Part shown: positions 1-64,000 of the stretch, piece after piece
How positions within the stretch are numbered: position 1 is the first letter of the stretch
Layout: the number at the start of each line of letters is the position of its first letter
IMG/VR virus record: IMGVR_UViG_3300046804_002424
Coordinates: 1-64,000 of that record
Reading direction: 5' to 3' (one strand)
Length of the DNA stretch: 64,000 bases
From: a virus
The notes under the pieces: generated by a model
Told to the model about the DNA's origin: nothing
The model's input: only the letters and a program-made list of their open reading frames with translations
Databases searched by the model: none
Made by a program: the position numbers and the translations under genes

Positions 1-100
1 GATAGAACACAATATAAACTTTTATTTAGAGCCTATAAACTTTAATCGAAATATTAGTAAATACTTACATTATAAAAATAATCAATCAACAATATGTTAA
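1..100 (+). CDS. 3' end of an unidentified gene (partial)
   Basis: An open frame enters from the left edge (first full codon at base 2) and ends with TAA at 98-100. It gives the last 32 residues of a protein rich in Asn, Tyr and Ile. Its stop overlaps the ATG of the next gene at 94 by 7 nt, the same tight coupling seen among the following genes; this is the main reason to call it coding. Too little is present to name a family. From its neighbour it could belong to a sugar-modification pair, but that is only context. Confidence 0.5.
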   Translation, partial: IEHNINFYLEPINFNRNISKYLHYKNNQSTIC

Positions 101-831
101 CTTATAAAACACATTTTAGCACAAGAACAGAAGATTTATTCTGTCAATCTCTACACAAAGAGTTTGATTCAAAAATTGCTATCTTTAATCCAGATGATAT
201 CTATGAAATCATTCTAACTAATAAGCCAGATTTTGTTGTTTTACACGAACATGATCTGTCTCATTATCACATTCAAAAATTTATAAAGGATCCAGATAAT
301 ACAAAATTATCTACAATTTTTATTGTATTAAGATTTTTAAATAAAAAATTACCACATACACCATACAAAAGAATACATTTCATAGACGAGTCACAATACC
401 TTCCATACAATGAATATTATAGCACAACTGTCAGGAATGATAATTTTGCTTTGTGTGATCTAGATTGTATTGAAGAAAAAAATAATACTATTTTACAGCC
501 TATCATTTATCCTAAAAACAAAGAGATACCTGTTAAGCTAGTAAATTGTCATAAAGTTGGACACATTCAAAATCTTGGACTCGTCGATGAAGAAACAATA
601 CTAAACTTATTGAGTCGTTGTTCTATATATATCAATATGAATAATAGTTATGTTTATGACGCAATGTTAATGGAAAAACCAATATTAAATTTAGTAGATA
701 ACAAGTATCTAGATAAAACTATAGATCCAAACATAGACCATCTTAAAAATACAACATTGTCTTATAATTTAGATATTAATAAATATAAAATTTCAAACAT
801 TATCAAGTATATCAAGTCGAAATATGAATAA
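94..831 (+). CDS. glycosyltransferase-like protein
   Basis: A 245-residue protein. Residues about 158-203 (NLGLVDEE, then LLSRCSIYIN, then AMLMEKPILNL) resemble the donor-binding C-terminal half of GT-B glycosyltransferases, where an acidic residue and a short 'family/precinct' helix precede a conserved Pro. No N-terminal GT signature is clear and the protein is short for a full GT-B enzyme, so it may be a divergent or single-domain form. The ATG overlaps the previous stop by 7 nt and the end overlaps the next gene by 8 nt, so it lies within a coupled operon. It could act on phage DNA, virion glycans or host surface sugars; the sequence does not say which. The family call is tentative. Confidence 0.45.
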   Translation: MLTYKTHFSTRTEDLFCQSLHKEFDSKIAIFNPDDIYEIILTNKPDFVVLHEHDLSHYHIQKFIKDPDNTKLSTIFIVLRFLNKKLPHTPYKRIHFIDESQYLPYNEYYSTTVRNDNFALCDLDCIEEKNNTILQPIIYPKNKEIPVKLVNCHKVGHIQNLGLVDEETILNLLSRCSIYINMNNSYVYDAMLMEKPILNLVDNKYLDKTIDPNIDHLKNTTLSYNLDINKYKISNIIKYIKSKYE

Positions 832-1279
832 ACAACTTTCTGCATTAAATATACATCCAAGATCTGAATATGACTCTGCCATGATATCATGGTTTAATAG
901 TTTAAGGGATATGGATAAAAATATCAATTTAAAATTATTTTGCTCTTCTTTCGATGTATTACATTCAGACAAAAAATTTCCTATATTGCCAATACACGAA
1001 GCTAAGTATCAACATGGTAATTTTTTTGTTTGGGATATTTTATCATTAGAATTAGCCATAGATTTTCCTAATATAAATAAAATTTATTATTTTCAAAATG
1101 ATAATTTACCATGGACAAAAGCATTTAATATTAACTATACTGACTGGGCAAATCTTTATGATAACCAGAAGGTAGACATTATTACTAATAACACTAATGT
1201 AAAAGAAATATTTGAGCTAACATGGAAAAAAATTAATCTTGTAGAAGTTACAACGGAGAGCTTGTATGAAATCGTATAA
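824..1279 (+). CDS. hypothetical protein, co-translated with the glycosyltransferase-like gene
   Basis: A 151-residue protein without a recognised motif. It starts inside the end of the upstream gene (8 nt overlap) and its last 14 nt overlap the endonuclease gene, so the three are probably translated together. The N-terminus (ALNIHPRSEYDSAMISWF) and the stretch around residues 60-95 (HEAKYQHGNFFVWD, then IYYFQNDNLPW) are rich in aromatic and acidic residues. This loosely recalls the acceptor half of small glycosyltransferases. I infer a possible partner of the gene upstream but cannot show it. AT-rich, with no signal peptide or membrane segment. Confidence 0.6.
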   Translation: MNKQLSALNIHPRSEYDSAMISWFNSLRDMDKNINLKLFCSSFDVLHSDKKFPILPIHEAKYQHGNFFVWDILSLELAIDFPNINKIYYFQNDNLPWTKAFNINYTDWANLYDNQKVDIITNNTNVKEIFELTWKKINLVEVTTESLYEIV

Positions 1280-2060
1280 TGATCTTAATGATAATGATAA
1301 AAAACAATTGTTGAAAAAAGAATATGAACAAAATCAGTTAAGTTTTGGAGAAATAGCAAAGAAATATGATACTTATGCTAATAAACTTCGTAGAGATTCT
1401 ATAAAATTTAAAATTAGTATTAGAGATAAAAGTGAAGCTCAAAAAATAGCTTTAAAAACAGGACGGCACAACCATCCAACAAAAGGTACTGAACGTCCAG
1501 AACATACAAAAAATAAAATAGGAATGTCTGTGTTGCAGTCTTGGGAGAGTTTGGATGATGCCGAACTAGAAAGACGAAAACTGATTGCGAAACAGAATTG
1601 GGAAAAATTATCTGATGACGAGAAAGCTAATATATTAAGAAGTGCTAATACTGCTGTTCGTAAATCCAGCGATACAGGATCTAAAATGGAATTATTCATA
1701 TTAGAGCAACTTGTAAAAAATGGATATAAGGTAGATTTTCATAAAGAGCAAACCTTATCAAATACCAAATTGCAAATTGACCTCTTCTTGCCTACTATGT
1801 CTGTGGCGATAGAAATAGACGGACCCTCTCATTTTTCTCCGTTGTGGGGAGAAGAGACATTAAAGAAGAATAAGACATATGATAATAAAAAGAATGGCTT
1901 GATCTTAGGTAAAGGTTTGGTTTTAATAAGAATTAAACAAACAAAAGATTTTTCAAAAAGCAGAGGACAAATTGTTTTTGGTCAATTACAAGAACAATTA
2001 TTATCTATTAGCAAAAAATTCCCGGACCCATCGAACAGACTAATCGAAATAGGAGACTAA
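1266..2060 (+). CDS. endonuclease with EDxHD/PD-(D/E)XK-like domain (homing-endonuclease type)
   Basis: 264 residues in two parts. Residues about 1-135 are basic and helical, with a possible helix-turn-helix at the start (SFGEIAKKYDTYANKLRR) and NUMOD3-like repeats (PEHTKNKIGMSVLQSWESL, then KLIAKQNWEKLSDDEKANI). NUMOD3 segments bind DNA in phage homing endonucleases. Residues about 137-230 look like a Vsr/EDxHD nuclease core: Glu142, Asp172 in IDLFLP, Glu183 and Asp185 in AIEIDGPSHF, and His189. Such enzymes make site-specific DNA breaks and are common free-standing mobile genes in phages. It sits between two unrelated genes, as an inserted homing gene would, but is neatly coupled to its neighbours (14-nt overlap before, 2-nt gap after). 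Confidence 0.75.
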   Translation: MKSYNDLNDNDKKQLLKKEYEQNQLSFGEIAKKYDTYANKLRRDSIKFKISIRDKSEAQKIALKTGRHNHPTKGTERPEHTKNKIGMSVLQSWESLDDAELERRKLIAKQNWEKLSDDEKANILRSANTAVRKSSDTGSKMELFILEQLVKNGYKVDFHKEQTLSNTKLQIDLFLPTMSVAIEIDGPSHFSPLWGEETLKKNKTYDNKKNGLILGKGLVLIRIKQTKDFSKSRGQIVFGQLQEQLLSISKKFPDPSNRLIEIGD

Positions 2061-2062
2061 TA

Positions 2063-2764
2063 ATGGCAAAGAAGGAAGAAACAAAGACTGATCAAGAAAT
2101 CAAAGTTACACCTAATGATTTAGGATGGAATGACTATGTTCTTGGTTTATTGAGCGATGACGAAAAAATAGATGGTAATCCTACTACTGATGGATTAAGA
2201 AGAATATTTGAAATAGCCTTAAACTGTGAAATAATTGAGTCTACCAGTTCTGTAGTTCAGTCTCCTAGTCCAGAAAATGAAAAGAGGGCCACCGTAGTAC
2301 ATCAGCTGGCCTATGTTTTAAAAGATGATGCTGCACCATCAGAAATTAAAACAAGGGTTGTGAGCGGGGCCGCAGACGTTTATTGGGGCAATTGCGACAA
2401 GGTTTATAGAAATCATCCTGTTGCCGTAGCAGAAACACGAGCAGAAGGTCGAGCCCTAAGACGAGCATTAAGGCTAAGAAAAGTTGTTGCCGCAGAAGAA
2501 TTGGCCTCTTCCATTGACGATAATCCTGATCATGATTCTGTTAATAAAATCAGTAGTAATCAGATTAGTTTTATAGATAGTATTTCACAAAGATTAAATA
2601 TTAACGTTAAATCACTACTTGCTTCACTAGAAATTGGATCAGATAATATCTATGCGATGACACATAATGATGCTGTCAATGTTATTAGGTCTTTATCCAC
2701 ACATCAACAAAATCTGGATTCCATACCAAAATCACTGTTGGGATACGAATCTAGTTGGAGGTAA
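2063..2764 (+). CDS. Rad52-like single-strand annealing protein candidate
   Basis: 233 residues. The central block (PTTDGLRRIFE, then VSGAADVYWGNC, then PVAVAETRAEGRALRRALRL at about residues 120-140) recalls the helix rich in Ala, Glu and Arg of Rad52/Sak-type annealing proteins, where a KA/EGRALRRAL-like helix lines the DNA groove. The C-terminal 80 residues look like a separate small helical domain, as in phage annealing proteins that recruit SSB. Such a protein would pair complementary single strands during phage recombination. Its neighbours are a nuclease upstream and a zinc-ribbon protein downstream, which fits a recombination group. The family assignment is by pattern only; it could also be another DNA-binding protein. 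Confidence 0.45.
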   Translation: MAKKEETKTDQEIKVTPNDLGWNDYVLGLLSDDEKIDGNPTTDGLRRIFEIALNCEIIESTSSVVQSPSPENEKRATVVHQLAYVLKDDAAPSEIKTRVVSGAADVYWGNCDKVYRNHPVAVAETRAEGRALRRALRLRKVVAAEELASSIDDNPDHDSVNKISSNQISFIDSISQRLNINVKSLLASLEIGSDNIYAMTHNDAVNVIRSLSTHQQNLDSIPKSLLGYESSWR

Positions 2765-2766
2765 TT

Positions 2767-3102
2767 ATGAAACTAAGATATAAAGTTAATAGCAAATTAG
2801 AATTTGAATTAGAGGGTGAAGGACAAAAGGAAATTTTTAAAGAACTTGCTGCTGTGCAAGAAATATTCGGAGAAGAAAAATGTGGACTGTGTGGAAGTCA
2901 AAATTTTAAATTTGTTGTGAGGAATGTTGACGGCAACGACTTCTATGAGTTAAGATGTATGGACTGCGGAGCCATATTGGCTTTTGGACAGCACAAAAAG
3001 GGAGGGACTTTGTTTCCCAAACGTAAGGACGATCAAAATAATTGGTTACCAAATAAAGGTTGGCACAAATGGCAAGGATCAAAGGATACAGAGAGCAAGT
3101 AA
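2767..3102 (+). CDS. zinc-ribbon protein
   Basis: 111 residues. The start is taken at ATG 2767 because a GGAGG ribosome site lies at 2757-2761, inside the end of the previous gene; the in-frame TTG at 2755 would place the Shine-Dalgarno within the coding sequence. A zinc ribbon is plain: CGLCGSQNF about 25 residues before CMDCGAIL, the four cysteines forming two CxxC knuckles. The N-terminus is a short beta-rich stretch. Similar small ribbons are often encoded next to phage annealing and single-strand DNA proteins. Its exact job is unknown. The end overlaps the next gene by 34 nt. Confidence 0.75.
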   Translation: MKLRYKVNSKLEFELEGEGQKEIFKELAAVQEIFGEEKCGLCGSQNFKFVVRNVDGNDFYELRCMDCGAILAFGQHKKGGTLFPKRKDDQNNWLPNKGWHKWQGSKDTESK

Positions 3103-4100
3103 AAGATTTAGTATATTACGGCTATAATAAAGGATTATGGCAAAGTTTATTTATAAACATATCCATACTTTTATTATTAGCTATTATATGTAGTGATATT
3201 CCAAAAAAGATTAATGTTGTAGTACTGACTCTTGGGGAACCAGAGCAGTATTCTGATATTGATATGTCATTAGCTCCAGAAATACAGATAAATAATTTAA
3301 CAGATTCTGATTCATCTAAAGAAAGCACAGATCAATATCTTGTAAATGATCCTGCTGAGGGAGAAATTATTTCTGTTAATTTAGATATTGACACCCCCAT
3401 AGACACGACATCTATTAAAGAATTTTCTCCAACCGGAAAAGAATTAATGGAGACTTTATCTGGTCAATCTCAAAATTATGTTGATCCTTGGAGTGATGCT
3501 CCATCAACAGGATTGGGCAAATCTTCAAGAAAAGGTTCTGGTGGTAATGGAGATGGTGCTGGAAATGGCGGCTCAAAAATAGAAAAAAGACTCACCAAAT
3601 ATAGGGCAAAAACCGGAGATGTTCAAGTATCTATATCTTGGGATAATTTTAATGATGTAGATGTATGGGTACGTTATGAAGGTAATGGGTACTCAAGCGA
3701 CATTGGATGGAGAAATAGAGCAGATCGTTGTGGAGGTATGCTCGATATTGATTGCAATGTTTCTCCGACAACAAAAGAACCAATCGAAAATATCTTTTGG
3801 CCTGTGGGTGCTGCCCCACCAGGAAGATATACTGTATATATTCAAAGATTTCATCAATGGGATAAACCATACAGTACAAAAGTCGATATAAGAATTTTAT
3901 GGGACGATAAAATTGTCAATAGACATGCATCATTAACAAACAATGATATGATAAAAGTATTTACTTTCACAAAAAAATATGGAAAGAATCCAGTCTCGCC
4001 AAAAATACAACCAGAAACATTTATGGATGCTTTATTAGCCCCTATGCCATCTTATGATGATGTAGACACTGGACCCCATTTATTTACTGGACAAGATTGA
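3069..4100 (+). CDS. single-pass membrane protein with DUF2135/YfaP-like domain
   Basis: 343 residues from ATG 3069, which has an AAAGG site at 3055-3059; a TTG at 3060 is a weaker alternative. Layout: a short basic cytoplasmic N-terminus, one membrane helix (about residues 24-42, SLFINISILLLLAIICS), an acidic linker, a Gly/Ser-rich hinge, then a C-terminal beta domain. The last shows the DUF2135/YfaP pattern: GDVQVSISWDN, a DVDVWV strand, GGMLDIDCNV, then EPIENIFWPVGAAPPGRYTVYI. Cellular bacteria, including planctomycetes, carry such proteins at the envelope, often in multi-gene families. It looks like a host-derived gene. A role in the envelope of the infected cell, for example superinfection exclusion or lysis timing, is speculation. 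The 3' end overlaps the opposite-strand gene by 49 bp. Confidence 0.7.
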   Translation: MARIKGYREQVKDLVYYGYNKGLWQSLFINISILLLLAIICSDIPKKINVVVLTLGEPEQYSDIDMSLAPEIQINNLTDSDSSKESTDQYLVNDPAEGEIISVNLDIDTPIDTTSIKEFSPTGKELMETLSGQSQNYVDPWSDAPSTGLGKSSRKGSGGNGDGAGNGGSKIEKRLTKYRAKTGDVQVSISWDNFNDVDVWVRYEGNGYSSDIGWRNRADRCGGMLDIDCNVSPTTKEPIENIFWPVGAAPPGRYTVYIQRFHQWDKPYSTKVDIRILWDDKIVNRHASLTNNDMIKVFTFTKKYGKNPVSPKIQPETFMDALLAPMPSYDDVDTGPHLFTGQD

Positions 4101-4585
4101 TCTGCCCATAATAATTTATTCATATAATTTCGTTCTCTAGATAAAGCGCATCCACATTTTAGACAAGTATTATTTTTATAAAATTCACAACCTTTGCAAA
4201 TCTCCATCCTTTGATCAATTTGCTCTTGTGAGCATTGTTTTTTATTTTTATTAGCAGTTTGTTGAGACGGAAGAACATCAATAGGTTTAAGTATAGGAGA
4301 TGGTTGACCAAACCACCAATCATGAACAACGCTGGGTTTTTCTTTATTTTTTTCTATCATTTGCTCGGAAACAACTGTTCCGTCTTGTTTCATAATTGTA
4401 ACTTTATCTAAAGTTATTTGAGAATAGGCAGGGTGCTGAGATGCCTCATGTAAAAGAACAGGACATATACGAGATATTTCATCTACTCCTTCGGGCTTTG
4501 TTGCAACAAATTGACAATATTTACAAACAACAAAATTACTTTTTAATTTAGAGTTTTCAAATACACAATAAATAGAAGTATCCAT
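4052..4585 (-). CDS. zinc-finger protein with two cysteine clusters
   Basis: 177 residues, the last gene of the leftward cluster. An N-terminal cluster (VCKYCQFVATKPEG, then RICPVLLHEA) is followed by a low-complexity linker and a C-terminal cluster at about residues 128-168 (CKGCEFY, CLKCGC, then SCPVNKWG). The second cluster is a common phage zinc-binding module whose function is not established. An AAGGAG-like site (positions 4593-4598) precedes the ATG at 4585. A 51-bp gap separates it from the Cys-rich gene upstream. Its 3' end lies under the 3' end of the convergent membrane-protein gene. Confidence 0.7.
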   Translation of the reverse strand: MDTSIYCVFENSKLKSNFVVCKYCQFVATKPEGVDEISRICPVLLHEASQHPAYSQITLDKVTIMKQDGTVVSEQMIEKNKEKPSVVHDWWFGQPSPILKPIDVLPSQQTANKNKKQCSQEQIDQRMEICKGCEFYKNNTCLKCGCALSRERNYMNKLLWADQSCPVNKWGPVSTSS

Positions 4586-4636
4586 ATAATAATCTCCTTG
4601 TATTAATATAATACATCACTATATTTTTTTGTCAAT

Positions 4637-6271
4637 TTATTCAGTTATTACAACACATTCTTTAGCTGTTATCTTACAAAAAACCATAATTAATTTAACA
4701 GGGTATGGCTCTGAAACTTTCTCTGGAATAAATTTTGTTTGTCTTACAATATTGATAGCTTCTGTGTTACTTGGACATTTAGAATTAGGATCTTGTTCAC
4801 ATTCATCATTACCTGCTTTATCGCAATTGTTACATATTCTCCAATATTGTTTATCTTGAACAGGTGCATCGTATCCGTATATAGAGTTAGAAAATATTCT
4901 TGTAATTTTATGTGTTGAACAATATTTTGTACTATATGTACACATATCATCTGATCTTTGATAAATCAGATCATTGCCACAACTACTAGCGTCGCATAAT
5001 TTTTCTTTAGTAGTTTTACTATAATTTGGTCCCTCTTCTGCACATTGACTATTTATTGCATCTTGCATAGTATCTATGAAATTTGAATCACAGCAATATC
5101 CTCTACTATAGTTTTTAGAATCTGGTATACATTTATTGGTTGTCCCAGTCTCATCTTTTAAACAGTCTTCCATACATGCTTTATAGCCAGTATACGGGCC
5201 GGTATCGGTTTCTGATTGATCTCCAACGGCTTTCTGAGAACACTCCGATCCATCGCACCACCATGGATTTTCAGAACCGTCCCCATCCACAGGACAAGGT
5301 TGATTATATATTCCATAATACCCCCACCAAGATCCCCAAAAATTATTTGTACAACAATCGTCTCCGATATATCCTGCATATGAATATGCTCCCCAATACC
5401 AACCTGAATTCCATGATCTTAAATCATAATTACAGTCTTCTAGATCTTCGCACTTGTAACAAGATGGGCATGTATAATAACCAGAGTCATTTCTGCCACA
5501 TTCGCAATCGTCTAACTCCCATAAGTTTTCTATAGAAGTAGCAGCAGATGTTCTCAAAGAATATTCTTCTGGCATATCATTTGGATAGTCAGGACATTTT
5601 GCATTACTCCACCAATAATATCCGCTATCGCATTTTGCTTTTGGCTCTGTAGAACAATCAGTTTTTGATCTTGTGCATGTTGTGTCGTATATTGGTATAG
5701 AAGTTGTGCATGACGAATCTGGGTATACTGGTTTTTCAATGCAAGCATATGGTTGAGTTACCAGTTCCCATTCTACTGTATATTCTTTTCTGACAATTTC
5801 ATAATCATAATCGCATTCTCCTTCTTTACATTTAAAGTTAGAAGGCGCCTTACAACATCTTCCTTCTCTATCTTTATTATTAATTAATACACAATAATTA
5901 TTATCATTATAATCTGATACACAGCCGAAGGTTTTACATCTCGCTATTCTTGGCTTAGCACAAGAAGATGCTTCAAGATCATCACAATATTGACCGATAA
6001 AATTAGAACAGTTTGAATTATACCCATTACATTTAAGTGAATCAGGAGCATCTATTTCACTGTATAAAAAAGTTAAATTATCTCCGTATGCACTCCAGTT
6101 ATATCCCCAACCCCACCAATTGTTCCAATATCCATTATACCACCAGTTTGTTTTACAGGCCATGCTTCCGCGAGAAGAATCACACACCTGATCATCTTTA
6201 AAGCATTTTTCTGTTTCGTCTGATGCAACATATTGCAGTTGACCATTTTTATCAAAATAAGTTTTAGACAT
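4637..6271 (-). CDS. very cysteine-rich putative tail/adhesin protein
   Basis: 544 residues from ATG 6271, which has a GGAG site 7 nt upstream; a TTG at 6286 is possible but lacks a ribosome site. Cysteines are spread over nearly the full length in pairs and CC, CxxC and CxxxC groups, mixed with Trp, Tyr, Gly and Asn (for example CCTNNFWGSWWGYYG and CDGSECSQKAVG). The pattern looks like a disulfide-stabilised extracellular protein, not a zinc protein, since Cys, Asp, Tyr and Trp dominate and His is rare. It follows the giant Cys-rich gene with an 8-nt overlap, so it is probably a tail-tip or surface component made with it. No known domain was recognised and no signal peptide is visible. Confidence 0.6.
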   Translation of the reverse strand: MSKTYFDKNGQLQYVASDETEKCFKDDQVCDSSRGSMACKTNWWYNGYWNNWWGWGYNWSAYGDNLTFLYSEIDAPDSLKCNGYNSNCSNFIGQYCDDLEASSCAKPRIARCKTFGCVSDYNDNNYCVLINNKDREGRCCKAPSNFKCKEGECDYDYEIVRKEYTVEWELVTQPYACIEKPVYPDSSCTTSIPIYDTTCTRSKTDCSTEPKAKCDSGYYWWSNAKCPDYPNDMPEEYSLRTSAATSIENLWELDDCECGRNDSGYYTCPSCYKCEDLEDCNYDLRSWNSGWYWGAYSYAGYIGDDCCTNNFWGSWWGYYGIYNQPCPVDGDGSENPWWCDGSECSQKAVGDQSETDTGPYTGYKACMEDCLKDETGTTNKCIPDSKNYSRGYCCDSNFIDTMQDAINSQCAEEGPNYSKTTKEKLCDASSCGNDLIYQRSDDMCTYSTKYCSTHKITRIFSNSIYGYDAPVQDKQYWRICNNCDKAGNDECEQDPNSKCPSNTEAINIVRQTKFIPEKVSEPYPVKLIMVFCKITAKECVVITE

Positions 6272-9200
6272 TTTTTGCTCCGGCAAAACAATCTATACAT
6301 TCAGATGTTACGTTGTGGCATATATACAACTGTTCATTTTCAGATTTAAAATTAATTTTTGGACATTTAAATGAAGAAGATCTTGTACGATATATTTTAT
6401 TATATTCATCATCATTAATCATTCCAATTATTACATTATCATAAATTTCAAAGGATAATTGTATATTAAGATCTGTCTTATCTTCGCAACATTCTTCGTC
6501 TTCTGATATACACTGATTCTCACAACAAATTTCATCATCTGCACATTCTGAACATCCAGAATCATCTTGATTTTTAAAAGTTAATTTAAATTCTTTATTA
6601 AATACCTTTACGGTACTGGTTGAATCAATTTTATCCTGTTGAGAAGATACATATGTTTTATATTTATAATATGATTTTACTTCTCGTGTTTTTATCTGAT
6701 ATGAGGATGCTACAGTATGAACTTGTTCTAGTGATAAATCTTCACAGTATCCATTAGAAGTTTTGAAATTTCCATCTCCGTCACAAGAAGCAGTCCAACT
6801 CCAGTGTTTGACTTTTAATCTTTTACCAATTTCTGCACATGAATTATAATCGCATCCTGTATCTGGACAACAAGATTCTGGGGAGCATCCACCTCCTGCT
6901 GATGTTGATGTAATATAACATTGACCATCATAACAAGCTCCTCCTATACTATTAGCATTACCAATTGTAATATAATCACTAGTATTACAATAACTATTGC
7001 AGTTATAATATACTGTTTCGCTTGATGCTATATCATTAGTAGCATTCCAATAGGTGGCATAACATGCACAACACGCCGCCGAGCCTTCGCAACTAGATAA
7101 ACATTTGGCATAAGCTTCACGAGCTTGATTAAGCTCGCAAATCATTCTATAATATTCTGTAGTTGATTTAAATACTAATTCATTATATTTAGAATTAGTT
7201 CCATTGTCATCAATATATATAATTTGATCAGATGAACTTTGAGATACAAATTCTGTTGATTTTGGACAACTATTATTATATTGGTCTAGAGCTTCTTTAG
7301 ATGGTCCCACAACCTCTCCAAAACAGGATGGTGCAGCATATGCCTTAACAGTTTTTGTGATAGGATCACATGCATCTGACACATAATCTTTGTATGCATC
7401 TCCATCGCCTGGATTTAATGTGAGTATATCATACTCATATTCACATGTCTCTTGTCCTGGATCTCCAATCAATTTTGAGCCAGGAGGGCAATAACATTCT
7501 CTTGGTAATGGATCGCTATAGTAAATTGATGCTGAGCAATTAATATCTCCACACTGTCTACAAGACAAATAATAATCTTCTGGTAATGAAATTTCTTCGC
7601 ATTTAATTAGCTCATAATCAGAACTTATAGACTTAAGGTACTCCGCAGCATCTTCACAACTCCATTCCTCACATCCGTATGGCTGGCAATCTACTCCGGC
7701 GTTGCAAGGCTCTTGAAGATCAGAAGCGCACTTAAATTCTCCTTCACATATAGTCTTGTATACTGTAAGATATGATTCTGTTTTTGGATCAATAACTACA
7801 TCATTAAAGCATGAACTCTCAAGAATCAGTCCTGATGCAGTATCACTTAATGTAAAATCGCACGTTAAATTATCTAAAGATAAAGTAAATAATTTTCCTG
7901 GACCAATACATTTTTTGCTTTTAATATCAAATGTATGATTTATTACATATTTAGAACCAGAGTCTGGATCATATTCATATAATGGAGCAGATATCACATT
8001 TGGATGATCTACAGAATTTCTATATCTTAATTCATTTTCTATGATTACGGAACTAGGAACAATATTAAGTTCGGCAGAAATTTTATTATTTTTTAATACA
8101 GATAAATCTACTAAAACACCAGGGATATACTTTGATCCAGCGCTATAGTCTTGAGCAATAATAGTTGAGCATTCTTTATTAGTATCCGCACAACTATAAT
8201 TATATAAAAATGTTTCACCAATATTTGGAAAACTTAAATTAGTACAAGGAATATCTATAGAATCACTTTGAGGCAAAAATGTAAATGTAATTTCTTTAAC
8301 TGGTTGTAAATTTGGCTTTATATCTTTTTTAAGTTCGATAACATAATATTCTAATGATTTAAATTCTATAGTTCCGCTTAAATTACCAGTTGGACAAATA
8401 TCTTTGCATGAGACATCTTTTTTGGAATCTTTAAACCAAAAATCTTTACATTCTTCAATTTCTGTATTTTGTTTTTCTAAACAGTCTTCTCTATCAGATA
8501 AACAATTTTCTCTTCTTTGCAAACAAGCGTCTATATCTGCTTGATCTTCATAGACATCACAATCTTCAGAACTACATTCTTCTTCGGTTTTACAACAATA
8601 ATTTATAGCATCGCATTGTTCTGGAAAAGAGATTTCTGTAATATCTAATAACTGTTGATCTGGTCCTATTAATCCTAATATATCATATATGTCTCCTTTA
8701 GTAATTTCATATGATTCTTCGCATATATTTGTTGGATACCTATCTGAACATGTGTCTGTATCTCCTGCACACTTATATTCTATTTTTTTAGGTATTTTAT
8801 ATTTAGTATTATTTGTTAATAATATATTTTTAGATGTTAATAAATTCCATTGATCATTAATTTGTATATCTATCCAATATAAATCATCATTATATGGAAC
8901 TTCCATCTCTTTATAAAGATAATTATATGATTTTGGTTTAAAGAAATCTTCAAAATAAATAATACCACTATTACTTAAAATTGGTTTTTTAGAATCATCA
9001 CTTTCAAAAATATTCAGATCCATAAAAGGATTGAAGTCCTTATTCAATGATCTAATATGAGACTCTTTCATTAATAAAAAGTCACTTGAATCATTTATAG
9101 CTTCTGTCTTTTTTTGTCCTAATAAAGATGGGCTTGGTTCATGTTTATAATATGATATTCTAGATCTATTAGATAATTGTGTCGGATCTACATTATCAAG

Positions 9201-12200
9201 AGAAACAGTATAATCTTTAATATAAAAAGCTTTAGCGCTAGATGCTGCATCTAAAACAACATCTATTGGTATACAAAAATCAGAGTTTCCTTGAGCTATA
9301 AGTTCACCATAGATTGGTAAAATATCATTTTTATTATATGTAATAATAATTTCATCATTTTCATTTACATCTTCTGCTTTTCCTCTAAAAATTTCTTTAT
9401 TATTGTGTTTAAATATTAATAATCCAGAGTTTCTAGCTTTTGTATTTAATTTAACTTTAATTGTTAATGGCCCAGTGATTGATCCGATATATATCCAACC
9501 ATTAGTATTATTTATAGATCCTTGAGAAATAATACTATCTCCTGGTAAATATAAGTCATTTGCAATTTCTAAATTTTGTTCATAATTTAATATTTGAAAT
9601 TTACGTCTATTACTATCGTCTAATGTGTCAAAAAGTCTAGTTGTTGGGAAAAAATATGTCTGATTTGCTATATCATAATTATTTACAAAACTTATAGGAC
9701 ATCCCCAACTAAATGATGTATTTTCTGTAACACTAGTTCTTATGGTTGAATTATTATACCATATGTTATCAATAGGCTGTCCATACCATTCTTGATTTAA
9801 AAATAAATCCTGTTGATATATTGCTATTCCATCATATTTTTTTGCAAGTTGAGCGGCGTACCCATAGGATAAATTGCCCCATTTGCTGATAGTTAGTTTT
9901 TCGTCTAGATAAGTTTCATTTGGTCTATATATAATAATAGATTGATTATATTGACCATTTTTAAGTGTTTTGTATAAATATCCTCTAAGATATAATTTAT
10001 CGTCTAATGTTTTATTAATACGAAATTTATTGGTATCTAATATTTCTGTAATAAACACATTTTCTTTTTTAGAAGAATCAATAGCAGATACTACCGTTAT
10101 TTCTTCTTGCCTAACAAATGGATCATCAATATAGTTTAAAACTCTAAAACTATTATTGCTAGAACTGTCAATTTCTAGTATGTCTGTCTCGGCCTCTCTA
10201 GTATATTTAAAATCATTATAAGCATACCCATATGCATAATCAATATTAATATATTCAAATGGAATATTTTCCAGAATCATAGACTCTATTGGATTATATT
10301 TTGTTTTTGTAAAATTATTATTTACATAATATGATCCACCCTCTGTCTTGATCCCTAAATATGTGCTATTATCAATTTTATTTTTTTGCTGTTCTGTCAT
10401 TCCACTTGTACTATAAATAAAGTTATATCCTGGTAGATATTGTTCTTTATACATAGCTTTAGCATTATAAAAATAATTATTAAGACTTTCTTCTAGTTCA
10501 ATTGTAACTAATACTTCTGTCCCTATACAACTATCAAATATTTTTTGACCTTTATCATCTATAATTTGTGTCCAGGCTATTCCTCCGTGACATGATCCTT
10601 CGTATGCACACTGGATAAAAATATCCATAGTTTTACCAGATTTGTTACGAACTTTCTTTGGAAGTGTTAATACGGCCGTTCTGTCTCCTCCTGGCACTGT
10701 TCCTGGGTCATCTGGACCTCCTCCATTATTTAAATTCGCTATTCCAATAAATACATCATTGACATACACATTGAATTTGGCTCTATCGCATCCGTGTCCT
10801 CCAGGGCAAGGGCCGTCAGTATTACTATATCTAACATAAAGAGTATACGATCCTCCACCAGCTGAATATGGTGTTGGAATTGATAATCCATTGTGTATTG
10901 GTATAATTGGAGATAGATTATGATATTTTGTTTCATAAGTCCAGCCAAAGTTTGGGTGGAAAAATCCTTTGGTTCCCGATACATCTAGTCCTGCTAAAAT
11001 AGATTTTCTAGGATAATCTAACTGAACTCCAGATAACTCAATCGCCCATTCTATTCCTTCTCCAGTAGGAGGAACACTAATTTCTATAGATACTTCTGTT
11101 GGATTTTGAGTTTTCTTTGTAAGACACAAACTTCCAGCTACGTTTGTAAAATATGGATCTTCATTTTTTTTATAATTATCATTCCAAGATAATTTAAAAT
11201 GAGCATTGGTTGATTCATAATTCATAATTAATTCAGCAGGATAGTCGAAATTTAAATTAATATTTTTATTTCCGCATCCTTCAATTCTATATGAACAATT
11301 CTTATCCATTGGGAAAATTGGTTGATGTGTTTTAGGTAGTGGTGTGCCAGGATTTGGGTGTCCAGATGGTAATATTAAACCATAACTATTAACTTGATTT
11401 TGAGTTAAACCACCATAATATTGTCCAGATGGCAGATAAAACATCGAAGTTGATGGAACATATATGGTTGCAGATTCGTTACTTAATTCTTGTTGACCAC
11501 TAGCTTCTGGATGTAGATCCATTAGTGAGAAACATTTACATGTCGAACTATTTTCATTTATAAATGGTGTGCATGATGGTTTTGAGTCTGATCTTAAATA
11601 TGAAATAAAAATACCACTACTAAACTGAACCTGTGAATTATTATGTGTTTTTACTTTAATAAAAATATTGCTTGGAGTACCATCTAGTTTTTGCGGAGAT
11701 GTTGTTTTTTGTACAAAATATGGTCCATCAAAAGATTCGCCATTAATTGCTGATGAACACGATGTATCCCTACTTAGTGATGTTGTAAAGTCAATTCCTC
11801 CTAATCCGTGCAATTTTATCATATTAAAATTAGGATTAAAAATACCACTTGTTTGTTCAGATAAATTGTATCCTATAGTTTCATTACCATATTTAACATA
11901 ATTGATATTATATTTTGTCTCTGTTGGGTTTTCTCCTTCTTCTGCTGGAGGCTCCTGAACTGTAAAGATTTCATCAGATCTCACTGCTTCTAATTTATTT
12001 TGATCATTTAAATAAACTGAAATATCATATCCTGTCGATTGCTCTTCGTCCGAAAATAACAGATCTGTTTTCATCTGTATTTCTATATTCGGTCCAGTAA
12101 CGCTCTGAAAATTAGATTTTAATGTTGCTTCAGATGCTTCTGGAACGATCAGTTGTATTCCGTATTTGGAGCTTATTTTTTTTAGTAGTTGTATTTTATT

Positions 12201-12950
12201 AGTTATAAAATTACCCTGTCCAATATCTGAATATCTTTTATTGGACATGCCAGACAATTGAGGATATAAGAGTCCAAGCGAAGTTCTTTCGTAATTTAAT
12301 CCATTGTCCGGGCCTGATAAAATTTCTGTGATTCTATCAATTTGTGGACCAGTAGACAATATTGCTGCATTAATGGAGGCCTCGGATGAATTATATCCTG
12401 CATTTATCAATGATGATTTTATAGTTAAAAATGATCCGCTAATGTTAGGAGTAACTATCGGGCCATCTTCTATTATTGCCATATCTCCATCAGAAATATA
12501 TAGATCAATGCCAGGAAACATTCTAAGATCTTTTTCTTTTGGACGATCCATATTATAATATCTATACCAAAACAATACTCCACTAGTATATGTTTTACAG
12601 TCATAATATTTGTTAAGATTTATTAGCCAGTCTACAGATAGTTGTAATTTCCCTGTTATTGTCCAATTTTTAAATTTTGGATTATCTATCAAAACGAAGC
12701 TTTTAATTCCTAATCCATCAGGAGTTGTTGACTCACAATCACTTGCTTGTGTTCCTACTTTAATCCATTGTTTATTATCTGGATTTTTTGCTGGTTCTCC
12801 GTACAATACTGGTTGCCAAATGCCACTATATTTAGGATCAAATTCTGGTATTAAGGTTTCAATATCATATTGAAGTGGAGTACTGCTATCGAATGTAGCA
12901 GATAGTTCATTAATAAAAGTTGTGTCTTTGACCTTGCAATCACAAGTCAT
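6264..12950 (-). CDS. giant tail-tip/adhesin protein with Cys-rich C-terminal third
   Basis: 2228 residues from ATG 12950, with a GGAGG site just upstream (the GTG at 12962 lies before that site). The first 1450 residues are beta-rich, Asn/Ser/Thr/Tyr-rich and contain short Cys groups (for example CPGGHGCDRAKF and SCHGGIAWTQI), resembling phage tail-fibre or tail-tip ectodomains. The last 780 residues are strongly Cys-rich, with knottin-like or granulin-like runs (CCKTEEECSSEDC, CEGSAACCACYATYW, ECADDEICCENQC). This size and placement after the tape measure suggest a central tip or side-fibre protein contacting the host. The preceding gene ends with TAG one base before this ATG, so the two are coupled. 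Family unknown. Confidence 0.65.
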   Translation of the reverse strand: MTCDCKVKDTTFINELSATFDSSTPLQYDIETLIPEFDPKYSGIWQPVLYGEPAKNPDNKQWIKVGTQASDCESTTPDGLGIKSFVLIDNPKFKNWTITGKLQLSVDWLINLNKYYDCKTYTSGVLFWYRYYNMDRPKEKDLRMFPGIDLYISDGDMAIIEDGPIVTPNISGSFLTIKSSLINAGYNSSEASINAAILSTGPQIDRITEILSGPDNGLNYERTSLGLLYPQLSGMSNKRYSDIGQGNFITNKIQLLKKISSKYGIQLIVPEASEATLKSNFQSVTGPNIEIQMKTDLLFSDEEQSTGYDISVYLNDQNKLEAVRSDEIFTVQEPPAEEGENPTETKYNINYVKYGNETIGYNLSEQTSGIFNPNFNMIKLHGLGGIDFTTSLSRDTSCSSAINGESFDGPYFVQKTTSPQKLDGTPSNIFIKVKTHNNSQVQFSSGIFISYLRSDSKPSCTPFINENSSTCKCFSLMDLHPEASGQQELSNESATIYVPSTSMFYLPSGQYYGGLTQNQVNSYGLILPSGHPNPGTPLPKTHQPIFPMDKNCSYRIEGCGNKNINLNFDYPAELIMNYESTNAHFKLSWNDNYKKNEDPYFTNVAGSLCLTKKTQNPTEVSIEISVPPTGEGIEWAIELSGVQLDYPRKSILAGLDVSGTKGFFHPNFGWTYETKYHNLSPIIPIHNGLSIPTPYSAGGGSYTLYVRYSNTDGPCPGGHGCDRAKFNVYVNDVFIGIANLNNGGGPDDPGTVPGGDRTAVLTLPKKVRNKSGKTMDIFIQCAYEGSCHGGIAWTQIIDDKGQKIFDSCIGTEVLVTIELEESLNNYFYNAKAMYKEQYLPGYNFIYSTSGMTEQQKNKIDNSTYLGIKTEGGSYYVNNNFTKTKYNPIESMILENIPFEYINIDYAYGYAYNDFKYTREAETDILEIDSSSNNSFRVLNYIDDPFVRQEEITVVSAIDSSKKENVFITEILDTNKFRINKTLDDKLYLRGYLYKTLKNGQYNQSIIIYRPNETYLDEKLTISKWGNLSYGYAAQLAKKYDGIAIYQQDLFLNQEWYGQPIDNIWYNNSTIRTSVTENTSFSWGCPISFVNNYDIANQTYFFPTTRLFDTLDDSNRRKFQILNYEQNLEIANDLYLPGDSIISQGSINNTNGWIYIGSITGPLTIKVKLNTKARNSGLLIFKHNNKEIFRGKAEDVNENDEIIITYNKNDILPIYGELIAQGNSDFCIPIDVVLDAASSAKAFYIKDYTVSLDNVDPTQLSNRSRISYYKHEPSPSLLGQKKTEAINDSSDFLLMKESHIRSLNKDFNPFMDLNIFESDDSKKPILSNSGIIYFEDFFKPKSYNYLYKEMEVPYNDDLYWIDIQINDQWNLLTSKNILLTNNTKYKIPKKIEYKCAGDTDTCSDRYPTNICEESYEITKGDIYDILGLIGPDQQLLDITEISFPEQCDAINYCCKTEEECSSEDCDVYEDQADIDACLQRRENCLSDREDCLEKQNTEIEECKDFWFKDSKKDVSCKDICPTGNLSGTIEFKSLEYYVIELKKDIKPNLQPVKEITFTFLPQSDSIDIPCTNLSFPNIGETFLYNYSCADTNKECSTIIAQDYSAGSKYIPGVLVDLSVLKNNKISAELNIVPSSVIIENELRYRNSVDHPNVISAPLYEYDPDSGSKYVINHTFDIKSKKCIGPGKLFTLSLDNLTCDFTLSDTASGLILESSCFNDVVIDPKTESYLTVYKTICEGEFKCASDLQEPCNAGVDCQPYGCEEWSCEDAAEYLKSISSDYELIKCEEISLPEDYYLSCRQCGDINCSASIYYSDPLPRECYCPPGSKLIGDPGQETCEYEYDILTLNPGDGDAYKDYVSDACDPITKTVKAYAAPSCFGEVVGPSKEALDQYNNSCPKSTEFVSQSSSDQIIYIDDNGTNSKYNELVFKSTTEYYRMICELNQAREAYAKCLSSCEGSAACCACYATYWNATNDIASSETVYYNCNSYCNTSDYITIGNANSIGGACYDGQCYITSTSAGGGCSPESCCPDTGCDYNSCAEIGKRLKVKHWSWTASCDGDGNFKTSNGYCEDLSLEQVHTVASSYQIKTREVKSYYKYKTYVSSQQDKIDSTSTVKVFNKEFKLTFKNQDDSGCSECADDEICCENQCISEDEECCEDKTDLNIQLSFEIYDNVIIGMINDDEYNKIYRTRSSSFKCPKINFKSENEQLYICHNVTSECIDCFAGAKNV

Positions 12951-12951
12951 C

Positions 12952-15900
12952 CTATCCTCCACAAGAATTTGTACCTGTTAAAATCCATTCATTTTTTATA
13001 AAAGTAAAAATACCAGGTTGGTTTGATGATGATATATCATAATTTAAATAATTATTAAATTGTATAATAATACTTTCTGGTGTTTCTGGTTGTCCGGTTA
13101 CCGGGTCAAAGCCTTTAGCGTAAGCGTCCAATATTGTTGCTGTTCCATCATTATTAATAGTTCCTAAAGCAACTATATTTTGTTTTGATACCGGCTCATA
13201 GAAACCTGAAGCCTCATCATAATAACATGTTAATTTTGTCCCCCTAGGTGCTCCATAGCTTTCTGTACTATCTCTTACAAAAACCATTCTACGTAAATTA
13301 TTGGGTAATGGTGATTTTTTATCAGCACTATTTAAAAAGCCTCTTGCTGGAAATGGTGGTACTAAGTCATCTTCTAATTGAATATCAACTAAACCATATG
13401 GTTGTGGAGCTGTCCATACCTTCCTAGTCGGATCCCATCTTAAATCAACTGGGCCTACTGGCCACATATCTGGCCTTAATCCCCAGCCTTTATAAAAGTT
13501 ATTCTCTTTAATTGGCGCTGTCCACTCTCCTTTTTCAGCATCCCATGTTTGATTTTTGCCTAAAATAGTACCAGGATAATTTTCGTATCCTCCTGTTTGA
13601 TCTTTAAGATTTCTAATTCGTAGAGGATATCCATTAGCATTTAAAGATTTAGGTTCTCCAGAAGCATTAGGAACAGGAAAACCATCTGTATCAAATCCCC
13701 AGCCAGCCATAACAAGCGGACCACGCAAAGCTAAAAATCTATGGTTATTTTGAAAATATTCGAAATTTTTCTCTCCAACTGTCACAAAGGATGTGCTTGT
13801 TGCAACTCTATCTGTAGCTTGATCAAACGCTACAGAATTCCAATCTCCATAAGCCTCTAAATCATTTTGATCCAATAATTCTGTGCCATTTAAATCAGCA
13901 TTAAGGTGTGCGCTGATAGATAATGAACCTAAAGGAGGAACAACACTTCTACCAATAATGTCAATATGATGAGCCGTATAATCTGTGTCTTGAGCATATT
14001 TATTTCTTAATTCTCCAACTGGCATAATAATAGGATTTAAATTTACATAATCTATTTTTTTACTTTTGGTAGTAGCTAATAATAATTCTTCTAATTTATT
14101 TGGATTTTGAATGATTGTCTCATCGGCCTGATCTGATAATATATAAGGAGGTAATCTTCCGTTATTTGAAGATGATATATCTGGTTCCTGACCAGCTAAT
14201 ACGTCAGAACAAAAATCACAATATAATGTTTTATCAAACCATGTATATTGCTTGGTTCCTCTACATACTGGACACCCAGATTTTTTTCCATCGTTCGTTG
14301 TTGTATAAGGCTTGTATGATGCTGTAGAATTAAGCATTGTTGGATAAAATGAGACAGGATGTAGTAGTCCATCGAGACTCATAAATGCTTTTGTACTATA
14401 CAATTCATCAAATTCTTGTACTATTTCTCTTGATTCTTGCAATCCAACAGTGGTCATCTGTTTAATAGAATCTCTAGTCCACTGATTATGGGATACTGTA
14501 TTATTTGGATAATATCCCATTTTGAAATTATTATTAACTTTTCTACTATAGAAAGGAGCAGAATATCCTACTAAAACGTTGGCTGGACTATAACTTCTTA
14601 ATACAGAATCACCTCCAGTGCTCCATGATCCATTTACTCGCTCTCCATTAGCTAATCCATTTAAAATTGGTAATATCTTATTAAATGATTCTCTAAATTC
14701 TTTGTTTAATTTAATAGTAGCTTCAGAAGCTTGTTTTATTCTGTCTGAATTTTCTTTATTAAATAATGTGAATTTTTTAGTAAATGTTCTGAATGTATAT
14801 GTTGTACTAGCGCCATTATCACTAATTTGACATTGTATATTGCTTACCGTTGGACCTCTAAATTTAACACCGGCAGCTTTTAATTCAGAACCAAGATTCA
14901 AAAAAGGAACTCCACGAATAGTTAAATTCCCTGTTTCTAATTTTTGTTGATAATTATTATCTTGTCCTACTGTTAATAATGCTATTTCATCCAAAATTCT
15001 CATACCACCATACTGCCATGGAACAAAATCTGAATTAATCTCTAATTTTACTCCGCCAATTAGTGTTTCTATTTTTTTGTTTTTTATTGGTTCTGAATCA
15101 AATGGGAATATAGTATCTTTTAATAAATCTGGAGCACTAACCCATGGTCCATAAACAGAAGTATTATCAACAATAGGTATTCCAGCAAAAAATGGCATGG
15201 CAGCTTTTGGAGCCATACTTAAATTATTAAACTGTTTATTTGCTTTATTTTGCCCCACAGCATTAGATGCTGTTGGAGATGTTGATGATTCTTGAGCAGT
15301 TGGCACCCTGAACATAGAATTAGCCAGGGCGTTGACAGCTACTACTGCTCCAACATCATCATATTCATTGATAAAATATTCGGCTACAGCCGCTTGTACG
15401 GATAATGCTTCTGGATTAATAGAATTAATTAAGATTGGTTGATTAACAGATATAATAATTTTTGGATATATTTGTCCATTAATTACATATGTCTCAAATT
15501 CTTTTTGTACAGATGCTTTTACATAAATTTTTGACACTCCATTACCCATAGGAATTGCCGTACCAAAAGGATCAGACAATAATTTATTTGGCTGGGGAAC
15601 AATTACATTTTCGCCATCTTTTAATTGTAGGGCTGGTTCCCAAAATCCCAAAGATATAGAATTATCACCAGCTAAAGTAACCAAACTACTATTTACGCCA
15701 TATCCCGCCCCATATTTTCTTGCAATATCCCATTTCCAAAAATGAATACCCTGCATATTAGATGATGCTGTTTTAGATGCGTCATATATTTTTTGATATA
15801 ATTCTTTACTATAATTGTATTGAAAAGTATTATTAAATCCTAGTATTGGTTCTATTGATCCATCATCCTTTAATAGTGGATCTAAAACTGCGTCTCCCAC

Positions 15901-18549
15901 TCTTAAACTGTCATCTATCCAATTACCTGGTTCTTCCCATGCAAAATCTGCGGGTTCAAATGAGTAGTATATTTTTTGTGATCCTGATCGTAAAAATATG
16001 GGAGTATTTGTGTTGGTAGTTCCTATTCTGATAAGTAGTTCATTTCCATTAACATCTCTAAACGGGGCGTCATCTCTCCAAACTTGAGGAGATGGAACGT
16101 TAACCATATACTTTTTACCATAAAACTCATCTCCAATTTTCTTAAAAAATGTTTGAAGATTGTTTAATATTGAGTATATTCTTTCGTCATTTAAAACAGA
16201 TCCATTTGGTGTTAAAGAAACAGACTCATTTCCATTTTGTTTGGCTGATCCATTAGTAGCGTTGATATTAAAATTTCTAGATAATCCAGACACTAATCCC
16301 TTAATTAAAGGATCAGAGAAACTAGAATATGGAGTTATAGCAGAAGCCTCCTGTGTAAAAATCACAGGACCAATAACATGTTTCCAAATATCTATAGGAA
16401 ATCCTGGTTTTTTAATAGAATTAAAGCAATCATATTTGCTGCCATCTTCTAACATTCCTGTCAAAAATCCAACATAAGCATCAAATCCGCTCATTGCTGC
16501 ACGAATCTCTGATTCACTAATTCTGGCATAAAAATTAGAATTACTATATGTGACACCTATAGCGGATCCAATTTCAGCTAATCTGAAATATACTAAATAT
16601 CCAATACCTCCACCATCTGCTATTGATCCTGGTATAGCATTTTTATTTTTATGATGATGACTGACCGGCCTAACATATCCTGTTATAGGATCATTTCCAA
16701 AATATGGACATATAGCATCATAAATATAAGAAGCATATTCATTGCCTCCTGGGATGGCTGTATTTTCTGTTCCTAAAGGTGTTCTAAAAGTTGTTTGTAT
16801 TGTGGATATATAATTGCCAACGGGTCTAGCGGTTCCTCCAAATATGCTACTTTCTGTTTTAAAAATATTAGTGTAAAGTTCTACTCTACCAAACGGAGTT
16901 GCTGGCGTAACATATGAATCGAGGTAATGATCAGGATTTCTTATGTTTGCAGTGTCAAAAAATCTATAGTGCTGTAATACATTAGGATCATTTGGAGTGG
17001 TTGGATAATGATCAACCTTCAAAAAAACATTGGCATAAGAATTATATCTCAATGTTGATTGTTTAAGAGCATATTTAAAATTAGCAACTTGATACAATCT
17101 TTGTTGTTTTCCTCCAACAATAACTGTCCTTATAGGCTCATTATTACTTAATTCTTCTCCTTTAGAGTATGATGTAACGGAAACTCCCTGATTTGCGACA
17201 TCAGTAATAAATTCTTGAACTATATTTTCTGGACTATTTTCTAAAGTATTGATAGAATTAATTTTTAAATATGGATATATTTTATTTTCTTGTACAATTA
17301 ATTCCATAGAGATAAAAATAGACTGTCCAGTATTTTCTGCAAGATTATTAAAAAATGTCAATACATCCATCTTATTTTCTGATATACGATAATTATATGG
17401 TATAATACCATTATTTATAATATCGCTATAATTTATTCCGTATGGTATCATATACAAATCTAAATTTAATTTAGTATAATTTGCATATTTTGATGGCTCA
17501 ATCAAACCAAAAGAATATTTTTCTTTTTCAGCAGCAGCCAAAGTAAATACATCATTAAGAGTAGATTTGAATTTTGGTGCTTTGCTAACTATTCTACCAT
17601 ATGGTGAATATCTTAATATTTTTTTCTTTTGAGGATTTGATGTTACTGGTTCTACTGAATTAACTAGATCATTTAAACCAGCTAGTACATTAACCGCAGG
17701 AATACCTTGTTCACTACGTCCTGATCTTCCATATTGATATAACGACGTTGTGTTGGCTGGTTTATTACCATTAATATCGCAATGATCTTCTAAATATCCA
17801 TATACGTTTAATAAATTAGGAATATTTTGTTCGCCTATGGCTCCTACATAATTACCTTCATTTACTTTGGGAAATCCGTATTCTATGCCAAATTGAGATC
17901 CAATAGCTTTAGAAAATACTGCTCCATTATAATCTCCTAAAATCATTTGAGTTTGATTTAATAAAAATGATGGAGCTTCTATATTAATAGTATATGTTGA
18001 TGTTCCAGAAGACCCTCCTGTTCTTTCCCAACTTTTAACTATGCCATTAAATTCAAAATCATCATACTTAAAATATACAGAACATCCAACAATATCTACA
18101 GTTTTTGACAAATCTACATTCCCAGATGAGTCTAAAATTTCTCCATAAAATCCAGGATCAGCATCATACCAATATTTGGATATTATTTTTCCATCATATG
18201 GAACATAGTATACTTTTCCAGGAATTAAAGAGTTTCCATTTTCGTCTTTATCAAAAGTATTATTTTTTCTTTTTTCAGTATAATCGTCTCTTGAAGCAAT
18301 TCCTACTGGTCTTGATACTGGTTGTCCATTAATATTTATTAGTGATGGATATGAACATTTATCAACAGCTATATCTACGGTTAACTTACTTCCTTCTGTG
18401 CCCCATGCTAATGATGCATTAAAAGATTTTATACTCCCACCTAAAAATAATGTTTGAGCATAAACTTTTGAGCAGCAAATGTTATATGTTTTGGTTTCTC
18501 CTCCATTTTTTCCAGGAATATTGATACTAGTTGGACATAAAAAAGCCAT
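12952..18549 (-). CDS. giant tail protein (putative tail hub / tip) with an internal zinc ribbon
   Basis: 1865 residues. The N-terminus (residues 1-200) is beta-rich and followed by long stretches rich in Asn, Pro, Tyr and Ser. At about residues 1423-1450 there is an isolated zinc ribbon (CPVCRGTKQYTW, then LYCDFC). The last 350 residues have repeated short motifs around WGFDTDGFP, GWGLRP and WDPTRKVWTAPQPYG. Gene order (tape measure, fibres, the 590-residue protein, then this) matches where siphophages encode tail hub and tip proteins, but I recognise no hub or lysin domain. An AGGA site lies 6 nt before ATG 18549. It ends in TAG, one base before the next ATG. It is probably a virion component. 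Confidence 0.65.
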   Translation of the reverse strand: MAFLCPTSINIPGKNGGETKTYNICCSKVYAQTLFLGGSIKSFNASLAWGTEGSKLTVDIAVDKCSYPSLININGQPVSRPVGIASRDDYTEKRKNNTFDKDENGNSLIPGKVYYVPYDGKIISKYWYDADPGFYGEILDSSGNVDLSKTVDIVGCSVYFKYDDFEFNGIVKSWERTGGSSGTSTYTINIEAPSFLLNQTQMILGDYNGAVFSKAIGSQFGIEYGFPKVNEGNYVGAIGEQNIPNLLNVYGYLEDHCDINGNKPANTTSLYQYGRSGRSEQGIPAVNVLAGLNDLVNSVEPVTSNPQKKKILRYSPYGRIVSKAPKFKSTLNDVFTLAAAEKEKYSFGLIEPSKYANYTKLNLDLYMIPYGINYSDIINNGIIPYNYRISENKMDVLTFFNNLAENTGQSIFISMELIVQENKIYPYLKINSINTLENSPENIVQEFITDVANQGVSVTSYSKGEELSNNEPIRTVIVGGKQQRLYQVANFKYALKQSTLRYNSYANVFLKVDHYPTTPNDPNVLQHYRFFDTANIRNPDHYLDSYVTPATPFGRVELYTNIFKTESSIFGGTARPVGNYISTIQTTFRTPLGTENTAIPGGNEYASYIYDAICPYFGNDPITGYVRPVSHHHKNKNAIPGSIADGGGIGYLVYFRLAEIGSAIGVTYSNSNFYARISESEIRAAMSGFDAYVGFLTGMLEDGSKYDCFNSIKKPGFPIDIWKHVIGPVIFTQEASAITPYSSFSDPLIKGLVSGLSRNFNINATNGSAKQNGNESVSLTPNGSVLNDERIYSILNNLQTFFKKIGDEFYGKKYMVNVPSPQVWRDDAPFRDVNGNELLIRIGTTNTNTPIFLRSGSQKIYYSFEPADFAWEEPGNWIDDSLRVGDAVLDPLLKDDGSIEPILGFNNTFQYNYSKELYQKIYDASKTASSNMQGIHFWKWDIARKYGAGYGVNSSLVTLAGDNSISLGFWEPALQLKDGENVIVPQPNKLLSDPFGTAIPMGNGVSKIYVKASVQKEFETYVINGQIYPKIIISVNQPILINSINPEALSVQAAVAEYFINEYDDVGAVVAVNALANSMFRVPTAQESSTSPTASNAVGQNKANKQFNNLSMAPKAAMPFFAGIPIVDNTSVYGPWVSAPDLLKDTIFPFDSEPIKNKKIETLIGGVKLEINSDFVPWQYGGMRILDEIALLTVGQDNNYQQKLETGNLTIRGVPFLNLGSELKAAGVKFRGPTVSNIQCQISDNGASTTYTFRTFTKKFTLFNKENSDRIKQASEATIKLNKEFRESFNKILPILNGLANGERVNGSWSTGGDSVLRSYSPANVLVGYSAPFYSRKVNNNFKMGYYPNNTVSHNQWTRDSIKQMTTVGLQESREIVQEFDELYSTKAFMSLDGLLHPVSFYPTMLNSTASYKPYTTTNDGKKSGCPVCRGTKQYTWFDKTLYCDFCSDVLAGQEPDISSSNNGRLPPYILSDQADETIIQNPNKLEELLLATTKSKKIDYVNLNPIIMPVGELRNKYAQDTDYTAHHIDIIGRSVVPPLGSLSISAHLNADLNGTELLDQNDLEAYGDWNSVAFDQATDRVATSTSFVTVGEKNFEYFQNNHRFLALRGPLVMAGWGFDTDGFPVPNASGEPKSLNANGYPLRIRNLKDQTGGYENYPGTILGKNQTWDAEKGEWTAPIKENNFYKGWGLRPDMWPVGPVDLRWDPTRKVWTAPQPYGLVDIQLEDDLVPPFPARGFLNSADKKSPLPNNLRRMVFVRDSTESYGAPRGTKLTCYYDEASGFYEPVSKQNIVALGTINNDGTATILDAYAKGFDPVTGQPETPESIIIQFNNYLNYDISSSNQPGIFTFIKNEWILTGTNSCGG

Positions 18550-18568
18550 ATAAAAATCCTATTTAATA

Positions 18569-20341
18569 TTAGAGATTACACGCTCCTGATGTATATACCC
18601 AAGTCACATCCCAATTGAATCTTCCTTCAAACGGATTCCATGATTGGGTATCTCCGGTCTTAAAAACCAATCCAATATCAGATATAGAGTAAGACGATGT
18701 TGGAACAAGAGTCGCAAATGCTGTTGCTCCTATCGGTTTAAATGCGTCCATAAGTTGTTTTAACTGTTGATATTCTGGTCTACTAGCATGAATAACACAC
18801 TCTGGTGATTGCGGATGACTGGATTTAAATCCTGTAGGAGTAGGATAAACTACTTCAATATTTACTCTTCTTTCAGACTTAGAATTACCAACTTTTTCTA
18901 AAACTGGCCCAAGTGGTCTGCCCAAAACAAATGTTTCTGCAACAACGTCTGTTTGTCTATTATCAGTTACTGATATAGTTGAACTTAAAACTCCAGATAG
19001 CCACGATCCTGGTTTATTATTATAAGAAACAGAATATGTTATGGAACCTGCAATTGGACTTAAAGTTTCAGTATATGATAATGGAGTTATATTAAGTGGT
19101 ATTATACTTTTAGGACCAATCCATTGTACTGGCTGAGTTCGTCCTGTTGGAGCATCTGGAGACGGAACAGAGGATAGTGCTGAAGATGCTCTTTGGTATA
19201 AATATGGCTTAACCCCTGACATATATCCGTATAGTGCGTTTGTAAACTTGTTATTAGCTCTAGTTTGATCTGGAAATGATGGAAAAAATTCTTTAATTAA
19301 ATTACCTGTCATTATGGAACTTGGAAATACAACATATCCATTTGGAGCTTGTTCTAGACCCTTAATTGTTCCATTTAATGTAACAGTTTTAGAAAATTTT
19401 TCATCAGTAGATATTTCCCACGTAAAATCTTCAGTATATCTAACTCCTGTTCCTAAAGCCAACCAAGTGTCAGTAATACCATAAGATCCAGCAGACACAT
19501 TAGATTCTACAGTTCTCATGTGGTTATATAATCTTAAACCATCAGTGACCTGTTCATATGGCTGATTTGTTATTTGGACACCAGTAGCAATGCTTGATGA
19601 TGACGAACTGGTAAATGGAACGTATGCTATATTCGCTCTGTCTTTGACCCATTTCGAAGCTTCTACAAATGCTGCACTTTTTAATGCTGGATTAATTGGA
19701 TTATTTGGATTGCTTCTATCAATAGCTTTACCAACGGCACTTAATCTATGTGTAATTCTATATTGTAAAAAATTACGCATTGGAATATCTTGAATTTTAA
19801 TCTCTAAATCAGTTTGAGACGGAGACTTTGATGTATCTATAGTAGCATTTGGTTTAAAATCATATGAAGTTGTCTTTTGAACATGATTATAGTAATAAAC
19901 TTCTTCTAGTGGTTCTATTGTCCAACTATCATCGTATGATTCTATTAAGGCATTTCCAGTAGTACTTATGCTTTCTAAACTTATAGTATATGGCAATGTG
20001 ACAACCCAATTATTTTCGCTCTTAGAAGCGTTGCTAGATACAAAATATGTTCCAGAATAATTGGTTAATTGTAGGTTATTGCAAATTATTTCAAATGTTG
20101 AATTTTGTTTAATTGGATCTTTAAAATATGCTTCTATTCCACTATACCGGGCTAAACAATCGCTTAATCCTGTTCCTATTACTGTGCCTTCTAATTGTAG
20201 AGTAGTTTTATATGATAAAATATTATTATCTATATCTCTATTTGCTGTAGTGTCTATTGTAAGTAATGGTATTGCTCTACCACTATTAGGAGGATTACTA
20301 AATAAAGATCCTCCATATCTTATATTAACCTCATTAGCCAT
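18569..20341 (-). CDS. tail protein, distal-tail candidate
   Basis: 590 residues, beta-rich throughout. The N-terminus (MANEVNIRYGGSLFSNPP, then AIPLLTIDTT) and internal segments such as LSYKTTLQLEGTVIGTG and WEISTDEKFSKTVTLNGTIKG look like repeated beta-sandwich domains. The C-terminus (WNPFEGRFNWDVTWVYTSGAC) resembles the final strands of tail-tube-like domains. It lies 19 bp after the giant tail gene's start and 21 bp before the fibre gene's stop. The position after the tape measure and the length fit a distal-tail or baseplate adaptor, but that is inferred from gene order. Confidence 0.55.
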   Translation of the reverse strand: MANEVNIRYGGSLFSNPPNSGRAIPLLTIDTTANRDIDNNILSYKTTLQLEGTVIGTGLSDCLARYSGIEAYFKDPIKQNSTFEIICNNLQLTNYSGTYFVSSNASKSENNWVVTLPYTISLESISTTGNALIESYDDSWTIEPLEEVYYYNHVQKTTSYDFKPNATIDTSKSPSQTDLEIKIQDIPMRNFLQYRITHRLSAVGKAIDRSNPNNPINPALKSAAFVEASKWVKDRANIAYVPFTSSSSSSIATGVQITNQPYEQVTDGLRLYNHMRTVESNVSAGSYGITDTWLALGTGVRYTEDFTWEISTDEKFSKTVTLNGTIKGLEQAPNGYVVFPSSIMTGNLIKEFFPSFPDQTRANNKFTNALYGYMSGVKPYLYQRASSALSSVPSPDAPTGRTQPVQWIGPKSIIPLNITPLSYTETLSPIAGSITYSVSYNNKPGSWLSGVLSSTISVTDNRQTDVVAETFVLGRPLGPVLEKVGNSKSERRVNIEVVYPTPTGFKSSHPQSPECVIHASRPEYQQLKQLMDAFKPIGATAFATLVPTSSYSISDIGLVFKTGDTQSWNPFEGRFNWDVTWVYTSGACNL

Positions 20342-20362
20342 ATTAAATCCTTATCTTAGTTA

Positions 20363-21649
20363 TCAGGGCGACTTAAGAGCTAATCTCCAATTTGATCCGT
20401 CATGTATAAAAGAAGCAGCAGAATATGTTGCATCTAATGTCACTAATAATGGACTAAGATTAGTTGGACCATTGTATACGTCTAAAGAATATGTTGTATC
20501 TGTATTTCTAATTATAAATTCTGCACCCTCTGAAACCGTTAACGACAAAAGAACATCTCTGCTACTTCCACCAGGATTTAGAAACTGGTACTTGTCAGAA
20601 GCTAAACCTAAACTAATATCATCTGTTAAAGTGATTGTTGTAACTCTAATTGATGCTGGAATTACGGTATTTGTTATTGTTATCGTGTCTGTTGAAGTAT
20701 TGGCATCTATTGAAATACCTTCTCCAGCTTGAATATTCAAGGTATCAGTATTAGAATCAGCAGTTATAGTAGTACCACTTACCGCGATATTAGCAAAAGC
20801 AATATTATTAGTATTATCTGATGTTAATCTAACAATTCTATTAGAACTATTTAATCCTAATGGAATAGCATTTGTTGTGCTATCTGTTGGACATTGATTT
20901 TCAATACTTCCAGAGATTTTCAATATGCTATATGAATTATCCCATTTTAAACTATTGGCCACATCAAATCTAGTAGCTGATGAATTATAGAAAAAAATGT
21001 TTCCTTCATTTGTTGTTAATGAAGATAAATCTACTCCAATACCACCCTTGGTTACTCCAACTACTCCTGATATTTTAGCAGGTGGTAGGGTATTGTCTGT
21101 TAGATTTCCCATGAAAGATGTTGATGTTACGCCATATACATTTTGATCTAAACTACTCCAACCCATAATTTTAAAGGATGATACAAATCCTGTTGTCCAG
21201 TCATCTACTGTCTGGATTCTGACATCTCCTCCAACATCTAGGGTTGCTAAAGCTTCTGTAGATTTATTTACATTTAATCTTCCAGTACTAGGATTCCATG
21301 TTAATGTATCATTCGTTGCTTTATCAATAGTATGATTACCGTTGGAATTATAATTAAAATACATTAATGGTTTAGAGTTGCCTACAGATGGAGCAGTTGC
21401 TCCTGTAAAAGAATTATTAGTTCCACCATACTTGGTTTTAAGCGACTCTTCGCTACTTCCCGGCAATCCTAATCCGATAAATCTTCTTATCTCTCCATTG
21501 CTCAATTTAATATATAATCTACCATTATTAAAACCATTAGATGCGGACCCTAATGTTGAAGCATTAATAGCTATTTCTCCTTCTGTTATTTCTGATGAAG
21601 AAGGAGTGGTATTAGTATTAAGATTTGTTCTGTGATAATATTTAGTCAT
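20363..21649 (-). CDS. tail fibre / virion adhesin
   Basis: 428 residues. The N-terminal block (NTTPSSSEITEGEIAINAS, then GRLYIKLSNGEIRRFIG) is the 'grant of entry' module seen at the start of many phage fibre proteins, where EGE[IL]AxN and a short LYxK...G loop recur. The middle contains GNSKPLMYFNYN, LTWNPSTGRLNV and GGDVRIQTVDDW repeats typical of beta-stranded trimeric fibres. The C-terminus ends in a compact domain (VSEGAEFIIRNTDTTYSLDVYNG, then DGSNWRLALKSP). It lies immediately downstream of the larger 923-residue fibre and is probably part of the same receptor-binding apparatus. Confidence 0.65.
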   Translation of the reverse strand: MTKYYHRTNLNTNTTPSSSEITEGEIAINASTLGSASNGFNNGRLYIKLSNGEIRRFIGLGLPGSSEESLKTKYGGTNNSFTGATAPSVGNSKPLMYFNYNSNGNHTIDKATNDTLTWNPSTGRLNVNKSTEALATLDVGGDVRIQTVDDWTTGFVSSFKIMGWSSLDQNVYGVTSTSFMGNLTDNTLPPAKISGVVGVTKGGIGVDLSSLTTNEGNIFFYNSSATRFDVANSLKWDNSYSILKISGSIENQCPTDSTTNAIPLGLNSSNRIVRLTSDNTNNIAFANIAVSGTTITADSNTDTLNIQAGEGISIDANTSTDTITITNTVIPASIRVTTITLTDDISLGLASDKYQFLNPGGSSRDVLLSLTVSEGAEFIIRNTDTTYSLDVYNGPTNLSPLLVTLDATYSAASFIHDGSNWRLALKSP

Positions 21650-21661
21650 ATTAAAAACCTT

Positions 21662-24433
21662 TTAACTATCTGATGTTCCTGAAAAAGCTCCATAGCCAGC
21701 AATCATAGTATTAGTGTAAGCCAATTTGTTATCGTTTGTATCAAATACCATCATTTTGATGTCATCTGTTGTTGTGGTAGTTGGATATGATGTGGCATAT
21801 GTTTGCTCTGATAATATAGACTCTGAGACACCCTGATTAATATATAAGCCAGATGATGTTATAGAAAATCTGTTTGGTGATGATGGTCCAGAATCATATG
21901 ATACTGTGAATTGATTATTATTATATTCTACATAATAGTAAGTACTATTAAATAATCTAGTTATTCCAGACACATGTAAATTATAAGAAGGTACTGCATT
22001 AATACCTATTCTATTAAATTCACTATCAACAATAAATAAATTGTTTGTTCCGGAACCTAAAATATTGAATGCTTTACTTAATGCTGCTTTATTATTATTA
22101 ATTAATACAGTTCCTTGTCCAGTTGGAAACACTGTATTGGTACTACCTAAATATAAACCACTTGTGGCGCTCCAATAAACTCCTGTTGTGGAAACTAGAC
22201 TTGTTCCATCATAAATAACCATTGCATTATTGGTCATAGACGATGACAATTTAGCAATATTACTTGGTATAATAGCGGATGGATCAACAAAAGAAACATA
22301 GCCGTTTGGCTGATATGTTGCTATTGCTCCAGAAACAGGGGCTGAGGATGTTCCAGAATTTATAATAATATTTTGAACATAAATACTATCTGTTGATAAA
22401 GTTCCACTTACATCTAGCGAATATGATCCTGGAGTTTTATTTACTCCTATACCATTATTTCTGATAAAAATACCTGAAGTGCTAGATGCTCCATATATAC
22501 TAATATTATTAATTAATCCTGAATTAACAACAATATTTCCAGAATTAAGAACTATTGATGGATTATTAATGCCAAGAACAATACCATTCCCAGACGAAGA
22601 TAAATTATGACCTATGATTATACCACTATTTCCTAGTATGGTATCATTATTACCTATTACTACAGAACTATTACCATTAACTAATCCACTATTACCAATA
22701 TAAATTGTATCTCTTCCATTTATATTATTAGTATTACCTATTGAACAGCTATATACTCCGGAAACATTTGATTGAGATCCAATAATTGTAGTTAAATCTT
22801 TACCACTATTATTTAATCCAATTATATTACCAGATGAACCAATGAAAATATTATTTTGTCCAATATTTGAGATATAATTACCACTAATATATGTGGAATG
22901 TCCAACATCTATTATCCCAGTACCAGAAACAGAAGAATTATTTCCTATTAGTAAAATATTAGAACCATAGACTGTATCTGATCCTATAACCGAAATTTGA
23001 TTACCAGACACTGTTGATGAATGACCGGCTACTAAATTACCACTACCTTGTAAACTGTTAGAATTGCCAACTAAAATGTTTGTATTGGAAGTTGTACCAG
23101 AAAGATTATTATTGTTACCTCCAATAAAATTATTATATCCACTATTAATTACTTTGTTTCCAATTATAACATTATTATTATCGTTAGTTTGAGATGCTAG
23201 TCCAATATTAATTTTTGTTGGATGAACAGCAAGAATATTGGTCGAGACACCAGAAAGGTCAACATTAAATAATAATTCTCCACTGGTATTATTGATTGTT
23301 GTTCCTAATATTCTACTTTTAATTTGGGCATAATTTACTTGTTGGGCACTACTATTTCTTCCAGCTAAATTAATAATTGCTGGATAATCTCCAACTTCTG
23401 AGCCGCTAGTAGAATTATGATACAATGTGAGCTGTGTTCCACTGGCACATTGTGAAGATGTTTCAAGTCTCAAGGTTTCATTTGCACATCTACCAACCAG
23501 ATGTAATACTGACGAAGGAGTATTTGTATTAACTCCTAATCTTCCTGTTGAAGCATCAAAGTATATCTGATTTACTGTTCCTGTACCTTTTACTTGAAAA
23601 TCGGAGTTGTATGCTTGATTGTTAAAAACAATATTTTGTCCAGAAAATGCTGGTAAAATTATATTCCCAGAAGCTGTTGAAGAGCCGCCGAGTATAAGAT
23701 TGCTATTGTCCCAATGAAGATTATTACTTCCTGCAAAATCTACTTCATTAAGTTTAAATTGTAAATTACCTGAAGAACCGGCTGGTAATCCGGCACTATC
23801 TATTTGAATCTCATTATTTAGTTCATACCAGCCAGATCCATCTGAAATTATAGATGTAAATTTTGTTGCTGGAGTAAGAGTTAATGTTGATGCGCCATCA
23901 ATGAGTTGTGATCCAGATGGTGAGATAATGATATTATTTGTTGATGAATTTAAAGATCTAAATGATAAAAGTAGATTTTTATTTCCAGATGCCGATGGTA
24001 AACTAACTGTTACGTTTGATCCGCTAGCAGAAATACCATATGTTGTTTGAACTGTGTCTGCTACAAAACTTGATGTTTTTAAAGCAAAATTATTGCTGCC
24101 ATGGTTAATTCGCTCTGCATCTATTACTGCTATTACGCTTTTAGTTCCGGCGCTTAAAACAACTTTAGCATTGCTGTTTGAAGATTTATAAATAGTAGTA
24201 ACGCTATCATATCCTCCACGAGCTAATACTATTTGACCACCATTATCTATAACTTTACCAAGACCATACTCCCATTCTTGCAGAGAATCGTGTTTTAAAT
24301 AATATGGAACATATTTATTTACTAAACTAGATAAAGAAGTGTAGTATGATAGTGCTGATCCAAGTAATAGATCATTTAATCCATCACTGCTTGTTGTATT
24401 TCCAAGATTATTATCGTAATAATATACTGTCAT
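21662..24433 (-). CDS. large tail fibre with left-handed-roll-like repeats
   Basis: 923 residues. Residues about 420-660 hold a series of 14-18 residue repeats rich in Asn, Gly, Ser and Ile (for example IIGNKVINSGYNNFIGGNN, GNLVAGHSSTVSGNQ, IGNTNNINGRDTIYIG). This is the pattern of YadA-head / Hep_Hag trimeric rolls. Upstream are GVNTNTPSSVLHL and downstream GIGVNKTPGSYSLDVSG blocks, the latter typical of fibre collars that register to the tail. The start ATG is 3 bp from the stop of the tape-measure gene. It is most likely a trimeric receptor-binding fibre. Confidence 0.7.
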   Translation of the reverse strand: MTVYYYDNNLGNTTSSDGLNDLLLGSALSYYTSLSSLVNKYVPYYLKHDSLQEWEYGLGKVIDNGGQIVLARGGYDSVTTIYKSSNSNAKVVLSAGTKSVIAVIDAERINHGSNNFALKTSSFVADTVQTTYGISASGSNVTVSLPSASGNKNLLLSFRSLNSSTNNIIISPSGSQLIDGASTLTLTPATKFTSIISDGSGWYELNNEIQIDSAGLPAGSSGNLQFKLNEVDFAGSNNLHWDNSNLILGGSSTASGNIILPAFSGQNIVFNNQAYNSDFQVKGTGTVNQIYFDASTGRLGVNTNTPSSVLHLVGRCANETLRLETSSQCASGTQLTLYHNSTSGSEVGDYPAIINLAGRNSSAQQVNYAQIKSRILGTTINNTSGELLFNVDLSGVSTNILAVHPTKINIGLASQTNDNNNVIIGNKVINSGYNNFIGGNNNNLSGTTSNTNILVGNSNSLQGSGNLVAGHSSTVSGNQISVIGSDTVYGSNILLIGNNSSVSGTGIIDVGHSTYISGNYISNIGQNNIFIGSSGNIIGLNNSGKDLTTIIGSQSNVSGVYSCSIGNTNNINGRDTIYIGNSGLVNGNSSVVIGNNDTILGNSGIIIGHNLSSSGNGIVLGINNPSIVLNSGNIVVNSGLINNISIYGASSTSGIFIRNNGIGVNKTPGSYSLDVSGTLSTDSIYVQNIIINSGTSSAPVSGAIATYQPNGYVSFVDPSAIIPSNIAKLSSSMTNNAMVIYDGTSLVSTTGVYWSATSGLYLGSTNTVFPTGQGTVLINNNKAALSKAFNILGSGTNNLFIVDSEFNRIGINAVPSYNLHVSGITRLFNSTYYYVEYNNNQFTVSYDSGPSSPNRFSITSSGLYINQGVSESILSEQTYATSYPTTTTTDDIKMMVFDTNDNKLAYTNTMIAGYGAFSGTSDS

Positions 24434-24435
24434 AA

Positions 24436-27400
24436 TTAATACCCTTCATTTTGTCTACTCTTTTGATCAAACGCATCTTTAATCGCTCTTTGAACCAGAG
24501 TTCCTAATGGTCCGTTAAGAACATCTGCCAGCACTGACGCCCCATTAATTGTTACATTAACAGGAATAGGTGTTGGAACTTCCAATCTTACTGTGGATGG
24601 TATAGCATTGTGAAGTTGTTCAATAAATCGGTCTAGTCGGTTTCCAAGTGCTTCTATGCTGACTGATGGATTGATCTGATTATTAGATACACCGTTTGTT
24701 TGTACCTGTCCTATCTCAGGATTATTTTCAGTTATATTATTAAGCTTCTTAACAGCATTAACAAATGCCAAATTAAGATTATCTGCTCCTTTCTTTAACA
24801 TATCTGATAAATAGGTCATATTTGAATCTAAAACAGATGTTCCTGGTGTTCCTGTTGCTAAATATGCTACTCCTCCTTTAGAATAGTAGCCATTATTAAT
24901 AGCCTGTAATAATCCTAAATGTTTTTGAGATGCTTGACGATTAACAACAAATTCGCCAGGAGTTAACATGGCAGGAACAGTATCTGTGCCCATTGGTTGA
25001 TATGGAACCAGAGTCCCACTATTTGCGTAAACTACTCCTCCATATTGTTTTGATTTTGGCGTTAAATGAGGTAGCGTAGGTGGTAATTGTGGAGTATTTC
25101 TTCTTCTTGTTTTTTCCTCTTCGCTATTAAATTTATTATTTACAGGAATTTGACTATACTGAAAACGCTTGTATTCATCTATCATATCTAGAGCAAATTT
25201 AATTTGCTCATATTCTTCGTCATCTATCACAGCATCTTTGCGCTGTTTTTTACCTTCCAAATAACCAGATGCTCGTAATCTTTGTTGCAATTCGAACATT
25301 GCTCGATTATCAGTAGGAGCTAATTGAGCATTTATTTGTTTTCTTAGTCTATCAAGCATTGCTGCTTTTTGTTTTTCTTCTTGTACCTTTTCTCCTTGTA
25401 TTCTTCTATCATTTAAAGCTTTGGCTCTGGGAGTCTTGAACGGTATATAGGAACCATCTTCAGCATAAACAACTCCGCCTTTATTATAATAGTCTTTATT
25501 TGGAAGATTTTTTGGATTAAATTCATTAAATATTGATGTTTGATCTCTCTGTAATCCTGACAGCTTTTTTTCGGCCATTAATCTATTCCATACTTTATCT
25601 ATCAAATTAATTTCTTTTTCGGATCCAAAATACTGTCCTCTCAAAATCTCAATCGCATTTCTATTTGGCGTCATTTCTTTGTCAAAAATCTTAAGAGCAG
25701 CTTCAACATTTGCACGTACTCTATATAAATAATTTTGTCTTTTTGTGGCTTTTCTATATAATTCTCCTGGATTTTGCCCACTATCAAGTTTTTGTCTTAT
25801 ATTATCTTCTTTTTCTTTAACGTTGATATTAAAAGCATCTTTTCCAAATAATTCTGGGGCATCTTTCATTTGCTGAAATAATTCTATAGTTATTTTTTCA
25901 GAAGGGCTGGCTTTTTTATAAGCCCTAAAAGCTTCATTTTGTTCAGCAATAAGTTGATACTGTGTTATATTTTTGTCAAACCAATTATATTTATTTCTTG
26001 CTATTCTAGCAGCATCAGTTACATCTTTAGCTTGTTCAACATAAGCTGATTGATCTCGTTCAACTCCACCAAATCTCATTTTTCCTTCTTGATCAACTCT
26101 TTGTTTATTTTTACGATTTAGAATCCAATATTTTCCACTTTGTTTTAATAATGACATTCTGTATTGAAGATTACCAGCAACTCCTCTTAAAAGATCGTTA
26201 GGACTTCTAGATGGAATTTCTCCACCAGTAGCATAATATCCACTATTTATAGCTTGTAATAATCCTAAATTATCTTTTGTTGATTGAGCATTTACAACAA
26301 ACTCTCCTGGCGTAAGCATTGCCGGAATAGTATCTGTACCTTTTGGCTGGAAGTTGATATATTTGCCATCAGAAGCATATACCATTCCGCCAGTATTAAA
26401 TTTTTGAGAATTAATAGAATTTGATAAATTATTTATATTTTTATTTAGTAATAAGAATTGTTTGTTATTTGAATCTTGACTATTTCCTATAGACGAATCA
26501 AGAGATGGAATCTGATTATTTTTTGTAGTTAAAGTTGTATTATTAATATTTTGAGATAGTGTTTTAACGGTATCAAGTTTATTACCTAATGTTGTCTGAT
26601 TGATCAGACCGCTTCTTGTCATATCTTCTTGTCTTGCTGTTGCTGATCTTTGTGATACTCCTGATAAATCTGCTTGACCTCCAACAGCCAGATAGTTTAT
26701 TCTACCTCCCTTACTATTATTTATAGCAGTTAATAGTCCAAGATTTTCTCTTGTAGATTTTGCATTAATTACAAACTCACCCGGAGTTAACATTGCTGGT
26801 ACAGTGTCTGTGCCTTTGGATTGGAAATTAATATATTGGCCATTGGCAGCATATATTAATCCACCATTAGCTCTTAGTTGTCCATTAGCATTAGCTCTTG
26901 GTTGTGGAGGAGCAGCGCCCATTCGTCTTGCTATATCATTCATAGCGGCAACAAATGCTCTTTGTGTTTCAGCAAGGGAGTCCAATATTTTTTTTCCAAC
27001 CTCCTGTAATAAATCTTTTTGAATAGTTCTATCATTTTCATTTTGTAGTCTAACAGCATCAACCTGAGCCTGTTTTAATGTTTCCATTCTATTTACTAAA
27101 GCTAGTAATACAGGATCATCTTTTGCTCTTTCTGCTGGATCTTGTCGTAGTGTTGCTAAAATTTTCTGGAAGAATGGATTTTGATCTAATCCTGTACCTT
27201 GGGCTCTGGCAAAACCTTCTAAAAGATCAGCTTTCATTACGTCTAATTCTGGACCTTCTATTCCAGCAATTTGTGTTAATTCACCAAATAAACTTAATGC
27301 TTTTTTATTCTCATTAGCATATGCCGCTTGAGCATCGCTCATAGCTTCTTGGGCTGTTTTACCTTCTTTTATAGCTTGAACATAAGCTTTTTGTGCGGCC

Positions 27401-30400
27401 TGAGATTGGTATATTGTGGTTAGTTGACCTCTTAATGTATTATTTAATAAATTAAATGTTTGATTCAATTCCATTAATTCTTGTGGTGTGCTGCCAACTA
27501 ATTTTTCTGCAAATGCTGATCCTGCTTGCTTTTGTGCTTCTAGTTGAGCAACTCGTTTCTGAATTTCTGATGTAACATCACTTATAGCTCCTTCTAGTGA
27601 TGCTGGTAAATCTTCTAGTTCTTTACTTGTTTTATCTATAGTAGAATTAACTTTTGCTAACTTAAGTTGTAAATTAGCAACTTCTCTTGCTGCTCCAGGA
27701 TTAGTTGCTGTTTCTGCTGATTTTTTATCAATTTGAGCTTGTAATGCTTGTTGTTCTTTTTGAGCATTAGCTCTCATATTCGCAATATTTTGCGGAGTAA
27801 AATCGCCCTGATTTTTAATTCCTAATCTGGCCCTGTTACCTGCAAAACGAGCATTTATTCTTTCTCCAATAGATACTTTTTGTCCTAATGCTTCTTTTGT
27901 GGCTAATCCACTCTGGGCTTGCATTTCTACTAATGCTGCTGTTCTATCTACTCTTCTTTGTTCAATTTCTACTACTCTTTCTGCAACCTTGCCCAACTCT
28001 TCTAAATGTTTAGCAACATTCTCATTGTTTTTAATGAGTAATTGTCCGGCCTGTTGTGCCGCTTTATTTAATGGTCCTGTTGCCTTGTCTATTAATTCAG
28101 CAGGGTCTATTGATGAATCTCCCGCCTCTTCAACAGCTTTATCAACAGTTTCTCTTACTCCATTTATTAGAGTTTGAGCCATGCTGCTATTTGGACCAAA
28201 AGTGGCCAAGATATCATTTGTTAAATTACGAGTAACAGATGCTCCTACTTCAGCATTACTTCCTCCGGCATTATAAACAGCATTCGCTTCTCTTGTTGCC
28301 TTTTCTGTGGCTCTTGCTCCAAATTCTGCTACTCGTCCAACTAATTGTCCTGTTGGTCCCATTCTAGAAGCAGATGACGATATTGCTGCTTGTCTTTCTG
28401 CGGCAGAATAAGCGTTAGGATTTTGAAGAACATTATTTGTTTTTGCGAATGTGGAACTGGTTAAAGAAGCTTTTCCAGAAAAAATCTCGTCAGCTTTGCC
28501 AGATATTTGTCCCAAATCAAAACTAGATTTATTTAATACTTCGTCTAAAGCATTAAAAGATTTTTCCAAACTAACAACTGCTTGCATCATTACAACTTGT
28601 AATTTCTTAGATGCTTCTGCCGCAGCCTTTGCTTGTGCAGCAGCACCGGCTTCTGCTGTTGCTCTTCGTGATATATTTTCTGCCATAGCTGCCAAGTCTT
28701 TATTAGTCTGTGCTTGTACAGCATCGGCCTCTGCTCCTCTTCCACTATCTCTTAATTTTTTGATTTCGTCCGCTCTTTGAAGTTGAAAAGCCGCATATTT
28801 TTCATCTGCTTCGGCTATATTAGAGGTTAGAGTTTTAAACTGGGCAGGGCTCATACTTTTGCTTACTTCATCAAAAGTCTTCCCTGTTCTCATCATTTCT
28901 GCTTCTAAAAATTGTTGAGCCTGTTCTGCTCCTGCCTTTTGAGTTTCTGCTCTTCTTTTGCCAAGATCTGCTGTTGTTTCATCTTGATATCCTAACATCT
29001 TGCCAAAACCACTTGCTCTTTGTCTTTTTATACCTTCTCCTGCGGCAGCTTCTACAGAGGATGCTTCATTAAAAGACTTAAAGAATGCTAATTTTTGTGC
29101 TCCGCCTGGTTTAGACATATAAGCTTGAAGGGCTTTTCCGCTTTTTTCTGTTGCAGCTTGAGACGCTGCCACTTTTTGACTTTGAGCATATTCTTCATTT
29201 GCTTTCTTGGCATCTCCTAGACCCATAACAAATCCCGCTAAAGCTCCTGCTGCTGCGCCTACTCCTGTTCCAATAGGACCAAATAAACTTCCTACGGTTG
29301 CTCCTATAGAAGCCATATTTGCTACGCTTCCGCCAACTGCTGATATTGTTCTGCCAGACTCTGTTTTTTCTCCTCCCATAGCATTAGATAGAGCCTCTAC
29401 GCCCATACCGCCAACCATTGTTAAAGCCATGCCAGCCATGCCAAATCCGCCTCCGCCACCACCATCTCCGGCTCCTCCGGCTCCTCCTGCTCCTCCACCA
29501 CCTCTTGCTCCTCTGGAACCAAATCTTCCTAAACCAATAGAATTTAATACTCCTCCTCCAATGCTACTAATCAATCCGCCAGCACCTCTTCCAGCAGCCA
29601 TCACACTAGATTTGCCAACTTGTAATAATCCGGTTCCAGCATTTTTTGCAGCTTGTGTTAGAGTTTGAAGTGGCGTTGTTGCATTTTTAAGACTTGCAGC
29701 AAATTGTAATCCTGCATTAGACATGTTACTAGTAGAAGACATACCCATAGGAGTATTTCTTCGATCTACCACATCCTGTCCTCTTTGATATTGTCCAACA
29801 TTTCCGGCAATTTGATTTATTCTTGCTTGACTGGCCGCAAAGCCAGTAGGACCAACAGGAGCAGTAATATTTCTGGATTCTGATACTCCAGCGGTTTGTT
29901 GTAATACTCCTTTTTTGGGTGTTCTTTCTGAACCTGCTCCTCCAACTCCAGCTCCTACAGCAGAGGATAGAGCATCTGCTGTTGATGCTCCTTTCTCTAA
30001 AGATCTGTCTAATTTTTTCATCGCCATAGCGATATCTTCTGCTGGCCAATCAGTGACCATGCGCTCTAGCTGTTCAAATGCTTGAGCATTTCTAGTTATG
30101 CTAGCACCAAGCCTAGCAGAATCTTTTGGAGACATTCCAGCTAATGTGGATTGTAAAAGTCCACCAGAATTTAACTTTTGTACACCTCCTACAGCACCAC
30201 CTTTATTAAATCCCTGAATTTTATCTGCTCTATTTAATTGATGAAGTCTGCTTGCTCCTATTCTACTTGCTGCTTTTCTATTAATTACAAATTCGCCAGG
30301 AGTTAATAATGCGGGAACAGTATCTGTGCCAACTCCACCGCCAACAGCAAACTTCTTTCTACGCTGCATGTAACGATAGTCTCTAGTGGCGGCACGAACT

Positions 30401-33400
30401 TCATTAGCTTGATAACGAATGCTTTCACGTATTTTTTTAGTTTTATTCTTTTCCTCTATCTCTATCATGGATTTGTCAGCATTAGCGCTCATGCTCTTAG
30501 CACGGGCTATAGCAGCATCACCAGCAGTTTTTCTTTCTTGTTCTAGTCTAGCTTTTAAATCTGCTTCGCTTTCTTGCTTTAGGGTTGTTTGCGGTCTAGC
30601 ACTGGCTTGCTCACGCATAGCCATTTCTCGTAACATTTTTCCCTGCATTGGATCTAGCTTTACTAATTGACCAGTTACTGCATCCCAAACACCAGCTAAA
30701 GAAGTGTCAGTAAGTAATTGTTTACCATAAGCTTGACCAGTCCACCAAGTTCTTGATTTACCTTTACCAAGTTTATCCGCAATTGCTTGAGCTTCTCCAC
30801 CTACAGCAAATTTTTGGATAAACCCACCCATAGCTTTTCTAAACCATTTAGTTCCAGTTTTTGAAAAGTTTCGATTACGATCAGAAACAGTTGCAAAGCC
30901 CTGTGCCTTTAATTCTCCTGTAGTATATGGTTTATCTCTTTCAAATTTTTGTAAATTAGAATTTCCAGCTAATGTTGGAGGCGCAGCCTGTGTTTTTTCT
31001 TGTGCTTCTTGTTGTATTTTAGAAGCTGTTTTAGCTTCATTATCTATGTAAAGAGATGGATTCTTTCTAATTTCATTAGCTAATTGTCTAATAGTTTTAG
31101 CTCTAAGAGATCCGCTTCCGGTAATTTGTGCAGTCTTAAATGACGCTTTTGCATCTACCCATTTGGGAGGAAGTCCAACAAAATCATCACTTAAAACTCC
31201 GCCAAGACCATTTGGAAAATCGAATGGTTGCTGAGATTCTCTTTCTGCGAATGGTCCTCCTCTCATAGAAAGAAGAACATCTTCAAATAAATTTCCTCTA
31301 GTAGCATCATTAATTCCACTTAAAAATGCTTGTTTATCTCCCTTGCCAATTTTTGCCACATCACCCATTCCCAAATCTTTAGCTAATAATCTACTAGCAT
31401 AATTAACTCCTCTTACTATTCCTTCATCAAGAGCATTATTAAAAGCTCCTGAAGTATTAGAACTGAGACCAACTCTTGGAGCATTGAATTTTCCTAGTGT
31501 TGGTAAATTCTTTAATGGTTTTCCTACAGCCTTTTCTAAACTTTTAGGACTTAATAAAAACTCGGCCTGTCTTGCTGGTCCTGCCTCTAATATTGCTGCT
31601 CCAACAGTTTTATTTCCTGCTTTTATATCATCAATTAAACCTCCACCAGCAAATCTTGCTACTCTTTGTGCTCTTGGACCTTTATTTTGGAATGCTTTAT
31701 ATGCTCCTTCTTTACTTCCTCCTCCAGTAAATATCATATTTCCAATAGGAATACCAAATAATTCGTTAATGTATTCTGCAAGTCCTGGTGTTCTGCCAGA
31801 TTTGCTTATAATACTAAGATTAGCAGGATTAACTTTTCCGCCCTGAATTGATTTTTGTAACATTCTTCCAAATTGAGTTAATCTTGCACTTTTGGCATCG
31901 GCTAATCTTGTTGTTGGATCTCTAAAATATTTTGATAATACGGCATCTTTTTGTCCTGTTGTTTTAGCTTTACCGTATGCTTGATCTCCAACTGTTCTTT
32001 TTAATGTTCTGTCAAAATCTAATGCTCCATATCCACTAGCTAATATTTTTTCTAAAGCTATTTTATTTGGTAATATCGCGCCCTTAGCATTTGCTGTTAT
32101 ATCATCCACCATTGGTGCTTTTGCTGATCCGCCTTTTGCAAATCTATTCATTTTATGAAGTTTATTAATTCCAATAGCTTGAACTGCTTTCTTTCTAATA
32201 ACAAATTCTCCAGGTGTAAGCATTGCTGGAAAAGTATCAGAATTACCTTCTCCCGGAACAACACCTCCTGTGGCAAAACCTCTAATAAAACCACCATTAT
32301 TTTGACGGCGTAATCCACCAGCAAATCCTGCTCCAAATCTTGTTAATGCTGATACTCCTCTAAATGCAGCAATAGCTGTTAATGCTGGTAATACTGTTTT
32401 TGCACTATCAGCTAATCTGATTAATGCGCTAGCAAGATCTAGACTTAATCTTACGAAAGTTTGAAATGTTGAACTTTCTCCTAATGATCGGATTAAAGCA
32501 GTGAACTCTTCTCTTACTTTACTTATTTGATTAGATAAACTTAGTTGTGCCGTGGCCGCATCTTTGGCTAGTGATCCTTGTCCCTGCTGTGCAACTTTCA
32601 ATGCTGCCTGTGCTGTTGCAAATTGTTGAATAAGTGGAATCACTTTACCAATCTGGCGGAATCCACCAAGTTCTTCTACAATCTGAGAGAATCTTAAATC
32701 TCGTGGATCAAGTTTACTCAATCCTTCGCTTAGTCTTCTAACTGCTTCATAAGGACCAACGAATTTACCTTCTAAATCTGTTAAAACTACCCCATATTCT
32801 CTTAGGGCTTTGATTGTATCTCCTCTTTGAATTCTGGTAAAAATTGTTCTTAAACCAGTAGCAATTGTTTCTGCACTTTCACGAGTTGTGGCACGAACAC
32901 TTGTAAATACAGCTAAGAATTCATTAAGAGCATCTTTACCTTGACTAACACCTTTGCTTGCTGTGGCAAACACACCACCAGTACGCTGAATAGCTGTAAT
33001 TAAGTCACTAGCTTCTACCGCGAACTTAGCAGCCACAGAATTAACACTACCAAGAGCATCTTCTAATTCTCCAGCACTAATTCCGAACTGTCTCATCAAA
33101 GCAATAGAACCTTCTACCGTATCTGATAAACTATCAAACGATGGAGCCAAAGCACTTAATGCTAACGCCCTAAGAGCTTTTTCAGTATCTTTAGCGCTGA
33201 GACCGGCCTGAGCCAATGTACTAGATACAGAAATCAAATCTTTTGACGCTATACCAAGACTTGTAGATAGTCTAGTAATCTCTCCAACTAATGGGCTCAA
33301 TTGAGATAAACTAGAATCTGTAACTTGAGCAACTCTTACTAATTCTCTATTAAAATCAATAAACTCAGTTGTTGCAGAAGAAATGGCATTTGTGAATCTA

Positions 33401-33852
33401 TAAATAACTCCGGTAACTGTTGCAAACGCAGCGAATCTTCTAACGGCCAATGCTGACTGTCTACCGAATTCTTCAAACCCACCGGCAGCTTGGTTTAGAG
33501 CATTATTGGTTTGTGTTAAGGCATTATTTGTATTTGCAGCTCCAGTATTTATTCTATTTAAATTTCTTGGTATATTACCAATATTATTATTAGTTACTGC
33601 TGCTGCTCTGCCCAATGCTGTTAAGGCTGCTGCTGCATTTCTGGCAGAAGTTTGTGTTGTATTTAAAGATGTATTTAATCTTGTAATAGATTGTTGTAAT
33701 GTATTAACATTTCTTGCAGTATTATTATTTATATTAACATTTACATTAGCGGTAATACCAGATAACTGCCTTCTTATATTGGCAATTATAGGTCTAATGT
33801 TTGCTGGACCTCTTAAATTTAATTCTGCTGTGAGATTAAATGCTCTTGACAT
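24436..33852 (-). CDS. tail tape measure protein
   Basis: 3138 residues, the largest gene in the window. Residues 1-540 are the usual tape-measure front: helical, with TITxLxxSLGI-type motifs (LVGEITRLSTSLGIASKDLI) and the TP901-type segment. Five copies of the TPGEFV[IV] motif occur at about residues 547, 1184, 2355, 2515 and 2964. A HAD-like motif (ALDFDRTL, about 611) and a nuclease-like segment (FDFPNG to KWVDAKAS, about 870-900) lie between copies one and two. Residues 1400-1500 are Gly-rich and hydrophobic (GAGGAGDGGGGG, then MAGMALTMVGGMGV) and may be the membrane-passing part. The length implies a tail near 0.45 micrometre by the usual 0.15 nm per residue (inference). It sits just after the chaperone candidates. 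Confidence 0.92.
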   Translation of the reverse strand: MSRAFNLTAELNLRGPANIRPIIANIRRQLSGITANVNVNINNNTARNVNTLQQSITRLNTSLNTTQTSARNAAAALTALGRAAAVTNNNIGNIPRNLNRINTGAANTNNALTQTNNALNQAAGGFEEFGRQSALAVRRFAAFATVTGVIYRFTNAISSATTEFIDFNRELVRVAQVTDSSLSQLSPLVGEITRLSTSLGIASKDLISVSSTLAQAGLSAKDTEKALRALALSALAPSFDSLSDTVEGSIALMRQFGISAGELEDALGSVNSVAAKFAVEASDLITAIQRTGGVFATASKGVSQGKDALNEFLAVFTSVRATTRESAETIATGLRTIFTRIQRGDTIKALREYGVVLTDLEGKFVGPYEAVRRLSEGLSKLDPRDLRFSQIVEELGGFRQIGKVIPLIQQFATAQAALKVAQQGQGSLAKDAATAQLSLSNQISKVREEFTALIRSLGESSTFQTFVRLSLDLASALIRLADSAKTVLPALTAIAAFRGVSALTRFGAGFAGGLRRQNNGGFIRGFATGGVVPGEGNSDTFPAMLTPGEFVIRKKAVQAIGINKLHKMNRFAKGGSAKAPMVDDITANAKGAILPNKIALEKILASGYGALDFDRTLKRTVGDQAYGKAKTTGQKDAVLSKYFRDPTTRLADAKSARLTQFGRMLQKSIQGGKVNPANLSIISKSGRTPGLAEYINELFGIPIGNMIFTGGGSKEGAYKAFQNKGPRAQRVARFAGGGLIDDIKAGNKTVGAAILEAGPARQAEFLLSPKSLEKAVGKPLKNLPTLGKFNAPRVGLSSNTSGAFNNALDEGIVRGVNYASRLLAKDLGMGDVAKIGKGDKQAFLSGINDATRGNLFEDVLLSMRGGPFAERESQQPFDFPNGLGGVLSDDFVGLPPKWVDAKASFKTAQITGSGSLRAKTIRQLANEIRKNPSLYIDNEAKTASKIQQEAQEKTQAAPPTLAGNSNLQKFERDKPYTTGELKAQGFATVSDRNRNFSKTGTKWFRKAMGGFIQKFAVGGEAQAIADKLGKGKSRTWWTGQAYGKQLLTDTSLAGVWDAVTGQLVKLDPMQGKMLREMAMREQASARPQTTLKQESEADLKARLEQERKTAGDAAIARAKSMSANADKSMIEIEEKNKTKKIRESIRYQANEVRAATRDYRYMQRRKKFAVGGGVGTDTVPALLTPGEFVINRKAASRIGASRLHQLNRADKIQGFNKGGAVGGVQKLNSGGLLQSTLAGMSPKDSARLGASITRNAQAFEQLERMVTDWPAEDIAMAMKKLDRSLEKGASTADALSSAVGAGVGGAGSERTPKKGVLQQTAGVSESRNITAPVGPTGFAASQARINQIAGNVGQYQRGQDVVDRRNTPMGMSSTSNMSNAGLQFAASLKNATTPLQTLTQAAKNAGTGLLQVGKSSVMAAGRGAGGLISSIGGGVLNSIGLGRFGSRGARGGGGAGGAGGAGDGGGGGGFGMAGMALTMVGGMGVEALSNAMGGEKTESGRTISAVGGSVANMASIGATVGSLFGPIGTGVGAAAGALAGFVMGLGDAKKANEEYAQSQKVAASQAATEKSGKALQAYMSKPGGAQKLAFFKSFNEASSVEAAAGEGIKRQRASGFGKMLGYQDETTADLGKRRAETQKAGAEQAQQFLEAEMMRTGKTFDEVSKSMSPAQFKTLTSNIAEADEKYAAFQLQRADEIKKLRDSGRGAEADAVQAQTNKDLAAMAENISRRATAEAGAAAQAKAAAEASKKLQVVMMQAVVSLEKSFNALDEVLNKSSFDLGQISGKADEIFSGKASLTSSTFAKTNNVLQNPNAYSAAERQAAISSSASRMGPTGQLVGRVAEFGARATEKATREANAVYNAGGSNAEVGASVTRNLTNDILATFGPNSSMAQTLINGVRETVDKAVEEAGDSSIDPAELIDKATGPLNKAAQQAGQLLIKNNENVAKHLEELGKVAERVVEIEQRRVDRTAALVEMQAQSGLATKEALGQKVSIGERINARFAGNRARLGIKNQGDFTPQNIANMRANAQKEQQALQAQIDKKSAETATNPGAAREVANLQLKLAKVNSTIDKTSKELEDLPASLEGAISDVTSEIQKRVAQLEAQKQAGSAFAEKLVGSTPQELMELNQTFNLLNNTLRGQLTTIYQSQAAQKAYVQAIKEGKTAQEAMSDAQAAYANENKKALSLFGELTQIAGIEGPELDVMKADLLEGFARAQGTGLDQNPFFQKILATLRQDPAERAKDDPVLLALVNRMETLKQAQVDAVRLQNENDRTIQKDLLQEVGKKILDSLAETQRAFVAAMNDIARRMGAAPPQPRANANGQLRANGGLIYAANGQYINFQSKGTDTVPAMLTPGEFVINAKSTRENLGLLTAINNSKGGRINYLAVGGQADLSGVSQRSATARQEDMTRSGLINQTTLGNKLDTVKTLSQNINNTTLTTKNNQIPSLDSSIGNSQDSNNKQFLLLNKNINNLSNSINSQKFNTGGMVYASDGKYINFQPKGTDTIPAMLTPGEFVVNAQSTKDNLGLLQAINSGYYATGGEIPSRSPNDLLRGVAGNLQYRMSLLKQSGKYWILNRKNKQRVDQEGKMRFGGVERDQSAYVEQAKDVTDAARIARNKYNWFDKNITQYQLIAEQNEAFRAYKKASPSEKITIELFQQMKDAPELFGKDAFNINVKEKEDNIRQKLDSGQNPGELYRKATKRQNYLYRVRANVEAALKIFDKEMTPNRNAIEILRGQYFGSEKEINLIDKVWNRLMAEKKLSGLQRDQTSIFNEFNPKNLPNKDYYNKGGVVYAEDGSYIPFKTPRAKALNDRRIQGEKVQEEKQKAAMLDRLRKQINAQLAPTDNRAMFELQQRLRASGYLEGKKQRKDAVIDDEEYEQIKFALDMIDEYKRFQYSQIPVNNKFNSEEEKTRRRNTPQLPPTLPHLTPKSKQYGGVVYANSGTLVPYQPMGTDTVPAMLTPGEFVVNRQASQKHLGLLQAINNGYYSKGGVAYLATGTPGTSVLDSNMTYLSDMLKKGADNLNLAFVNAVKKLNNITENNPEIGQVQTNGVSNNQINPSVSIEALGNRLDRFIEQLHNAIPSTVRLEVPTPIPVNVTINGASVLADVLNGPLGTLVQRAIKDAFDQKSRQNEGY

Positions 33853-33873
33853 AAATTGTCCTTATTAAAGATA

Positions 33874-33908
33874 TAACGCCGAATCACCAATATTGATGAC
33901 CGGCGTTA
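33874..33908 (-). other. long hairpin upstream of the tape-measure gene
   Basis: The 88-bp gap before the tape-measure gene contains an 8-bp perfect stem (TAACGCCG at 33874-33881 against CGGCGTTA at 33901-33908). Inside it is a second inverted segment centred on CAATATTG. In the leftward transcript this forms a stable RNA hairpin ending about 22 nt before the tape-measure start codon. There is no T-run after it, so it is not a standard terminator. It may control translation or protect an RNA end. Confidence 0.6.
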
Positions 33909-33940
33909 CATATGACAATGCAAAAATTAAATTACAAAAA

Positions 33941-34810
33941 TTAAGATTCTGTCTTTTCGCTGTCTGTTGAAACAACAGGCGTTGTAACCACCTTTTCTGT
34001 GGGTTTAACTTCGTCTGAAAGTAAGATTGGATTTCCGTCCTCATCCAAAAATGGTTGTGTTTCAACAACATATTCTCCTGTTTCGTTTACTCTGTTGCCA
34101 TCTCTGTCTACAAAGTTACCACTTTCATCAATCAATCTATTATTTTCATCTACTAATCTTCCCTCAGAATCTATTAATCTACCCTTTTTATCAATTCTTC
34201 TGAGTTTATCGTCAACAAATTTATATTTGGCTAAAAATTTATTTTCTGGTAAGTTTTTCTCAAAGTTATTATCTAAACCATAAATCATATTAGCCAAATT
34301 TTGAGCACCTAAAATAGCTACAGGATCATCCGACTTATTAAGGTACTCTTCCAGACTGCTAAAATATTTTTCTCCGCTATCTTTATACACCACACAGGCT
34401 GATACTAAGTAGTTAAATCTTGCATTATCTGCTTGACCTTCTGCACTATGATTATCCAAACTAGTTCGCACACTAATTAGATCTTTAATTTTTTCTCTAA
34501 TTTCTTGCATCTCGAAAGCTAACTGTTTGGCCTCATTAATACTAAAACCACCCTTAGCTAATCTTCGTTCTCCTTCTAGTAGTTGCTTTTGCATACTAGA
34601 GTAATCTGCTTGTTTTTCATCGTTCCATAATCCTTGATCTCTGAGAAGCTCGTCTAACTTTGCTCTAACAACGCTCTTACTCTTTATAGCGTCTGTAAAA
34701 GCCTGATTATAAACCTTTTGAGCTTCTCTCTGATCATTTAAAGATGGCGATTTGACTAAAAATTCAACTTCTTTATCATTAATTTTTGCAGTAAAGGATC
34801 TAGTTTGCAT
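33941..34810 (-). CDS. tail-assembly chaperone candidate
   Basis: 289 residues. The first 120 (VEFLVKSPSLNDQREAQKVY, SVVRAKLDELLRDQGLW, then LEGERRLAKGG) resemble phage tail-assembly proteins encoded just before the tape measure. The C-terminus has a run of six short repeats of the type (I/V)D..GR(L/V)(I/V)D at about residues 207-255. The tail then ends in a Thr/Val/Ser-rich stretch. It starts within the last 11 nt of the gene upstream. Gene order (tape measure next, tube upstream) supports a chaperone that holds the tape measure, as gpG/gpGT do in lambda. I see no clear frameshift site. Confidence 0.5.
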   Translation of the reverse strand: MQTRSFTAKINDKEVEFLVKSPSLNDQREAQKVYNQAFTDAIKSKSVVRAKLDELLRDQGLWNDEKQADYSSMQKQLLEGERRLAKGGFSINEAKQLAFEMQEIREKIKDLISVRTSLDNHSAEGQADNARFNYLVSACVVYKDSGEKYFSSLEEYLNKSDDPVAILGAQNLANMIYGLDNNFEKNLPENKFLAKYKFVDDKLRRIDKKGRLIDSEGRLVDENNRLIDESGNFVDRDGNRVNETGEYVVETQPFLDEDGNPILLSDEVKPTEKVVTTPVVSTDSEKTES

Positions 34811-35120
34811 TGTCGTTCTCCTTGTTTATTGGTCTAACCTTAAATTTATAATTATACTTAAGTTCTGGTCCATTTCTTAATTGCTTAGAAATATCATTTA
34901 CTAAGCCCCTAATTTGTTGATTACCATGATTAAGAATATTGTTTCTAACATCTTGCCACATATTGTCAAAATGTATCTCTGAATCTGTTAATGGTTCATC
35001 CATATTTTTATGATGTGCCCACAAAAATCCAAATACATTTTCAAATCTGGCCAAGGCTCCTATCATTGTTGTTTCTAATCTTTTAACTGCTAATTGAGAT
35101 ATTATTTGTTCTTCATTCAT
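34800..35120 (-). CDS. small tail-assembly-associated protein
   Basis: 106 residues, mostly helical, with motifs MIGALARFENVFGFLWAHHKN and FDNMWQDVRNNILNHG. No family was recognised. It overlaps the chaperone-candidate gene by 11 nt and is 3 bp after the 343-residue gene. Its size and place, between tube and tape measure, fit a second chaperone component or tail-length cofactor, as inference. ATG 35120 has a second in-frame ATG 4 nt away only in another frame, so this start is used. Confidence 0.55.
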   Translation of the reverse strand: MNEEQIISQLAVKRLETTMIGALARFENVFGFLWAHHKNMDEPLTDSEIHFDNMWQDVRNNILNHGNQQIRGLVNDISKQLRNGPELKYNYKFKVRPINKENDNAN

Positions 35121-35123
35121 AAA

Positions 35124-36155
35124 TTATCCAGTTCTTGCTGTGTTAGTTTTCATAAATATATCTTGTTTAACGTCCGGTAAATTAAATTCATCTATCCCAT
35201 CATCTTGTGCTTTGGAAATAACCCGTGATCTTTGCTTAATTATTCTGTTTGAGTCAGGTGAATTTAAATCAAAAATATTGCCAGCGTCTTCTCTGCTAGA
35301 AACAACAAATACTTCTTTAGCATTTTTATGTTTGTTTAACAGATCTTCTGCTGTCTTTTCTTTCTTAAGATTGTCATTTTTTTGTTTTTGGTCCAACATC
35401 CATCCGTCAAGCATATCATCATCTTCTATAACAAAATCTTGAGGACATTCTGGGTTCTCATAGATTCTATCATACATTATACTTATATTAATAAGAGTTT
35501 TTTGTTCGTCTGTCAATTGATATGCCGCTTTATTAAATACATTATTTTTATTGCTATTCCATAATGTTTTCCAATATTCGTTTCTTGCTATCTTCTTATA
35601 AGTCTCAATATTTATAAAATTTTCAGCGATATGAGATGTGATATTAATAAAATTATTATAATCCGGATTTGAATCAAATACTCTTTCTTTATTTTTCCTA
35701 TAAAAAATGCTTTGAATAAAAAGATATTCATTTTTTTGGAAAGCAGCATAGTCTTCTAGTGTTAAATAGTCAAAACTATGTTTTCTTTTAAGTAATTTAT
35801 TAATAGAATCTTTTGACCATTCTATGTCTTTTTTGATTTTATTCACTTTTTCTTTTTGAAGCCTACTGTAGTATAGGTTAAGCTTTAGTTTTTCCAGATT
35901 CTTTTCTGTACTTTTAAGAAGTTCTTCGTCTTCCTTTGTCCAACACTCAATTTTTTCTAAGAATTTTTTAAGAGCATCTTGAGTTATCCAAGATTCAAAT
36001 TTATTATCATTAATAATTTGTTCATAAAATAATTCTGCTTCATATTTTATGTCAGTTGTTGGACTAACATAAATATAATCAACATTATTATATTTAAAAT
36101 ACAAATGTCCTAGACTAATTCTATGAACAAGTAATTGAATGTTTTCGCCATTCAT
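35124..36155 (-). CDS. hypothetical protein of the tail-assembly block
   Basis: 343 residues, charged and Lys/Glu/Asn-rich. An N-terminal beta part (LLVHRISLGHLYFKYNNVDYIYVSP) resembles a small barrel. A long coiled coil (about residues 75-130, LLKSTEKNLEKLKLNL to SKDSINKLLKRKH) and a helical middle follow. The C-terminus contains AEDLLNKHKNAKEVFVVSSRED. It lies 3 bp after the stop of the 50-residue coiled-coil protein and before the 106-residue protein. Gene order places it between tail tube and tape measure. A structural or assembly role is likely; I recognise no family. Confidence 0.6.
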   Translation of the reverse strand: MNGENIQLLVHRISLGHLYFKYNNVDYIYVSPTTDIKYEAELFYEQIINDNKFESWITQDALKKFLEKIECWTKEDEELLKSTEKNLEKLKLNLYYSRLQKEKVNKIKKDIEWSKDSINKLLKRKHSFDYLTLEDYAAFQKNEYLFIQSIFYRKNKERVFDSNPDYNNFINITSHIAENFINIETYKKIARNEYWKTLWNSNKNNVFNKAAYQLTDEQKTLINISIMYDRIYENPECPQDFVIEDDDMLDGWMLDQKQKNDNLKKEKTAEDLLNKHKNAKEVFVVSSREDAGNIFDLNSPDSNRIIKQRSRVISKAQDDGIDEFNLPDVKQDIFMKTNTARTG

Positions 36156-36158
36156 CCA

Positions 36159-36311
36159 TTACTGACTATCTTTTTTAACTAGTTTTTCTAATTCTATTAT
36201 TTCTTTTTCTTTATCTTGTAGCTTTTTTTGTAATACTTCTATTACTCTCTGAGCAGACATTATATCTATATATAGTCTACCAATCAGACTAAACATCTGT
36301 TCTTGATCCAT
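36159..36311 (-). CDS. small coiled-coil protein
   Basis: A 50-residue protein. ATG 36311 has an AGGAGG site at the right distance (36316-36321). The protein (MDQEQMFSLIGRLYIDIM, then a heptad-like KLQDKEKEIIELEKLVKK) is a short helix and coiled coil. Its TAA ends 3 nt before the next ATG. A good ribosome site and tight packing support it as a real gene. It may be a chaperone cofactor; nothing more can be said. Confidence 0.75.
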   Translation of the reverse strand: MDQEQMFSLIGRLYIDIMSAQRVIEVLQKKLQDKEKEIIELEKLVKKDSQ

Positions 36312-36350
36312 CGTGTCCTCCTGTATATTCCAGTAAACTAGTTGTCTAAC

Positions 36351-37409
36351 TTAGCTTGCTGCTACACCACTGACCTTGAAGTCATTGAATGTTTGGAAGC
36401 TATATGTTATAGTAGCATTTCCGCCACCAGTGTCACCACCGGTATAGTTAACTGAAGTTAGCTTATTCTTTAAGCCTAAATCAAAGACATAATCAACACT
36501 ACCATCAGCATTATTAGAATCACAAATCATAACCTTAATTTGCTTATTGGTAAGGTTACTTGCTGCTGCTGCTGCACAGCCGGTTTGTGTATCAAAGTCA
36601 TCAGCATCTACCTGATCACCTTGAGTAGCTGTGATTTCAAATTCTGATGTTACTTCTACAGGGAACTGAATATATCTGTAGTATGGCGATCTCTTGCCTA
36701 GTTCATTAATAGCTTCACGACCAAGATTGCATGTTAATGAAATACTATTAACGTGTAATCCTGAGCCAACAGCAAATGAGCCAGGAAGACCACCGCTACC
36801 GCTTGGAAGAATACTATTATCTTTATTTAATGACCAGCGACGAGAAACTTTTCTTGTCTCATCACCACTATCTACAACACCAGTATTAAATGATGTTATA
36901 CCGCCACCTGTTGTTAAACCCCACTTTTTATGATTACCAACAAGAGTTACGTCTTCAGTAAAATTACCATCTGATGCTAAGTTATAGGTAACACTGCTAA
37001 CATACATGCCTGTGCAAACAACATAGTAAGCGGCGGCTCCACTTGCGCCAGTGCGAGTATCATCCCATATACCAAGAGCAACGTCACATCTGCGGTCAGA
37101 AATATTTGTTAAAGTGAGATTATCACTACTATTAGCAACATTGCCGTCTAAAGCAAGATTATATACCGGACGTGTTCCGTCTAGAACTTTATTTAAAGTA
37201 ACTTCAACGTCTGGTACTTCTTCAACGTTGTCATAAAGCTCTAATTGGCCTAATTGATAAACCTGCTCAAGATTAAAATTGGTTGTGATACCAACGCTCT
37301 GAATACCCCTAAGAACTCTTTCAGATCCATAGGTGTATGAGCCATTAGTTGAGCGACATGGTTTGATTTTTACAGCTTGTACGGCATAGAAAATACGATT
37401 GTTTGCCAT
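36351..37409 (-). CDS. tail tube / major tail protein
   Basis: 352 residues. The sequence has typical tube-protein features: an early RVLRGIQSVGITTNFNLEQV segment, then VYQLGQLELYDNVEEVPDVEVTLNK, repeated beta strands and a C-terminal GGGNATITYSFQTFNDFKVSG. The body contains IWDDTRTGASGAAAYYV and SSVTYNLASDGNFTEDVTLVGN, which recur in tube proteins of phages with long tails. It lies between neck genes (before) and chaperone candidates (after), exactly where the tube gene is expected. The codon choice looks less AT-rich than in neighbours, as for a highly expressed virion protein. I see no tail sheath gene, which argues for a siphovirus. Confidence 0.75.
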   Translation of the reverse strand: MANNRIFYAVQAVKIKPCRSTNGSYTYGSERVLRGIQSVGITTNFNLEQVYQLGQLELYDNVEEVPDVEVTLNKVLDGTRPVYNLALDGNVANSSDNLTLTNISDRRCDVALGIWDDTRTGASGAAAYYVVCTGMYVSSVTYNLASDGNFTEDVTLVGNHKKWGLTTGGGITSFNTGVVDSGDETRKVSRRWSLNKDNSILPSGSGGLPGSFAVGSGLHVNSISLTCNLGREAINELGKRSPYYRYIQFPVEVTSEFEITATQGDQVDADDFDTQTGCAAAAASNLTNKQIKVMICDSNNADGSVDYVFDLGLKNKLTSVNYTGGDTGGGNATITYSFQTFNDFKVSGVAAS

Positions 37410-37427
37410 GATAACCTCTATTTTAAA

Positions 37428-38393
37428 TTAGACTATAACTTCGACGGTTAATCTAGTGATACACCAAAACATAGTAGCGGATGTATTTTTTTGAACATCA
37501 AGAAAATTGACTTCTTTAATATATAGACGATTCCAAATTAAATTATTATCACTAACAATTTGACCATAATTTAAACCATTAATATTTTTGGATCCATTAT
37601 TATTTAAGCCATATAAATTATCAGTAATAACTTTAGTTAGATCATATAATAAAATAGTTTTATCTTTTTGTAATCTTAAAATATCCATTAAAGTATTGCA
37701 ATCACTATAGTTTTCGCTATATATATGTAATAAAATATCTTGTTGTCTATAAGAAATAAGAGATCCTAATTCATATGGAGAGTTAGAATTTCTGGGAATA
37801 GTTTCTATCACTATTGCTGGTAGTTGTAATCGGTGAGAAGCAGATACAGCATAGTTGCCTTTGTCCGCTTGAGAAATTTGAGAATCTGGCTTAAATGTCA
37901 TGGCTTGAAGAGTTTGCCACATATTATTATTAGACTTAATAATTTGACACCATTTATAACTATATGACATCTCAACTTTTGATGATGAATTTAATGGCTT
38001 ATCAAAAATTACTTGGCCATTTTCATAATCTAATCTATATCCAACCGATCCTGATCCTGATGGTGCAGGATAAAAGGTATTGGCCACATAGACCCCGCTA
38101 ATATTAACTGGCGAAGTATTTTGATATGATATGCCAGATTCCCATACCCAATCCTTTTTTGGTGTTTGCCACACAGTATTTGCTGTGTAAGAAGGATCTT
38201 TTGTTGGTTTTAATGTATGAAATGTTGTTTTATAAAGTCCAGAGGTTGGAATACGAACATTAACAAATCCGCCTATATGTAATAATCCATAGTCTAGAAA
38301 ACTCTTAAGGTTTTCCTCAACAGTTGGTATTAGCATATTATCTTGCAGACTTGTTATTCCATGAAGTCTGTACATGTTTTGATTACAGCTCAT
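37428..38393 (-). CDS. tail terminator / neck protein candidate
   Basis: 321 residues. It has the look of a family of phage neck proteins with an N-terminal LHGITSLQDNMLIPTVEENLKSFLDYGLLHIGGF-type stretch (given here in pieces: SLQDNMLIPTVEENLK, then FLDYGLLHIGGFVN). A DPSYTANTVWQTPKKDWVWE segment follows. Its stop lies 18 bp before the tube gene and its start overlaps the previous gene by 4 nt (ATGA). Gene order between gp10-like protein and tube suggests tail completion. Confidence 0.5.
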   Translation of the reverse strand: MSCNQNMYRLHGITSLQDNMLIPTVEENLKSFLDYGLLHIGGFVNVRIPTSGLYKTTFHTLKPTKDPSYTANTVWQTPKKDWVWESGISYQNTSPVNISGVYVANTFYPAPSGSGSVGYRLDYENGQVIFDKPLNSSSKVEMSYSYKWCQIIKSNNNMWQTLQAMTFKPDSQISQADKGNYAVSASHRLQLPAIVIETIPRNSNSPYELGSLISYRQQDILLHIYSENYSDCNTLMDILRLQKDKTILLYDLTKVITDNLYGLNNNGSKNINGLNYGQIVSDNNLIWNRLYIKEVNFLDVQKNTSATMFWCITRLTVEVIV

Positions 38394-39037
38394 ATATTTT
38401 GTTCAATATTTTTTTGTATGATTTGAAAGAACGCATCTTCATCAATACTAGAGATTGCTCGTGTGATCCAATTATTCTCTTGTACACCAGCAAACTGGGC
38501 CGGAACGCTCCAATTATCGCTAGACTCAACCATTATGGCCATGCCTGTACGAGATCTTGGATTTGGCCCTAATTTTACTTCAAAATTTTTAACTATAGGA
38601 GAAGTTCCTTGAGTCAAGAGCCATTTTAACCATGGCATGGTATAGCCTTTAGAATCCTGCACAAGACCATTTTGACTATTCATAGACTGATCTACTGTAT
38701 CTCCATCAATAATAGTATATCTAATATTACCTACTACGCCTCTACTGTTAACTCTCACAGGACTTCTTGAAACTTTTCCAGCGCATATATTTCCAACAAC
38801 AGCATCAACTACCATAGTATCTGGTATACCAAACTCATATCTTAATTGTCCATTTTTTAAGGACATATATTCTGGTTCTCTTTTTATATTCTCTATTGTA
38901 AGATTTGTTAGTTCATCTCTAATTTTATTGATAGATTTAGATATTGCGGAATCTAAAACATCTCTTATACTATCTAATATAGCTTTTTTAATTTGACTAT
39001 CAGATTCCAATAAACGAATATTAAAAACTAATGTCAT
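38390..39037 (-). CDS. neck/tail-completion protein (HK97 gp10-like)
   Basis: 215 residues from ATG 39037, which forms an ATGA overlap with the stop of the upstream gene; a TTG at 39049 is not needed. The first 50 residues form a long helix (SQIKKAILDSIRDVLDSAIS). Next come a beta part with GQLRYEFGIPD and VSRSPVRVNSRGVVGNIRY, and a PWLKWLLTQGTSP box. The latter is a hallmark of the HK97 gp10/Hc-like neck proteins. It overlaps the tail-terminator candidate by 4 nt, so the neck genes are translated together. Confidence 0.6.
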   Translation of the reverse strand: MTLVFNIRLLESDSQIKKAILDSIRDVLDSAISKSINKIRDELTNLTIENIKREPEYMSLKNGQLRYEFGIPDTMVVDAVVGNICAGKVSRSPVRVNSRGVVGNIRYTIIDGDTVDQSMNSQNGLVQDSKGYTMPWLKWLLTQGTSPIVKNFEVKLGPNPRSRTGMAIMVESSDNWSVPAQFAGVQENNWITRAISSIDEDAFFQIIQKNIEQNI

Positions 39038-39555
39038 GGTCTGGTCCAATTTGTAAGAATAAATTTATGTTCACCTAAACCCATAGGAATTGGTGGACCA
39101 GCTTTAGAGTATTGGTTATTATCATATGCTTCGTTATCTAATACAACCATCTGTGTAGCATTTTGAATTTTGGGCATAAGAGTAATAGAGCATAATGTTT
39201 GTGCTGCTAGGTTTGGAATTTGTATATTTTTTGGTCCCCAATTTAACCAATATTTACTGTCTAAGATAACTCCAAGATATACGGTTTCTTCAGTGTCATA
39301 AACTATTTTGCCAAATCCATTACATACCGGACATATAGAACCTTCTGGAAAAGATAATGGTCCTGTGCCATTATACTTATTAAAAGATTTATCTAAAATT
39401 GGATTGTATATACAATTTGTACAGAATGACTGATCTGTTGTATTATACTTTAATCTGCATGGAACAGCCAATGCTGTTGATTCCAATAGGCTCTCAATAG
39501 CTTGATTGTATAAATTTTTAAAATCAGAATTAACTAATCCACTAAATATATTCAT
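39034..39555 (-). CDS. head-closure-like protein with a zinc ribbon
   Basis: 173 residues from ATG 39555. The stop of the upstream gene (TAA at 39557-39559) lies one base away, so coupled starting is likely. A longer frame reaching 39657 would overlap that gene by 100 bp and is rejected. Four Cys make a zinc ribbon split by 27 residues (CTNCIYNP, then CPVCNGFGK), a feature of a common phage neck protein with an N-terminal LLESTALAVPCRLKY segment. Family knowledge: such proteins join the portal to the tail. Gene order agrees. Confidence 0.55.
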   Translation of the reverse strand: MNIFSGLVNSDFKNLYNQAIESLLESTALAVPCRLKYNTTDQSFCTNCIYNPILDKSFNKYNGTGPLSFPEGSICPVCNGFGKIVYDTEETVYLGVILDSKYWLNWGPKNIQIPNLAAQTLCSITLMPKIQNATQMVVLDNEAYDNNQYSKAGPPIPMGLGEHKFILTNWTRP

Positions 39556-39556
39556 A

Positions 39557-39835
39557 TTATATTTCCGATAATAATACTTTTTTCCATGTATTGGAAGCAA
39601 CGCATAAGTATAGATAATTATTGTCCCATCTAATTTCTCCTGGTTGACCAGCATCAACAGAAGATTGTGGAGGTGTTCCGGAGATTAGTCTTGATAATGA
39701 TTGTGAACTGGTTTCCACAATTTTAACTTCCGGCATCCTTTCTGATAAAATAGAATTTGTGGTAAGATTACCATCAACATCAGATGTTGTTACATTAATT
39801 AGGGATTGTGATGTATTAACAATAACATTAGACAT
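39557..39835 (-). CDS. small virion/neck-region protein with a fibre-like C-terminus
   Basis: 92 residues. The start is taken at ATG 39835, which has GAGGG 7-8 nt upstream and a TAATG overlap with the previous stop; ATG 39841 is too close to that site. The C-terminus (GQPGEIRWDNNYLYLCVASNTW) is the small PGEIRWDxxYLYxC domain found in many phage fibre and virion proteins, where it ends in a Trp-Lys motif. The N-terminus is Ser/Thr/Asn-rich. It could decorate the neck or tail; a function is not shown. Confidence 0.6.
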   Translation of the reverse strand: MSNVIVNTSQSLINVTTSDVDGNLTTNSILSERMPEVKIVETSSQSLSRLISGTPPQSSVDAGQPGEIRWDNNYLYLCVASNTWKKVLLSEI

Positions 39836-40272
39836 TAGCATCCCTCACATGGAGTTTCTTCTGCAATATCAGGAAAGATTGCTGGACTTAATGAATTGCC
39901 AGATAAAATAGTCATTGTTCCTTTAACAAGTTTAGCGATATAGTCCCCAGCGCCATCGTACAATTCATTTGGAGCCTTTAGATCAATATCGTACAATGCT
40001 GAACTAAAATCAAAAGAGCCAGTTGTTGATGATGGTAATTTTAATATGATTTTACCTTCGTCACCATTAATACTTAAACTATATGTAGAATTTGACTGTC
40101 CAGTAAAATAACTAATTGTAGTATTAGCCAATGATCCATCCACTGGACTAAAACTAAATCTTCCTCGCCAATTTGTTAGATTAATAATTTCATTAGTATC
40201 ATCTAAATATGTAAATGATATATAAAATATGGATCCTTTATCTAGTGCAAAATTATAAACTGGTGCTGACAT
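39835..40272 (-). CDS. BppU-N-like baseplate/virion protein (paralogue 2)
   Basis: 145 residues. The pattern VYNFALDKGSIFYISFTY, NLTNWRGRFSF, then a block ending SSALYDIDLKAP and AKLVKGTMTILSG resembles the BppU N-terminal (upper baseplate) domain: a 'x-x-F-x-x-x-Q/K-G' start, a DLTxW/N strand, and a final G-T-I/M-T strand. It is a clear relative of the 48227-48643 gene (DLTNWCARLVWK, KYDLELQSP, IRLIYGTITIV). Both precede other fibre or neck genes. It is separated from the head-tail connector candidate by 13 bp. Confidence 0.65.
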   Translation of the reverse strand: MSAPVYNFALDKGSIFYISFTYLDDTNEIINLTNWRGRFSFSPVDGSLANTTISYFTGQSNSTYSLSINGDEGKIILKLPSSTTGSFDFSSALYDIDLKAPNELYDGAGDYIAKLVKGTMTILSGNSLSPAIFPDIAEETPCEGC

Positions 40273-40285
40273 AATAATTACCTAA

Positions 40286-40804
40286 TTAGGAGAAAAATGT
40301 ACGACCTCTTTGGCTTGAATACATGCCAAGAATACTTGGATCAAATTTATTACCAGCAAAGGGACTAAGAATAGCTTTAACAGAAGATGCATTAGCAACA
40401 TCCCAATGTTCAACAAAATCATTATACAATGCACATGGGCCTTTTTCTAGAATCTCTCTCCATCCTGCTAAACTTCCACCAACTGAAAATGCCGCTGGGC
40501 CAAGGGATGCTCTCAATCCTTCCATCGCTGATTTTGTTCTAAATGTACTTTGATCTATTATACAAGCGGCTTTTAGAGACACTAAACTAATAAATATTTC
40601 ATCTCTCTCTTGATCGGTTGGATCGGGACTTATAGTATTATTCAATACGTCAACATCATATTGATGATCCAAAACAACATCAAATTGAACATATTTAGCA
40701 GATACTGTTAGTACCTGTATGATTCTTTCATCCGAATATGTTGGATTATCGGCCCAATCATTAATAAGTGTTCTAACGATCACTGGTAATTCTAAATTCC
40801 ACAT
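40286..40804 (-). CDS. head-tail connector candidate
   Basis: 172 residues, helical. It begins with LPVIVRTLINDWADNPTYSDERIIQVLTVSAKYV, cited in pieces as VRTLINDWADNPTYSD then RIIQVLTVSAKYVQFD. It continues with EIFISLVSLKAACIIDQSTFRTKSAMEG. Small helical proteins of this kind (gp6/Ad1 type) sit under the portal. The C-terminus (LSPFAGNKFDPSILGMYSSQRG) is distinctive and looks like an anchor tail. Order: portal and capsid genes far upstream, neck genes downstream. The assignment is by position and general look. Confidence 0.5.
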   Translation of the reverse strand: MWNLELPVIVRTLINDWADNPTYSDERIIQVLTVSAKYVQFDVVLDHQYDVDVLNNTISPDPTDQERDEIFISLVSLKAACIIDQSTFRTKSAMEGLRASLGPAAFSVGGSLAGWREILEKGPCALYNDFVEHWDVANASSVKAILSPFAGNKFDPSILGMYSSQRGRTFFS

Positions 40805-40852
40805 AAATTATCTCCAGCAAAATGAATAATATACTAGTTAATACACCCAATT

Positions 40853-40921
40853 CTACACATCTGGAGTTGGGTCTATAATAGTAACAGTACCATCTTCATT
40901 CTAGTAAATTGACCAATTATA
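40853..40921 (-). pseudogene. possible gene remnant with an internal TAG
   Basis: In the 112-bp gap between the 40917 and 40286 genes, one leftward frame reads YNWSIY, TAG (901-903), then NEDGTVTIIDPTPDV and TAG (40853-40855). The peptide looks like a real protein end, but TAG interrupts it. It could be a decayed C-terminus or a chance match. There is no ribosome site that would start it. Confidence 0.25.
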
Positions 40922-41327
40922 TTTGATAAGCTTCTATAAATGCTTGATCTACCTGTTGTTCAGTTAATCCTAATGCCGATGCAAGAGGAATTAACATTGG
41001 ATGAGTTCTTTCTATATATGGAGCATATTCCCACTCCACTAATGTAGAATCTCTTATAGCTTGATCAGAAATGCTATTTATAGCTGCTTCTACATTAGCA
41101 AGACTATAGCCATTATTTACTAACCATAATCTAATTTGTCTCGCAGAAATAGTGGCTGGTACTATGATTTGTTCTGGTGCTCTTTGCCAACCTTCTGGAA
41201 GTTCGTCATCAGCGACTATAGAAAATCCTTCTGGTGGCTCCCAATTTTCTGGCAAATCAATTCTTAAAAATGTTTCTACTAATCCTTCTGAATTAACTAA
41301 TGCCCATGAGGTTTGATTGCTTCCCAT
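40917..41327 (-). CDS. tail-fibre-associated protein (XkdW-like)
   Basis: 136 residues from ATG 41327, which has AAGGAG about 7 nt upstream; a longer frame to 41351 lacks this advantage. The C-terminal 80 residues (ISARQIRLWLVNNGYSLANV, AIRDSTLVEWEYAPYIERTH, LGLTEQQVDQAFIEA) match a widespread phage family often encoded next to tail fibres. In it, an early helix is followed by an I-x-W-E-Y-A motif and a final L-G-L-T...D helix. The N-terminal half has an Asp/Glu/Pro-rich WEPPEGFSIVADDELPEGWQ stretch. It follows the Gly-rich adhesin gene and is probably its partner or assembly factor. Confidence 0.65.
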   Translation of the reverse strand: MGSNQTSWALVNSEGLVETFLRIDLPENWEPPEGFSIVADDELPEGWQRAPEQIIVPATISARQIRLWLVNNGYSLANVEAAINSISDQAIRDSTLVEWEYAPYIERTHPMLIPLASALGLTEQQVDQAFIEAYQI

Positions 41328-41341
41328 ATTATTCTCCTTTA

Positions 41342-42265
41342 TCAATACCATACATAAATACGAACAAGTCCATCGCCACCATTACCACCAGCGCCACCAG
41401 TAAATCCATTTAATCCACCACCACCACCGCCTCCACCACCGCCGGGGAAACCTCCATTACCTCCTGCTCCACCACCACCAGAAGGATTACCACCACCACC
41501 TCCTCCACCCATACCATATCCGCCGGGAAGAGCGGTTGTCGCATTACCACCATTACCTCCAGTATTTGCTCCACCAGCAGGATTAAGAATAGTTGGTGCT
41601 CCTCTAACTATTTCTGTTCCATAACCAACAGCACCAGCCGTTGCAGTATTAGAAGCATTTACTCCACCTCCACCAGCACCTGGATTTGGTGCTACGGTTC
41701 CTCCAGCATTGGTCGCAGCGGCTGTTCCATTAGAACCAGCGCCTCCAGCAACACCCGCATACATAGATACCCAAGCTGGAGAACCTCCAGTTCCACCAGC
41801 AGCAGATGTCCCTCCAGTAGAAGCAGTCGAATTCCAAGCATGACACAAATAAAATAATGAATTTTGTACTAATCTTACTATAGAAGCATTACCTGGTGAT
41901 CCAGAATTGCCGTTTGTATCATCTGTTGTAACACCAGCGCCACCAGCACCACCAGCACCAACAGTAATAACGAGCATTTTAGAGGGAGCGAAGTCTACTA
42001 TATCTTGAACTAAAAAGTTATATCTTGATCTTCCACCAGTTGCTCCGCCAGCACCACCGCCTCGTATAGTACCAGCGGCACCTCTTCTGCCACTTGCTCC
42101 ACCACCACCACCAGCGACTGCTTCAATTTCAATATATTTAGCGCTTTCTGGGATACTCCAGTAATATGTGCCACCAGATCCAGTAGCACTATCTGGTTTA
42201 CTATTTCTAGTAAATAAAAAACTTTCTACGGTAGATTTATTTAAAGAATAAATTCCATTGTTCAT
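41342..42265 (-). CDS. glycine-rich receptor-binding adhesin candidate
   Basis: 307 residues with extreme glycine content. Runs of GGGG and GGxGG alternate with Ala/Asn/Ser stretches over most of the protein, for example GAGGAGGAG and GGGGGGGG near the end. The N-terminal 45 residues (TYYWSIPESAKYIEIEAVAG) and C-terminus (GGDGLVRIYVWY) are short beta caps. This is the layout of glycine-rich phage adhesins such as T-even gp38, where polyglycine-II-like sandwiches present host-range loops. It starts within the stop of the 42262 gene (ATGA) and precedes the XkdW-like gene, so these three are one fibre unit. The function is inferred from composition. Confidence 0.6.
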   Translation of the reverse strand: MNNGIYSLNKSTVESFLFTRNSKPDSATGSGGTYYWSIPESAKYIEIEAVAGGGGGASGRRGAAGTIRGGGAGGATGGRSRYNFLVQDIVDFAPSKMLVITVGAGGAGGAGVTTDDTNGNSGSPGNASIVRLVQNSLFYLCHAWNSTASTGGTSAAGGTGGSPAWVSMYAGVAGGAGSNGTAAATNAGGTVAPNPGAGGGGVNASNTATAGAVGYGTEIVRGAPTILNPAGGANTGGNGGNATTALPGGYGMGGGGGGGNPSGGGGAGGNGGFPGGGGGGGGGGLNGFTGGAGGNGGDGLVRIYVWY

Positions 42266-42645
42266 AGATCAGCCCCCAAAACTGCAATATTAAAAGTTTC
42301 AGCATTATGTGTTGATGCTCGTATGCTCCAACTATTACTTGGTAAAGTTAAATTTTCATAAACTTTTGAACCCCTGTAAACTGGAGTCGAAGCAGCAGCT
42401 GTAACGGCAACTACTACAAACTCATCAAATAGTCTAGCGTTTGTTCCATCATGTAAATAAATTCGTACCATTCCTGCTGTTGTTGTGGCAGTTCCTTCAA
42501 CAACAATTTCATTAATTCTTGTTCCAGAAGCACCACCTGTTAGTATAGTAGCTATTGTGCCAGTACCATCACGATTAGTATTCGCTGTACTAACTTGTCC
42601 TAGTCCTATTCTTGGTGTTGTTGCAAAAACTGGTTGATTAGCCAT
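42262..42645 (-). CDS. small virion/fibre-associated protein
   Basis: 127 residues, Ala/Thr/Val-rich and beta-rich: MANQPVFATTPRIGLGQVST, then ATILTGGASGTRINEIVVEG and YENLTLPSNSWSIRAST. The pattern resembles small phage structural proteins that form a beta-barrel on virion surfaces. Downstream it shares ATGA with the Gly-rich gene. No catalytic feature. Likely virion component. Confidence 0.6.
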   Translation of the reverse strand: MANQPVFATTPRIGLGQVSTANTNRDGTGTIATILTGGASGTRINEIVVEGTATTTAGMVRIYLHDGTNARLFDEFVVVAVTAAASTPVYRGSKVYENLTLPSNSWSIRASTHNAETFNIAVLGADL

Positions 42646-42694
42646 ATTAAATCTCCTTTGTATTATTATATTAATAGTTTGTTAAATAGTCAAG

Positions 42695-45643
42695 TTATCT
42701 AAAATTTGACCATAAGTAAAGCATTTCGCCAGGTGATCGTAAAGCTCCGTTAATGAAAACATTACCGTTGAGATTAATCTGATTGCTAATATTAGAAGTT
42801 ATATCTATTGTTCCATCGCCAGTTAAAACAAAACCAATACCACCAGCATCAACAGTAATATTAGTTGGATCATTATTAGTAACATTTAATCCATTAAGAT
42901 TTAAATAACCATTAGTACTATCTCCAATAGATCCATTAACATCTAATCTATAGTTAGAATTTGGAGAATTTGTTCCTATACCAATACTACCAGCATTGCT
43001 GGCTGGTTGTAAAATCAAATTTGAAGTATCAGCATCTATAGTTATTCCATACTGAGAAACTAATTGCATCGCTGATAAATCACTAATTATCCATAATGGA
43101 TTAGTAGTTGTGCTAAATAATCCGTATTGATCAAAAGTTGTATTAAGTCCTAATGTTACATTACCCGCTCCAGCGTTTACACTATTAAACACCCCATCTC
43201 CAAGTTGATTAATATTCCAATTAATATGAGATAACTTAGTATAGTTACCTATTGTTAAATCAGTATTTGTATTAGTATTGTCTCCTGACGAAAGTATAGA
43301 GGTAAATCTTAAAATACCATTATCATTATAAACATTATCTCCATCAAAAGTCCATCCATTAATATTAGTAATTGTACTATTTAGATTAGTAGTATCTCCA
43401 CCAGCACCACCGATAGTAATAACTCCATCTCCCGCTGTTCCAGCTAATAACTGAATAACCTGTGTACTATAAGTTTCTAATGTTATTCCTAGTCCATCAA
43501 CAGTTATTTTAGATCCTTCATTATTTGCAATATTATTGTTAAGAGTTAAATTACCATCTACTTGAATATTTCCATTTATATGAAGTTTTTCAGATGGGTT
43601 GGTAGTTCCTATTCCAACATTTAAATCAGTATTTAAAAATAATTGAGCATTATATCCAGCAGCAAAGCATATTGGAGTGTATGCTGTAACATTCTCATTA
43701 AAACCCTCAAACATATAGAAGGCAGCGGCGCTACCTAATGCTCCACTATTAGCATGATGAGCACCAATACCAACACTGCCATCATTTTTACCAAACCATG
43801 TATATCCTTTTAAAATAGTTGCTGGAGATTGGCCTCCATATGTTAAATCGTCTCCGATTACTGCAAATACATTTTCTGCTCCATTTACTGTTAGTTTACT
43901 AGACGGAGAGTTGGTGCCTATACCAACTTTGCCATCAGATGCTACAACAATATTTTCATTTCCTGGATACCCACCACCATATCCAAATGATCCATCAGAA
44001 TTTTTGTTAGCAATAACAGTCTGATCAGAAAGTAGTAGTCCTAATTCTCCACCAAACCAATCATCAGATATATATAAATATTGATTATATCCAAATCTAA
44101 CACTCTGACTACCATCATCAACAATACTACTATTAACTAGTCCACTAGAATTAGTCCACTTTGATATATAATTAGCAATACCAGTACCAACAACAGGATT
44201 AGTAAGAGTGGCCTGTTTATTATTTAGTTGAGTTTGAATGGAACTAGTAGTTCCTTTTACATAACTTAGCTCTGTTAAAGATGGATAAGTTCCAGTACTC
44301 AATGAAACAATATTTTTATTGCTATCAAAACTTGCTATGGTACTTGCTGTTTGATTACTTATATTTAAGCCGCTAGTAAATAATCCGCTACCTATAACAT
44401 GAAGTTGAGATGTTGGACTTGATATTCCTATACCAAGTCTATTATTAGTACTGTCCCAATATAACTGACCACTATCAGCAACTATACCGCTACTACTATT
44501 CCAATAAGCAATGTGATTAGCAACTCCGATTCCTGTTACTGGATTACTTAATAATGGTTGATAACTGGTACTATCAACGCTTCCATCAGCTTTGAGAAAT
44601 TGAGTACTAGTTCCACCACTTTTAATAAAACTACTAGATGTAAGATTGCCTATACCTATTAAATCATCAGCATCAAATATCCAAGCATCATTATTTATAC
44701 TCGTATAACCATATATATTTATACTTGGATAATATGATCCTATGCTACCAAAATTAATAGTACCTCCACCAATATTAGTAATATTTGTTAGATTTCCATC
44801 ATTATATCCAAGATTTAAAGTACTATCACCTTCAGTACCGGCATAAATACTAATATTATCAGAATAGTATGTAGATAAATTAACAGTTCCTCCAGCATCT
44901 ATAGTAAATAAGCATCCTTCATTATTATTTGGATCGCTATTTAGATTTAATGGACCATTAATATTTAAAGTTGTAAAATTTCCACTACTACTAGCAACCC
45001 ATAATCCACTAGCACTATTATATTGCAGAAATTGACCGTTGGTTGCTCCAGTGGTAGCCACATTATGAAGTTCTTCTAATTCATATCCATTCTGAATTTT
45101 AACATTAATAACTCCCTGATGAGAGTGTTTTCTTATTAATGTTCCTACAAATACACTATGATAAGGAGCGTATGGCTTACTAGTAGTAATGCCACCAGAT
45201 ACTGTTGGACTAAGCCAAAGTGCTGTTCCTTCATTAACACCATTAAACTGAGTAGATGTATTAAGATTTCTTAATGTTCCATCAACAATGACAGAACCAA
45301 TATTTCCTGTAGGGATATCATTTACCACAAAACCATAAGTTTTACTACTATGAGCTTCACCACTAGCTAAAGCTAAACTTATTCTTGGAGTATCTCCTTG
45401 AGCCCCATTAATATAAACAACGCTCATTTTATTAATAGTACTGCCAGTATCATTACGAACAATTGTTACTAAACTATCATTTATAGCCGGTAAATCACTC
45501 CATTGTTTAGTTCCATCACCAATTTTGAGTATATTAAAATTTGTTATAAAACCGGGTTCACCACTAGATAAAACGGTACTACTACTACTATCCCATTGAG
45601 TATATGTTCCTTGACGAAGTTGAATTAATGAATTTCTTGGCAT
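42695..45643 (-). CDS. tail fibre with Mtd-like N-terminal module
   Basis: 982 residues. The N-terminus (NSLIQLRQGTYTQWDSSSST, then SSGEPGFITNFNILKIGDGT, then KQWSDLPA) is the attachment module of major-tropism-determinant-type and related fibre proteins. The body has many LGIGISSPTSQLHVIGSG-like and GIGTNSPSSKLTVNG-like repeats, each ending in a G-x-L/I-x-V sequence typical of fibres that stack beta rings. It ends with INGALRSPGEMLYLWSNF. A shorter fibre with the same N-terminal module lies just upstream. Confidence 0.75.
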   Translation of the reverse strand: MPRNSLIQLRQGTYTQWDSSSSTVLSSGEPGFITNFNILKIGDGTKQWSDLPAINDSLVTIVRNDTGSTINKMSVVYINGAQGDTPRISLALASGEAHSSKTYGFVVNDIPTGNIGSVIVDGTLRNLNTSTQFNGVNEGTALWLSPTVSGGITTSKPYAPYHSVFVGTLIRKHSHQGVINVKIQNGYELEELHNVATTGATNGQFLQYNSASGLWVASSSGNFTTLNINGPLNLNSDPNNNEGCLFTIDAGGTVNLSTYYSDNISIYAGTEGDSTLNLGYNDGNLTNITNIGGGTINFGSIGSYYPSINIYGYTSINNDAWIFDADDLIGIGNLTSSSFIKSGGTSTQFLKADGSVDSTSYQPLLSNPVTGIGVANHIAYWNSSSGIVADSGQLYWDSTNNRLGIGISSPTSQLHVIGSGLFTSGLNISNQTASTIASFDSNKNIVSLSTGTYPSLTELSYVKGTTSSIQTQLNNKQATLTNPVVGTGIANYISKWTNSSGLVNSSIVDDGSQSVRFGYNQYLYISDDWFGGELGLLLSDQTVIANKNSDGSFGYGGGYPGNENIVVASDGKVGIGTNSPSSKLTVNGAENVFAVIGDDLTYGGQSPATILKGYTWFGKNDGSVGIGAHHANSGALGSAAAFYMFEGFNENVTAYTPICFAAGYNAQLFLNTDLNVGIGTTNPSEKLHINGNIQVDGNLTLNNNIANNEGSKITVDGLGITLETYSTQVIQLLAGTAGDGVITIGGAGGDTTNLNSTITNINGWTFDGDNVYNDNGILRFTSILSSGDNTNTNTDLTIGNYTKLSHINWNINQLGDGVFNSVNAGAGNVTLGLNTTFDQYGLFSTTTNPLWIISDLSAMQLVSQYGITIDADTSNLILQPASNAGSIGIGTNSPNSNYRLDVNGSIGDSTNGYLNLNGLNVTNNDPTNITVDAGGIGFVLTGDGTIDITSNISNQINLNGNVFINGALRSPGEMLYLWSNFR

Positions 45644-45720
45644 ATTTTTACTTTTCCATAATTGATTATTTTCCTATTATATAGTAATTACAAGACAAAA
45701 ATCGTCTAATAATTAATATA

Positions 45721-47910
45721 TTATGGACTACCACCATTAATCCAGCCCCAATAGGACACCACTCCATCTGTTTGTAAAATCATTCCGCTAGTGGCAGTTC
45801 CAGCATATACTCCTGTTACAGAAATATTATATAGACCGCTCATTCTTCCAGATGCTACAATTCCTGTGCTTAAATTTGATGCATTTAAACCAGTTAATGA
45901 AGCTCCATCTCCAGAAAAACTGGTTGCTGTTAATCTTCCTGTTGAAGGATTAAAAGTTAATGACGAGGCCACTCTCTGAACATTATATCCTGTAGTATTA
46001 TCTACAAATGTTAAATATCTACTAGCATTAGTAGAATCAGAAACAATAGTAGTTTGTGTGGCATTTGTTGCTACTCCACTTAATGTTGCTGTAATTGTTC
46101 CGGCGCTGAAGTTTCCGGATGAATCACGAGCAACTACTTTACTACCAGTATTAGCATCTGTTGCATCTACGCCTAGAGTTAATGTTGCTCCTTCACTACC
46201 TCCATTTCCACCAGTAAGATAATTTCCATTGGTGATACTCTCTACATAATTACCTGTGGTATCGCTGCCCAAAGCCACACTATTTAAAGCTATGGTGGTT
46301 GCTATAGTAGCTGTTCCATTGCCAAGATCTGTTAATGTTGCTGATGCTGAACCTGATACGTCTCCTGTAAGGGTTACAGTAACAACAGGATCTGGAATAC
46401 TTCCAGTAATATTACTCCAATTTAAATATGCATCAATTTCGCCCTTTGTTCCACTAAATACTTCATTAGTATTAGTAGCTTGCCTTAAAAAGATAAACTT
46501 ATCACTACTATCTTGATAACCAAAAAATCCAATTCTTGATGATCCATCATTATATTTAAACTCAATACCTCTGTCTTTGCTATCATTAAGAGCAGTGCCT
46601 GAGCCCCCTAATGTAAAAATAGGATCATCAATAACAACCACTGTACTCTGTACCAAAACTCCAGTACCATTAATTAAAACATTTCCACCTACTCTAAGAT
46701 TTCCAGTAACATTAACGTCTGGTGACTCAACAACAATAGATGATCCACTAGCTAAAATTTTACTAGTAGTAATATTTGTAGTTGATAGTGTGTTAGATGT
46801 TAAACTATTTAAACCAGTAATAGTATTATTTAAATTAACTTGGATATTTCCGCCAACACCATCAACATTATTTAATAAAATATTATTATTAGATGATGTA
46901 ATTGCTCTATTATAGAAAGTTCCAGTATTATCTCTTACAAGAATACCGGTCCCAGTAAAATTATGCAGATTTAATGACTGTCCAGAAAGAGCTACTGTTA
47001 ATGAATTAGTTCCAGAAATAAATTGAATACCAGTACCAGCTAATAAAGAAGTATCAACACAATCTGCTACTCCGGAGCAAAAATCTGTAACGTCTGTCCA
47101 AACGTGTTTATGTCCACTTAAACTTACTCCTGTAGCATTTATTCCTCCATTGCCTGTTGGTCCAACTTTCGGAATATTATCAAAATAAACATCACCTTGA
47201 AATCTTGTTGGATTACCAGAATATATTATTGATCCTTGAGCTAAAATTGCTGCTGCCAACTCTATACTTATTCCATTTCCAACATATAGTGTTCCATCAA
47301 CATCTAAGTCATCAACAGAAACTACTCCAGCACCAGCATTTAATGACATGCCACTAGCTGTAGAAATTGTGAAGCCGTTAACTCCGCTAATACTATTTAA
47401 TCCGGTAATATTACTATTAATACCAATAGTTGGATTACCAGATACTCCATTAGCATTTGTTAAAATTATATTAGATCCACTGCTTAACACTCTTTCATAG
47501 ATATTAGACAATCCATCTGTTACAATAAATCCTTGTCCGCTTAAAGCTGCTATATCCCTCAGTTTTTCATTAAGAGAAATTGAATAATACGAACCAGAAG
47601 GATCTGATGTTCCTAAATTAATAACGTTTGCAGATAATCCATTTCCTGATGCTGTTATAACATTATGAAATATATATGAATTTGTTCCGGATGGATCTAA
47701 TATTATACCACTTCCAGGTATTAATTCTGATCCACCTGCTGACCCTAAATTAGTCCAATGCGTACTGCCGTCACCGATTTTAAATATCTTTTTATCTGTA
47801 TCATACCCTAATTCACCTTCATATAATATACCATAACCCAAACTATTGGCAGCAGCAGCCCATTGGGATGTTGTACCTCTTCTTATCTGAATTCTTGTTT
47901 GAACTGGCAT
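45721..47910 (-). CDS. tail fibre with Mtd-like N-terminal module
   Basis: 729 residues. The start (VQTRIQIRRGTTSQWAAAAN, then LYEGELGYDTDKKIFKIGDG) is the same attachment module as in the downstream 982-residue fibre, but in its canonical form (RRGT..QW, GELGYDTD...KIGDG..W). The middle holds Asn/Ser/Gly-rich beta repeats such as TGLNSISGVNGFTIST and VINLGTSDPSGSYYSISLNE. The C-terminal part includes GTGVLVQSTVVVIDDPIFTL and a GSEGATLTLGVDATDANTG block. It ends ILQTDGVVSYWGWINGG. It follows the small 101-residue gene after 14 bp and probably forms a receptor-binding trimer. Confidence 0.75.
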   Translation of the reverse strand: MPVQTRIQIRRGTTSQWAAAANSLGYGILYEGELGYDTDKKIFKIGDGSTHWTNLGSAGGSELIPGSGIILDPSGTNSYIFHNVITASGNGLSANVINLGTSDPSGSYYSISLNEKLRDIAALSGQGFIVTDGLSNIYERVLSSGSNIILTNANGVSGNPTIGINSNITGLNSISGVNGFTISTASGMSLNAGAGVVSVDDLDVDGTLYVGNGISIELAAAILAQGSIIYSGNPTRFQGDVYFDNIPKVGPTGNGGINATGVSLSGHKHVWTDVTDFCSGVADCVDTSLLAGTGIQFISGTNSLTVALSGQSLNLHNFTGTGILVRDNTGTFYNRAITSSNNNILLNNVDGVGGNIQVNLNNTITGLNSLTSNTLSTTNITTSKILASGSSIVVESPDVNVTGNLRVGGNVLINGTGVLVQSTVVVIDDPIFTLGGSGTALNDSKDRGIEFKYNDGSSRIGFFGYQDSSDKFIFLRQATNTNEVFSGTKGEIDAYLNWSNITGSIPDPVVTVTLTGDVSGSASATLTDLGNGTATIATTIALNSVALGSDTTGNYVESITNGNYLTGGNGGSEGATLTLGVDATDANTGSKVVARDSSGNFSAGTITATLSGVATNATQTTIVSDSTNASRYLTFVDNTTGYNVQRVASSLTFNPSTGRLTATSFSGDGASLTGLNASNLSTGIVASGRMSGLYNISVTGVYAGTATSGMILQTDGVVSYWGWINGGSP

Positions 47911-47924
47911 TTTATATCTCCGGT

Positions 47925-48230
47925 TTAGGGTGTACCACAGTCAAATTCATAATCATAATCATTTAAAAAGGCGCTTAAGCCGCTAGATCCAATTCCATAA
48001 GGATCTCCAAAATCTATTCTTTGTATAGATAAATTTCCAACAATTTTAGTTATAGGAATATTATCAGGTAGATCACTAGCTAAAACAACAGCACTATTAG
48101 TAATTTCAACATTAAAAACATCATATCTTTCTATTTCAATATTATCTGTTACAGTATCTAAAAAGCTTGTTTCTATCTCAATAGTATGTACAACAGGCTC
48201 TTGAATTTCAATTATGAATTCAGAACTCAT
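47925..48230 (-). CDS. small hypothetical virion protein
   Basis: 101 residues from ATG 48230, which makes an ATGA overlap with the stop of the BppU-like gene; a GTG at 48239 is less likely. It is acidic and beta-rich: FIIEIQEPVVHTIEIETSFL, DNIEIERYDVFNVEITN, then SGLSAFLNDYDYEFDCG. No family was recognised. The neighbours (BppU-like upstream, fibre downstream) suggest a fibre-base or baseplate component. Confidence 0.55.
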   Translation of the reverse strand: MSSEFIIEIQEPVVHTIEIETSFLDTVTDNIEIERYDVFNVEITNSAVVLASDLPDNIPITKIVGNLSIQRIDFGDPYGIGSSGLSAFLNDYDYEFDCGTP

Positions 48231-48643
48231 GGTGAGCACTCCAATAATTCTGCTGACTGACTAAATCTCTTAACTATTGTTATTGTTCCATATATTAATC
48301 TAATAATATATTTACCGCCCTCGGTTAATTGTGATCCATAAAAATAGTCTGGAGATTGTAATTCCAAATCGTATTTAGCTGTGTTAAAAGTAAAGTTATT
48401 TGTTTTTGATGCTGGAATCATCAAAGTTAATTTACCAGAAACACCGTCAATAATGAATTTATATACACCGTAGTCATCGTTCTCTGTTGTGAACGTTTGT
48501 GTGACATTAGTATTAGTTTTCCATACTAATCTAGCACACCAGTTTGTTAAATCAATTGGATCTCCATTAGGATCCTTATAGATTAAAGCTAATTTGAATG
48601 ATGAACCTTGTTCGATAGCAAAGTCATACTTGCTTGCAGCCAT
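48227..48643 (-). CDS. BppU-N-like baseplate/virion protein (paralogue 1)
   Basis: 138 residues. It begins KYDFAIEQGSSFKLALIYKD, then DLTNWCARLVWK, and ends IRLIYGTITIVKRFSQSAELL, the pattern of the BppU N-terminal domain (F-x-x-x-Q-G-x-x-F near the start, DLT strand, final G-T-I-T strand). A relative lies at 39835-40272. It is the first gene after the capsid-gene terminator, so it may have its own promoter; the 150-bp gap upstream contains a 14-bp palindrome (48695-48708). Confidence 0.7.
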   Translation of the reverse strand: MAASKYDFAIEQGSSFKLALIYKDPNGDPIDLTNWCARLVWKTNTNVTQTFTTENDDYGVYKFIIDGVSGKLTLMIPASKTNNFTFNTAKYDLELQSPDYFYGSQLTEGGKYIIRLIYGTITIVKRFSQSAELLECSP

Positions 48644-48694
48644 AATATGGGCCCTATTTTTGTAAATGGCCTAGTTAATAATCGATTATGATGA

Positions 48695-48708
48695 TTCTTA
48701 TATAAGAA
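48695..48708. promoter_or_regulatory. 14-bp perfect palindrome in the capsid-fibre gap
   Basis: TTCTTATATAAGAA reads the same on both strands. It sits between the capsid-gene terminator and the BppU-like gene. AT-rich palindromes of this length can arise by chance in such sequence, so a role as an operator or RNA hairpin is only a possibility. Confidence 0.3.
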
Positions 48709-48727
48709 TACACCAATGAATAATCTA

Positions 48728-48763
48728 TATAAAAAAAGAAGGACCGGAGATTTCTCTCCGATC
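48728..48763 (-). terminator. rho-independent terminator after the capsid gene
   Basis: In the leftward transcript a 10-bp stem (with one G-U pair) closes on a GAAA tetraloop: GGATCGGAGA, GAAA, TCTCCGGTCC (48740-48763). TTCTTTTTTT (48730-48739) follows at once. It lies 30 bp after the capsid stop codon, so it probably limits readthrough from the highly expressed capsid gene into the fibre genes. Confidence 0.88.
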
Positions 48764-48792
48764 CTACTCTTTTTAATTAATTACCAGTAATA

Positions 48793-49821
48793 TTAGAGAG
48801 CGCCTAATAGAACTCTACGATTATCTAGAACAGCAAAGCCTTGCTCTGCCCAACCGTAGAAACCAGCTCTCTTTTGACGATGTAGAGTATCGTCTTCAAA
48901 GATCTGAACTTCTTGGCGAACTGGCATTATGAAACTGTCTCTCTTGCGTAGGTCAAGACCAACAACAAGTTCAACCTTATCATCAGTACCACTATAATCT
49001 TGTGGTAATGTACCGTTTAATACATTACTATAGAATAGTTGATACTCTTGACCTTCTCCAAGCTCATCACGATCATGGAGATTGATACCAAAGATACGGT
49101 TAAGAGTGCCGTCAGCAGCGGTATAGATCTCACGACGAGTAACTTCGTCAACTTGATCAACACCCCAGTTACGGATATCTTCCATAGCTTCTGGAGAAAC
49201 ATAAAGATCTGTTAGCATACCACGATTGTTACTAGCAGAGTTACCACCACCGTTTCTTCTCATAACAGTCTTCATAAGACTTACGAGTCTCTTGGTGAAT
49301 TGGCCTGGAGCAGCATCGCTATCGTATACTACGATATTGCGATCAACACCAGCGGCTAGAAGTGTGTGCCAACCATCATCATTCATCTTCTTAACGAAAG
49401 AAGCCTCAAGAACTTCCATTGCACGACCGACAACATCCCAACGAGCATCACGAGCATACTTTAAGAGATAGTCGATTGAAGAACCGATGTCATAGGTTGG
49501 AACCATGACATAATCGCCTTCAACGTGACGCTCTGGAATATATCCGTGGTTAGGAATGGTATAAGCAACGAAATTTCTCTCGGTGCCTGGAGCAAGAAAG
49601 TCTAATGGGAATTCAGGAGTGGCACTTTGAGCAAGTTGAATTGGCTCGAAGATACCATCAAGAATATCGCCATTAAGGATACCTTGACGAAGTGGCAACT
49701 CTAGTGCTTTTGCAAATTCAGCATTGGCGGCAAGAGCCTCTTCTTTCTTTAGTGAGCCAGAACGAACAAGAAGATCTGTTAATTCTGGAGTTGGTTGAAA
49801 TACTTTAGTGTTACCTGACAT
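48793..49821 (-). CDS. major capsid protein
   Basis: 342 residues. The fold-type signals are good: an N-terminal helical arm (LTDLLVRSGSLKKEEALAAN), a DGIFEPIQLAQSATPEFPLD segment, an E-loop-like VEGDYVMVPTYDIG, and a long central helix (WDVVGRAMEVLEASFVKKMN). A P-domain strand set with RGMLTDLYVSPEAMEDIRNW follows, as in HK97-type capsid proteins of long-tailed phages. The C-terminus (KRAGFYGWAEQGFAVLDNRRV) is also typical. The position after protease/scaffold and decoration genes and before a strong terminator is the usual one. Codons look less AT-biased than in the tail genes, as expected for the most abundant virion protein. Confidence 0.92.
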   Translation of the reverse strand: MSGNTKVFQPTPELTDLLVRSGSLKKEEALAANAEFAKALELPLRQGILNGDILDGIFEPIQLAQSATPEFPLDFLAPGTERNFVAYTIPNHGYIPERHVEGDYVMVPTYDIGSSIDYLLKYARDARWDVVGRAMEVLEASFVKKMNDDGWHTLLAAGVDRNIVVYDSDAAPGQFTKRLVSLMKTVMRRNGGGNSASNNRGMLTDLYVSPEAMEDIRNWGVDQVDEVTRREIYTAADGTLNRIFGINLHDRDELGEGQEYQLFYSNVLNGTLPQDYSGTDDKVELVVGLDLRKRDSFIMPVRQEVQIFEDDTLHRQKRAGFYGWAEQGFAVLDNRRVLLGAL

Positions 49822-49839
49822 GTTTTTCTCCCTTATAGA

Positions 49840-50289
49840 TTAAAGATTTACAGAGACTTTTGCGTAGCCATCGGAGTCTTTGGCACTCAAAAACTGACCG
49901 ATCTTGACAGCACCAGTTGCTTGTACTGTACTGATATAGCCGCTTGCGGCAACATAAGCATCAGAACCAGCGGCTGGAGTACCAGCTACTAAATTGGTTG
50001 TTACTTGACCGTTACGAAGAAGGGCGACTTTACCGCCGACCTGTACTTCGTCACGATGCCAGTTGATGTGCTGTCTTGTGAGATCAAGACTAACAACGTC
50101 ATTTAATAAAATACCGATTGGTTTGACACCTGATGGATTAGTAGCATAACTGACAACAGCATTTGCGTCATCCATACTAACGCCAGAACCACCTGTCACT
50201 ACTGAAACAACACCGCCACGCTCGGCAGCTGAAGTAGCGAAGAATGAGATGTCTGAAAGGAATTCGATACGATCTGGTTTAAGAGCCAT
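49840..50289 (-). CDS. head decoration / capsid-associated protein
   Basis: 149 residues, beta-rich, with LSDISFFATSAAERGGVVSV, KPIGILLNDVVSLDLTRQHI and VQVGGKVALLRNGQVTTN. Many phages have a small beta-tulip protein of this kind between protease and capsid genes (decoration or DUF2190-like). It starts 2 bp before the protease stop and ends 19 bp before the capsid gene. It probably binds the capsid surface and stabilises it. Identity by context and look. Confidence 0.6.
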   Translation of the reverse strand: MALKPDRIEFLSDISFFATSAAERGGVVSVVTGGSGVSMDDANAVVSYATNPSGVKPIGILLNDVVSLDLTRQHINWHRDEVQVGGKVALLRNGQVTTNLVAGTPAAGSDAYVAASGYISTVQATGAVKIGQFLSAKDSDGYAKVSVNL

Positions 50290-50291
50290 TT

Positions 50292-50942
50292 TTATTCTCC
50301 CTTATTGAGTTTTTTACCTAGTCTAGCACAAACGAATTCTACTAATGCTGCACGAGTTGATTCTACTTGAGAATCTTCTTCGCTGCCTACTCCAAGATTA
50401 AGGTCTGTATCAGCCTCAACATTTTCTAGTGCTTCTTCTGTATCAACTTCTGAAGCCTTTGGTTTAGCTTCTTCTTCTTTCTTTTTCTTCTCTAGCCAAG
50501 GAGGCATCTTTGCAGCAAATAGACTTGTCATAGCACTAAAAGCATCGTCATCTAATGACTCAAATTTGTCGGCTGTTGCTGAGGCTGCTTCATTATCTAG
50601 ACCAGCTTCTATTAGAGATGCCATTCTCTTCATCTTCTTTTCTTTCTTGGCCATCTCTTCTTCTTTTTTCATGTAACTGGCAATGATTTCATTGGCAGCA
50701 TCAAGTTCTGACTTGACTTTATTCATTTCTTCTTCTTTTTTCTTCATGTCTTCTTCCATCTTTTTGGCAGCAAGTTCTTTCTCTTCTGTAGCTGCGTCGA
50801 TGGTTGCTTTAGCTTCTACTAAAGCGGCTTCTTGAGCCTTAATTGTATTTTCTAGTTCGACAGTTTTATCTTTAAGAGCTGAAGCATCAGCAAATGAGTT
50901 CATTTTTTCTGCGAGTTCAGCGATTTGTTGCTCTAAATTCAT
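50292..50942 (-). CDS. nested scaffold protein (internal start, candidate)
   Basis: Same frame as the protease-scaffold gene, from Met at about residue 277 (MNLEQQIAELAEKMN). A GGAGAA site lies 7 nt before this ATG. The product would be 216 residues: coiled coil plus acidic tail, no protease. This matches the known arrangement in lambda (C and Nu3) and other phages. Supported only by the ribosome site and by the domain border; proof would need protein data. Confidence 0.5.
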   Translation of the reverse strand: MNLEQQIAELAEKMNSFADASALKDKTVELENTIKAQEAALVEAKATIDAATEEKELAAKKMEEDMKKKEEEMNKVKSELDAANEIIASYMKKEEEMAKKEKKMKRMASLIEAGLDNEAASATADKFESLDDDAFSAMTSLFAAKMPPWLEKKKKEEEAKPKASEVDTEEALENVEADTDLNLGVGSEEDSQVESTRAALVEFVCARLGKKLNKGE

Positions 50943-51770
50943 AGTGTTATTCTCCACATTTGAGTTAAACTGATTATTAGATACACCTGCTATTGTTAAA
51001 TCGTCTTTTTTTTCTGTAGAATTTTTATCGGATTCGTTCATAATCATATTTCGACTAAATATAATACTATCTGGATTAGCTGGTTTATTAACAAAACCTT
51101 TACCAGAAAATGTTATATTTCTTAATACTCTACCTATTTTATAGTTTTCATGTTCTCCTTGACCGCCATAGGCTCTCAAGAATTTTGTTAAATATGCTGT
51201 ATCTTCATTTCTAGCTAAAACTTTGTAAGATCCAGTACTTTTATCTATAATTCCGTAATCAAAATTTTTAAAATAACATTCCATACTAACAAATTTTTCA
51301 CCAGATTCTATTTCGCTAATTAGCTGTGCTGATCTGGATTTTAGTTCTGGACTTGAAAATGTTTTATAAATAACAGATCCTGTTAATATATGAAATTTTT
51401 CTGGTATATTTTCAATGGGAGTATTTTCGCTTATAAGAATTCCGTCTTCTGTTATTGGCCAATTAGAAGTAATATGGCCGATGATTGTATTTTCATCGTG
51501 CTCTAAATTAGTTGGTTTATCTTCTGGAGTATTTCTTGCTGCCCAAACTTCTGATTTATCAAAAATATCGTCATTTTTATTCCAACTGGAACTAACTAAA
51601 ATTGATTGAACATAGTATAAATCATCGTCATTAATAGCTGCTATACTTTTTATATGTTTAATTGTTGAGTCAGAATTACATGGCTCAGCCATTGTTGAAT
51701 AAGAGATAGAGGCTGATGCTTTAAGTTGTTCTTCTAAACCATCTTGAATTTCTTGAGCAAAAATTTTCAT
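50292..51770 (-). CDS. prohead protease fused to scaffold
   Basis: 492 residues in two parts. Residues 1-250 look like a prohead serine protease: catalytic candidates His91 in PTNLEHDEN, His99 in IIGHI and Ser162 in KFVSMECYF, followed by NITFSGKGFVNKPANPDS, the end motif of such proteases. Residues about 275-400 form a long acidic/basic coiled coil (for example EQQIAELAEKMNS, KMEEDMKKKEEEMNK), the mark of a scaffold. The C-terminus is acidic. An internal ATG at 50942 with its own GGAG site could make the scaffold alone. In the assembly cascade it would build and then mature the procapsid. Confidence 0.8.
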   Translation of the reverse strand: MKIFAQEIQDGLEEQLKASASISYSTMAEPCNSDSTIKHIKSIAAINDDDLYYVQSILVSSSWNKNDDIFDKSEVWAARNTPEDKPTNLEHDENTIIGHITSNWPITEDGILISENTPIENIPEKFHILTGSVIYKTFSSPELKSRSAQLISEIESGEKFVSMECYFKNFDYGIIDKSTGSYKVLARNEDTAYLTKFLRAYGGQGEHENYKIGRVLRNITFSGKGFVNKPANPDSIIFSRNMIMNESDKNSTEKKDDLTIAGVSNNQFNSNVENNTMNLEQQIAELAEKMNSFADASALKDKTVELENTIKAQEAALVEAKATIDAATEEKELAAKKMEEDMKKKEEEMNKVKSELDAANEIIASYMKKEEEMAKKEKKMKRMASLIEAGLDNEAASATADKFESLDDDAFSAMTSLFAAKMPPWLEKKKKEEEAKPKASEVDTEEALENVEADTDLNLGVGSEEDSQVESTRAALVEFVCARLGKKLNKGE

Positions 51771-51797
51771 AATAACCTCTATTTTATAAGAATATAC

Positions 51798-53984
51798 TTA
51801 ATTCGAATACACCGAAGAATAAAAAGAAGCTTTGGCTTGTTTAAGTTCTTCCACAGATAATTCTTTATGCAGTTGATGTTCTAGGTTATTTAGCCAATTA
51901 TTATAAGATGACATTACTGTTGAAAATTCTGGATTATTAATATTAGAAAATGCTGACATAATCTTATCTTCAGTTATCTGGGCGAATGGTTGGAAACTAA
52001 AAAGTACTTTTGTTCTTATATTTTCGGCCTCTTCAGTTTCTTGCTTAGATAAACTTCTAAAATTTTTCTTTTTATAAAAATCTAATAGAATGGGATTTAA
52101 TGTGTCACTAATTTTATCTTGAGCTTGTGTGGCCCAAATTAAAAGACTTGCTCCTGTTTGTGGGGCAAAATTTTTCTGTTTTCGCTTCTGTGAGTCTTTT
52201 GAAAGTTTGGGTCTGCCTTCTCCTGCTTCTTTTGGCAAAGATTCTGGCGAATCTTTTGCCAACTTTGTTGGAATCTGAGGAGCTTTCATTTCGAGGGCGG
52301 GTTTCTCGCCAGGTTTTTTCTTATCTAATTCCAGTCCAACCTGACTAGGAGCAACAGATCCTGATTGTAGAGCAATCTTTTTAAGAGAGTTTTCTAACTG
52401 AGGATCATGCCATGGTCCTGCTTTCTTAACCATCCTTTCGCTATCTCTTTCTTTATTTTCTCTATTGAGACGGCTCTTTTCCATTTCTGGATCAAAACCA
52501 AATCTACTTTGTAATAATTCATCACTAATAAGATTTCTATCAGCTAATTGAACTAATAATGCTTTTTCTGCATCTTCATTACTAAGATCCATTCTATCAA
52601 ATTCAATTTTAGCTGGATATCTGAATCCCATCGCTTTTTGTACGAGTATAATTTCATTTTCCCAAAATTTCATTAATACATCACGACCATATTGAAGTCT
52701 TTGTGTTAATGTTTTAAGACTGATAAAGTTATTAGTTGTTCCTGATGCTCCGAATGTTCCTGTTAATGTAGGAGGAATTCCTAAGCCAGCGTAAATAGAA
52801 TTAAGATGCGGCACATACTTTGATTCTCCAAGAAAATTATGAACATTAGTATTACTTTCAACCAATTCAATATCTGGTCCCCAAACGATATCCATTGTTC
52901 CACCGCCAACATTATTTCCTAATATATCTGCTAGTTTTGCGGTAGCTGCCTTGGTGGGAGCGATCTTGTGTTCTAGACTACCTAGTTTAAAAATTCTAAT
53001 ATTGGAGATTGCACCATCCAAAGCAGCCATATCTGCTAATTTTAATTTTTCTATAATAGAAATATCGTCCATGATCGCATAGATCATAGGATAAGCCCAA
53101 CTTTGCCAATCATCTTTTTTATAATGAAATACAAGAGTCTTATCTTGATCTAATGGATATGGTTTTTTGTTTTTAGCTGCTTCAATAATTTGATTTGGCA
53201 AATTACTAATTATAATTTTATCAGCTTCTGTTTTTGGTGAATTGATTAATTTTCTGAGTCCTGCTGGTAAAATAATCTGATATTGTTTCTTCTGTACAAA
53301 TGCTGCTAAAGGACCAGAAGCTACCTCTACAACAAGAGGATCAATAAAAGTATATCTCCAAGGTATTTCTCTTTTCTCTATCCTTATATCATCCATGTCA
53401 TTAATCTGTAGGTCTGGAGAGCCTAAAGTTTTGTATAAAGTTTCTGTTACTTTAAGACTAATTTTAGCTGTTTGTTTATTGATAATAACATTGCCGGTCT
53501 TGTACAAGTTATTTAAGAATCTTTCACTTCTATCTTTACCGTCAATTTTCTTGAACCATTTTCGATAGAATCTTTCAATTCTTTTATTTCTATGAGATAG
53601 TTTGATGCCTTGAACAGCAAAGTCTCCCATGAGGTCGATAATATTTTTGACTAAACCTACTCTTTGATATATCTCTTCAGCTCTGGCTATGATCTCTTTT
53701 TGCTTAACTGGAACTGCTTCATCTGGTCTAAAGTAGTCATAGTCTGATCTTAATAATCCTGGGCGACCTCCGCTATTTGTGGTCAATCCAGAGTAATCTC
53801 TAAATCTGGCTGTCATACCAGCGGAAGCTTTATTTTGTACCCCAGTAAATTCACTTAATGAATCTGAAGCTGATTTTAATGCTTCCCTTTTACTGTCTAA
53901 ATCATCTCCCCAAGCGATATATGCTTGTTCTCCTGCTAAAGAGGCGTCTTTGATAGCTTCACTTTTGGGATATTTTTTAGCCAT
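51798..53984 (-). CDS. portal protein
   Basis: 728 residues. Portal-like signals: IIARAEEIYQRVGLVKNIID, then FAVQGIKLSHRNKRIERFYR, a wing with NLYKTGNVIINKQTAKISLK, and a stem helix region around LEHKIAPTKAATAKLADILG. FRYPAKIEFDRMDLSNEDAE, with a DR.....E.R..E stretch after it, matches the portal clip-to-crown area. Beyond residue about 510 is a long Lys/Pro-rich linker and a helical C-terminal domain (about 620-728), longer than in common portals. It lies between the terminase and protease genes. Confidence 0.87.
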   Translation of the reverse strand: MAKKYPKSEAIKDASLAGEQAYIAWGDDLDSKREALKSASDSLSEFTGVQNKASAGMTARFRDYSGLTTNSGGRPGLLRSDYDYFRPDEAVPVKQKEIIARAEEIYQRVGLVKNIIDLMGDFAVQGIKLSHRNKRIERFYRKWFKKIDGKDRSERFLNNLYKTGNVIINKQTAKISLKVTETLYKTLGSPDLQINDMDDIRIEKREIPWRYTFIDPLVVEVASGPLAAFVQKKQYQIILPAGLRKLINSPKTEADKIIISNLPNQIIEAAKNKKPYPLDQDKTLVFHYKKDDWQSWAYPMIYAIMDDISIIEKLKLADMAALDGAISNIRIFKLGSLEHKIAPTKAATAKLADILGNNVGGGTMDIVWGPDIELVESNTNVHNFLGESKYVPHLNSIYAGLGIPPTLTGTFGASGTTNNFISLKTLTQRLQYGRDVLMKFWENEIILVQKAMGFRYPAKIEFDRMDLSNEDAEKALLVQLADRNLISDELLQSRFGFDPEMEKSRLNRENKERDSERMVKKAGPWHDPQLENSLKKIALQSGSVAPSQVGLELDKKKPGEKPALEMKAPQIPTKLAKDSPESLPKEAGEGRPKLSKDSQKRKQKNFAPQTGASLLIWATQAQDKISDTLNPILLDFYKKKNFRSLSKQETEEAENIRTKVLFSFQPFAQITEDKIMSAFSNINNPEFSTVMSSYNNWLNNLEHQLHKELSVEELKQAKASFYSSVYSN

Positions 53985-54034
53985 AATTTTAATACTATTG
54001 TAATACTAATGTAATATAATTACTATTATACACC

Positions 54035-56053
54035 TTATTTTTTGATACTACAGTATATAGCATCATTAGCTGCTGAGGTGAACCATTCTGGCCCTTTATA
54101 CATTTGGCCGTCCTGCTTAACCATATCTAATCTATTGCCGCCAACTATATCATAAGATATTGGCTGTAATGTTCTAGTTATTTGTCGTGCTAGCATATTT
54201 GCTATTAATAATGAACTATATCGGTCTTTTCTTAATCGACCCTTTTTTCCATTTTGTAATTTTACTTCTGGAGTATCCCAGCGATCTCTAGCGTTTGGCC
54301 CGGTGCTGGTTTGTGTCATAACTATAGTTGTTAATTCATTCTTAAGTTCTTCTATTTCTAAAATACATTCACTTAGACTGTCATATAAATTTTCTAGATT
54401 AGCTCCCATAATATCCTTGCCTTCTGCGTCAAGAGCTAATCCTAAAGTTAGATTATCAAATCGTGGAAATAATAATACTTTATCTTCTAAATCTTTTCTT
54501 AAACCATGATTTGCTTGACTTGTCCAATCTGCTTTTGCGAACTGCACTAATTCTATAATATGCAATCCTTGTTGATCATCTGTATCTTTTGGCTTATCAT
54601 AATCTATTACTGGCCATAATAAATTTTCTCCTTCTTCTAGTTTGCTTGGGTCGTGTAAAGCTTCTTCAATAGCAACACCACCACCCTGAGCATCCATGCC
54701 TATTCTCTCGCATGGAAATATTTTCATTAGATTACGAATTTTTCTAGCACAAAATCCATAAAAATCATGTTCTGCTACGAGTCCAGTTTTCTGTCTTTCT
54801 TTAAAATTATTTCTATTAGTAGTCCAGCAATAAACAACTCTATTATGATCAGGATGAGCTTCTAATATAGTAATGCTAAAATTATCTTGTTCTGACGCTG
54901 GGTCAATACCATATATATATTTATGATTAAGATTACCTTTAACCATAGGATCAAAAATAATTGATTTTTCTCCGATATATATAGGTTTAGCTTCGCTGAC
55001 CACACAACTTTCTATCAAGCTTCTCTTAAAGAAACCATCACTATCTTTGGTAAAACATGCGGCATATTCCATATTATATATACCAGTATGGATAGTAGCT
55101 TTGGCTCGTGAAACTTGTTTATCATCCATGAAGCCCTTGGGAATAAGCTCATAAGGAATACGAATAATACTATAATCTTTCCAGTTAAAATTAGATGGAA
55201 CTTCTCCTTTAAAAAGCTCTTCTAGTTTTCTTGTGTCTCCTTTGCTTTCAATAATAGAATGATATCTATTCCAATACTGAGCAAAATGTTTAAAACTATA
55301 ATCTGCCGTACCAGCTATGATAGCTTGATTTCCCATTTTCTTATCTAAAGATTCTAGATCTTCATTCCATACTCCACTATCTATCATTGCCTGTTTTTTA
55401 GCTTGTTCTTTTACGTTCTGAATAGGATTAGCACTAACGGCAGCGAAGCCTGAGACTACTGTTTCGTATATATCTGGACTAATAGAAGCAAATTCGTCCG
55501 CAATAATAATATGTGCTCTAAGACCTCTGATTTTACTACCATCACCCATAGGAATAGCCATGGCCCAACTATCACCTAATCGTAATGTACATCTATCAAC
55601 ATCTCGTCGTGGTCCATCGTCGTTTCCACTAAAAATACTTCTAAGGATCGGACTATTTCTCCATATGGTTTCCATATATTCAAAAATAACTTTACTCTGT
55701 CGGAAAGCTGCGCCAACAATAACAATTTTTGTTCCTGGTACAAATATACATTTCAAAACAGCATATAAAGATAACATAAAACTTTTACCGAAACCACGAC
55801 TAGCTATATACATAGGAAATGGTCTATACCAGAATTCTTGTAATATAGCAATTTGTATGGGATGAAGTTCTATTCCAAATAAGAGTTTACAAGTAATACC
55901 AAAGTATGCTGGATTTTTTAAAAGCCTCATTAAATGTAGATCTGGATTTTCTATATCTTCCTTGGTCCGATGAATCATCAGATTGTGATTTATTTTTAAT
56001 AAGGATAAGTCTCCTAGACCTAACCATGCATCATCAAATATTTTCTGTGTCAT
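54035..56053 (-). CDS. terminase large subunit
   Basis: 672 residues, with ATPase and nuclease domains. Walker A is at residues 85-91 (SRGFGKS) and Walker B at 182-187 (IIIADE), followed by the coupling region (FASISPDIYETV). The RNase-H-like nuclease has its first Asp in YGIDPASEQDN (Asp384) and a second in IGMDAQGGG (Asp454). This is the DNA-packaging motor and cutter that fills the procapsid through the portal. Unusually for a packaging gene, a GDP-mannose dehydratase, an HNH nuclease and an ERCC4 nuclease lie directly upstream. The start overlaps the ERCC4 gene by 20 nt. Confidence 0.94.
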   Translation of the reverse strand: MTQKIFDDAWLGLGDLSLLKINHNLMIHRTKEDIENPDLHLMRLLKNPAYFGITCKLLFGIELHPIQIAILQEFWYRPFPMYIASRGFGKSFMLSLYAVLKCIFVPGTKIVIVGAAFRQSKVIFEYMETIWRNSPILRSIFSGNDDGPRRDVDRCTLRLGDSWAMAIPMGDGSKIRGLRAHIIIADEFASISPDIYETVVSGFAAVSANPIQNVKEQAKKQAMIDSGVWNEDLESLDKKMGNQAIIAGTADYSFKHFAQYWNRYHSIIESKGDTRKLEELFKGEVPSNFNWKDYSIIRIPYELIPKGFMDDKQVSRAKATIHTGIYNMEYAACFTKDSDGFFKRSLIESCVVSEAKPIYIGEKSIIFDPMVKGNLNHKYIYGIDPASEQDNFSITILEAHPDHNRVVYCWTTNRNNFKERQKTGLVAEHDFYGFCARKIRNLMKIFPCERIGMDAQGGGVAIEEALHDPSKLEEGENLLWPVIDYDKPKDTDDQQGLHIIELVQFAKADWTSQANHGLRKDLEDKVLLFPRFDNLTLGLALDAEGKDIMGANLENLYDSLSECILEIEELKNELTTIVMTQTSTGPNARDRWDTPEVKLQNGKKGRLRKDRYSSLLIANMLARQITRTLQPISYDIVGGNRLDMVKQDGQMYKGPEWFTSAANDAIYCSIKK

Positions 56054-56516
56054 TGGATTCTTCTATTTCGAATACTTTTTTCATTAATGATAAGGCCATT
56101 TTGCTAGCATTGACTGGATTATCACAAAATAATATTTTTATATTATTTTTAAGTTGCAGTTCTAATAAGTTTTTGATAATAAATCCTGGAGAGATTTTTA
56201 ATTTATTCCACATGTGTTTTGGAACATTACTGCCAACTGGATATCTATAAATATCATTTAAGCTAAACTCCAGCATTAAAAATGAATATTTATAATTATT
56301 CATTCTTTCTATAACGTCTTTAAAACGACTTTCTGTAATATTATTAGCAATCTCACTAACGCTCTTTTTGCGTTCTATACATAAAAGATGCTCATAACCC
56401 TGGACGCTATAATCTCCAGTATCTAATTTCTTATGTTCTGCCACAGTTCGCTCAAATTGCCATGGCTGCTGTTCTCTTGTATCTATAATTACTTTAAACT
56501 TATTATAGTCTACCAT
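56034..56516 (-). CDS. ERCC4-type (XPF-like) nuclease
   Basis: 160 residues. The ERCC4 nuclease pattern is clear: Asp12 in VIIDTRE, Asp35 in KKLDTGDYSVQ, and Glu48-Arg-Lys50 in LCIERKKSVSE, the metal-binding core of XPF-family nucleases. The rest includes a typical ITESRFKDVIERMNNYKYSF helix and a PKHMWNKLKISPGFII segment. It overlaps the terminase gene by 20 nt and the HNH gene by 14 nt. It is probably a structure-specific nuclease acting on phage DNA branches, perhaps to resolve concatemers before packaging (inference). Confidence 0.87.
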   Translation of the reverse strand: MVDYNKFKVIIDTREQQPWQFERTVAEHKKLDTGDYSVQGYEHLLCIERKKSVSEIANNITESRFKDVIERMNNYKYSFLMLEFSLNDIYRYPVGSNVPKHMWNKLKISPGFIIKNLLELQLKNNIKILFCDNPVNASKMALSLMKKVFEIEESNDTENI

Positions 56517-56778
56517 TTTTTTGTGCTACTATTTTATAGAAGACACCTTCATAAAGTTCTTCTATACCTTTAATGAGTTTATGATGTAACTTGCATAATG
56601 TAATTCCGTTATCAACAACGAACCGCAATCCTGGATAATTTGCCCATGTTTTAATATGATGAGCATTTAGTCCAGTTGTTGTATTACACCCAGGCCACTG
56701 ACAAGTATGATTATCTCTAGAATAAACCTTTTTTCTCCATTCTTTATATAATGGATCTTTATAGTTTCTGAATGTCAT
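56503..56778 (-). CDS. HNH endonuclease
   Basis: 91 residues. HNH core: C26 and C31 (HTCQWPGC), His40-His41 (NAHHIKTWAN), Asn57 in VDNGITLC and Cys62, then His65-His66 (KLHHKLI), giving the beta-beta-alpha metal finger with a zinc knot. In HK97-like phages an HNH protein next to the terminase is needed for specific DNA cutting (established for HK97 gp74). The position here agrees. It overlaps the dehydratase gene by 20 nt and the nuclease gene by 14 nt. Confidence 0.9.
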   Translation of the reverse strand: MTFRNYKDPLYKEWRKKVYSRDNHTCQWPGCNTTTGLNAHHIKTWANYPGLRFVVDNGITLCKLHHKLIKGIEELYEGVFYKIVAQKNGRL

Positions 56779-57739
56779 GATCTACCATATCTTTCACCAA
56801 ATCAATAAAGGATATTTCTGGTTTCCAGTTTAAGTAGGTTTGAGCTTTTGTTGGCATACCTCTTAAATATTCAACTTCTGCTGGTCGATATAGGTCAGGA
56901 TCTATTTCAACATAATCTTTATAATTTAATCCTGCATATTCAAACGCTAATTCTAAAAAGTTTTGAACTGACCAAGTGTTACCTGTTGCCACAACATAAT
57001 CAGTGGGACTAGATTGTTGTAGCATTAACCACATTGCTCTTACATAATCTTTTGCGTGTCCCCAGTCTCTATGGGCACTAAGATTACCTAGCTTTAATTT
57101 TTGTGATGTTTCGCCACTTTTAACTTGACCAATATACTTAGTAATTTTCCTAGTAACAAAGTTTTCTCCTCGTCGTGGACTTTCGTGATTAAACAATATT
57201 CCACAGCAACCAAATATTCCATAGCCTGTTCTGTAAATTCGCACCATATTGTGAGCCGCCAATTTTGCTACTCCGTAAGGACTCTGTGGCAACAAAGCGG
57301 TGTCTTCGTCTTGATATTTTAGTCCTGTTAAATTAGTACTATAATTAAATCCAAACATTTCGCTAGTGCTTGCCTGATAAAATTTGGTACTAAAAGAATA
57401 ATTTTTAATGGCCTCTAGGAGGTTCACAACTCCAATAGTATCAATTTCGAATGTTGTTGTTGGTTGTTTGAAGCTGGTTCCAACATGACTCTGAGCAGCC
57501 AGATTATAAACTTCATGAGGCTGGTGACGATGAATAACGTCGTTGCATCCGCTAGGATCTGTTAGATCAAATTCTTCCAAAATGAAATTTGGATTGTTTA
57601 GCAGATGGGAAACTCTGTCTAGGGTGTTTGTGCTACTGCGGCGATATAGGCCAATCACAGTATAATTTTTCTCTAAAAGTAAGTCGGCCAAATAACTTCC
57701 GTCTTGTCCATTAACTCCTGTGATAATTGCTTTTTTCAT
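56759..57739 (-). CDS. gmd: GDP-mannose 4,6-dehydratase
   Basis: 326 residues, close to the usual 330-370. It converts GDP-D-mannose to GDP-4-keto-6-deoxymannose, the first step to GDP-fucose, GDP-rhamnose, perosamine and colitose. NADP-binding TGVNGQDG is at residues 7-14; the catalytic triad region shows YQASTSEMFG (Thr125, Glu127) and Tyr155...Lys159 in SPYGVAK. NHESPRRGENFVTRKIT is the hallmark substrate loop, and STNTLDRV (NADP ribose) is also present. It overlaps both neighbours (4 nt and 20 nt), so it is a full member of the packaging operon. In other phages such enzymes remodel host or virion sugars. No other enzyme of the pathway is seen in the window. Confidence 0.93.
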   Translation of the reverse strand: MKKAIITGVNGQDGSYLADLLLEKNYTVIGLYRRSSTNTLDRVSHLLNNPNFILEEFDLTDPSGCNDVIHRHQPHEVYNLAAQSHVGTSFKQPTTTFEIDTIGVVNLLEAIKNYSFSTKFYQASTSEMFGFNYSTNLTGLKYQDEDTALLPQSPYGVAKLAAHNMVRIYRTGYGIFGCCGILFNHESPRRGENFVTRKITKYIGQVKSGETSQKLKLGNLSAHRDWGHAKDYVRAMWLMLQQSSPTDYVVATGNTWSVQNFLELAFEYAGLNYKDYVEIDPDLYRPAEVEYLRGMPTKAQTYLNWKPEISFIDLVKDMVDHDIQKL

Positions 57740-58551
57740 GATTCGTCCTTTGCTACGCTTTCTGGTGTGAAAAATGGTCGATCTACTGAATTGTCTGCAT
57801 AATTATGATATTCTTCTAATTTATTTTTATATTTTTCGGTTGCTAATTTTAGTATTTCCATCTCTCTTCCTTCTCGTTCCCTAATATCTTCATCCTCTAA
57901 CATGCGTATTAATCCTACCCAACTACTTTTACCATCCTCAATTCTTTTAATACGTTGTTCACGGGTGGCCTTAAGATCTTTACTTATTTTTTGTTGTTCG
58001 TTTAGAAGTTTTGTATATTCATTAGTATAATTAGCAATACTATTTCGCGCAAAGCTTAATTGAGTTTCCATATTGATCAGTTTCGCCGTGTCTCTTTGAT
58101 CTTCTGGCTTGTCGTATTCTTTATCAACATCCTTTTGTAATTTTTCTGTCATGGTAATATGACGCTTTCGTTCCTTCATGCTTCGATTAATCAAAATATC
58201 AATAGTAATAAATTGTTTAATTTGTAATTCTTCAGCAGGAAGAACATCTTCTCGGAACTGCTTAATTAATCCTATCCATGTATTTTCAAAGTATTCTAAC
58301 TCTCCTGTTTCAGCATCAAACTGACGGGCGATTTCTGGCCAAAAGGTTTTACTATGTAGTTTATATCGTAGTGTTTCGTTATCTTTTTTCTCATCACTGC
58401 TCAGGTATAAATTATTTTCATCAATGTATCTTTTGATGGGAGCTTCACTACGATTTAATGATTCTGCTATTTGTTCTATGGTTAGATCTTGAACATTATC
58501 TCTTATGTATTGTTCTTCATCTAAACTTAGTTGTCCTCGTTTTTTGGGCAT
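57736..58551 (-). CDS. terminase small subunit candidate (HTH protein)
   Basis: 271 residues. The N-terminus (LSLDEEQYIRDNVQDLTIEQ, then IAESLNRSEAPIKRYIDEN) is a helix-turn-helix DNA-binding domain. The middle repeats a W-[IV]-G-L-I motif (TWIGLIKQFRED at about residue 90 and SSWVGLIRMLED at about 207), with coiled-coil segments between. This kind of helical, HTH-bearing protein just upstream of the terminase block fits the small terminase that recognises the packaging site. The 3' end overlaps gmd by 4 nt and the 5' end overlaps the sigma-like gene by 25 nt. It could instead be another DNA-binding factor. Confidence 0.45.
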   Translation of the reverse strand: MPKKRGQLSLDEEQYIRDNVQDLTIEQIAESLNRSEAPIKRYIDENNLYLSSDEKKDNETLRYKLHSKTFWPEIARQFDAETGELEYFENTWIGLIKQFREDVLPAEELQIKQFITIDILINRSMKERKRHITMTEKLQKDVDKEYDKPEDQRDTAKLINMETQLSFARNSIANYTNEYTKLLNEQQKISKDLKATREQRIKRIEDGKSSWVGLIRMLEDEDIREREGREMEILKLATEKYKNKLEEYHNYADNSVDRPFFTPESVAKDES

Positions 58552-59198
58552 GAATAGTCTTTCATAAGAAGTGATATGTGGCTTTTTAATTTATCTAATA
58601 GTGGCTTGTTTACTTTAACTCCGTGCTTCAACTTTAAATAAATTTCTCTATATTCTGCTATAACAATATGATCATCTAAAAAGTTTATAATTTCTTGATT
58701 TTGCAGAAGAAGGTTGGTGTCGTATTTGTCCGGTATGGGGGTATCATTATTTTCATCGTCGTGATGAATACTTTTGGGTTTCATAATATTTTTTTTATTT
58801 TCGTTACGATTGCTCCAACTAGCATATAGTTCACAATCATTTTTATTAGAATATTGTAAACACTGACTTTTACTGGATGAGCAATGTTTATCATACAAAG
58901 GACAACTCAAGCATGGTTTGTCGGGCCTTTGATAATTATTACGCTTATAATTAAATAAGCGATTTCTTACATGGGTCCAGAGAAAGTTTTCTAATGGGCG
59001 CTTTTGATCATATTTCTGCAAGCCTTCTATAGCGAATATAGCAGCTTGTTGCTTCATATCATCAAAGTCATGGTAACCAAATTTAAATTTGTATGCTAAT
59101 CTTTTGCTAATATTATCTAATACTTTTAAGAAATCTTCTTCTGTGACGCCATATTCTTCATATATATTATTATTCTTGTTTTTGTTTTTCTTCGTCAT
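58527..59198 (-). CDS. phage sigma-factor-like protein
   Basis: 223 residues. Residues about 25-90 match sigma-70 region 2: DDMKQQAAIFAIEGLQKYDQ (core binding, 2.1-2.2), then PLENFLWTHVRNRLFNYKRN (-10 melting and recognition, 2.3-2.4). It then diverges: a Cys cluster at about residues 96-113 (CLSCPLYDKHC, SSSKSQC) that could bind zinc or an iron-sulfur cluster, followed by a helical C-terminus (about 165-215, IVIAEYREIYLKLKHG) in place of a clear region 4. T4 gp55 is likewise a small, region-2-based late sigma factor. It is the second gene of the cluster and is a good candidate to direct late transcription. The 29-nt overlap with the small acidic gene shows coupling. Confidence 0.72.
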   Translation of the reverse strand: MTKKNKNKNNNIYEEYGVTEEDFLKVLDNISKRLAYKFKFGYHDFDDMKQQAAIFAIEGLQKYDQKRPLENFLWTHVRNRLFNYKRNNYQRPDKPCLSCPLYDKHCSSSKSQCLQYSNKNDCELYASWSNRNENKKNIMKPKSIHHDDENNDTPIPDKYDTNLLLQNQEIINFLDDHIVIAEYREIYLKLKHGVKVNKPLLDKLKSHISLLMKDYSCPKNEDN

Positions 59199-59325
59199 CT
59201 AATAGTTCCGCTATAGACTTGCCTTCTGGCAACTCTAAGTCTTTTTGAATTTGGTCGTTTAAGCTGGCTTCTGCTTTAGTTTCTAATACAGAATCAACAA
59301 ATTGTGGATTTTGATCATTTGTCAT
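59170..59325 (-). CDS. small acidic protein, first gene of the late cluster
   Basis: 51 residues from ATG 59325 with a GAGG site 6 nt upstream. The sequence (NPQFVDSVLETKAEASLNDQ, then ELPEGKSIAELLDDEE) is acidic and helical. It overlaps the sigma-like gene by 29 nt. It lies directly after the leftward promoter, so it is the first translated gene of the whole cluster. It might modulate the sigma-like protein; no family was recognised. Confidence 0.75.
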   Translation of the reverse strand: MTNDQNPQFVDSVLETKAEASLNDQIQKDLELPEGKSIAELLDDEEKQKQE

Positions 59326-59335
59326 GATGAACCTC

Positions 59336-59363
59336 TTGCTATTTTGGTCAACAATACTATAAT
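59336..59363 (+). promoter_or_regulatory. rightward sigma-70-type promoter
   Basis: TTGCTA (59336-59341), 16-bp spacer, TATAAT (59358-59363). It would drive the HTH/secreted bicistron from about 59370. Its -10 overlaps the opposite-strand -10. Confidence 0.65.
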
Positions 59364-59386
59364 AAACAGTTACACATTTTGTGCAA
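59359..59386 (-). promoter_or_regulatory. leftward sigma-70-type promoter of the late cluster
   Basis: On the minus strand: TTGCAC (59386-59381), 16-bp spacer, TATTAT (59364-59359), then the first cluster gene about 34 nt downstream. The two promoters share their -10 sites, so only one polymerase can bind at a time. Confidence 0.5.
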
Positions 59387-59403
59387 TTTACGGAGTTATA
59401 AAA

Positions 59404-59616
59404 ATGGCGAATTACAAGAAATGGCTCGATAATGAACTGGATTTTATCAAAAACAATCAGGATTCTATGAATGATGAAATTTTGGCCACTAAGTTAAGCG
59501 AAATGACTGGTCAAAGTATTACACGAAGCATGATTCGTCGCCAAAGACGAAAGTTGGATATTAAGAAGAAACGAGGCCGTCCACGCAAAGAGAAAGTGAG
59601 TGAAGTTCATGGTTAA
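59404..59616 (+). CDS. HTH/AT-hook DNA-binding protein
   Basis: 70 residues from ATG 59404, with GGAG at about 8 nt. The protein is a small helical domain (YKKWLDNELDFIKNNQD, then MNDEILATKLSEMTGQSITR), then a basic tail RRQRRKLD and an AT-hook KKKRGRPRKEK (residues 54-64, RGRP core). The first half recalls GcrA/Myb-like helix-turn-helix domains. AT-hooks bind the minor groove of AT-rich DNA, which matches the phage genome. It is expressed from the divergent promoter opposite the late cluster, so it is a candidate repressor or switch protein (inference). Confidence 0.7.
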   Translation: MANYKKWLDNELDFIKNNQDSMNDEILATKLSEMTGQSITRSMIRRQRRKLDIKKKRGRPRKEKVSEVHG

Positions 59617-59824
59617 AATGTTATACGCTGCTATCTTTATGTTAGCTTATTGTTCGTCAGAATGTTATGCTAACTGTTGCTGGGTTCAACAACCAGCTCC
59701 TATTGTTGTGCAGGAAGTGAGGCCTGTGGTATATTATCAGGCGATTCCTGTAACATACTATTACTATGTGCCAGTAGCTCTTCCGGCACCAGTATATAAC
59801 CCTTGGGTTCGATACTGCTACTAA
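59609..59824 (+). CDS. small secreted protein, Tyr/Pro/Val-rich
   Basis: 71 residues from ATG 59609; a GTG at 59600 and ATG 59618 are other options. A signal peptide is visible (MVKMLYAAIFMLAYCSSECY, probable cut after Ala20-21). The mature part has NCCWVQQPAP, then YYQAIPVTYYYYVPVALPAP. Such small Tyr/Pro-rich exported proteins occur in planctomycetes, which agrees with the proposed host. It overlaps the DNA-binding gene by 8 nt and is followed by a terminator. A role at the cell surface, perhaps blocking other phages, is inference. Confidence 0.6.
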   Translation: MVKMLYAAIFMLAYCSSECYANCCWVQQPAPIVVQEVRPVVYYQAIPVTYYYYVPVALPAPVYNPWVRYCY

Positions 59825-59853
59825 ATTAGCAAACTTCGACCCTAGGATCTAAA

Positions 59854-59885
59854 AGGGGCGGGTGGAAACACTCGCCTCTTTTTTT
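59854..59885 (+). terminator. rho-independent terminator
   Basis: An 11-bp stem with two G-U pairs (AGGGGCGGGTG at 59854-59864 against CACTCGCCTCT at 59869-59879) closes on a GAAA loop. A run of seven or more T starts at 59879. It ends the HTH/secreted-protein transcript. Confidence 0.92.
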
Positions 59886-60020
59886 ATAAATGTTCATAAA
59901 GAAACTGGCCAATTCTATGTGAGGGTGCTTATTTTTTTTGGACCACCCGGCATTTTTATGAAAATCGTACGATTTCCATGCTAAAACAAAAAAACCCCCC
60001 TTTCGCCCCGCCGTTTTTGA
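59886..60020. other. non-coding start of the micro-gene region
   Basis: No gene is seen. The stretch holds the 22-bp palindrome and, at 59985-60001, runs of A and C followed by a GC-rich CCCCGCCG segment that precedes the first 29-bp dyad. Confidence 0.5.
59958..59979. promoter_or_regulatory. 22-bp palindrome (operator candidate)
   Basis: ATGAAAATCGTACGATTTCCAT has a perfect 14-bp core (59962-59975, AAATCGTACGATTT) and matches outwards with one mismatched pair. Its length and symmetry fit a dimeric repressor site upstream of the first micro-gene cassette. Confidence 0.45.
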
Positions 60021-60049
60021 CGTAACTCGTTACTGGACAAGGACTTACG
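60021..60049 (+). repeat. 29-bp imperfect dyad, copy 1
   Basis: CGTAACTCGTTACT, central G, GACAAGGACTTACG. Nine of fourteen arm positions pair. It lies 95 bp before the sigma-54-like box at 60116. Five copies occur in this region. Confidence 0.7.
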
Positions 60050-60084
60050 ACTAATATGCTGATCGACACGATCTTCTGTTTAAG

Positions 60085-60100
60085 AGCAAATGCTATGCCA
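60085..60100 (-). promoter_or_regulatory. sigma-54-like -24/-12 box (minus strand)
   Basis: Reads TGGCATAGCATTTGCT on the minus strand, with the required GG-N10-GC spacing. It points away from the box at 60116. No gene follows on the minus strand, so its use as a promoter is uncertain. Confidence 0.45.
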
Positions 60101-60115
60101 AAGAAAAAATATGTT

Positions 60116-60131
60116 TGGCACGATATTTGCT
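60116..60131 (+). promoter_or_regulatory. sigma-54-like -24/-12 box
   Basis: TGGCACGATATTTGCT matches the sigma-54 consensus TGGCACG-N4-TTGCW exactly (GG-N10-GC). Predicted start about 60142, at the edge of the CTTACGATATTGTAAG palindrome, about 84 nt before the micro-gene at 60226. Confidence 0.65.
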
Positions 60132-60140
60132 GTACATAAC

Positions 60141-60156
60141 CTTACGATATTGTAAG
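60141..60156. promoter_or_regulatory. 16-bp near-palindrome at the predicted sigma-54 start
   Basis: CTTACGATATTGTAAG differs from its reverse complement at one pair. A related CTTACGATATTTTAAG lies in cassette 2 at 61226, in the same place relative to the sigma-54-like box. Confidence 0.5.
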
Positions 60157-60168
60157 AAAAGATTTTTA

Positions 60169-60196
60169 TTGACTTCTAAAGTTTTTGTGGTATAAT
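60169..60196 (+). promoter_or_regulatory. sigma-70-type promoter P1
   Basis: TTGACT (60169-60174), 16-bp spacer starting TCTAAAG, TATAAT (60191-60196), then GTCGATATAA. Start near 60203. It drives the 60226 micro-gene. Confidence 0.85.
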
Positions 60197-60225
60197 GTCG
60201 ATATAAGAAGTAAGAGAGAAAGAAA

Positions 60226-60447
60226 ATGGAAAAGACGATTCACACTAACGACTTCATCAAGAGCCTTCCTAAGATTGTTCAGAAGAAGGTATGGAAGGTT
60301 ACCGATAAGAATGGTACGGTTGTTCAGTACGTTGGTGCAACCGATAATCGTAAGAGTACCGCTCAAGAGTATATCAACGAGAAGTATCCTTCTCAAACTC
60401 TTACCCTTACCTTTTCGCATTTCAACGGATTGATTACGATTCGTTGA
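60226..60447 (+). CDS. micro-gene product, unknown
   Basis: 73 residues: MEKTIHTNDFIKSLPKIVQK, then KVWKVTDKNGTVVQYVG and a helix AQEYINEKYPSQ. It resembles a small alpha/beta domain; no family was recognised. The start lies about 23 nt after the predicted P1 start, with a purine-rich AGAGAGAAAGAAA ribosome region. Codons are less AT-rich than in the late cluster. It may be an early host-takeover protein (from position only). Confidence 0.8.
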   Translation: MEKTIHTNDFIKSLPKIVQKKVWKVTDKNGTVVQYVGATDNRKSTAQEYINEKYPSQTLTLTFSHFNGLITIR

Positions 60448-60465
60448 AAAATATTTTCTAAGGTA

Positions 60466-60494
60466 TTGACAGGCTAAAATCCGATAGGTATAAT
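60466..60494 (+). promoter_or_regulatory. sigma-70-type promoter P2 (consensus)
   Basis: TTGACA (60466-60471), 17-bp spacer, TATAAT (60489-60494): a full consensus match. An A/T-rich stretch AAAAATATTTTCT lies just upstream, as an UP element. It resembles P3 over its whole length. Confidence 0.9.
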
Positions 60495-60521
60495 AGAGCG
60501 AAAGAAAGAAAAGGAAATCAA

Positions 60522-60671
60522 ATGACCATCCAAGTTCAGAATACGATCCGCCGCCTTGTTGCTCGCCATGGATATTCGGCCACCTTTGTTCAGCATATGG
60601 GTGAGGGTATCTGCCTCTATAGCATCGGCGGGATCATGTACCGTATCCGTGGTGATGGTACGATTCTCTAA
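60522..60671 (+). CDS. micro-gene product, unknown
   Basis: 49 residues from ATG 60522, with AAGGA 6 nt upstream. Sequence features: TIQVQNTIRRLVARHGYSAT, then a beta part GICLYSIGGIMYRIRGDGTI. It could be a small DNA- or polymerase-binding protein; no family was recognised. It stops 18 nt before P3. Confidence 0.78.
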   Translation: MTIQVQNTIRRLVARHGYSATFVQHMGEGICLYSIGGIMYRIRGDGTIL

Positions 60672-60688
60672 AAAATATTTTCTGGGGA

Positions 60689-60717
60689 TTGACACGGAAA
60701 AATCCGATAAGTATAAT
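60689..60717 (+). promoter_or_regulatory. sigma-70-type promoter P3 (consensus)
   Basis: TTGACA (60689-60694), 17-bp spacer, TATAAT (60712-60717). Only 6 nt separate the -10 from the ATG at 60724, so the transcript would begin at about the start codon. Confidence 0.9.
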
Positions 60718-60723
60718 AGCAGC

Positions 60724-60849
60724 ATGACACGAATCACCTGGACAACCGAAAGCCGATACCGATACAATCTCTTTGTTGACGGTATCAAGGTAGGATACAA
60801 TCTTTCTCTGGACGATTTCTTTACCCTTCTGAAAAGGTATGATATATGA
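60724..60849 (+). CDS. micro-gene product, probably leaderless
   Basis: 41 residues: MTRITWTTESRYRYNLFVDG, then IKVGYNLSLDDFFTLLKRYD. It resembles a small beta-hairpin/helix protein. The start is 6 nt after the P3 -10 box, so the mRNA probably starts at the A of ATG and lacks a ribosome site. It is translationally coupled to the next gene by an ATGA overlap. Confidence 0.75.
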   Translation: MTRITWTTESRYRYNLFVDGIKVGYNLSLDDFFTLLKRYDI

Positions 60850-61034
60850 ATAGCCTCGACAAGATTCTCGCCGCTATGCGTTCTGGCAAGTATGGTAGCG
60901 TTATCGACCCAAAGGGTAACGCTCATGTAGGTATCATCAACGCTATCATGCGAGAAGATGGTAGCGGGAAAAACTGGATCGTGACACTGACCAACCGTAC
61001 AGTAAGTGAACGCGTGTTCATTCATGCCACCTGA
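60846..61034 (+). CDS. micro-gene product, unknown
   Basis: 62 residues: MNSLDKILAAMRSGKYGSVI, then GNAHVGIINAIMREDGSGKN and WIVTLTNRTVSERVFIHAT. A small alpha/beta protein. It starts within the stop of the leaderless gene (ATGA), with AAAAGG upstream, so the two genes are one unit. After its stop there is a G-rich segment (GAGAGGGGGTATGGGG) before the next cassette. Confidence 0.8.
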   Translation: MNSLDKILAAMRSGKYGSVIDPKGNAHVGIINAIMREDGSGKNWIVTLTNRTVSERVFIHAT

Positions 61035-61088
61035 GAGGGGGTATGGGGCTAATCCCTCATAGGTGGGGGATCGGCGGGCCGATTTTGA

Positions 61089-61117
61089 CGTAACTCATTA
61101 CGGCACAACGACTTAGG
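61089..61117 (+). repeat. 29-bp imperfect dyad, copy 2
   Basis: CGTAACTCATTACG, central G, CACAACGACTTAGG. It lies 77 bp before the first sigma-54-like box of this cassette. Confidence 0.7.
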
Positions 61118-61165
61118 GCTAATCACATGATCGTATCGAATAAGTGATTAAGAAAATAAAATATT

Positions 61166-61181
61166 TGGCATGATATTTGCT
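61166..61181 (+). promoter_or_regulatory. sigma-54-like -24/-12 box
   Basis: TGGCATGATATTTGCT, with GG-N10-GC. Predicted start about 61193, about 116 nt before the 61309 gene. A second box lies 35 bp further on. Confidence 0.6.
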
Positions 61182-61200
61182 ATAAGAATATTTATTGTTT

Positions 61201-61216
61201 TGGCATAGCGTTTGCT
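61201..61216 (+). promoter_or_regulatory. sigma-54-like -24/-12 box
   Basis: TGGCATAGCGTTTGCT, with GG-N10-GC. Predicted start about 61227, at the edge of CTTACGATATTTTAAG, the same geometry as in copy 1. Confidence 0.6.
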
Positions 61217-61252
61217 GTAGGAAACCTTACGATATTTTAAGAAAGATTTTTG

Positions 61253-61280
61253 TTGACTTCTAAAGTTGGCATGGTATAAT
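61253..61280 (+). promoter_or_regulatory. sigma-70-type promoter P4
   Basis: TTGACT (61253-61258), 16-bp spacer starting TCTAAAG, TATAAT (61275-61280), then GCCGATATAG. It drives the 61309 micro-gene. Confidence 0.85.
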
Positions 61281-61308
61281 GCCGATATAGAAAGTAAGGA
61301 GAAAAGAA

Positions 61309-61437
61309 ATGACAACGCTCATCGTAATCGGAAACAAGTATAAGGTTTATCGTGACATGGAAAACGGAAAGCGTAGACTGCTCGGCACGTTCAAGAGCAG
61401 CGACGAGGCTATCCGATTCATGAACAATGTGCGATAA
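61309..61437 (+). CDS. micro-gene product (paralogue of 62551)
   Basis: 42 residues: MTTLIVIGNKYKVYRDMENG, then KRRLLGTFKSSDEAIRFMNN. A small alpha/beta fold is likely: two strands, a basic turn (GKRRLLG) and a helix. It is plainly related to the product at 62551. The leader carries AAGGAG. No family was recognised. Confidence 0.85.
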   Translation: MTTLIVIGNKYKVYRDMENGKRRLLGTFKSSDEAIRFMNNVR

Positions 61438-61446
61438 ATATCCCTA

Positions 61447-61475
61447 TTGACGATTCAAGTTTCGATCTGTAGAAT
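61447..61475 (+). promoter_or_regulatory. sigma-70-type promoter P5
   Basis: TTGACG (61447-61452), 17-bp spacer containing TTCAAGTTT, TAGAAT (61470-61475), then CCCGATATAG. It drives the acidic-protein gene. Confidence 0.8.
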
Positions 61476-61509
61476 CCCGATATAGAAAGTAACCCAAAAG
61501 GAAAAGATC

Positions 61510-61713
61510 ATGAGCAACGACTTTGTTTACGATATGAGCGAAATCAACGAAGAGGAAATCATGAAGGGTTGGGAAGAAATGAACGAAGCGGACTACATTC
61601 CGGGCCTTGATGATGGCGAAGGTTGGGATCCGATCATGGGTGACGATGACGAATGGATCGACACGGATGACGAATGGCTGGACGATTTTGCAGGTGAGGA
61701 GGATTTTGCCTGA
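61510..61713 (+). CDS. extremely acidic micro-protein (DNA-mimic candidate)
   Basis: 67 residues, of which 27 are Asp or Glu; there is one Lys and no Arg. Acidic pairs and triples are spread over the length (EINEEEIM, GDDDEWIDTDDEW, GEEDFA), with Trp and Tyr between. This is the charge pattern of DNA-mimic proteins such as T7 Ocr and of inhibitors of nucleoid or restriction proteins. The length is typical. It has its own promoter and AAAAGGAAAAG leader. The function is inference; a polymerase-binding role is equally possible. Confidence 0.75.
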   Translation: MSNDFVYDMSEINEEEIMKGWEEMNEADYIPGLDDGEGWDPIMGDDDEWIDTDDEWLDDFAGEEDFA

Positions 61714-61760
61714 CCACCCATTTGGAGGGGTACTATACTCTCCCCCATTGTGGGGGAAAC

Positions 61761-61776
61761 AGCAAATGTTATGCCA
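61761..61776 (-). promoter_or_regulatory. sigma-54-like box (minus strand)
   Basis: On the minus strand TGGCATAACATTTGCT, GG-N10-GC. It lies inside a TATGCCA...TGGCATA inverted repeat (61770-61791). It would read into the acidic gene's antisense strand; use as a promoter is doubtful. Confidence 0.4.
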
Positions 61777-61813
61777 AATGCGAATGGCATAGGATTCGCG
61801 GGGCCGATTTTGA

Positions 61814-61842
61814 CATAACTCCTTATGGCACAACGACTTACG
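61814..61842 (+). repeat. 29-bp imperfect dyad, copy 3
   Basis: CATAACTCCTTATG, central G, CACAACGACTTACG. Ten of fourteen arm positions pair. It is preceded by GGGGCCGATTTTGA as in copies 1 and 2. Confidence 0.7.
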
Positions 61843-61868
61843 AACAGTATCACCTAATCCTGACAGCT

Positions 61869-61884
61869 AGCAAATCCCGTGCCA
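61869..61884 (-). promoter_or_regulatory. sigma-54-like box (minus strand)
   Basis: On the minus strand TGGCACGGGATTTGCT, GG-N10-GC, a close match to the consensus start TGGCACG. Confidence 0.4.
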
Positions 61885-61928
61885 AAACACCATCTGCCTA
61901 AAAAATGTCATCCCCGCAGTTGGAGGGT

Positions 61929-62007
61929 GCCGCAAAATGCTACACTATGCTGTTTTTCTCGGGAAAATCGCGTAGCAAAATGCTACACCACTGTAGCAAA
62001 ATGCAAC
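61929..62007 (+). repeat. three 15-bp dyads GTAGCAAAATGCTAC
   Basis: The middle copy (61972-61986) is a perfect inverted repeat (GTAGCA, AAA, TGCTAC). Copies at 61929-61943 (GCCGCAAAATGCTAC) and 61993-62007 (GTAGCAAAATGCAAC) each lose part of one arm. Start-to-start distances are 43 and 21 bp, near whole helical turns. They look like operator or origin iterons. Confidence 0.6.
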
Positions 62008-62039
62008 GCTCAAAAACTGGGCCCACAAAATAGGCATGA

Positions 62040-62068
62040 CGTAAACCCTTGTGGCATAAGGACTTAGG
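62040..62068 (+). repeat. 29-bp imperfect dyad, copy 4
   Basis: CGTAAACCCTTGTG, central G, CATAAGGACTTAGG. It lies 51 bp before the sigma-54-like box at 62091. Confidence 0.7.
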
Positions 62069-62090
62069 AAAACCAAAGATTTTTTGAGTT

Positions 62091-62106
62091 TGGCACACCG
62101 ATTGCT
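62091..62106 (+). promoter_or_regulatory. sigma-54-like -24/-12 box, sole promoter of 62140
   Basis: TGGCACACCGATTGCT, GG-N10-GC. Predicted start about 62117, giving a 23-nt leader to the 62140 gene. No TTGACT-type promoter is present here, so this is the best case for real sigma-54 use. Confidence 0.65.
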
Positions 62107-62139
62107 CTTATATATGGTATAAGAAAGAGAGAGTTGAAA

Positions 62140-62307
62140 ATGGTTTATATCGAAGATATTCAGAATGAGTTGGTTAGGTTGTATGGTGAAAATGGTAAGA
62201 CTTTCGAGATTGTGCCGATTGGGTCGGCTTTTCTGGTTGGTCGATCTGTATATGATGCAGTAGAGATTAGTGGTTGGGAAGATTTTGATCTTCTGGAAAC
62301 TTTTTGA
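62140..62307 (+). CDS. micro-gene product, unknown
   Basis: 55 residues: MVYIEDIQNELVRLYGENGK, then TFEIVPIGSAFLVGRSVYDA and EISGWEDFDLLETF. Acidic, alpha/beta. The leader carries AGAGAGAG. It seems to depend on the sigma-54-like box alone. It is followed after 20 nt by the next gene. Confidence 0.78.
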   Translation: MVYIEDIQNELVRLYGENGKTFEIVPIGSAFLVGRSVYDAVEISGWEDFDLLETF

Positions 62308-62327
62308 GGATAGGAAAGGTAGATAAG

Positions 62328-62486
62328 ATGAGAAAGTTTAGTTATTACCGTGGTTCAGATGATGGATACGATTATTCCCGTGATAATCGGGATGGATACG
62401 TTGACGAGTTTTTGAAGTCTCTCGACCGTGATCGTGAGATGAAAGAAAGAGAAGAAAAAGCGAAAAACGAAAAAGAAAAATCGTAA
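62328..62486 (+). CDS. micro-gene product, highly charged
   Basis: 52 residues from ATG 62328; an AAAGG lies about 9 nt upstream. Sequence: SYYRGSDDGYDYSRDNRDGY, then DEFLKSLDRDREMKEREEKA, ending in a Lys/Glu helix. An N-terminal Tyr/Asp/Arg part and a C-terminal charged coil. No family was recognised. It appears co-transcribed with 62140. Confidence 0.72.
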   Translation: MRKFSYYRGSDDGYDYSRDNRDGYVDEFLKSLDRDREMKEREEKAKNEKEKS

Positions 62487-62495
62487 GTTTTTTGC

Positions 62496-62523
62496 TTGCA
62501 TCTTCAAGATTAGACGCTAGAAT
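62496..62523 (+). promoter_or_regulatory. sigma-70-type promoter P6 (weaker)
   Basis: TTGCAT (62496-62501), 16-bp spacer with CTTCAAGAT, TAGAAT (62518-62523), then GTCGATA as in the family. Confidence 0.7.
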
Positions 62524-62550
62524 GTCGATAGATAAGAAAGAAAGTTAGAT

Positions 62551-62691
62551 ATGAAAACTGTGCTGATCATGGTCGGGAAGAAATATAAGGTTTACTCGGA
62601 AAACAATGGAAAGCGTAAACTGCTCGGAGTGTTCAACACTTCGCAAGATGCTATCCGGTTTATGAATACTTTTTCCGCTTGTGCTGCCTGA
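62551..62691 (+). CDS. micro-gene product (paralogue of 61309)
   Basis: 46 residues: MKTVLIMVGKKYKVYSENNG, then KRKLLGVFNTSQDAIRFMNT. It shares KYKVY, NGKR(R/K)LLG.F and AIRFMN with the 61309 product and has a short extra tail (FSACAA). Expressed from P6. Duplication within the region is evident. Confidence 0.85.
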   Translation: MKTVLIMVGKKYKVYSENNGKRKLLGVFNTSQDAIRFMNTFSACAA

Positions 62692-62733
62692 GAGAATCTG
62701 ATAGACTCCACACTCACCCATAGGAATAGAAAA

Positions 62734-63057
62734 ATGAAAAGCCCGATTCTTGCCGATTTTCAGCGTGGTATTCTGGAGTGGTTTGAAGGTATCGCCATTC
62801 CGCATCAGCCTAGCGTAGCCGATGGGGTATATACCCCCATTCGGAGTGAGAAGGTTATGAAGTTCAATCGGAAGGCTCTCCGCAAGATTGGCAAGCGGAA
62901 GGTGGAAAAGGCCGATCCCCGACTTGTGGGGGGTGAAGATAAGATGATTGTTAAGGTCGGCAAGCCCGGTAGTCGAGAGAGGGTAGAGGCCCTGCGTAGT
63001 CAGTACGAGGCAGTGGCCGCTTGCGGTGAGGAAGTATCCCCCTTCGCGGAGGGGTAG
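62734..63057 (+). CDS. micro-gene product, basic middle
   Basis: 107 residues from ATG 62734, with AGGAA about 8 nt upstream. KSPILADFQRGILEWFEGIA, then a basic segment MKFNRKALRKIGKRKVEKAD, and a C-terminal helix RERVEALRSQYEAVAA. The basic middle could bind nucleic acid. No promoter is seen between it and the gene upstream, so it is probably read from P6. Its stop codon lies in the GC-rich 3' segment (GGAGGGGTAG). Family unknown. Confidence 0.75.
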   Translation: MKSPILADFQRGILEWFEGIAIPHQPSVADGVYTPIRSEKVMKFNRKALRKIGKRKVEKADPRLVGGEDKMIVKVGKPGSRERVEALRSQYEAVAACGEEVSPFAEG

Positions 63058-63101
63058 ACTTCTGTACACTACCTCTTGGTGGGGGTAAACTTTTGTACAC
63101 T
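63054..63101 (+). repeat. two direct repeats GTARACTTYTGTACACT
   Basis: Copies at 63054-63070 and 63085-63101 differ at two positions and start 31 bp apart, three helical turns. Each contains a TGTACA palindrome. They follow the 62734 gene; an operator or an RNA-processing role is possible. Confidence 0.5.
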
Positions 63102-63151
63102 CCCCTTTAGGGGGGTTGTTGTCAAAATGGCAGCCGGCGGGCCGAAATCGT

Positions 63152-63180
63152 CGTAAGTGCTTGTGGCATATAGACTTAGG
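63152..63180 (+). repeat. 29-bp imperfect dyad, copy 5
   Basis: CGTAAGTGCTTGTG, central G, CATATAGACTTAGG. It lies 79 bp before the sigma-54-like box. Confidence 0.7.
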
Positions 63181-63230
63181 GCTAATGAGGACATCGTATC
63201 GAAAAGGTGTTTAAGGAAATAAAATATCTT

Positions 63231-63246
63231 TGGCATAGTATTTGCT
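63231..63246 (+). promoter_or_regulatory. sigma-54-like -24/-12 box
   Basis: TGGCATAGTATTTGCT, GG-N10-GC. Predicted start about 63257, about 70 nt before the 63327 gene. Confidence 0.6.
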
Positions 63247-63271
63247 GTGTAGAAAATTTTTTATTTTGTTG

Positions 63272-63299
63272 TTGACTTCTAAAGTATGACCTGTAAAAT
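63272..63299 (+). promoter_or_regulatory. sigma-70-type promoter P7
   Basis: TTGACT (63272-63277), 16-bp spacer starting TCTAAAG, TAAAAT (63294-63299), then GTCGATATAAAG. Confidence 0.82.
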
Positions 63300-63326
63300 G
63301 TCGATATAAAGGAAAAGGAAAAACAA

Positions 63327-63446
63327 ATGCTTGGACTGGTGTTTTTAATGATTCTGGGCTATATGATGTATGTCGAAATCGTCACCTTTTTTGAGAATCG
63401 ACGAGATACGAAAAGAATCCGCGAGTATTTTCAGAATCGTGGTTGA
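63327..63446 (+). CDS. small membrane protein
   Basis: 39 residues. A single membrane helix (LGLVFLMILGYMMYVEIVTF, residues 2-21) is followed by a charged tail (ENRRDTKRIREYFQNRG). Leader with AAGGAAAAA. Its stop codon overlaps the -35 of P8. Such tiny membrane proteins often act on the host envelope; function unknown. Confidence 0.78.
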   Translation: MLGLVFLMILGYMMYVEIVTFFENRRDTKRIREYFQNRG

Positions 63447-63470
63447 CAAGTAAAGTTTAGCCTGTAAGAT
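63443..63470 (+). promoter_or_regulatory. sigma-70-type promoter P8
   Basis: TTGACA (63443-63448), 16-bp spacer with GTAAAGTTT, TAAGAT (63465-63470), then GTCGATATAAGG. The -35 overlaps the previous stop codon. Confidence 0.82.
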
Positions 63471-63490
63471 GTCGATATAAGGTAAATAAG

Positions 63491-63694
63491 ATGGAAATCG
63501 GACAACAAATCACCGCTACCTATAACGATGGGCGAATCTTTTCTGGTACAATAGTTCAAATCGAAATCGGATCAAATGACGATGTGGTATATGGTGATGG
63601 TTCAATCATGCCTAATCGAACCATGATTAGGATCAAAAAAGAAAATGGAAACTATGCCAGTTTCTATCTTGACAAGTGTTTTTCAGTCGGGTAG
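63491..63694 (+). CDS. micro-gene product, small beta-barrel-like
   Basis: 67 residues: QQITATYNDGRIFSGTIVQI, then DGSIMPNRTMIRIKKENGNY and ASFYLDKCFSV. The strand-turn pattern resembles a small SH3-like or OB-like barrel. The -35 of P9 lies inside its last codons. Family unknown. Confidence 0.8.
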   Translation: MEIGQQITATYNDGRIFSGTIVQIEIGSNDDVVYGDGSIMPNRTMIRIKKENGNYASFYLDKCFSVG

Positions 63695-63697
63695 AAT
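63669..63697 (+). promoter_or_regulatory. sigma-70-type promoter P9
   Basis: TTGACA (63669-63674), 17-bp spacer, TAGAAT (63692-63697), then CCCGATATAAG. It lies within the end of the previous gene. Confidence 0.8.
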
Positions 63698-63720
63698 CCC
63701 GATATAAGAAAGAGAAAACA

Positions 63721-63816
63721 ATGTATAACGACTTTGCTAGCAACCTTATCGTGTGTTTTTTGCTCGGCTGTTGGGCATACCTTTTTATCTATATTCCTCT
63801 TTATTTTTGGTGCTAA
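63721..63816 (+). CDS. tiny membrane protein
   Basis: 31 residues: MYNDFASNLIVCFLLGCWAY, then LFIYIPLYFWC, mostly one hydrophobic helix. Leader with AAGAAAGAGAAAAC. Its TAA is directly followed by the ATG of the next gene. Confidence 0.72.
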   Translation: MYNDFASNLIVCFLLGCWAYLFIYIPLYFWC

Positions 63817-64000
63817 ATGATTACCAACGACATCACCAACGTAGTGATCATGACCGCTAAGACTCTTTCGGGTACTAAGGTTGTGGTTAACAGTTTCGAC
63901 GTTATCATCGAAAACGGAAAGCCGCTGATTATGTTTTTCGTTAAGGATGAAAATGGCCAGTTCGGACTTTTCAATCAGAACGAACTCACCGATTATGTGG
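63817..64000 (+). CDS. unidentified gene, 5' part (runs off the window)
   Basis: The first 61 codons are present: MITNDITNVVIMTAKTLSG, then KVVVNSFDVIIENGKPLIMF and DENGQFGLFNQNELTDYV. Alpha/beta with repeated strands. It starts right at the previous stop, so it is the second gene of the P9 transcript. No family is recognised from this part. Confidence 0.72.
   Translation, partial: MITNDITNVVIMTAKTLSGTKVVVNSFDVIIENGKPLIMFFVKDENGQFGLFNQNELTDYV

What the first reader, a model, noticed from the sequence alone, without database searches (positions are those of the whole stretch)
24436..33852. Tape measure with HAD-like and PD-(D/E)XK-like insertions
Seen: at about residue 611 the sequence ALDFDRTL matches HAD motif I (DxDxT), followed by a LSIISKSGRT stretch (motif II-like) and FTGGGSKEG. 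At about 850-905 a Glu-rich helix, FDFPNG and KWVDAKAS fit the E, PD and (D/E)xK positions of nuclease folds. Enzymatic domains riding in a tape measure could enter the host with the DNA and act on nucleotides or host DNA (inference).
Basis: partly seen in the sequence, partly recalled or inferred. Interest (0 to 1): 0.68.

Follow-up and report, generated by a model that had tools for sequence, protein, structure and literature searches.

The report
Enzyme-like cargo zone in tape measure
The protein that sets a freshwater phage's tail length carries, in one fixed slot, a swappable set of enzyme-like domains (phosphatase-like and nuclease-like here, ADP-ribosyltransferase-like in relatives), so such phages may deliver a changeable toolkit into the cell along with their DNA.

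Summary
The 3138-aa tape measure (24436-33852, minus strand; PhageMin_Tail E=5e-22) has a 597-aa zone between two GEFVI repeats (residues 578-1174). It holds a HAD-like domain (D612xD614xT, S683, K714) and a PD-(D/E)XK-like domain (G853, E857, D878, D900xK902).

Sixty-six non-redundant sequences (window, IMG/VR relatives and three MAG contigs) show what the zone is. In the 42 with a complete zone it runs 148-2212 aa, and 84 copies of five enzyme-like families lie in it, none outside. The HAD-like domain recurs in 17 distinct tape measures. The nuclease-like domain recurs 50 times: G 50, E 49, D 50, D/E 49, K 36 (the 14 Thr variants form one clade). dN/dS is about 0.1-0.4. Relatives add a four-motif HAD, a second nuclease family and ART-like domains. 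The nearest relative (N-terminus 91% identical) shares only 27% of the zone.

Limits: AlphaFold models are confident, but Foldseek found no significant match. Motif IV of this HAD lies before motif I (possible circular permutation, suggestive only). Catalysis and delivery are inferred. Precedents are the tape-measure-fused RNA polymerase of P23-45 and polyvalent proteins; a polymorphic cargo slot appears new.

The parts
24436..33852 (-). Tape measure protein, 3138 aa, intact ORF
   Evidence: Pfam PhageMin_Tail E=5.3e-22; PHROGs tape-measure families
32668..33279 (-). PhageMin_Tail domain, residues 192-395
32122..32247 (-). GEFVI repeat R1 (residues 536-577), left border of the cargo zone
30331..32121 (-). 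Cargo zone, residues 578-1174: variable slot between R1 and R2
   Evidence: zone mapped in 42 tape measures, 148-2212 aa, 84 enzyme-like domain copies inside and 0 outside; shares only 27% with the nearest relative although both flanks align
31669..32121 (-). HAD-like domain (HADp), residues 578-728: D583-D584 (candidate motif IV, N-terminal), D612/D614/T616 (motif I), S683 (motif II), K714 (motif III)
   Evidence: AF2 pLDDT 87.4, pTM 0.80; homology to canonical HADc
31018..31641 (-). PD-(D/E)XK-like domain (PDX), residues 738-945: G853, E857, D878, D900, K902
   Evidence: AF2 pLDDT 82.5; weak profile alignment to PD2 at the same catalytic positions
30331..30990 (-). Third cargo segment, residues 955-1174, unidentified; contains a linker GGFIQKF (residue 1009) and ends in KFAVGG (residue 1167)
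   Evidence: no relative found by iterative HMM for residues 1036-1165 (S2); linkers
30208..30330 (-). GEFVI repeat R2 (residues 1175-1215), right border of the cargo zone
26698..26817 (-). GEFVI repeat R3 (residues 2346-2385)
26215..26343 (-). GEFVI repeat R4 (residues 2504-2546)
24868..24990 (-). GEFVI repeat R5 (residues 2955-2995)

Best explanation
The tape measure of this phage group contains a dedicated, recombinationally variable cargo slot between the first two GEFVI repeats. Small globular enzyme-type domains, joined by GG-x-I-x-K/R-F-type linkers, are swapped in and out of it. In the window the cargo is a HAD-type phosphohydrolase-like domain followed by a PD-(D/E)XK nuclease-like domain and an unidentified third module. 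Shown: the slot, its variability, the two conserved domain families with invariant catalytic-type residues, and purifying selection. Inferred: the tape measure leaves the tail ahead of or with the DNA, the cargo reaches the periplasm or cytoplasm, and there the HAD/nuclease pair acts on nucleic acids or nucleotides in the first moments of infection (anti-defence, host DNA attack, or trimming and dephosphorylating ends). This would be a tape-measure-borne version of the injected polyvalent proteins.
For: Zone variable while the flanks are conserved: window vs L005 N-terminus 91% over 100%, zone 27% covered, following 1050 aa 75% over 99%. 84 enzyme-like domain copies in the zone, 0 in the other 105,080 aa of 42 tape measures. 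HADp in 17 distinct tape measures with motifs I-III invariant or S/T. PDX signature conserved in 50 copies. 39 of 42 complete zones hold PDX or PD2; the other three (L008, L054, L067) show similar unmodelled strings by eye. dN/dS about 0.1-0.4 for nearly all pairs. Canonical four-motif HAD directly upstream of PDX in relatives. ART-like domains match PF03496 in 8 of 9 members, best E=2e-7. Weak NCBIfam HAD-IA (E 0.0052) and PADLOC PD_DExK (E 0.017) matches among zones. Precedent: the P23-45 tape measure carries a virion RNA polymerase, and tape measures are thought to be injected into the cell envelope (PMC10770324); the lambda tape measure is found at the inner membrane during DNA entry (PMC13190303).
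Against: No enzymatic activity or ejection tested. No significant fold match for either model and no solved relative. HAD motif IV is not in canonical order in the window domain. PDX Lys is Thr in one clade of 14 copies, and the ART-like domains lack the aligned catalytic Arg, so some cargo may not be catalytic. Folded domains would have to pass a narrow tail tube. Host unknown.
Confidence: 0.6

Rival explanations
1. The domains are enzyme folds repurposed as structure: spacers, plugs or chaperone-docking modules of the tape measure, without catalysis and without entry into the host.
For: Several cargo types show altered active sites: Thr for Lys in 14/50 PDX copies, all one clade under purifying selection; Ser at the position aligned to the ART Arg; no motif IV in canonical order in HADp. 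Tape measures otherwise consist of structural sequence.
Against: Zone length varies 15-fold among relatives (148-2212 aa), odd for a length-setting part. The most conserved columns are those of the expected active sites. Unrelated enzyme types share the slot. A distant relative (L006, 45% identical) has only the first repeat and no recognised cargo domain.
Confidence: 0.2
2. The nuclease domain is a selfish or recombination-promoting element: its DNA cleavage drives homing and shuffling of the slot, and the other domains hitchhike.
For: PDX is the commonest cargo and the slot is a recombination hotspot. A homing-type HNH gene exists elsewhere in the window (1266-2060).
Against: PDX is an in-frame part of the tape measure with no intein-like boundary seen by eye. 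It is under strong purifying selection, and the Lys loss happened once rather than in the repeated decay expected of a homing cycle. Other cargo types vary equally.
Confidence: 0.07
3. The cargo acts in the producing cell: the giant protein is processed during tail assembly and the zone is released as free enzymes late in infection.
For: The zone is bordered by repeated GEFVI segments and glycine linkers that could be protease sites. Injected polyvalent proteins are thought to be proteolysed (PMC5512222).
Against: No cleavage site or protease identified. The same GEFVI repeats occur at several other places in the tape measure.
Confidence: 0.1
4. Chance motif resemblance in an ordinary helical tape measure.
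For: An E..D..(D/E)xK spacing occurs in 73% of shuffles of this region.
Against: Conservation across 17 and 50 homologous copies, compact mixed models, and homology of HADp to a canonical four-motif HAD.
Confidence: 0.03

Closest known systems
Thermus phage P23-45 gp96: tape measure fused to a virion RNA polymerase (PMC10770324)
   Same: Enzyme module in the N-terminal part of a giant siphophage tape measure, proposed to act during DNA entry; related phages with and without the module
   Different: One fixed RNA polymerase there; here a polymorphic slot with several unrelated small domain families (HAD-like, two PD-(D/E)XK-like families, ART-like, others)
Polyvalent proteins of phages and conjugative elements (PMC5512222)
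   Same: 2-15 enzyme domains in one polypeptide, including ARTs, thought to be delivered with the invading DNA
   Different: The paper's main text never uses the word 'tape'; here the carrier is the tape measure itself and no peptidase domain was seen
Peptidoglycan hydrolase motif in a tape measure (mycobacteriophage TM4, PMC1796659)
   Same: Enzymatic module inside a tape measure aiding infection
   Different: Acts on the cell wall; the cargo here looks like nucleic-acid or nucleotide enzymes and is swapped between close relatives
HAD phosphatases (haloacid dehalogenase superfamily)
   Same: Motifs I (DxDRT), II (S/T) and III (K); the sister family HADc adds motif IV (DDxxxN)
   Different: Window copy has its only candidate motif IV (invariant VDD/IDD) before motif I; no significant Pfam or PDB match
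PD-(D/E)XK nuclease superfamily
   Same: GxxxE ... D ... (D/E)xK, nearly invariant; PD2 in the same slots has PVD/PID and EVK
   Different: Fold not confirmed; one clade carries Thr in place of Lys

Membership tests
Phage tape measure protein | PhageMin_Tail domain, very long protein within the tail gene cluster | tested here: met
   terminase, portal-like, head and tail genes in the same window
HAD superfamily (window domain HADp) | Motif I DxDx(T/V) | tested here: met
   D612xD614xT616, invariant in 17
HAD superfamily (window domain HADp) | Motif II Ser/Thr at the end of a hydrophobic strand | tested here: met
   S683, at the end of strand 107-111 of the model; S or T in all
HAD superfamily (window domain HADp) | Motif III Lys | tested here: met
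   K714 invariant
HAD superfamily (window domain HADp) | Motif IV acidic pair after motif III | tested here: not met
   No conserved acidic pair follows K714 within the domain; an invariant (V/I)DD lies N-terminal instead
HAD superfamily (window domain HADp) | Motif IV supplied by circular permutation | tested here: inconclusive
   Permuted order scored in the top 10% of 100 shuffles for 15 of 17 sequences, but gains are only about 1-3 bits; profile-profile score barely changed, 50.8 to 51.5; the model puts a two-residue strand just before the DD
HAD superfamily (window domain HADp) | HAD Rossmann-like fold | tested here: inconclusive
   pLDDT 87; the top two Foldseek matches are HAD phosphatases but E=0.37 at best
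HAD superfamily (sister domain HADc in relatives) | Motifs I-IV in canonical order | tested here: met
   17-sequence alignment: DFDxT, (T/S)AR, K (missing in one row), DDxxxN
PD-(D/E)XK nuclease superfamily (PDX) | E ... D ... (D/E)xK catalytic signature | tested here: met
   49/50, 50/50, 49/50 and K 36/50; the window copy is complete
PD-(D/E)XK nuclease superfamily (PDX) | alpha-beta-beta-beta-alpha-beta core | tested here: inconclusive
   AF2 pLDDT 82.5 but few strands; no Foldseek match in PDB or BFVD
PD-(D/E)XK nuclease superfamily (PDX) | Metal-dependent DNA or RNA cleavage | not testable with these tools
   needs protein
ADP-ribosyltransferase, R-S-E class (relatives only) | STS and ExE motifs | tested here: met
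   S.S and E.E invariant; PF03496 in 8 of 9
ADP-ribosyltransferase, R-S-E class (relatives only) | Catalytic Arg of the first strand | tested here: not met
   by alignment to solved ARTs the position is Ser or Thr, not Arg, in the nine copies
Polyvalent proteins | Several enzyme domains in one polypeptide delivered with DNA | tested here: inconclusive
   multidomain: yes; delivery not testable; no peptidase domain found in the Pfam scans

The most novel reading that the evidence does not exclude
Tape measures of a large group of freshwater phages are a general, modular delivery platform. A fixed slot takes interchangeable enzyme domains that are unfolded in the tail tube and refold in the host, always with a nuclease-type member, and with a circularly permuted HAD phosphatase as one partner.
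Probability: 0.3. Interest if true: 0.85.

Novelty: new variant of a known kind. Interest (0 to 1): 0.66.

Why it matters
Tape measures are usually seen as rulers and pore formers. A swappable enzyme slot would make them injected effector carriers and offer a way to find early-infection and anti-defence enzymes by reading one slot. It also makes a physical question testable: how folded domains pass, or avoid passing, through a narrow tail tube.

Tried and rejected
Pfam, PHROGs, NCBIfam and PADLOC gave no domain name for the window zone itself. tblastn of the zone, and of a relative's HADc-PDX, against 50,697 phage records found nothing. Foldseek of the PDX model in PDB and BFVD returned only noise; Foldseek of the HAD model gave HAD phosphatases first but not significantly. 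Profile searches of solved structures with PDX, HADp, HADc and PD2 gave nothing credible. The first degenerate scan found one relative; the tape-measure N-terminus was a far better bait. A scan with the PDX alignment could not be run. Plain motif counting was rejected as evidence. The idea that PDX is simply decaying was rejected because the Lys-to-Thr change maps to one branch and the domain stays under purifying selection. An intein or protein-splicing reading was considered only by eye; no such boundary was seen.

Full report
What was claimed and what is there. The ORF 24436-33852 (minus strand) is an intact 3138-aa tape measure: PhageMin_Tail at residues 192-395, E=5.3e-22, plus several PHROGs tape-measure families. 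By themselves they are weak: a loose HAD motif I turns up in 3.5% and the E..D..(D/E)xK spacing in 73% of shuffled copies of the region.

Relatives. A 66,067-base virus record holds the window. No cultured phage has a similar zone, and cultured phages match the tape-measure N-terminus only distantly. Using the N-terminus as bait gave 72 IMG/VR loci, 31-94% identical, on contigs up to 238 kb, and three MAG contigs. A scan with the HAD-like domain brought further loci. De-duplication by content left 66 sequences, some of them fragments. That the group is freshwater is inferred from the MAG contigs and sample context, not tested.

The slot. Nearly all these tape measures carry GEFVI repeats (PAMLTPGEFVI...). 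R1 follows the conserved N-terminus and R2 precedes the next conserved stretch. Between R1 and R2 the sequence is hypervariable: 148-2212 aa, median 747, in 42 tape measures where both borders could be assigned. Compared with its nearest relative L005, the window is 91% identical over 100% before the slot and 75% over 99% of the 1050 aa after it, but only 27% of the slot aligns, and that part, 85% identical, corresponds to the HAD-like domain. Profiles of five enzyme-like families found 84 copies in these 42 proteins, all inside the slot and none in the other 105,080 aa. Linkers of the type GG-x-I-x-K/R-F are about four times denser in the slot (1.61 against 0.43 per 1000 aa).

The HAD-like domain (HADp, residues 578-728). 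Seventeen distinct copies, all in tape measures, share invariant D.DRT, R.T.GD.AY and GG.K and have I(S/T)KS. AlphaFold2 gives pLDDT 87.4 and pTM 0.80. Foldseek finds no significant match, but the top two are HAD phosphatases, E=0.37 and 0.51. Relatives carry a sister domain, HADc, with DFDxT, LTARP, K and (F/L)(V/I)DDxxxN in canonical order, directly upstream of the nuclease-like domain. HADp and HADc are homologous from motif I through motif II to just before motif III: hhalign probability 94, E=1e-7. HADp lacks a conserved acidic pair after K714. Instead an invariant P(V/I)DD(I/L), with a hydrophobic residue between P and V/I, precedes motif I, and the model places a short strand just before it. 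A circular permutation would explain this. Moving that segment to the C-terminus raised the score against HADc by about 1-3 bits in most sequences and ranked in the top 10% of shuffles for 15 of 17, while the profile-profile score barely moved. I call this suggestive only.

The nuclease-like domain (PDX, residues 738-945). Fifty copies: G 50/50, E 49/50, D 50/50, D/E 49/50, K 36/50; the window copy is complete. The 14 Thr copies form one clade with support 96/87, a single change, and their dN/dS is low like the others. By eye the copies directly behind HADc keep Lys. A second family, PD2, in 15 tape measures has invariant E and D, an (E/D)x(K/R) site and a further invariant Lys. hhalign aligns PD2 and PDX at E, D and (E/D)xK, but weakly (probability 30, E=5e-4). 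Of 42 complete slots, 39 contain PDX or PD2; the remaining three (L008, L054, L067) contain similar strings that I read by eye and did not model. The AF2 model (pLDDT 82.5) has no Foldseek match, so the fold is unproven.

Other cargo. ART-like domains in nine relatives match PF03496 in eight (best 2e-7) and keep STS-type and ExE motifs, but the position of the catalytic Arg is Ser or Thr. Weak single-member matches include cytidylyltransferase, HAD-IA, methyltransferase, restriction enzyme and PD-(D/E)XK models.

Selection. Nei-Gojobori dN/dS for HADp and PDX pairs lies at about 0.1-0.4, with one near-identical pair at 0.006. Many pairs have dS above 1, so single values are rough, but all point to constraint.

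How it probably works. Shown: a fixed, recombinationally active slot filled with conserved enzyme-type domains. Inferred: delivery and catalysis. Tape measures are thought to be injected into the cell envelope, and one (P23-45) carries a virion RNA polymerase thought to act as DNA enters (PMC10770324). The lambda tape measure is found next to inner-membrane entry proteins during injection (PMC13190303). Polyvalent proteins show that phages are thought to ship multi-enzyme polypeptides (PMC5512222); the main text of that paper contains no mention of 'tape'. The most economical reading is a tape-measure-borne effector array acting in the first moments of infection, perhaps with nuclease and phosphatase working together on nucleic-acid ends. 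Altered active sites in some cargo types keep a structural role open.

Verdict. Observation confirmed; interpretation partly supported. New variant of a known kind. The literature search was limited to open-access full text, so earlier reports elsewhere cannot be excluded.

Noticed in passing
L005:11372-11998; L002:13310-13909; also L013, L028, L035, L038, L041, L048, L060: ADP-ribosyltransferase-like cargo domains in the same tape-measure slot, with Ser or Thr where the catalytic Arg is expected.
   Followed up: yes
L003, tape-measure residues about 1435-1530: Sequence GYGPRLYDAVMEAA suggests a GNAT-like acetyltransferase cargo; Pfam gave nothing significant.
   Followed up: partly
L002, tape-measure residues about 3800-3878: C-terminal part of the fetched ORF looks J-domain-like (YDIMGVKPG ... 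WLHSD); not supported by Pfam.
   Followed up: partly
window 24868-24990, 26215-26343, 26698-26817: Further GEFVI repeats; the stretch between R4 and R5 (residues 2547-2954) may be another variable slot.
   Followed up: no
window 21662-24433: Neighbouring 923-aa protein rich in GN/SGN repeats, weak match to a beta-roll antifreeze model (E 0.0013, below the family cut-off).
   Followed up: no
window 1266-2060: Likely HNH/homing endonuclease gene (phrog_559, E=1e-13).
   Followed up: no
L067 and L054, tape-measure slot: By eye, another HAD (VFDFDMT, LTARS, FFDDD) followed by a nuclease-like E..VDAL..EIK string, not captured by the profiles.
   Followed up: partly
A8 alignment, PDX position of K902: Lys to Thr occurred once and defines a constrained clade of 14 copies; in the slots checked by eye none lies directly behind the canonical HADc domain.
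   Followed up: partly
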